From Pseudonocardiaceae bacterium (GTDB lineage Bacteria; Actinomycetota; Actinomycetes; Mycobacteriales; Pseudonocardiaceae): a DNA stretch of 20,971 nucleotides. Location of the stretch: NCBI GenBank assembly GCA_025937115.1, contig JAICSB010000010.1:1-20971 (forward strand), given 5' to 3'. Positions 1 through 20,971 of the stretch are shown here, piece by piece (position 1 is the first letter of the stretch; each line of letters begins with the position of its first letter). The notes below the pieces were generated by a model. That model made no database searches. It worked only from the letters and a program-made list of their open reading frames with translations, and had not been told where the DNA came from. Both the position numbers and the translations under genes were made by a program.

Positions 1-580
1 CGGCGTCATCGGTGATCTCGCTGTCCGCCGGCGTGGCGGTGATCAGTATCTTTGCGTACGGCGCGATCAGATGGGCCGCTTCCACGTCGAGCTCAAGCTC
101 GCTGTGCCACGCCTCACACGAACCGTAGCTGCCCAGCGCGACCATTCCAGGCGGGCACGCAGCGGGCAGGTGGCCGTTACCGGAAGGATAAATGGTCTGG
201 ATCTCCGGATCAGGTAGACCATATTCCTGGTCGAACTTCTTGATGACATCGTTGATTTGCGGATCGTCCCAGCCTTCGACCAGCGCGATGGTCGTTCCGG
301 TGCCGTCGATGCCCTTTTTCCACAAGTCGCCGATATTGTAGTCGATGATGTCCTGCGGACCCGGGGACGATTCGGCGTACTGCGCATAGTTCTTGGTCAT
401 GTTGTCCAGGACTGCGGTGAGCTTCTTGACGTGATCCGGGTTGGGTTGCACTTGCGGCGCCGGTTGCGGTGGCGTGTGCGGACTGGCTGGACCGCCCGGT
501 GCTCCCGCCCCACTGCACGACGCCATGAACGCGATCGCGACTAACCCGGCGGCGGCACTCGCTGGCCGCCCTCGCCGCAT
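1..580 (-). CDS. Secreted S53 (sedolisin-type) serine peptidase, 3' part outside the window
   Basis: Translation from the ATG at 578-580 gives about 193 residues before the left edge. Residues 1-22 look like a signal peptide or lipoprotein signal: RRGR, a hydrophobic stretch, then MASC at 19-22. A Pro/Gln-rich linker follows (about 28-48). From about residue 90 the sequence GIDGTGTTIALVEGWDDP matches the start of the S53 catalytic domain. SELELDVE at about 160-167 supplies the ExxxD pair (about E161 and D165) that forms the Glu-Asp part of the Ser-Glu-Asp triad; the catalytic Ser (SGTS region) would lie beyond the edge. The segment before the catalytic domain is only about 70 residues, shorter than the usual S53 propeptide. 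Likely an exported endopeptidase active outside the membrane. An in-frame GTG lies two codons upstream (584-586), so the exact start is uncertain. Confidence 0.85.
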   Translation of the reverse strand, partial: MRRGRPASAAAGLVAIAFMASCSGAGAPGGPASPHTPPQPAPQVQPNPDHVKKLTAVLDNMTKNYAQYAESSPGPQDIIDYNIGDLWKKGIDGTGTTIALVEGWDDPQINDVIKKFDQEYGLPDPEIQTIYPSGNGHLPAACPPGMVALGSYGSCEAWHSELELDVEAAHLIAPYAKILITATPADSEITDDA

Positions 581-1076
581 GATCACCGTTTGTGTGCCTC
601 GGACGACATATCGTGTCGCTAAATGCACACAAACAACGATCACTGTCCACCATCGGGCATTCGATAGCGCCACCAGTAGCCGGACTATGCGTGCGGGCGA
701 TCCCGTCATGATTCCCATCTCTGCACCCGGCGCCACGCGCAGTACAGCCCGCCGGAGCGATGTTCGGTCAACGTCGTGGCGGGGCCACCCCCGCGAGGCA
801 GGCGATTGGCGTGCATGTCAGTACTTTCTCCGAGTTGCCGCGTGCTGACCCGCTGCCAGCGTCGTCGTTGAGGGTATCGTGCTGCTCCTCGCGGCCACGT
901 CGGTCCTCCGCCGATCGATCTCGCGGAATTACCTAACTACGGCTACTCATTGCCCCATACACAACAAGCGCAAGCTCGCCCCACACCAGCGCCGGATCGT
1001 CGTGAACTCGACACCACGGACCTTTTTGTCGACGGAAACGTCCGTGACGTCGAGTTCACGACGACTAGCGTCGCAG
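581..1076. other. Intergenic stretch, no gene recognised
   Basis: About 500 bases between the peptidase start and the end of the small membrane-peptide gene. No reading frame here has convincing coding character, and I see no tRNA-like fold. It holds a 5-bp inverted repeat with a 5-nt spacer at 604-618 just upstream of the peptidase (possible operator), a short GC hairpin at 779-794 without a T-run, and the long inverted repeat at 998-1063, listed separately. Confidence 0.5.
998..1063. repeat. Long inverted repeat (24-bp arms, 18-nt loop)
   Basis: The arm 998-1021 and the reverse complement of 1040-1063 agree at 22 of 24 positions, with a TTTTT-containing loop between them. It lies 14 bp beyond the stop codon of the 50-residue membrane-peptide gene. 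It may be a factor-dependent or T-less actinobacterial terminator for that gene, or a small palindromic intergenic element. No T-run follows either arm, so a canonical intrinsic terminator is unlikely. Confidence 0.7.
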
Positions 1077-1229
1077 TCAGCGCACGGCCCGGCGGCGGAT
1101 CGCGCCGAACAGACCGGTTATGACGAACAGTACGATGCCGACAATTGCCAACCACAGCAATGCTTTGATGGTGAACCCGATGACTACCAAGACCACCCAA
1201 AGCACCAGCAAACCGAGAATCAAACCCAT
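1077..1229 (-). CDS. Small hydrophobic membrane protein (50 aa)
   Basis: The ATG at 1227-1229 is preceded by an AGAGGCGG ribosome-binding site 7 nt upstream. The product starts MGLILGLLVLW and consists almost entirely of two hydrophobic segments (about 2-19 and 24-41), ending in a basic tail AIRRRAVR. This fits two short membrane helices with the positive tail in the cytoplasm. Tiny membrane proteins of this sort are common and mostly uncharacterised in actinobacteria; no function can be given. It is divergent from the PAP2 gene, and the shared spacer carries a strong palindrome at 1275-1302. The good ribosome-binding site and the non-random hydrophobic pattern are the grounds for calling it real. 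Confidence 0.7.
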   Translation of the reverse strand: MGLILGLLVLWVVLVVIGFTIKALLWLAIVGIVLFVITGLFGAIRRRAVR

Positions 1230-1274
1230 GATGGCACCGCCTCTGGTCCCGCCGACCCCCGTGGTGGAGGTCTG

Positions 1275-1302
1275 TGATCACCAGGGTTCCCTGCGGTGAT
1301 CA
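1275..1302. promoter_or_regulatory. Palindrome in a divergent spacer (candidate operator)
   Basis: TGATCACC-AGGG-TT-CCCT-GC-GGTGATCA: 12 bp pair perfectly around a TT centre, with a 2-nt bulge. It lies between the divergent starts of the membrane-peptide gene (1229) and the PAP2 gene (1373), which favours a regulator site or a 5'-UTR hairpin over a terminator. No T-run follows. Confidence 0.45.
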
Positions 1303-1372
1303 GCTTTAAACTGGACATGCGGGTAGTAACCTCCGCCGCCACGCCGGCCGGCGATACGGTAGGAAATCACAG

Positions 1373-2056
1373 GTGACCCCGCCAGCGAAGCACCTGACGA
1401 TCGCCGCCCGCCCGCTCGGTTGGACGGTCGCGGTGTGCATCGTGGCCTTCGCCGTTGTGCTCGGGCTGGTCGCCGCGCACTGGCCACCATTGCTGACCGG
1501 CGATCAGGCCGCCGACAGCGCCGCGCACGTCGACGTGCTCGCCCAACCCTGGCTGCTGGCCGCGGCCCGGGCCGTCACCACTGCCGGCAGCACCGTGGTC
1601 GTCAACGTGGTCGCCGCCGTCGTAGCCATCGCGTTGCTGATCATCAGATGGTGGCGCGGCGCGGCGCTGGTGGTGGTCGCTCGGCTCGGCGAGCTGGGCA
1701 GCACAACGGCGGTCAAGGACCTACTCGCCCGACCCCGGCCGACGCTGCTCCACCCAGTTGACCATGGGGCCGGCTACAGCTTCCCCTCCGGGCACGCCGC
1801 CGGGTCCGCTGCCGTCTACGGGGCGCTGGTGGTGCTGATCCTGCCGCAGGCCGCCCGCTGGGCGCGAGCGTTGCTGCTGGCCGCCGGGACGTTGCTGATC
1901 TGCGCCGTTGCCACCTCCCGGGTGCTGCTGGGCGTGCATTACCCCAGCGATGTCGCTGCCGGCGCGGCACTCGGGCTCGCCTGGGTCGGCATCGCCGCGC
2001 TCCTAATTACCCGGTTCAAGGTCACCCAGTTCAGGCCGGGAGGCGTTGGGACGTGA
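1373..2056 (+). CDS. PAP2-family membrane phosphatase
   Basis: 227 residues from a GTG start with AGGAAA about 8 nt upstream. All three PAP2 (phosphatidic acid phosphatase type 2) motifs are present: K115 with RP at 122-123 (KxxxxxxRP), PSGH at 138-141, and SRVLLGVHYPSD at 182-193 (SRxxxxxH, with H189 as the nucleophilic His of the family). Hydrophobic segments at about 17-36, 75-91, 96-107, 144-158, 167-185 and 196-213 fit the six-helix integral membrane form. Such enzymes dephosphorylate lipid phosphates such as phosphatidic acid, PGP or undecaprenyl pyrophosphate; the substrate cannot be told from sequence. The 3' end overlaps the convergent VWA gene by 26 bp. Confidence 0.9.
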   Translation: MTPPAKHLTIAARPLGWTVAVCIVAFAVVLGLVAAHWPPLLTGDQAADSAAHVDVLAQPWLLAAARAVTTAGSTVVVNVVAAVVAIALLIIRWWRGAALVVVARLGELGSTTAVKDLLARPRPTLLHPVDHGAGYSFPSGHAAGSAAVYGALVVLILPQAARWARALLLAAGTLLICAVATSRVLLGVHYPSDVAAGAALGLAWVGIAALLITRFKVTQFRPGGVGT

Positions 2057-2999
2057 GCAGGCCAGCGCCGGCGGCCGCGAGGCAGATCAGGGTGCCCAGA
2101 ATGATCCAGGGCTTGCTGACGTCCTTGCGGACCGTCTGGTACCCGATCTGCTGGTCGAGGGTGTCATAGACCTGGTGGATCTGCTGGTTGCTCTGGGCCG
2201 GGTAGAACTCGCCACCGGAGAGCTGGGCGACGCGGGCCAGCGAGTCGTCATCGACCGGCACCGGGGCCTGTTCGCCTTGGATGTCGACGGTGCCGTACGG
2301 GGTACCGAACGAGATGGTGCTGATCGGGATGTGGGCTGCCCCGGCTTGGGCGGCCACCTCGAACTCGTCGCGACCGACGTTTTGCTTGCCGTCGCTCATC
2401 AGCACGATCCGGGCCGGTGGTGGTCCCTGATCTTGGCCGGGGATGAGCTGGTTGAGCGCGCCGATGGAGGCCAGGGCAGCGGCCAGCGCTTCCCCGGTGG
2501 CGGTGGACTCCGCGAGGGTGAGGTGGCTGATGGACTGCACGGCTTGGGCTCGGTCGGTGCTCGGATTGACCAGCACGGTCGCGGTGCCGGCGAAGGATTC
2601 CACCCCGAGGTTGATGCCGGCGGGCAGTCCGCGGACAAACGACGTCGCGGCATCCTTGGCGGCGGCGATGCGGCTGGGCGAGACATCGGTGGAGTTCATC
2701 GACAGTGACACGTCGATGACCAGCATCACGACCGCGCGATTGCGCGGGACTTGGGCATTCGCGGTGGGCCCAGCCAACCCGAGGGTCAGCAGCAGCAAAG
2801 CTATGATCAACAGTACTGCGGGGATGTGCCGGGGCCAGCCCGGCCGGCGCGGGGCAACGCGTTCCAGCAACTCCAGGTTGGCGAACCGCAACAGGTAGCG
2901 GCGGGCCCGGCGGTGGGCCCACACATAGCCGACGACCACCGCGGCGACGACTCCCAGCAACCCGAACCAACCGGGTGCCGAGAATCCACCCAACGCCAT
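2031..2999 (-). CDS. VWA-domain membrane protein (Rv1481-like)
   Basis: 322 residues from the ATG at 2997-2999. Hydrophobic segments at about 9-27, 58-78 and near the C-terminus (about 293-313) frame a von Willebrand factor A domain. MIDAS metal-site residues are visible: DVSLS (D96, S98, S100), T168 and D203 in MSDGK. The pattern RFANLELLERVAP...RNRAVVMLVIDVSLSM...PISTISFGTPYG...QLSGGEFY closely resembles M. tuberculosis Rv1481, as I recall it. In the classical arrangement this protein sits beside a MoxR ATPase and a DUF58 protein; neither is here. It probably acts as a chaperone-like assembly factor with its VWA domain outside the membrane. An in-frame TTG at 3015-3017 would give an N-terminus more like Rv1481. 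Its promoter region is shared with the divergent gene at 3057. Confidence 0.88.
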   Translation of the reverse strand: MALGGFSAPGWFGLLGVVAAVVVGYVWAHRRARRYLLRFANLELLERVAPRRPGWPRHIPAVLLIIALLLLTLGLAGPTANAQVPRNRAVVMLVIDVSLSMNSTDVSPSRIAAAKDAATSFVRGLPAGINLGVESFAGTATVLVNPSTDRAQAVQSISHLTLAESTATGEALAAALASIGALNQLIPGQDQGPPPARIVLMSDGKQNVGRDEFEVAAQAGAAHIPISTISFGTPYGTVDIQGEQAPVPVDDDSLARVAQLSGGEFYPAQSNQQIHQVYDTLDQQIGYQTVRKDVSKPWIILGTLICLAAAGAGLLTSQRLPA

Positions 3000-3056
3000 G
3001 CCAGGCAGTGAACCCAATCGGTCATGCAACCCCGGTGAGGTGCGCCGAGGGAGGCG

Positions 3057-3911
3057 GTGGGCGGCGGTAGCGTCGAGCGGGTGGACGACACCCCGAGTCG
3101 GACCGGCGACGACACCGCTGCCGCCGCTGAGACCACCCAGCACACGTTGCGGGCCCTCGCGGCCGCGCACGAGGAGCTCGCGCAGATTGAGGCGTCGCTG
3201 TGCGCGGGTCACCACCCGATCACCGGTCCGGCGGCCCGCCTGGCGCACGTGCACGTGCCGGCCTGGTTGCGCCGCACCGAGGGGGAAAGCCGCTGGCCGG
3301 TGGCCGCCGCGATCGTGGTCGCCATCGCCTTGCAGATGGCGCTGCCCGATCAGTTGGTGTTGCAGTCCCGGTGGCTGCTGCCCGGTCTGGAGCTCGCAGT
3401 GCTGATCGCGCTGATCGTGGCCAGCCCGGCACGCTTCAATCGGGAGTCCCGGGCACAGCGGGCCACCAGCCTCACCTTGACCGGACTGCTCAGCCTGGCC
3501 AATGCCTGGTCAGCCACCCTGCTGGTGCTCGGCCTGGTGCACGGTCGGGAAGGTCAGGACGCCGGTCCACTGCTGGCCAGCGGCGCGGCGATCTGGTTGA
3601 CCAACATCATCGCCTTCGGCCTGTGGTACTGGCAGTTCGATCGCGGCGGCCCGGCCGCCCGGGCCCACGCCCGCCAGGTGATTCCCGACTTCCAGTTCGT
3701 GCAGATGCAGAGCCCCGAGCTGGCCCCGCCGGAGTGGGAACCGGAGTTCGTGGACTACCTGTACCTGTCGTTCACCAACGCCACCGCCTTCAGCCCCACC
3801 GACGTGATGCCGCTGTCGCGATGGGCCAAGCTGACCATGCTCGCGCAGTCGCTGGTCTCGCTGGTCACGGTGGCCCTGGTCATCGCCCGCGCCGTCAACA
3901 TCTTGAAGTAA
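3057..3911 (+). CDS. DUF1345-like multi-pass membrane protein with ion-channel-like C-terminus
   Basis: 284 residues from GTG 3057; GAGGGAGG lies only about 2 nt before this codon, so GTG 3081 (MDDTPSR...) is an alternative. After a hydrophilic N-terminus (1-78) come hydrophobic segments at about 80-98, 108-124, 139-161, 173-192 and 256-280. The segment FVDYLYLSFTNATAFSPTDVMPLSRWAKLTMLAQ is split here by residue range: 231-246 resembles a re-entrant pore helix, and TDVMPLSRWAK (248-258) resembles the post-filter region of two-helix K+ channels (T/GDxxPxTxxAR). The GYG selectivity filter is absent. It looks related to the DUF1345 protein at 10177-10851. Function unknown; possibly an ion-conducting or sensor membrane protein. 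Confidence 0.75.
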   Translation: MGGGSVERVDDTPSRTGDDTAAAAETTQHTLRALAAAHEELAQIEASLCAGHHPITGPAARLAHVHVPAWLRRTEGESRWPVAAAIVVAIALQMALPDQLVLQSRWLLPGLELAVLIALIVASPARFNRESRAQRATSLTLTGLLSLANAWSATLLVLGLVHGREGQDAGPLLASGAAIWLTNIIAFGLWYWQFDRGGPAARAHARQVIPDFQFVQMQSPELAPPEWEPEFVDYLYLSFTNATAFSPTDVMPLSRWAKLTMLAQSLVSLVTVALVIARAVNILK

Positions 3912-3997
3912 CGGACTGTGACCACGGACACATTTTCGGTCACTCTCATGATCCTCACATCGAGGTGCCGCCAATCTCGCGCGCATGACTATCAATC

Positions 3998-4229
3998 CGG
4001 GGCTACTGGATTTCCACGATCATCTTCGGCGGGCTCATCGCGAGCGTGGCCGTCGCCCACTTCGGCTTCAAGCTCAAAGTGGTCCTGGCCTTCTGGATCG
4101 CCTACATCCTCACCCGCCCACTGGGCGCCTCGTTGGGTGATCTTGAGTCTGGTCACCTACCTGACCATCACCCGAAAAGATGTGCTTCCCACCCCGAACA
4201 TCGCAGCTGCGCAGGAACCGACCGCATGA
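3998..4229 (+). pseudogene. Relic of a DUF347/COG4705 membrane protein (C-terminal end)
   Basis: One frame reads YWISTIIFGGLIASVAVAHF, then FWIAYILTRPLGASLGD, which is the hallmark of the last DUF347 repeat. Around 4136-4146 the homology continues in another frame as ILSLVTYLTITRKDV, ending at the TGA at 4227-4229. The segment expected between LGASLGD and ILSLVTYL (a GGLGLGT-type loop and part of a helix) is missing, so an internal deletion also broke the frame. No start codon or earlier repeats remain: a stop (3985-3987) precedes the fragment in frame. It is followed by a second, longer member of the same family at 4282, so this was probably a tandem pair. Left boundary approximate. Confidence 0.7.
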
Positions 4230-4281
4230 CGTCAACGCGGCCGGCGCACCCGTTCCCAATAAGCTGACAAATTGGAGAGGA

Positions 4282-5098
4282 ATGTCATCGGGGGCAATGC
4301 TCAAACCGACGGGGCCAGACCTCGGCTATGTGATGCGGAAACTTCCGCATGTCACGCTGCTGTTCTGGATTTTGAAGATCGTCGCCGTTACGCTGGGGGA
4401 AACCGCCGGAGACTTGTTGGGAATCACCCTCAAGATCGGATACGTCCTCACCGCGTTAATCTTTATCGCGTTCTTTCTGGTCGTCGTGGTGGCCCAGGTC
4501 AGCGCCAAGCAGTTTAATTCGGCCCTGTTCTGGGCGGTGGTGCTGGCTACCAGCATGGTCGGTACCGAGATCTCGGACTTCCTCAACCGCGGGTTCGGTC
4601 ATGGCAGCGCCCAACATGGGATCGGTTACGCGTGGGGCGCGGTCATCCTCACCGGACTCCTGGCGGCCAGCTTTCCTGGTGTGGTGGCGCACCGGCCAGA
4701 CCTACGACGTGGAGAACATCTCCTCCCGCAAGGGTGAAATCCTGTACTGGATCGCGATCCTGGTCTCGAACACCCTGGGCACCTCCAGCGGTGACTGGCT
4801 GTCCGATGACACCGGTCTGGGGTTCCGCAACGCATTCTTCGTCATCGCCGGGATCATGGTGTTGATCGTGGCCGCGCATTACCTGACCGACATCAACAGC
4901 ATGGTGTTGTTCTGGCTGGCGTTCATCCTGACCCGCCCATTAGGGGCGGCCGGGGGTGACTCGTTGACTAAACCGGTGGACGAGGGCGGCCTCGGCTGGG
5001 GCACATTGGGGGGGTCGGTGGCGCTGCTGGCCCTGCTGATCGGTTTGATCATCTATCAAACCATCCAGGTCCGTCGCCAGCCGCTGGAACTGCTCTAA
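4282..5098 (+). pseudogene. DUF347/COG4705 multi-repeat membrane protein, interrupted by a one-base frameshift
   Basis: The ATG at 4282 follows GGAGAGG. Frame 1 gives the N-terminal half: KLPHVTLLFWILKIVAVTLGETAGDLL, a helix, FWAVVLATSMVGTEISDFL, to about 4672. The rest (FLVWWRTGQTYDVENISSRKGE, YWIAILVSNTLGTSSGDWLSDD, FWLAFILTRPLGAAGGDSL, GGLGWGT...) lies in the next frame to the TAA at 5096-5098. Adding one base (an extra T in the CTTTCC run near 4671-4675) accounts for the shift. Repeated FW(ILK/AVV/LAF) and T-G-D motifs fit the DUF347 repeat, whose members are polytopic membrane proteins of unknown role. If the shift is real, the product is truncated to about 150 residues; a sequencing error or slippage remains possible. 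Confidence 0.8.
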
Positions 5099-5140
5099 AC
5101 GTTTTTTCGCGGTCAAAATCCACCAGGTTCCAATGGACAC

Positions 5141-5192
5141 CTGAAAGTTCGCTGGGAATACCGGTGCGAACTGAAAGTACGCTGGGAGTACC
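5141..5192. repeat. Two 22-bp direct repeats, 30-bp period
   Basis: 5141-5162 and 5171-5192 share CTGAAAGT-CGCTGGGA-TACC with 2 mismatches. A shorter echo (GGAGTACCG) is at 5209-5217. Closely spaced repeats of this kind occur at the ends of IS21-family elements, and the region sits next to broken genes, so an insertion-sequence end remnant is possible. No transposase reading frame is present here. A set of regulator half-sites is the alternative. Confidence 0.55.
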
Positions 5193-5273
5193 GCCCGTTG
5201 GGCGATGTCCGGAGTACCGTGGTAATCGAGGGAATGCACCCAGGCGTTACCTCACCGAGGAGGGATGGGAACA

Positions 5274-5390
5274 ATGGAAATACTATCTTTCGGTCATGGT
5301 AGGGATCGCGACGACGACGACTGCCGGCGGCGGCGCGACCGCGACGACTGCGACTGGCGCGAGGGCCGTCGCGGGAGGTGTGGGAGGTAG
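5274..5390 (+). CDS. Small Asp/Arg/Cys-rich ORF (38 aa), possible peptide gene
   Basis: GAGGAGGG (5257-5264) stands 9 nt before the ATG at 5274; an in-frame ATG at 5265 is too close to it. The product begins MEILSFGHGRDRDDDDC and continues with RRRRDRDDC, DWREG and RRGRC to the TAG at 5388-5390. It is 38 residues, with 3 Cys and alternating D/R blocks. It is followed about 20 nt later by a strong hairpin that could terminate it. Not recognised. It could be a real small peptide or low-complexity GC-rich sequence; the good ribosome-binding site and the hairpin are the only support. Confidence 0.35.
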   Translation: MEILSFGHGRDRDDDDCRRRRDRDDCDWREGRRGRCGR

Positions 5391-5408
5391 CAGTGGGTCA
5401 CTGAGACC

Positions 5409-5448
5409 GGGGGCTCCCCGTCGCGCGCCCCGCGAACGGGGAGTCCCC
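5409..5448. terminator. Strong GC-rich hairpin, probable bidirectional terminator
   Basis: 5409-5421 pairs with 5436-5448 over 13 bp (12 Watson-Crick plus one G-U), with an inner CGCG/GCG-capable loop. It lies between the 3' end of the small plus-strand ORF (5390) and the 3' end of the minus-strand response-regulator gene (5475), where convergent transcripts would meet. No T-run follows, which is usual for actinobacterial hairpins. Confidence 0.55.
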
Positions 5449-5474
5449 ACCAGTGCGGGCCGGCAGTTCGAGAG

Positions 5475-6239
5475 TCACCGCGGCGCCGCCGCCGGGTCCG
5501 AGACCTGGCCGGTCAACGCCTGCTGCCGCTGGGCGGCGTCGAGCAACGGTTGGATACCGGCTGCGGGTGAGGAGATCAGCAGCCTGCCGTCGAGCGTGCG
5601 GATCTGCACGATCTGCGCAGTCGGGCCGAGCTGCGGCAGCACCCCCTCGGTGTCCAGCTCGTCAGCCACGGCGCGTACCCGGGCTCGCAGGCCGAGTCCA
5701 CTGAGGCGTCCAGACTCACCCGAAGCTGCAGCACGAACCCTAACGCGGTGGCGCAGGAGCAGCTCCAGCAGCGCGAACTCCTTGGTCGAGAGCTCCAGCT
5801 CCACCTGCCCGCGCCAAGCCTGGCGCGTTGCCGGATCCAGCCGCAGATCGGCGGCGTGCAGCTCGCTGGGCCGCTCCACCGCACCGCGGCGGATCAGCGC
5901 CCGGATCCGGGCCGACAGCTCGGCGAAGCTGAACGGCTTGGTGAGATAGTCGTCCGCGCCGGCGTCCAGTCCCCGCACCCGGTCCTCGACGGCATCGCGG
6001 GCCGTGAGCATCAGCACCGGCATCCACCGCCCCGCCTCACGCAGCCGCCGGCACACTCCTACCCCGTCCAACCCGGGCAACATCACATCCAGCACCACCG
6101 CGTCGTAGCTGAACTCGTTGGCCTGCCACACCGCGTCAGTTCCGGTTCCTACCACGTCGACGGCGTAGCCGTCCTCCTCCAGTCCCCGCTTGAGCAGCGC
6201 GGCCATCCGCAGCTCGTCCTCAACGATCAATACCCGCAC
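5475..6239 (-). CDS. Truncated OmpR-type response regulator fused to a histidine-kinase fragment (likely non-functional)
   Basis: Residues 1-118 form an intact receiver domain: D8/E9, phospho-acceptor D51 (VVLDVMLP), T79 and K101. A winged-helix domain starts at about 125 (ELHAADLRLDPATRQAWRG, then LSTKEFALLELLLRH) but stops at about residue 165, before the recognition helix. The rest (for example LRARVRAVADELDTEGVLPQ, then QIVQIRTLDGRLLISS) is not a DNA-binding fold. It resembles the extracytoplasmic sensor part of a histidine kinase. In an adjacent frame at about 5735-5690, GFVLQLRVSLDASVDS looks like the kinase's first helix. A deletion thus joined regulator to kinase, and later one-base changes altered the frame. 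The 254-residue ORF is open, but a DNA-binding response is not expected. The start ATG at 6237-6239 matches the family. Confidence 0.8.
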   Translation of the reverse strand: MRVLIVEDELRMAALLKRGLEEDGYAVDVVGTGTDAVWQANEFSYDAVVLDVMLPGLDGVGVCRRLREAGRWMPVLMLTARDAVEDRVRGLDAGADDYLTKPFSFAELSARIRALIRRGAVERPSELHAADLRLDPATRQAWRGQVELELSTKEFALLELLLRHRVRVRAAASGESGRLSGLGLRARVRAVADELDTEGVLPQLGPTAQIVQIRTLDGRLLISSPAAGIQPLLDAAQRQQALTGQVSDPAAAPR

Positions 6240-6288
6240 ACCATCACCCTATGTAGGCTCGATGAGAACACGATGGGAGAGGGAGTGG

Positions 6289-6561
6289 CTACATCTGACG
6301 GTAGAGGTCGGATCGGTGCGCCACTCGGACGATGACTACAGTGGACTCGTTCTCGTCGATCCACAGCAAGACCCGGTAATCGCCCCGCCGAGCGCTCCTC
6401 AAGTCCTGAAGCTGACCGGTGAGCGGCTTGCTCAGCTGCGCGGGATTAACCGGCAGGACGACGGTAATGAATTCGACGATCGCCAACGCCACCCGCTCTG
6501 GCAGCCGGTGCAGCTGCCGTCGCGCCGCGCCACTGATCTCGACTCGATACGGGGTTGTCAC
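6289..6561 (-). CDS. relE: RelE-type toxin (mRNA interferase)
   Basis: 90 residues with the RelE/ParE-fold pattern: YRVEISGAARRQLHRLPERV at 5-24, LTGQLQDLRSARRGDYRVLL at about 47-66, then VVIVRVAHRSDLYR. The basic residues R57-R58, R62 and the C-terminal HRxDLYR are those expected of ribosome-dependent mRNA-cleaving toxins of this family. The ATG overlaps the antitoxin stop by 4 nt (ATGA), so translation is coupled. The antitoxin-first order is typical of type II toxin-antitoxin operons. By homology the toxin cuts translated mRNA in the cytoplasm when the antitoxin is degraded. Confidence 0.92.
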   Translation of the reverse strand: MTTPYRVEISGAARRQLHRLPERVALAIVEFITVVLPVNPAQLSKPLTGQLQDLRSARRGDYRVLLWIDENESTVVIVRVAHRSDLYRQM

Positions 6562-6830
6562 CCGGGCAGGCCGAACTCCGCTCGCAGGGCGTCAGCACCG
6601 ATCGTCTCGCCTGCCTCGACATCGTGTCGGACCGCCTCGACATCCTCCCGGGTGCCCGGCTGCGACAACCAGAACAGCGTCTCGTGCAATGATTCAAGAT
6701 CCTCAGCAGCCATGAGAACGGCCGCCGGGCGACCATGCCGGGTGATCGTGACGATCTCGTGAGTTTTCTGGGCTTGGTCGACCATGGCGGACAACTTGTC
6801 CTTGGCTTCGCTCAGCGGCACGGTGCTCAT
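6558..6830 (-). CDS. relB: RelB/Phd-YefM-type antitoxin
   Basis: 90 residues. The N-terminal half PLSEAKDKLSAMVDQAQ...EIVTITRHGRPAAVLMAAEDLESL (about 5-49) is the Phd/YefM DNA-binding fold. The acidic C-terminal half (FWLSQPGTREDVEAVRHDVEAGE...) would wrap and neutralise the RelE toxin encoded immediately downstream. GAGG lies close upstream of the ATG at 6828-6830. Autoregulation as an antitoxin or antitoxin-toxin complex at its own promoter is the family rule; a small CTAA-CTA-TTAG palindrome upstream is a candidate site. Confidence 0.92.
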   Translation of the reverse strand: MSTVPLSEAKDKLSAMVDQAQKTHEIVTITRHGRPAAVLMAAEDLESLHETLFWLSQPGTREDVEAVRHDVEAGETIGADALRAEFGLPG

Positions 6831-6838
6831 GACCTCAT

Positions 6839-6857
6839 ACTAGCCTAACTATTAGCC
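6839..6857 (-). promoter_or_regulatory. Candidate autoregulatory operator of the RelBE pair
   Basis: An AT-rich island directly upstream of the antitoxin start. It contains the palindrome CTAACTATTAG (6845-6855) and two TAGCC copies (6841-6845 and 6853-6857). Its placement and low GC against a high-GC background fit a promoter/operator. No footprint can be inferred from sequence alone. Confidence 0.35.
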
Positions 6858-6877
6858 TCTTGCTCGGGCAGTCAGAC

Positions 6878-7888
6878 TCAGCGGGGGCGGCGGAAGCGCT
6901 CGGCTAGTTCCGGGTGGTCTTCCCACCACAGCCGGGGCTGGGTTTGCGATGGGCCGGTTTCCGGGCTAATTGCTGGGCTAGTTTTTGGGGGTCCAAGTGA
7001 GGCATCGAGAGCGTCGAGGGTGTCGAGTTCGGCGTCGATGGCCACGGCGTCGCGCTGGTCCTCGCGCATCATCCGGGTCACCACCGCGGCGAGGAACGGC
7101 AGCCCGGCCAGGTCACCACCGATCCACAGCACCCCGGCGCCGATGATCTGATCCATCCGCAGGTCCGGCCCCCACGCCCGGTGCAGCTCCAGGTAGTAAC
7201 GCGGGGCGATCAGCGGGCCCAGCCACAGGGTCAAGCCCAACACCCCATCAAAGATCACTTCTGCGACGCTGATCGCCATCGTCAGCAGGTAGGGATCGGT
7301 GCGCGGGGTGGGGTCGATCCGAAACCGACTCCAGAAGTAGAGGAACCCGGCGGCGACCAGGCCAGCGTCGACGGCCGCGCCGACGACCGCTGATCGCAGG
7401 CTCGTCTCATACAGCGGGGTCAGGTACAGCACGAACAGCGGAGCGATCAGCGCGATGGTCACCACCGCCGGGAAGGTCAGGACGCGGGCGGCGCCGCTGT
7501 GCAGGACCCGGCCGGCTGCCCGGGCGGCCGGTTCCGGGAGCACGTCGCGGAGCAGGGTCAGCGGCGCCGCCAGGGCCAGGAACATCGGCGTGATCATGAG
7601 CAGCACGATGTTGCGTACCGCGCGATCCCAGAACAGGGTGTTCGCATAGACGCCGACGAAGGTCACCGTCACCAGCAGGATCGACGCCAACCCGAGCGCA
7701 AACCACCACGGCCGCCCGGTCGGCCAGACCACACCCGCCCGGCACAGCCGGCGGACTCCCAGCCAGTAAGCCACCCCCAGAACGGCGACCACCACCAGCG
7801 CGCCCGGGCTCAAGGTCCACGCGGTGAACAGTCGTTCCCACGTCAAGGGCGGCGGACCCGGAGAAACCACCGTCATGTCCATACCCAC
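6878..7888 (-). CDS. ctaG: Cytochrome c oxidase assembly factor CtaG, caa3 type
   Basis: 336 residues from GTG 7886-7888; ATGs at codons 3 and 5 are alternatives. At least seven hydrophobic segments are visible between about 28 and 285. The family pattern is clear: FWDRAVRNIVLLMITPMFLALAAPLTLL (about 90-117), then PRYYLELHRAWGPDLRMDQIIGAGVLWIGGDLAGLP (given here in outline, about 232-267). The C-terminal 55 residues are hydrophilic and charged. The caa3_CtaG family is a membrane protein linked to copper insertion or assembly of haem-copper oxidases. No oxidase genes are in the window, so the partner is elsewhere. The 5' end lies in a sequence duplicated at 8271-8326. Confidence 0.88.
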   Translation of the reverse strand: MGMDMTVVSPGPPPLTWERLFTAWTLSPGALVVVAVLGVAYWLGVRRLCRAGVVWPTGRPWWFALGLASILLVTVTFVGVYANTLFWDRAVRNIVLLMITPMFLALAAPLTLLRDVLPEPAARAAGRVLHSGAARVLTFPAVVTIALIAPLFVLYLTPLYETSLRSAVVGAAVDAGLVAAGFLYFWSRFRIDPTPRTDPYLLTMAISVAEVIFDGVLGLTLWLGPLIAPRYYLELHRAWGPDLRMDQIIGAGVLWIGGDLAGLPFLAAVVTRMMREDQRDAVAIDAELDTLDALDASLGPPKTSPAISPETGPSQTQPRLWWEDHPELAERFRRPR

Positions 7889-7936
7889 ACCGCCAGGCTA
7901 TGCGACACACGCTGGAAGCTGGCGCCGGAGATGCTG
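7879..7936. repeat. Duplicated junction, copy A (CtaG start / LCP 3' end remnant)
   Basis: This segment aligns with 8271-8326 at roughly three of four positions. It covers the CtaG start codons (GTG GGT ATG GA-) and then, read on the minus strand before them, FSISGASFQ..., a degraded form of the C-terminus of the LCP protein (DSISGAGVQCVK). Copy A keeps the intact ctaG start; copy B keeps the intact LCP stop. Together they show that the two genes were once adjacent and that the 330 bp between the copies were inserted by a duplication event. Confidence 0.65.
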
Positions 7937-8270
7937 AACCGGGCCGGGTTGTCCCGCCTCGCCAGACCCCGGCCATTCGGTACTACAGGTCAGCACCGGC
8001 ACCGGGCGGAACGTAGCGACCATGACCACCATCCGGTCTGGTGAGTCGATGATGGGTGCAACGAGTTCGGGGCGAAGTCCCCAGCCTTCGGCGATGAGGG
8101 CCGTGCTGTCATCCTGGCTCTTCGTCTTCCTGTCTGCTCCCTGGCCGGTTCTGCGGCCTTCTTAACTGAGCGGCATTGCAGTCGAGGATAGGTGAGAGAA
8201 GTCGGCATCCTTATCGATCCAGCCGACCGAACCAACCAACCGCCAACCGGCAGCGGCAGGCGCGCGATCT
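7937..8270. other. Spacer between the two junction copies, holds a gene relic
   Basis: No intact gene. On the minus strand, a frame running roughly from 8165 to 7960 reads TGQGADRKTKSQDDSTALIA followed by EGWGLRPELVAPIIDSPDRM and VVMVATFRPVPVL. This looks like protein rather than random sequence and faintly recalls a P-loop kinase-like protein, but the identification rests on memory and is weak. It has no plausible start, and its downstream end runs into the duplicated LCP remnant. Best read as a fragment trapped between the two junction copies. Confidence 0.35.
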
Positions 8271-8326
8271 CCATGCCCACCGCGCCAGGCTATTTGACGC
8301 ACTGGACCCCGGCGCCGGAAATGCTG
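8271..8326. repeat. Duplicated junction, copy B (LCP 3' end / CtaG start remnant)
   Basis: Partner of 7879-7936. It contains the true stop and last codons of the LCP gene (SISGAGVQCVK) and, just downstream on the minus strand, GTG GGC ATG GAG, a relic of the ctaG start. The relic frame then reads IARLPLPVGG, unrelated to CtaG, so the gene start here is dead. Confidence 0.6.
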
Positions 8327-10074
8327 TCGGGGTCCGCAGCACTGGGCTGCCCAGCGCTCGGCGCCGCCGCCGTCGCGGGTCTCGACGTTGAGTCGCCGGC
8401 CCCGGCGGAGTTGGTGGTACCCAGGCTGGCAGGCAGCGTGAAGTCGGCACCCAGGACCACCCGGAGATGCCCATTCGATACCGTCGAGTCACGCGCGGTG
8501 GGTAGCTCACCGAGCATTGTGGCCAGGGTTTTAGCCGCCCCGGCGGCGCCGGAATCGGGATAGTAGATCGTCGTGGTGCTCCGGTGATGGCGGGCGGTGC
8601 TGGTGACACCCGGGGTAAAGCCGGTGGGGGTCAGGGCGTGTTCCAGCGACGCCGCCAAGCCGTTGCGACTGGTGGCGTTGATCACGTCCACGACGCCGGA
8701 TTGGCTGCCCGACACCGGGGCGGGTGCGGCGGCGACCGGCGTGGGGATGGGGCCACCGATCAGGTTGTGCACCAACGCTTGGACCGCGGGCACGTCGACG
8801 ATGTTGACGTCCTCACCGGCGGGGTCGGTGCCGAAACGGACGATCGGCAGGGTCGTGAAGCTGATGTTCCCACCGGTGAGCGCGGAGGCCTGCTCGGCGA
8901 AGGACAGCAGCTCGAAACCGGTGTCAGCGGCGATGTTCTGCTTGGCCACATTGATCAATCCGCGTAGTCGCGCCGGGTTGAGGAACGTTCCGGCCTGCTT
9001 GAGTTGATAGACCAGCGAGGCGATGAATGCCTGTTGGCGGCGTTCCCGGTCCAGATCGCTGAAGTTCAGCTGGGTGTGCACCGAATCGCGGCGTTGGCGC
9101 ACGAAAGCCACCGCCTGAGCCGCGTTGATCTGCTGGTAGCCGCGGTGGAAGTCGGCACCGGAGTAGCTGTCTCGGGTGTCCTCCTTCAGACACACCGTGA
9201 TCGGCTCCACCACCTGGGCGAGCTGGTAGAAGGCGACCATGGTCACCTCCACGAAGTGGTCGATCGGCACGCCCCCCAAGAACTGGGCGACCGTGTCGAC
9301 CTGCTCCTGGCGACCAGCGTCGCGACTTCGCTGTTCCAAGATGGCCTGGTCGCTCACGCCGGCGGCCATCAGCCTTCTATGTTCCTGGTCGAAGGCAAAG
9401 CCGTAGGCTTGCTTGATCTTGCCCTTCGCAACGCCGTCCGGGCTACCCGGGAGGCTGACGTAGTCGTCACGCGGGATGGAGATGGCGGTGGCTTTGGAAC
9501 CATTTCCGGGCAGGTGCACCAGCATCAAAACGTTGGCGTTGTAACCGCCGACCTGCTCGTCACCCGCGTGCAATGCCTGGTAGATCTCTGATGGAAGCGG
9601 CTTGCCGTTCCCGTCGAGCCGGCTGTCCAATCCCATGATCAGTATGTTGGTATCGCCGCCGGCTGATTTCGGGGCATCGCCCCGGATGGCGTCGGACCTA
9701 CCGATCCCGGTCAGCAGAGTCTCGTACTGGCTCCAGCCATACCCGGTGACGCTGAACACGAGCAACGACACCAGCGCGATAACCCACCGCGTGATCGACC
9801 CCCACCGGCGGTCGGTGCGGCGCGCCGGGCGATGTCCGGATCGCCGACCGTTCCCACCCCGGTGCCCGTTGGAACCGACCCGGGTCCGCGGTCGCCCGGA
9901 CGGCGCCGTGGCCCGCGGCCGGTCACTACGCGAGGTGCGCCCTGCCTGACCGGCCCGATCCGGCGGGACCACTCGACGGCGCGGGACGTCAGACCGCGGC
10001 GGGGCAGGCGCGTGACGCCGACGATCACCGCGGGCATCCCCGCTGGGACCCCAGCGCCCGTCCCCGCCAGCCAC
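8290..10074 (-). CDS. LytR-CpsA-Psr (LCP) family cell-wall polymer ligase with LytR_C domain
   Basis: 594 residues from a GTG with GGGAG about 5 nt upstream. Residues 1-95 are an Arg/Pro/Gly-rich cytoplasmic tail, then one membrane helix (about 97-114). The LCP domain follows (about 138-390): TNILIMGLDSR, VLMLVHLPG, ATAISIPRDDYV with the catalytic-site Arg, HFVEVTMVAF, INAAQAVAFVRQR and LDRERRQQAFI. A second module (about 470-565: SGVVDVINATSRNGLA ... TTTIYYPDSG ... LRVVLGADF) is the LytR_C domain. LCP enzymes move lipid-linked glycans (arabinogalactan, teichoic acid or capsule) onto peptidoglycan at the outer membrane face. The usual SDT/TDT Asp before the second strand is Asn here (NANVLMLV), as I recall for some actinobacterial subgroups. 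A Ser/Ala-rich tail ends the protein. Confidence 0.92.
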   Translation of the reverse strand: MAGGDGRWGPSGDARGDRRRHAPAPPRSDVPRRRVVPPDRAGQAGRTSRSDRPRATAPSGRPRTRVGSNGHRGGNGRRSGHRPARRTDRRWGSITRWVIALVSLLVFSVTGYGWSQYETLLTGIGRSDAIRGDAPKSAGGDTNILIMGLDSRLDGNGKPLPSEIYQALHAGDEQVGGYNANVLMLVHLPGNGSKATAISIPRDDYVSLPGSPDGVAKGKIKQAYGFAFDQEHRRLMAAGVSDQAILEQRSRDAGRQEQVDTVAQFLGGVPIDHFVEVTMVAFYQLAQVVEPITVCLKEDTRDSYSGADFHRGYQQINAAQAVAFVRQRRDSVHTQLNFSDLDRERRQQAFIASLVYQLKQAGTFLNPARLRGLINVAKQNIAADTGFELLSFAEQASALTGGNISFTTLPIVRFGTDPAGEDVNIVDVPAVQALVHNLIGGPIPTPVAAAPAPVSGSQSGVVDVINATSRNGLAASLEHALTPTGFTPGVTSTARHHRSTTTIYYPDSGAAGAAKTLATMLGELPTARDSTVSNGHLRVVLGADFTLPASLGTTNSAGAGDSTSRPATAAAPSAGQPSAADPDSISGAGVQCVK

Positions 10075-10176
10075 ACCACTCCCTGCGCCTGGGTTGACCC
10101 CGTCCGACAGTTGTCCTCGACGGTAGACGCGCCGACCCCAAGACTAGTTGCGCTATGTCACCCGGACGCGCCGGGC

Positions 10177-10851
10177 TTACTTGCTGCTGAGGCTGGCGAC
10201 CAGGTTGATCGTCGTCGCCAGGATGCCTGTGCCAAACAAATAGGACAGCAGAGCGTGGTGCAGCGCGGTGCGCCGGATCACCCTGCTGCGCAGCGGGGTA
10301 TCGGAGACCTGGAACGTCATGCCGATGGTGAAGGCGAGATAGGCGAAGTCGGTGTAGGTGGGCGGGTCGGGCTGGTTGAAGTCGATCCCGCCGTCGGCCC
10401 CGGCGTAGTAGAGCTGCGCGTAGCGCAGCGTGAAGACGGTGTGCACAAGGCCCCAGGACAGTACGACCGAAACGAGCCCGAGCCCGACCCGGAGCAGTTC
10501 CTGGATGCCGTGTTGCTGTCCGGCTCGGACCAGCACGAACCCGACCGCCACCAGGCTGGCGACGGCCGCGCTGAGCAGCAGCAGATCAGTGACAGTGCGG
10601 TCGGGATCGGTGATGGTGGCGCGTTGGGCGGTGTCCCGCGCGTCGCGGTTGCGGATCGTGGACCACAACCACGTGATGTAGATCAGTGCGGCGAGGTCCC
10701 AGCCGACCAGCAACCCCAGCGCCACGGAGGTCGCCATGCTGGCTGGCACCGCCACGGCCGCCCCGACCAGAATTGAGACGGCCACCTCAGTGCCGGCCGA
10801 CACCCCGCGGCGGGCGGGCGGCGTGGCGGGACCGCCGGGTCGGGTGGTCAC
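10177..10851 (-). CDS. DUF1345 family membrane protein
   Basis: 224 residues from GTG 10849-10851, which overlaps the DUF2127 stop by 4 nt (GTGA), so translation is coupled. Hydrophobic segments lie at about 23-43, 46-62, 86-105, 122-140 and 195-220. The family signature [20 protein letters not shown] (about 164-183) followed by [25 protein letters not shown] is present. DUF1345 proteins are polytopic and of unknown function; the last part resembles the pore-plus-helix arrangement of ion channels but lacks a GYG filter. It is related in plan to the protein at 3057-3911. Last gene of the minus-strand run that begins with the reductase at 15343. Confidence 0.85.
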
Positions 10852-11711
10852 ACTCGGGCCGGGGGTGAGGTGCGTTCCAGCGCTTGCCAGCCGGTGTCAT
10901 GGGCGCGTTCGGCGGCTTCGGCGCGACCGCCGCCGCGCAGGCCGAAGAGGCGTTTGGCGAACAGCAGGTAAGCGACCACGGCGAGGTTGATGACCAGAGT
11001 GATGATCTTGGTGATGGTGATCCGGCCGGTGAGTTCGTAGACCTCGGGGATCAACAGCAGCGTGGTCGCGATGAAGGTGAGGTACTCAGCCCACCGGTAC
11101 GCGAACCACAGGCCCACGGCTTCGACGCCCTCGAGCAGTGCGTAGCCGGCCAGCGCCAATCCGACGAATAACAGGGTGGAGGGCTTCGCGGCGAAGGCCC
11201 GTCGCAGTTCCTGCAGGATGCCCCCGCCGGCCTGGCCGTTCGGGCCGCCGACGCCGCCCTGCACCGCGTCCAGGACCCGGTAGAACGTGTGGCTCAGGGC
11301 CACCCGGTTGGCTGCGAAGAGGAACACCGCAAGCGCGAGGACGCCGAGCACGATGAAATGCACCAGCCGGTCCACGGCGATCAGCCGCAGCACGTAGCGA
11401 TCCCGCAAGGGTCGTCCCCGCAGCGGCAGGTCGATCTCGGAGCGCTCGGGTAGGTGCTCGCGAGTCGGCGCCGCCGGTGGCGCCATCGGAACCCACGCGT
11501 CACATCGGACGCAGCGATACCAGCGAAGCCCATCGCCGGGTTCGCGCACGAGGAGGTCGTCGATAGGTCGGATCGTGGCGACGTCGGTGCCCAGGAGCTC
11601 ATGGCCGCGTAGCCCGCAGCCGATGAGCTCGTAGTGAAACTTCGGCCGCAACCGCTTGCCTCGCTGCGTCCCCGGCGGAGCCGAGCCGCGCCCTGCCTGG
11701 TGCTCCTCCAT
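10848..11711 (-). CDS. DUF2127 membrane protein with an N-terminal Cys/His (zinc-ribbon-like) segment
   Basis: 287 residues. The N-terminus has CGLRGHE (C32, H37) and [10 protein letters not shown] (C67, C70), which together could bind a metal like a small zinc ribbon. From about 107 the DUF2127 part starts: [60 protein letters not shown] (outlined here), IPEVYELT and [14 protein letters not shown], giving four membrane segments. Function unknown. It lies 9 bp downstream of the phosphoesterase stop and overlaps the DUF1345 gene by 4 nt, so the three are probably co-transcribed. The ATG at 11709-11711 has only a weak AGG upstream. Confidence 0.85.
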
Positions 11712-11720
11712 CTGTCGAGC

Positions 11721-13022
11721 CTAGCGAGTGGCATATCCAACGCAGGTCGCGTAATCCCGCAACGCGGGCCAGTCGTGCCCGCCGTGGATGTCGCCTGCGA
11801 CATGGCCGGCGAACTGGCAGCCGCAGGCTTGGATGTCCGGGACGTTGTACCGGGCAGCGGTGAGGTCTGGCGCCGCCTCGAAGTCGAGAACCTCGGCGAG
11901 GTTGTTGGCGCCGGCGTCGCGCACGGTGAGCGGTTCGAGACCGAATCGCCACTCGATCATCTTGAGGATGGAGGTGTGGTCGTAGATGCCATGCGCGACG
12001 GTCCGCCGACGTGCTAGCGGCGAGATGACCAGGCAGGGCACCCGGAATCCACGCAGCCCGGTACCGAGGTCGGGTCGCGGGTCGGGCGCGGTGGTCGGCG
12101 GCACATGGTCGAAAAACCCGCCCCATTCGTCATAGTTGATGACCAGTACGGTGCGCTCCCAGTTCGGGCCGGAAACGACTGCATCGTAGACAGTGTTAAG
12201 AAAATGTTGGCCGACGCGGATGTCAGCCAACGGGTGATCGTCACCGGATGTGCCGACGGTGCCGTCGCCGAGAAACCGCGGGTCGACGAACGACACTGCG
12301 GGCAAGGCCGTCGGGGCCTTCGCGTCAAGGAGGAACTGGGCGAACGGCTGCGTGATGTCTCGGTATTTCGAGCCCCACAAGGCCGTGATCGGCGCGTCGC
12401 AGAAATAGTATTTCGCGGGAATGCCACGTTCGGCGAGCCGGTCCCAGATCGTGGGGACAGTGGTCGCCTCCATAAGGTTGGTGATCCGGTCGGTTTGCGC
12501 GGCGTGCTGGAACAGGCGGTTCGGAAAGGTCGGTCCCATCACCGCCGCGAAGTACCGATCGCAGGTGGTCCAGTCGCGTGCGGCGCGGCTGAAGAAATCC
12601 AGATCTGTGGCTGTGTAGTAGCCGATCGCGAACTCGTCGTTGCGGCCCGAGCGCAGGAAACCGTCGCAGGCGCCACCGTTGTACTGGACGCGGCCGCCTC
12701 CGTATGAATGGTCCGGGTCAGGATGCCCGCAGCCGGTGAAGGTGTCCAGGTGATACGTGGCGTGGTGCTTACCGTTGTTATTGACGTAGCTCAGGCCGTC
12801 CTGTTTGCCGTCTGCGCCGGGCAGCCACCCCAGGTAGTGGTCGAAGGAACGGTTCTCCATCATCACCACGACGATATGATCGATCCCGGGCCGTTCAGGC
12901 GGCGGCAGTGCGGCGGGTGATTTCGTTGCCGCGGCACAGCCTGCACCGACGGCGCTGAAGCCGAGCGTGCCCGCAACCGTGACAGCGGCGCCGGAGATGA
13001 ACTGACGTCGGTTCAGCTCCAT
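11721..13022 (-). CDS. Tat-exported phosphoesterase (phospholipase C / acid phosphatase superfamily)
   Basis: 433 residues from the ATG at 13020-13022, with GAGGTGAG 8 nt upstream. The N-terminus NRRQFISGAAVTVAGTLGF is a twin-arginine signal; GAGC at 26-29 could be a poor lipobox. The phosphoesterase domain (PF04185 type) starts at HIVVVMMENRSFDHYLG (49-65), whose Glu-Asn pair binds metal in the family. GPTFPNRLF (about 166-174), NYDEWGGFFDHVPP and GFRVPCLVISPLARR follow, and D/H residues near YDHTSILKMIEWRFGL complete the usual set. Relatives include non-haemolytic phospholipase C and AcpA-like acid phosphatase; which phosphoester it cuts is not readable here. Four or more Cys in the C-terminal half (CGCQFAGH, CVGYATR) may form disulfides after export. 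Confidence 0.88.
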   Translation of the reverse strand: MELNRRQFISGAAVTVAGTLGFSAVGAGCAAATKSPAALPPPERPGIDHIVVVMMENRSFDHYLGWLPGADGKQDGLSYVNNNGKHHATYHLDTFTGCGHPDPDHSYGGGRVQYNGGACDGFLRSGRNDEFAIGYYTATDLDFFSRAARDWTTCDRYFAAVMGPTFPNRLFQHAAQTDRITNLMEATTVPTIWDRLAERGIPAKYYFCDAPITALWGSKYRDITQPFAQFLLDAKAPTALPAVSFVDPRFLGDGTVGTSGDDHPLADIRVGQHFLNTVYDAVVSGPNWERTVLVINYDEWGGFFDHVPPTTAPDPRPDLGTGLRGFRVPCLVISPLARRRTVAHGIYDHTSILKMIEWRFGLEPLTVRDAGANNLAEVLDFEAAPDLTAARYNVPDIQACGCQFAGHVAGDIHGGHDWPALRDYATCVGYATR

Positions 13023-13093
13023 GTCGGCCGCTCACCTCACTGCGGTCAGCGCCGGTAGAGCATGAGGTGCCACGCGTCCACCGTAACGACCGT

Positions 13094-14317
13094 TCAGAAC
13101 CAGGTGCTGCACCAAGGCGTGATCGGGGAACGGAACATGACATCGGCACGTGCTACAGCGCTGGTCGAGTGTTCGTCGATCAGACCCGCGGCTGCGAGGG
13201 TCCGCACGCCGTAGCCACCCAGGTAGGCGGAGCCGAGCGCCGCGGTAGTCAGGGTGAGATCGGGCGAGGCGGTTGTCCGCGCACAACTGGCGCCGTCGGG
13301 CCCGCCGTCGAGTACGAAGCGACCGCCCGCCAAGCCAGCGGCGTCTACTACTTCGAGGACGACCTGCCCGGAGACCAGATATGACCGGGCTGAGAGCATC
13401 CTGGCAACATCGAGTGGCCGAACCCACAGAAAGTCGGCCCGGCCGCTGGGCTGCGCGTGCCGGGCATCAGCCAACAGCAGGGGCAACAGCTCGTCGCCCG
13501 CGCGGTCCTCCACCCGGACGCTGGCCGTCATGTCCAGGTTGAGCAGGTGATGCCACAACAGCGACTCCGCGGCGGGATCGCACGTCACGAAGAGCCGAAC
13601 GGTGACCTGGCCTCTGGGTTGGTGAAACTCCCACTTCGCCTCGTACTCGTACAGAGCCACGCCGGTAGCCAATCCAGACGGATCGCGGGCGACGACGTAA
13701 AAGGCGGGCTTGGGCGCAGGCCAGCTCGGGTACCGCAAGATCCCGAAATCGACATCCCAGAAACGTTCAGACCGGGTAATCTCCCCGGGACGGCTCAACC
13801 GATGCCGCTCATAGACCTCCGGGGCGAGCGCGCGGGCGACGTTCCGGTCGACGTACTCAACCGTCCCAAGTGGACGGTGCCGAACTTGGGCCGCCAGCGC
13901 GTCCACCGTCCACGTCTGATGTTCAGTCGAGGCGCCGTACCCAAACCGTCCATAGATTCCCCACTCAGCGGGGATCAAGATGCTCACGTGCTCGCCCCGC
14001 TGCACGGACGCGGCCAGCTCCGCCGCCACCAGCCGGGTAGCCAGACCGCGTCGACGGTGCGTTGAGGTAGTGGTGACCGCGGTCACAGCCGACGCCTCCA
14101 ACGCACCACCACCCGGCACCGTCAGCTGGCAGCGGAAACTGCGCAGCGTTGCCACCACCGTGGCTCCGTCGAAACCACCCCAAGTCCGGTCGAGAACCAG
14201 GCCGGGTCGGCATGCCTCGGCATCCACGTCCCCCACCGGATTGAGGAACCCGGTGTTTAACCCCGAGCACCACGCCGCCACCTCGCCGTCGGTGATGGTG
14301 CGCACGTCGATCTCCAT
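13094..14317 (-). CDS. Eis-family GNAT N-acetyltransferase
   Basis: 407 residues, close to the 402 of M. tuberculosis Eis. VTTTSTHRRRGLATRL (81-96) is the acetyl-CoA pyrophosphate loop of the GNAT fold. GIYGRFGYGAST (120-131) carries the conserved Tyr that acts as general acid (Y127 or Y122). A central domain and a C-terminal SCP2-like domain follow, and the chain ends in ...CSTWF: in Eis the C-terminal Phe carboxylate takes part in catalysis. Eis enzymes multi-acetylate aminoglycosides and lysine side chains; the native role here is unknown. It lies 54 bp after the aldo/keto reductase and 71 bp before the phosphoesterase on the same strand. Ribosome-binding site weak. Confidence 0.9.
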   Translation of the reverse strand: MEIDVRTITDGEVAAWCSGLNTGFLNPVGDVDAEACRPGLVLDRTWGGFDGATVVATLRSFRCQLTVPGGGALEASAVTAVTTTSTHRRRGLATRLVAAELAASVQRGEHVSILIPAEWGIYGRFGYGASTEHQTWTVDALAAQVRHRPLGTVEYVDRNVARALAPEVYERHRLSRPGEITRSERFWDVDFGILRYPSWPAPKPAFYVVARDPSGLATGVALYEYEAKWEFHQPRGQVTVRLFVTCDPAAESLLWHHLLNLDMTASVRVEDRAGDELLPLLLADARHAQPSGRADFLWVRPLDVARMLSARSYLVSGQVVLEVVDAAGLAGGRFVLDGGPDGASCARTTASPDLTLTTAALGSAYLGGYGVRTLAAAGLIDEHSTSAVARADVMFRSPITPWCSTWF

Positions 14318-14371
14318 GGGGCGAGCCTTGCACCGAAGGCAGCCTCCCCGCGCCCGGTTTTGGAGCCGCCT

Positions 14372-15343
14372 TCAGCTGAAACCGGCCACAGCGCGCGGTT
14401 GGTAGCCCTTCTCCAGTGACTCGACCTCCGAGTCGTCGAGGTACAAATCGACGGCGGCGACGGCGTCTTCCAGGTGGTGGACTTTGGTCGCCCCCACGAT
14501 GGGCGCGTCAACCCCGGGTTTACCCAGTAGCCAGGCCAGCGCAACCCGGGCGGGCGCGATGCCCCGCTCGGCGGCCACTCCGAGTACCGCCTCGACGATG
14601 GACCGGCCCTCTTCGCCGTAGAGGGAGCGGCCGAACTCGTCGGTCTCTGAGCGTGCGGTCTGTTGCGACCAGGGCCGGGTCAGCCGGCCGCGCGCCAGTG
14701 GGCTCCACGGGATGGCCCCGACGCCCTGGTCGACGCACAACGGGAGCATCTCGCGCTCCTCCTCCCGGTAGAGCAGGTTGTAGTGGTTTTGCATGCTCAC
14801 AAAGCGGGTCCAGCCGTTGGACTCGGCGAGGCACAGGGCCTGGGCGAACTGCCAGGAGTACATCGACGACGCGCCGATGTAGCGAGCCTTGCCGGCCTTG
14901 ACGACGTCATGGAGGGCTTCGAGCGTCTCCTCGATCGGCGTGTCGTAGTCCCATCGGTGGATCTGGTAGAGATCGACATAGTCGGTGCCGAGTCGAGCCA
15001 GGCTGCTGTCGATCTCGGCGAGAATGGCCTTGCGGGACAGGCCCTGGCCGTTGGGCCCAGGACGCATCCGCCCGTGGACCTTGGTGGCGATGACGACCTC
15101 GTCCCGGGAGACCATCGACAGCAGGGTCTGGCCGGTGATCTCCTCGCTGCTCCCTGCCGAGTAGACGTTGGCCGTGTCGAAGAAGTTGATGCCAGCGTCC
15201 AGCGCTTGGCGGAAGAACGGCTCGGCCGCCTCCTTTCCGAGCGACCAGGGGTGACCGCCACGGCCGGGCTCGCCGTAGCTCATGCACCCGAGGCAGATGC
15301 GCGAGACCTGCAGGCCGGTGGTGCCGAGACAGACGTAGTCCAT
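14372..15343 (-). CDS. Aldo/keto reductase
   Basis: 323 residues with AAAGGTGAG just upstream of the ATG at 15341-15343. The catalytic tetrad of the aldo/keto reductase superfamily is visible: D56 and Y61 in FFDTANVYSAG, K88 in IATKVHGR and H129 in YQIHRWD. Later landmarks are NHYNLLYREEEREMLPLC, IPWSPLARGRLTRP and the NADPH-binding PIVGATKVHHLEDA near the C-terminus. Length and the FDTAN...LYQIHRWD pattern suggest a YajO/Tas-like NADPH-dependent reductase of aldehydes or ketones in the cytoplasm; the substrate is unknown. First gene of a minus-strand run of five. Confidence 0.92.
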   Translation of the reverse strand: MDYVCLGTTGLQVSRICLGCMSYGEPGRGGHPWSLGKEAAEPFFRQALDAGINFFDTANVYSAGSSEEITGQTLLSMVSRDEVVIATKVHGRMRPGPNGQGLSRKAILAEIDSSLARLGTDYVDLYQIHRWDYDTPIEETLEALHDVVKAGKARYIGASSMYSWQFAQALCLAESNGWTRFVSMQNHYNLLYREEEREMLPLCVDQGVGAIPWSPLARGRLTRPWSQQTARSETDEFGRSLYGEEGRSIVEAVLGVAAERGIAPARVALAWLLGKPGVDAPIVGATKVHHLEDAVAAVDLYLDDSEVESLEKGYQPRAVAGFS

Positions 15344-15360
15344 GGCTCACCTTTACCACA

Positions 15361-15377
15361 GGCTGCGTTCCGCAGCC
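15361..15377. terminator. Short perfect hairpin downstream of the DUF6879/XRE array
   Basis: GGCTGCG-TTC-CGCAGCC: a 7-bp GC stem with a 3-nt loop. It lies 74 bp beyond the stop of the last DUF6879 gene and just before the aldo/keto reductase start. It may end the long minus-strand array transcript; no T-run follows. Confidence 0.3.
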
Positions 15378-15450
15378 CTTCAGACCGGAATCCGTCGGTA
15401 ACGGCTCGATGGGTCTGCTGATGACGATAGCTGCTTCAGCGACCTTGGCC

Positions 15451-16014
15451 CTACGGCCTCGGGAAATCACGGTGGAACTGTCGGTTCGCCGCCCACCACT
15501 GCTCAAATGGCTCCGCCTTGGACCACACCATGTCCGCGATGCGTCGGTAAGCCGTGACGCTTGCGGGTGAGGTGTCGGCCTCGGCGCCTAGCGGCTCACC
15601 TCTCTCGGTGTAGTACATACGAATCAACTGCACGTCATCGGCAAGATAGAAGTCTCCAGCTGCAGCATCGACTAGACGTCGCAGCTCGGGCCGATCCGCG
15701 CTGAGCTCCAGGATACGAATTTCCTCCCACGGGTTACCCGCGTAGCTCCATTCACATTCGAACCGCAGATAATCGGACAGCGGGAGATCGACGGCATGAA
15801 CCCGCCGTCGACGTAGGCCACGAGCGACCTCATCGGCCAGTCGGCTGAGCCATTGCTGGCGTCGCTCTGGAGTCGGACCGGATTCCCCCGCGAGATAGCG
15901 AGCGAAGTCCGACCCTTCGGAAGGGACCCCGTAAGCTGGCAGAGTCTCTAGTCGGAACAATGTCTTTGTGAAGTGAGCATCTATGTAGCCTCGTAGCTCA
16001 TTAGCGTCCATCAT
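15451..16014 (-). CDS. DUF6879 family protein, duplicate copy 1
   Basis: 187 residues; the alternative ATG one codon later (16009-16011) is the one matching copy 2. The family pattern is clear: HFTKTLFRLETLPAYGV, WLSRLADEVARGLRRRRVHA, PLSDYLRFECEWSYAGNP and FYLADDVQLIRMYY. DUF6879 genes are usually partners of XRE/DUF5753 regulators in actinobacteria, in the place held by DUF397 genes elsewhere. Their biochemical role is unknown. About 15 differences over some 181 residues separate it from the protein at 19047-19607. It is 55 bp downstream of the next gene of the array and has no XRE gene of its own after it, so it looks like an orphan copy. Confidence 0.85.
   Translation of the reverse strand: MMDANELRGYIDAHFTKTLFRLETLPAYGVPSEGSDFARYLAGESGPTPERRQQWLSRLADEVARGLRRRRVHAVDLPLSDYLRFECEWSYAGNPWEEIRILELSADRPELRRLVDAAAGDFYLADDVQLIRMYYTERGEPLGAEADTSPASVTAYRRIADMVWSKAEPFEQWWAANRQFHRDFPRP
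15466..16011. repeat. 546-bp direct duplication, copy 1
   Basis: Aligns without gaps to 19062-19607 (also exactly 546 bp). It spans the DUF6879 coding sequence from the second ATG to just before the stop. Sequence beyond both ends is unrelated: the C-termini differ (DFPRP versus DRWLV) and the upstream DNA differs. The copies flank the two XRE regulators, so recombination between them could delete or move the regulatory module. Confidence 0.85.
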
Positions 16015-16069
16015 TGCGGGCCATAACCACGAAGCACGACTGCACTCTTTTTGCCCAATCCCATCACGT

Positions 16070-16606
16070 TCACGCCACAGCGTGAGAGATCAGGTAATCA
16101 GCGAGACTCACCGAATACCTCAGCGCGACCTCTCGTTGCCGTTCGACCTCCGACACGGCACCCTGTTCCACGGCCTCGATGCCGAGCAGATTTCCGCTGG
16201 GGTCGAATCGCAGCAACACTCCGGACGCCCCCGGAGTGCCGGCGTCGAACAGCCACGAGTCGGGTCCAAGCTCAGCGAGCTCGGGACGGTTGTCCAGGCT
16301 CGCGAGTCGAATCTCTTCGCCGACCGCCTGTGACTCCACGTACCCGATCAGCTGGTAGCACAGGTAGTCCGACAGCGGCTCCCGAATCAAGTGCACCCGC
16401 GACCATTGCTTGCCTACCGCTGTGGTCAGCGCGATCCGGCGCAGCCACGGAGAGGTACGGACGCTGCGCTCTGGACGTGGCAGGCCCTCGCGGAAGGCGC
16501 GCAGTCGCTCGTCTTCTTCGGACACGGCGTAAGTCTGGTGCGTCTCAAGGTGGAACGCAGAGATCTGGAACGTGTCGAAGAGAGCGTCGAACTCTTCGAA
16601 AGTCAT
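16070..16606 (-). CDS. DUF6879 family protein (divergent)
   Basis: 178 residues starting MTFEEFDALFDTFQISAFHLETHQTY. The ATG at 16604-16606 overlaps the XRE stop in an ATGA, typical of coupled translation, with GGAGGG 11 nt upstream; a GTG at 16618 is an alternative. The DUF6879 plan is recognisable: F-x-LE near the N-terminus, VHLIREPLSDYLCYQLIGYVES, EEIRLA, WLFDAG and LLRFDPSGNLLG. It is far from the other three copies in sequence. It directly follows the XRE/DUF5753 gene at 16603-17481 and is probably its partner. Confidence 0.78.
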   Translation of the reverse strand: MTFEEFDALFDTFQISAFHLETHQTYAVSEEDERLRAFREGLPRPERSVRTSPWLRRIALTTAVGKQWSRVHLIREPLSDYLCYQLIGYVESQAVGEEIRLASLDNRPELAELGPDSWLFDAGTPGASGVLLRFDPSGNLLGIEAVEQGAVSEVERQREVALRYSVSLADYLISHAVA

Positions 16607-17481
16607 GTCCACCAGCACCCTCCGCTATCCAGCGCCCGGTACTTGTCGGCAACACGTCGTAGCTCGGTGCGAGCCTCGTCTCCGAAAAGGGCGTGACGTT
16701 CAAGCGACGTTAACATCGCCACGTAACGGGCGACGTCCGCCGGATCGTTGTAGTAGGCAGCCCCTCCGACAACTCCGACCACCACGGTGTGTTCGTCGTA
16801 CAGATCGAACCCGCACGGCGGGAAAACCTCGGCCTCAATGCCCCACGGGATCACACCGATGCGGACGTGAGATGGTCTGCTCACCTCGGCGATGTGCTCA
16901 ACCTGTCGCGCCATCACCTCTGGGCCACCCACACGCCAACCGAGCGCGCCCGTAGTGAGTATGAACGTGAACTGACGGCCGGGTTCATCGAGAATTTGAG
17001 CCCGCAGCAGCCGCTCAGCGACACGGGCGTGAGCGGCCGCCTCAGAAAGAGCGCCGGAGGCGAAGATGGCGCGGATGTACTCCTCGGTTTGGAGCAGGCC
17101 GGGAATCACGATCGGGTGGAACACCGAGATGTAAGTCGATCGCGCCTCATTACGGTGCACTCGTTGCTCGTGCGCTGCGGCGGAGCGACTGACAGACACC
17201 CGCGCTGGCGCCGACGCCCGGTGTTGCTCGTGGAGGTCGCGTGCCATCGCCACGAGCTGACGCCGAACCGCAGTGGGAGCACCCAACGCACGGGCGTAAT
17301 GGTCGGCGTCCTCAGGAGTAGGAATGAGCCGACCTGCCTCCATACGAGAGACCTTGGCCTGGGAGAAGCCTGCTCGGCGTCCCGCTTCGATACCTGAAGT
17401 CACTCCAGCATCGTCACGGATTTTCCGTAGCAGCTTGGCTATCTCGCCGTGCGCAATCGGTCGGGACCTCCCTCGCGGCAC
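16603..17481 (-). CDS. XRE-family regulator with DUF5753 domain (second in the array)
   Basis: About 292 residues from GTG 17479-17481, which lies 4 bases past the stop of the DUF6879 gene before it. GAGGGAGG occurs a few codons inside, followed 9 nt later by an ATT, so a later non-standard start is conceivable. The helix-turn-helix occupies about residues 15-70: IAKLLRKIRDDAGVTS, AGRRAGFSQAKVSRMEAGR, then PTPEDADHYARALGA. The DUF5753 ligand or partner domain follows: VFHPIVIPGLLQTEEYIRAIF, RQFTFILTTGALGWRVGG, HVRIGVIPWG and FDLYDEHTVVVGVVGGAAYY. These regulators are widespread in actinobacteria (WhiJ/Scr1-like), usually bound to small DUF397 or DUF6879 partners. Confidence 0.88.
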   Translation of the reverse strand: MPRGRSRPIAHGEIAKLLRKIRDDAGVTSGIEAGRRAGFSQAKVSRMEAGRLIPTPEDADHYARALGAPTAVRRQLVAMARDLHEQHRASAPARVSVSRSAAAHEQRVHRNEARSTYISVFHPIVIPGLLQTEEYIRAIFASGALSEAAAHARVAERLLRAQILDEPGRQFTFILTTGALGWRVGGPEVMARQVEHIAEVSRPSHVRIGVIPWGIEAEVFPPCGFDLYDEHTVVVGVVGGAAYYNDPADVARYVAMLTSLERHALFGDEARTELRRVADKYRALDSGGCWWT

Positions 17482-17485
17482 GCGA

Positions 17486-18166
17486 TCATGCCACCCGGGT
17501 ATCGCGGTGGTAGCCCGGGTGGGCGTCCCACCAGATCGCGAAGTCGGTCGCCTGGCTCCACAGCAACTCGGCAAGTGCCAGCAACGGCGCGGCGCTGTAG
17601 GGATCGCTCAGGACCTCCGCACCGACAAACTTACATGTCTCGTCGTAATGGGAACGGATGACATGCTCCCCGTCGAGCACAAAAAAGTCACCGACCTGAG
17701 CGAGCGCCGAAGTCAATTCTGCGATGCGGACTTGCTCGCCAGCCGCGGTGTTCGGCACATAGCCCCACTCGCACTCGTAGCGGACGTAGTCCGGCAGCGG
17801 GTGCGTGACGGCGTGAATACGGCGCCAGGCCCGGCCTGCGGCGACATCCGCCCGAATCCGGTCCAGCCATGGCTGCTTGGCTTCAGCGCTAGGTGCGGGC
17901 TCATCTCGTAGGTACCGGCCGAAGTCGTCATCGTCGGAGACTGCGTTGTACAACGGCAACGTCTCCAGCCGGAAGAGGTCCCGGGTGTGGTGCTTCGCCA
18001 CGAACTCGCCGAGTTGGTCAAGAGTGAGGACCTCGCGAAGCTCCGGAAGCAACTCGGCCTCCACGATCACCACGCCTTCGTGGTCAGGCAGGGGCCCAGC
18101 TTGTCGAGGCGCTTGTCGTCTTGCATCCGCGGCGATGGGTTGGTCGATCTCCTCTGGACCGTTCAT
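17486..18166 (-). CDS. DUF6879 family protein (with N-terminal extension)
   Basis: 226 residues from the ATG at 18164-18166, with AGGGAG 7-9 nt upstream. The first 45 residues are an extension not seen in the other copies. The family part then runs: HTRDLFRLETLPLYNAV, RYLRDEPAPSAEAKQPWLDRI, RRIHAVTHPLPDYVRYECEW, FFVLDGEHVIRSHYDE and WWDAHPGYHRD. It sits between the two XRE genes: 11 bp after the stop of one and 4 bp before the GTG of the other, so it is certainly co-transcribed with both. Confidence 0.85.
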   Translation of the reverse strand: MNGPEEIDQPIAADARRQAPRQAGPLPDHEGVVIVEAELLPELREVLTLDQLGEFVAKHHTRDLFRLETLPLYNAVSDDDDFGRYLRDEPAPSAEAKQPWLDRIRADVAAGRAWRRIHAVTHPLPDYVRYECEWGYVPNTAAGEQVRIAELTSALAQVGDFFVLDGEHVIRSHYDETCKFVGAEVLSDPYSAAPLLALAELLWSQATDFAIWWDAHPGYHRDTRVA

Positions 18167-18177
18167 GCCTGGTCTCC

Positions 18178-19044
18178 CTAAGACATCAAAGATCGTGGTA
18201 GACGATCCAATGTCTTGTACTCATCAGCGATACGGCGCAGCTCAGCGCGGGCATCTTCGCCGAACACCGCCATGGATTCCAGTTCGTTGAAAAGGTCTTC
18301 GTAAGTGGCTATGTCACCTGGGTCGTCGACCAAGGCGGTCGCTGTCTTAGTGCCGATTTGCACGGCGCGTCCGTCGAAGATGTGGAAGCCGTGCGGCGCT
18401 AAGACCGTCGTTGGTGTACGTCGACGGATCAGCCCAATTCGCACATTCGGTAACTGACTCACGTCGGCTACATAGTTGATCTGCTCAGCCATCAGCGCGG
18501 GGTCGCGGACGCACCAGTCCAGTGCGCCTTCTGTTTGGATCAGCACCCACTGTCGACGCGTGTCCGCCAGATCCTTTTGTCTGGCGAGCCGAGCAGCCAC
18601 GCCGTCTGCGACCTGCTGGGCCGTACGGCCCCGGGAGCCAAACACTACCTGCGCATAGGCGGATGTCTGTAATATCCCCAGGATGATGTTCGGCTGGTAG
18701 GCGCGGATCAGGACCGACGACAGTTCGATCTTACCTAGGCGTTCCTGGAAATGGTTGATTCCACGCTGCATGATGATCCGCGAGTCCAGGTGCTCCGGCC
18801 TGATCGCGGTTGCCAACTCGACTAACCGAGCTATCATGTCCGGATCGGCGCCATACATCCGAGCAAGCGCGTCGACAATGTCCGGCTCTGGCACCGCCTT
18901 GCCCTTTTCGATCCGAGACAGCCCGGGCTGGCTAATGCCCACAGCGGTGGCCGCTGGGATCTGCTTCATCCCGGCGGCAATCCGCAAGGTCCTCAGCGAC
19001 CGTGACAATTCGTCGCGACCGCCTTCCCGCTGCGAGGTCGTCAC
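18178..19044 (-). CDS. XRE-family regulator with DUF5753 domain (first in the array)
   Basis: 288 residues from GTG 19042-19044, two bases after the stop of the DUF6879 gene; TTG at 19057-19059 would give five more residues. The helix-turn-helix is LSRSLRTLRIAAGMKQIPAA, then AVGISQPGLSRIEKGKAVPE (about 14-53). The DUF5753 part follows: IRAYQPNIILGILQTSAYAQVVF, RQWVLIQTEGALDWCV, PNVRIGLIRRRTPTT and FHIFDGRAVQIGTKTATALVDDP. It ends ...ELRRIADEYKTLDRLPRSLMS, similar to the end of the second XRE protein (ELRRVADKYRALDSGG). The upstream partner is the DUF6879 copy 2; the same DUF6879-XRE order recurs just downstream. Confidence 0.88.
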   Translation of the reverse strand: MTTSQREGGRDELSRSLRTLRIAAGMKQIPAATAVGISQPGLSRIEKGKAVPEPDIVDALARMYGADPDMIARLVELATAIRPEHLDSRIIMQRGINHFQERLGKIELSSVLIRAYQPNIILGILQTSAYAQVVFGSRGRTAQQVADGVAARLARQKDLADTRRQWVLIQTEGALDWCVRDPALMAEQINYVADVSQLPNVRIGLIRRRTPTTVLAPHGFHIFDGRAVQIGTKTATALVDDPGDIATYEDLFNELESMAVFGEDARAELRRIADEYKTLDRLPRSLMS

Positions 19045-19046
19045 TG

Positions 19047-19607
19047 TCAAACTAGCCAACGATCACGGTGAAACTGTTGGTTCGATGCCCACCACTGCTC
19101 AAATGGCTCCGCCTGAGACCACACCATGTCTGCGATGCGTCGGTAAGCCGCGACGCTCGCGGGCGATGTGTCGGCCTCGGCGGCTAACGGCTCACCGACT
19201 TCGGTGTAGTACATACGAATCAAGTGAACGTCGTCGGCAAGGTAGAAGTCCCCAGCTGCGTCATCGACTAGCCGCCGCAGCTCAGGCCGATCCGCGCTGA
19301 ATTCCAGGATACGGATTTCTTCCCACGGGTTTCCCGCGTAGCTCCATTCGCACTCGAAGCGCAGATAGTCGGACAGCGGGAGATCGACGGCATGGACCCG
19401 CCGTCGGCGTAGGCCTCGAGCCACCTCATCGGCCAGTCGACTGAGCCATTGCTGGCGTCGCTCTGGAGTTGGGCCGCGTTCCCCTGCGAGATAGCGAGCG
19501 AAATCCGACCCTTCAGCAGGGACCCCATAAGCAGGCAATGTCTCTAGCCGGAACAATGTTTTTGTGAAGTGACCATCTAGGTAGGCTCGTAGTTCCTTGG
19601 CGTCCAT
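19047..19607 (-). CDS. DUF6879 family protein, duplicate copy 2
   Basis: 186 residues from the ATG at 19605-19607, 8 bp after the stop of the 63-residue peptide gene. The sequence is about 92% identical to copy 1, including the same TLFRLETLPAYGV, LRRRRVHAVDLPLSDYLRFE and FYLADDVHLIRMYY stretches. The last five residues (DRWLV) differ because the duplication ends there. Unlike copy 1, this one keeps an XRE regulator immediately after it, so it is the likely parent or at least the functional partner. Confidence 0.87.
   Translation of the reverse strand: MDAKELRAYLDGHFTKTLFRLETLPAYGVPAEGSDFARYLAGERGPTPERRQQWLSRLADEVARGLRRRRVHAVDLPLSDYLRFECEWSYAGNPWEEIRILEFSADRPELRRLVDDAAGDFYLADDVHLIRMYYTEVGEPLAAEADTSPASVAAYRRIADMVWSQAEPFEQWWASNQQFHRDRWLV
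19062..19607. repeat. 546-bp direct duplication, copy 2
   Basis: Gapless partner of 15466-16011, in the same orientation, 3596 bp away. The equal length without any indel, and changes that mostly keep or mildly alter the residue, suggest both copies stayed under coding selection after duplication. Confidence 0.85.
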
Positions 19608-19615
19608 CAGCGCGA

Positions 19616-19807
19616 TCACATCTCGGGAAGTTCGACGATGACCTCCCCTGGTCCGACGTTGGGGATCACGCCGAGGACGTCCAGATCTGACGTTGGTTTG
19701 GCAACCAGGTAGCGGGTGCCAGGCCGCTCCTTGATCCGGTACTCGCCCGGACACCAGTCGTCGTCTCCGCAAGCCGCGCTCCACAGGGTCGTGACCGTGA
19801 GTGCCAT
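19616..19807 (-). CDS. Small protein at the head of the DUF6879/XRE array (63 aa)
   Basis: The ATG at 19805-19807 follows GAAGGGAC. The product begins MALTVTTLWSAACGDDDWCP, continues GEYRIKERPGTRYLVAKPTS and ends GEVIVELPEM. Two Cys flank an acidic DDDW, and the C-terminal half has a beta-strand-like alternation. I recall similar short proteins near XRE/DUF5753 genes, but no function is known. It is the first gene after the likely promoter at 19842-19870 and is followed 8 bp later by a DUF6879 gene, so it belongs to the same transcript. A longer open frame upstream to 20065 is not supported by any start signal. Confidence 0.7.
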   Translation of the reverse strand: MALTVTTLWSAACGDDDWCPGEYRIKERPGTRYLVAKPTSDLDVLGVIPNVGPGEVIVELPEM

Positions 19808-19841
19808 GGGTGTCCCTTCGCCGTCGCTGGTTGTCGCGCCA

Positions 19842-19870
19842 AGTGTCACCGCAGCGTGGTAGGTAGTCAA
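19842..19870 (-). promoter_or_regulatory. Possible promoter of the DUF6879/XRE array
   Basis: On the minus strand TTGACT (19865-19870), a 17-nt spacer, then GACACT (19842-19847), about 35 bp before the 63-residue gene. The -35 box is close to consensus; the -10 is weak but has the final T. Nothing better is visible in the divergent spacer. Confidence 0.4.
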
Positions 19871-19886
19871 TGGCTCTTGTAATATT

Positions 19887-19904
19887 CTATGGTGTGTTGC
19901 ATAG
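19887..19904. promoter_or_regulatory. Inverted repeat in the divergent spacer (candidate XRE operator)
   Basis: CTATG, an 8-nt spacer, CATAG, set in an AT-rich island (GTAATATTCTATG...) that stands out from the high-GC surroundings. It lies just upstream of the -35 box of the array promoter and about 180 bp before the plus-strand operon. A second small inverted repeat, GACAT-5 nt-ATGTC, is at 20027-20041. Either could be bound by the XRE regulators; this is inference from position. Confidence 0.35.
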
Positions 19905-20043
19905 TCACCGTGGTAGCCAGCAGTCGCCGACTCGGTTCCATCATCAGGACCGCGATGGACGACCAGCAACGGAGTGCCGGGTGAGGCCTGACGCTCAACA
20001 ACCAATCGGCGGCAGCCGGACCGCAGGACATAAAGCATGTCGC

Positions 20044-20079
20044 ATGAGCACCGTGACCCCATCACGAGCGAGGAGGTGA
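20044..20079 (+). other. Twelve-codon upstream ORF containing the ribosome-binding site of the next gene
   Basis: ATG AGC ACC ... AGG AGG TGA encodes MSTVTPSRARR and stops inside the ribosome-binding site (AGGAGGTG, 20071-20078) of the gene that starts at 20084-20086. A ribosome finishing here would sit on that site. It may be a leader peptide for coupling or chance; it has no clear ribosome-binding site of its own. Confidence 0.25.
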
Positions 20080-20085
20080 GCAGAT

Positions 20086-20385
20086 GTGCCGGTAGGCAGA
20101 CATCGTTCCCGGCGGCGAGGACGTGCGGTGGCCGCCGCCGGGGTCCCGGCCGAGAGACCCCGTGTCATCGCGATGACCGATGCTCGCACCTATCGCGCCC
20201 ACCTCGTGACCGACGCGGCCGCCGCCGCTGGTCGCGCGGACATGGGGTGGTATCGCGCGATGTGCGGCGTAGTGGTGCTCGCCGCGAGCATGACCACCCC
20301 GGAAACCAGTTTTTGCGGCGCCTGCGCTCGTAGGTACGGCGGTCAAGATATGGCTCACAGCGTGAGCGGGAATGGTGCTCGATGA
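20086..20385 (+). CDS. Unknown protein with CG...CxxC motif (99 aa)
   Basis: GTG 20086 has AGGAGGTG 7 nt upstream. The overlapping ATG at 20084 stops after three codons; the ATG at 20173 is a later alternative giving 70 residues. The first 28 residues are Arg-rich and could be untranslated if the later start is used. From MTDARTYRAHLVTDAAAAAG on, the protein has WYRAMCGVVVLAASMTTPET, then SFCGACARRY: C, then CxxC, with nearby His, as in small zinc-binding actinobacterial proteins. Not assigned to a family. Its stop overlaps the next start (ATGA), so the two are translationally coupled. It opens the plus-strand operon that leads to the charged peptide and methyltransferase. Confidence 0.65.
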   Translation: MPVGRHRSRRRGRAVAAAGVPAERPRVIAMTDARTYRAHLVTDAAAAAGRADMGWYRAMCGVVVLAASMTTPETSFCGACARRYGGQDMAHSVSGNGAR

Positions 20386-20699
20386 CGGCTGATGGTCCAG
20401 ATGTGGCGGCTGCAAAGCTACTCCTCGACATTCTCAAGCTGCGTGGCTTTCAGTTCCGTCGAGTCGCCCCGGGCGAGGACGGGCCAGTGGTGGGGAATCG
20501 AGTGACCGGTGACTGGGTTGACCTTATCCATATCGAGGGATTCAGCCGCGATTGCTTCGCGTGGCGTAAGCGAACATCGTCGCTGATTGTTCCCGGCGAT
20601 GGGTTAGTAGAGCATCGGGCAAACGGCGATGTACTGACCGTGCTCAACGAAGTGCTGAGCTGGGAGACGGATCGTGATTCATATGCTGTTCAGTCGTGA
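20382..20699 (+). CDS. Unknown protein (105 aa) in the peptide-methyltransferase operon
   Basis: The ATG overlaps the preceding stop by 4 nt. The protein begins MTADGPDVAAAKLLLDILKL and has a middle part with TGDWVDLIHIEGFSRDCFAW and a C-terminal LTVLNEVLSWETD helix-like segment. No signal peptide or membrane segment, and no motif I recognise. The alternation of strands and an N-terminal helix suggest a small globular cytoplasmic protein. The charged peptide gene starts 15 bp after its stop in the same frame, so the transcript surely continues. A role as a partner, immunity or regulatory protein is only a guess. Confidence 0.65.
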   Translation: MTADGPDVAAAKLLLDILKLRGFQFRRVAPGEDGPVVGNRVTGDWVDLIHIEGFSRDCFAWRKRTSSLIVPGDGLVEHRANGDVLTVLNEVLSWETDRDSYAVQS

Positions 20700-20714
20700 T
20701 CCAATGAATATCCG

Positions 20715-20909
20715 GTGAGCGTCTGCGGCGGCGGGTCAAAGAAGCGAGCAAGAAAGCGAGGACCCGGTGTGGCCCGTAACAGCGGTGGCGAAGGGAAGCA
20801 TGAGAACGAAGAGGAGAAGCGGCGCGACAGCAACGGCCAATGGGATAAGGATAGCGGGATTCCACCGGAGTCCGACTCCGGCAAGCACGGCAGCGACGAC
20901 GACAGGTGA
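20715..20909 (+). CDS. Highly charged peptide (64 aa), candidate imiditide-type RiPP precursor
   Basis: GTG 20715 is the only plausible start; a stop lies six codons upstream in frame, and the ribosome-binding site is poor. The peptide has a very basic N-terminal part (SKKRARKRGPG, 8-18), a mixed KHENEEEKRRD block (28-38), and a Trp/Asp/Ser/Gly/Pro part: DSNGQWDKDSGIPPES at 38-53, then DSGKH and a DDDR tail. More than 40% of residues are charged, and hydrophobic residues are almost absent, unlike a folded enzyme. The methyltransferase start overlaps its stop (GTGA). Imiditides are described as a linear charged precursor plus a PIMT-like methyltransferase that converts one Asp to an aspartimide. 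Asp-Ser sites here are D38, D46 and D54. Confidence 0.6.
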   Translation: MSVCGGGSKKRARKRGPGVARNSGGEGKHENEEEKRRDSNGQWDKDSGIPPESDSGKHGSDDDR

Positions 20910-20971
20910 GCGAGCACGCGTCGTTGCGGCGACGGCTCATGGACGAGTTGGCCGCCAGTGGTGACCTCACC
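20906..20971 (+). CDS. PIMT-like O-methyltransferase, N-terminus only (cut by window edge)
   Basis: Reads GTG AGC GAG CAC..., with 22 codons to the edge: SEHASLRRRLMDELAASGDL. LRRRLMDELAASGDL matches the first helix of protein-L-isoaspartate O-methyltransferase homologues (LRxxLVDxLxxxGxL), which use S-adenosylmethionine. It overlaps the peptide stop by 4 nt. An internal ATG at 20939 is an alternative start. Nothing of the SAM-binding motifs or of the C-terminal motif that separates RiPP-modifying from repair enzymes is in view, so the assignment rests on the first helix and on the neighbouring peptide. Confidence 0.5.
   Translation, partial: MSEHASLRRRLMDELAASGDLT

Follow-up and report, generated by a model that had tools for sequence, protein, structure and literature searches.

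The window analyzed here is the whole stretch of 20,971 nucleotides from a soil actinobacterium of the family Pseudonocardiaceae. At its right end, a gene for a short charged peptide overlaps the beginning of one for an aspartate-methylating enzyme. The relevant features are:

20382–20699, plus strand: gene for a 105-aa protein with no Pfam or NCBIfam match and with 482 relatives.
20715–20768, plus strand: in-frame upstream stretch of 18 codons including KKRARKR, not present in the four database relatives of the peptide.
20758–20762, plus strand: GAGGA, resembling a ribosome-binding site, 6 nt ahead of the GTG at 20769.
20769–20909, plus strand: probable imiditide-type precursor gene, GTG start, 46 codons plus stop (MARNSGGEGKHENEEEKRRDSNGQWDKDSGIPPESDSGKHGSDDDR), delimited by the relatives' start and the family alignments.
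20799–20801, plus strand: His11 of the N-terminal GKH motif, a position at which all 86 aligned precursors have His.
20832–20837, plus strand: Asn22-Gly23 (AAC GGC), the tentatively proposed modification site, in the place where most relatives have Asp-Gly.
20874–20888, plus strand: Asp36-Ser-Gly-Lys-His, the second GKH motif (Gly in 86/86 and His in 84/86 precursors), Asp36 being the other candidate for modification.
20906–20971, plus strand: first 22 codons, from a GTG, of a gene for a PIMT-type (PAMT) methyltransferase, cut by the end of the window (VSEHASLRRRLMDELAASGDLT).

A GTG-initiated frame of 64 codons can be read from 20715 to 20909 on the plus strand, and the sequence-only reading had taken all of it as the precursor; the precursor is, however, most likely only 46 residues long. 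A protein search with the 64-aa frame recovered four clusters of 46–47 aa and 76–84% identity, whose members begin at the equivalent of the in-frame GTG at 20769, these database starts being predictions too. Inspection of the sequence revealed no GAGGA-like site ahead of the GTG at 20715. Given the start of the four relatives and the GAGGA before 20769, we take the precursor as 46 aa, which leaves KKRARKR outside it: this basic run, earlier placed near the start of the peptide, is indeed encoded in the 64-codon frame, but the stretch 20715–20768 is probably untranslated. The three Asp residues earlier singled out as candidate sites (D38, D46 and D54 of the 64-aa frame) do exist, each followed by Ser, but the conserved column lies elsewhere, at residue 22 of the 46-aa peptide; the DDDR tail was confirmed on reading the peptide. 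Neither the peptide nor the 22-aa enzyme start matched any family in NCBIfam or Pfam, and a distant-DNA search of plasmids with positions 18100–20971 returned no match. The 22-aa enzyme start gave no match across 390 genomes of the family either, an empty result that carries no weight for so short a query.

The overlap of four nucleotides (GTGA) between the stop of the peptide gene and the start of the next frame at 20906 was likewise borne out by the sequence. Against a profile covering residues 1–34 of 23 relatives' enzymes, the enzyme start ranked first among 570 six-frame fragments of the window (E = 3.2e-4; the second scored 0.51), in agreement with the proposal that a PIMT-like methyltransferase lies next to the peptide. 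As in the window, the start codon in the enzyme frame sits at a 4-nt overlap in 23/32 relatives; the overlap is 1 nt in three of the 32, and the remaining six differ, several through apparent frame breaks. The window's enzyme is known from 22 codons only, and its SAM motif and C-terminal domain are predicted from those of its relatives.

To the left, the Pfam scan of window ORFs (20 of 43, at least 150 aa) brought out no RiPP maturase, consistent with the earlier remark that no lanthipeptide, lasso or graspetide gene is visible there; an ATP-grasp ligase was found neither among these 20 ORFs nor between peptide and enzyme. Further upstream, positions 15451–19784 (minus strand) carry four DUF6879 genes, among which two HTH_31/DUF5753 regulators are interspersed. 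Among the 120 of the 482 relatives of the 105-aa protein that were listed, those with an organism name are all Pseudonocardiaceae bins except for one Mycobacterium sp. The nearest genome (G001), with which the window shares 50% of sampled words, has a homologue of this gene, with no peptide–PAMT pair or ATP-grasp/PAMT cluster directly after it in the stretch examined; another homologue (L082:2998-3363, minus strand) lies ahead of an ATP-grasp/PAMT cluster. The notion of the 105-aa gene as a constant neighbor was rejected: tblastn found it at only two (L049 and L082) of 91 PAMT/precursor loci, along with two loci in G001. In L082, a small ORF by the ATP-grasp gene (2558-2842, minus strand) is a possible graspetide precursor, whose CGKHSK recalls the GKH motif, maybe by chance.

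The association of the peptide with a methyltransferase recurs in related genomes. In 11 genomes of the genus, the 64-aa frame alone produced nine matches (E<=0.1), seven of them 33–303 nt upstream of a same-strand PIMT-type match (TIGR04364, FxLD-system methyltransferase), an adjacency with a chance of 4.5e-16 by a simple binomial. We examined 80 regions, which cover the majority of the listed PIMT matches, and built from them a PAMT profile that 97 ORFs match; 96 reach at least 60 bits, and directly upstream of 32/96 lies a precursor of this kind, in some cases truncated. The precursor profile that found these upstream peptides was seeded with the window peptide and peptides read off the loci, and its scores are circular for those rows. 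Profile A2 gave one weak match (in G270) across 390 genomes of the family and no confirmed match in viral contigs, and a broader profile, A3, was needed; it is an alignment of 32 precursors that omits five truncated ones (L070, L071, L073, L079 and L116). With at most 18 candidates scored per genome, A3 marks at least 37 places in at least 10/390 genomes from four genera; at 33 of the 37 a PAMT match, in one case weak, follows within 1.5 kb, the exceptions being L127, L130, L132 and L134. This linkage is partly circular because A3 was itself built from precursor–PAMT loci; among the places outside A3, 8/12 have a PAMT, and five of these eight are in two other genera (three in G267, one each in G388 and G389). 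The sole match of a scan of genome contigs, a Sphingomonas locus (L002), was rejected as chance, since it has no PIMT-type enzyme in the 16 kb examined and no precursor-profile match.

Of the enzymes of these relatives, all 21 examined contain the PCMT domain (PF01135), and WxxxGxP occurs in 20/21 full-length enzymes with a precursor (the exception being L047), as against 55/88 PAMT-type ORFs of all regions examined. Their best NCBIfam match is TIGR04188, with E-values down to 1.8e-103 though below the family cut-off in all five tested; as this model also matches, again below cut-off, the enzyme of a graspetide cluster, it does not tell imiditide from graspetide enzymes. An AlphaFold2 model of the enzyme on the plus strand of L044 (pLDDT 87.8) has as its first structural match the PIMT of T. 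maritima (1dl5), followed by other PIMTs. Thus, the PCMT domain, the 7/9 adjacency and the A3 linkage together give the proposal of an imiditide-type two-gene cluster with a PIMT homologue good support from the relatives.

The precursor alignment comprises 86 rows, 81 of them unique. In the layout that they share, KH stands on the N-terminal side and G[K/R]H on the C-terminal side, a central Asp/Asn precedes Gly/Ala, and the tail is charged. The central column holds Asp in 69 rows, Asn in 16 and Thr in one (P0166), which resembles a deletion; the next residue is Gly in 79 rows and Ala in seven. The window has Asn-Gly here. Glu never occurs in the central column, whereas the Asp columns of the tail are mixed with Glu. 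The precursors are under purifying selection, with dN/dS values of 0.08–0.28 (pooled 0.18) over nine pairs, some sharing members. The 46 residues of the window precursor compare with a family median of 47 counted from the KH motif, and PMC10787088 gives about 45 aa for an imiditide precursor. Imiditide precursors are also characterized by richness in Gly, Pro and Asp and by a highly conserved Asp close to Gly/Pro; the corresponding column here is Asp/Asn in 85/86 rows. Gly and Asp each make up 15.2% of the window precursor and Pro 4.3%, against 11.9, 14.5 and 14.0%, respectively, in the family. Its net charge is -5 (family median -4, range -14 to +4), and it has no cysteine. The supposition that charge–charge contacts govern recognition found no support: the charges of precursor and enzyme C-domain show no significant correlation over 21 pairs (rho -0.29, P 0.21).

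Taken as a whole, the pair in the window is very probably an imiditide (type I pamtide) cluster. It shares with the imiditides (NmaA–NmaM of Nonomuraea maritima and SpaA–SpaM of Streptomyces sparsogenes) the two-gene layout; a charged linear precursor of about 45 aa; a PIMT homologue with a C-terminal domain and WxxxGxP, here seen in the relatives' enzymes; and the lack of any other maturase beside the pair among the scanned window ORFs. It departs from them in the KH...[D/N]G...G[K/R]H layout of its family (NmaA and SpaA being compared by description, not by alignment), in the Asn at the conserved column and in the net acidity of its precursor: imiditides are described in the review PMC13001092 as strongly positively charged, a trait that is not defining. 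According to the same review, the modified Asp of NmaA is followed by His, whereas the family's column is followed by Gly or Ala. The graspimiditides (group 13 graspetides), whose methyltransferase model TIGR04188 is the one that the relatives' enzymes match best in NCBIfam, though below its cut-off, differ in having a precursor of another kind and an ATP-grasp gene, which is absent from the precursor–PAMT loci. With the cysimiditides (type II pamtides) the two-gene PAMT layout is shared, but the window precursor lacks their CxxCxGxG zinc motifs. With canonical PIMT (Pcm; T. maritima 1dl5), the pair has in common the catalytic-domain fold predicted by the relative's model, and differs in the coupling of the enzyme gene to a dedicated peptide gene. 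The cassette is thus of a known kind; what is new is that its conserved column holds Asn and that two relatives carry so many cassettes. The putative KH...[D/N]G...G[K/R]H subfamily is without a name in NCBIfam and Pfam.

How often Asp and Asn have replaced each other can be gauged on a tree of 33 enzymes, drawn without three long-branched rows (L121, L067 and L050) and L073, whose site could not be read, and with L079 labeled as Asp. The label needs at least three changes, as against 8.6 in shuffles, which can be read as one for the Asn clade, one for L064 (back to Asp) and one for L124, from a different genus. In the clade in question 9/11 rows are Asn-type (support 91/89 in this tree and 99/95 in another). 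This strong clustering implies that exchange is occasional rather than free. Further contrasts lie off the tree: the window (Asn) against P0002–P0005 (Asp); P0151, P0160 and P0164 (Asn) against P0152 and L078 (Asp-Ala); and L133 (Asn, assigned by eye) against L121 (Asp). They suggest that there may have been more than three exchanges, and such repeated exchange fits, without proving, a column that accepts residues capable of forming a succinimide. That Asn is followed by Gly in all 16 Asn rows carries no weight as a signature, since Asp is mostly followed by Gly as well (62/69).

From the relatives and the known chemistry, we envisage the following mechanism. Precursor and enzyme would be translated in a coupled way, and the enzyme, in which a C-terminal domain is added to a PIMT fold, would bind the linear peptide and methylate one carboxylate. 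The methyl ester would then close to an aspartimide, the feature that defines the class, which could hydrolyze to isoAsp/Asp. The central Asp/Asn-Gly is the most likely site. As the column in the window is Asn22-Gly23, we infer a deamidation route in which Asn would pass through the same succinimide and the PAMT would then act on the isoAsp/Asp formed. Spontaneous formation of an aspartimide at Asn has been proposed for Asn83 of the RiPP SsfA in PMC10787088; the open literature that was searched yielded no report of Asn at an imiditide modification site. We assign the modification in the window to Asn22 only tentatively, at something short of an even chance.

An alternative that we hold to be about as credible keeps the same kind of cluster and moves the modification to Asp36 (SDSGKH) or Asp20 (DSNG), with no chemical part for Asn22. 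It accords with the direct action on Asp described for PAMTs in PMC13001092. An Asp within the five residues before the second GKH is, moreover, commoner in Asn-type than in Asp-type precursors (13/18 versus 26/68, P 0.016, uncorrected for kinship and with the states of nine added rows set by eye), as fits a shifted or second site; one Asn-type row whose second GKH was misplaced by the script (P0160) does have such an Asp. The four closest relatives found retain both Asp20 and Asp36. Against it, neither column is conserved across the family, and both copies of L044 (one on each strand), L130 and L133 are Asn-type with no Asp in those five residues. The same four relatives have Asp-Gly at the central column, which lends some weight to a further reading, that the window copy is decaying, either because Asn22 abolishes modification or because the enzyme gene is disrupted past the end of the window; several cassettes of relatives (L070, L071, L073, L079 and L116 among them) indeed look broken. 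We consider decay improbable, however: pairs of Asn-type precursors are under purifying selection (dN/dS 0.19 for L066/L048, 0.15 for L045/L077 and 0.27 for L058/L045), and Asn prevails through most of an entire enzyme clade.

The readings that dispense with an imiditide are far less probable still. If the methyltransferase belonged to a graspetide or lanthipeptide cluster lying to the right, the peptide would be a bystander. Graspetide-type clusters are common in the genus: in 22/91 loci, other PAMTs sit with a recurrent group of ATP-grasp maturase ORFs, and the two members tested against TIGR04187 (ATP-grasp ribosomal peptide maturase) exceed its cut-off; a homologue of the 105-aa gene precedes one such cluster in L082. 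Yet none of the 22 is a precursor–PAMT locus, and the window peptide both overlaps its enzyme as in the relatives and belongs to their precursor family, so that we give this reading very little credence. Least probable of all is a PIMT gene with an ordinary housekeeping role in repair, next to a small ORF unconnected with it: this reading draws on the fact that only the start of the enzyme is visible, and is opposed by the conserved, coupled peptide, by the purifying selection and by the C-domain motif of RiPP type that the relatives have.

The cassettes have multiplied in some genomes. Truncated ones included, PAMT cassettes in the genus number 34: 15 in G007, ten in G008, three each in G006 and G004, and one each in G001, G003 and G011. 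PIMT-type matches of all kinds (E<=1e-5) number 57 in G007 (3.7 Mb) and 44 in G008 (5.2 Mb), as against 2–17 elsewhere in the genus (nine genomes) and 5–35 in 17 chosen genomes of other genera; these counts include fragments, and both G007 and G008 are fragmented assemblies with 5–7% estimated contamination. A family-wide PIMT count, for which four candidates per genome were scored, was set aside in favor of these fully scored counts. The high numbers in G007 and G008 next to 2–17 elsewhere indicate that multiplication is a trait of some members and not of the genus. Seven cassettes (L070, L071, L073, L079, L116, L130 and L134) look broken or without an enzyme, suggesting rapid gain and loss, or else assembly errors.

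Returning to the imiditide reading with Asn22 as a candidate site, these observations suggest that some members of the family may reach the aspartimide via deamidation of Asn. One could go further and picture an imiditide branch with a natural Asn-Gly or Asp-Gly site, in which Asn would form the succinimide without methylation and the PAMT would re-form the aspartimide from isoAsp/Asp, Asp and Asn being exchangeable, having been exchanged several times, and the cassettes having been multiplied in some members of the genus; in this full form we deem the proposal rather unlikely. The function of aspartimidylated peptides, according to PMC13001092, remains to be discovered, and one may only guess at a signal or an inhibitor, acting inside the cell or exported. 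The family asks whether a RiPP enzyme can use an Asn that deamidates spontaneously. With its dozens of natural variants, a near-invariant Asp/Asn column and genomes that each carry many cassettes among its hosts, it amounts to a natural mutagenesis set that bears on the choice of site, the recognition between enzyme and peptide, and function.
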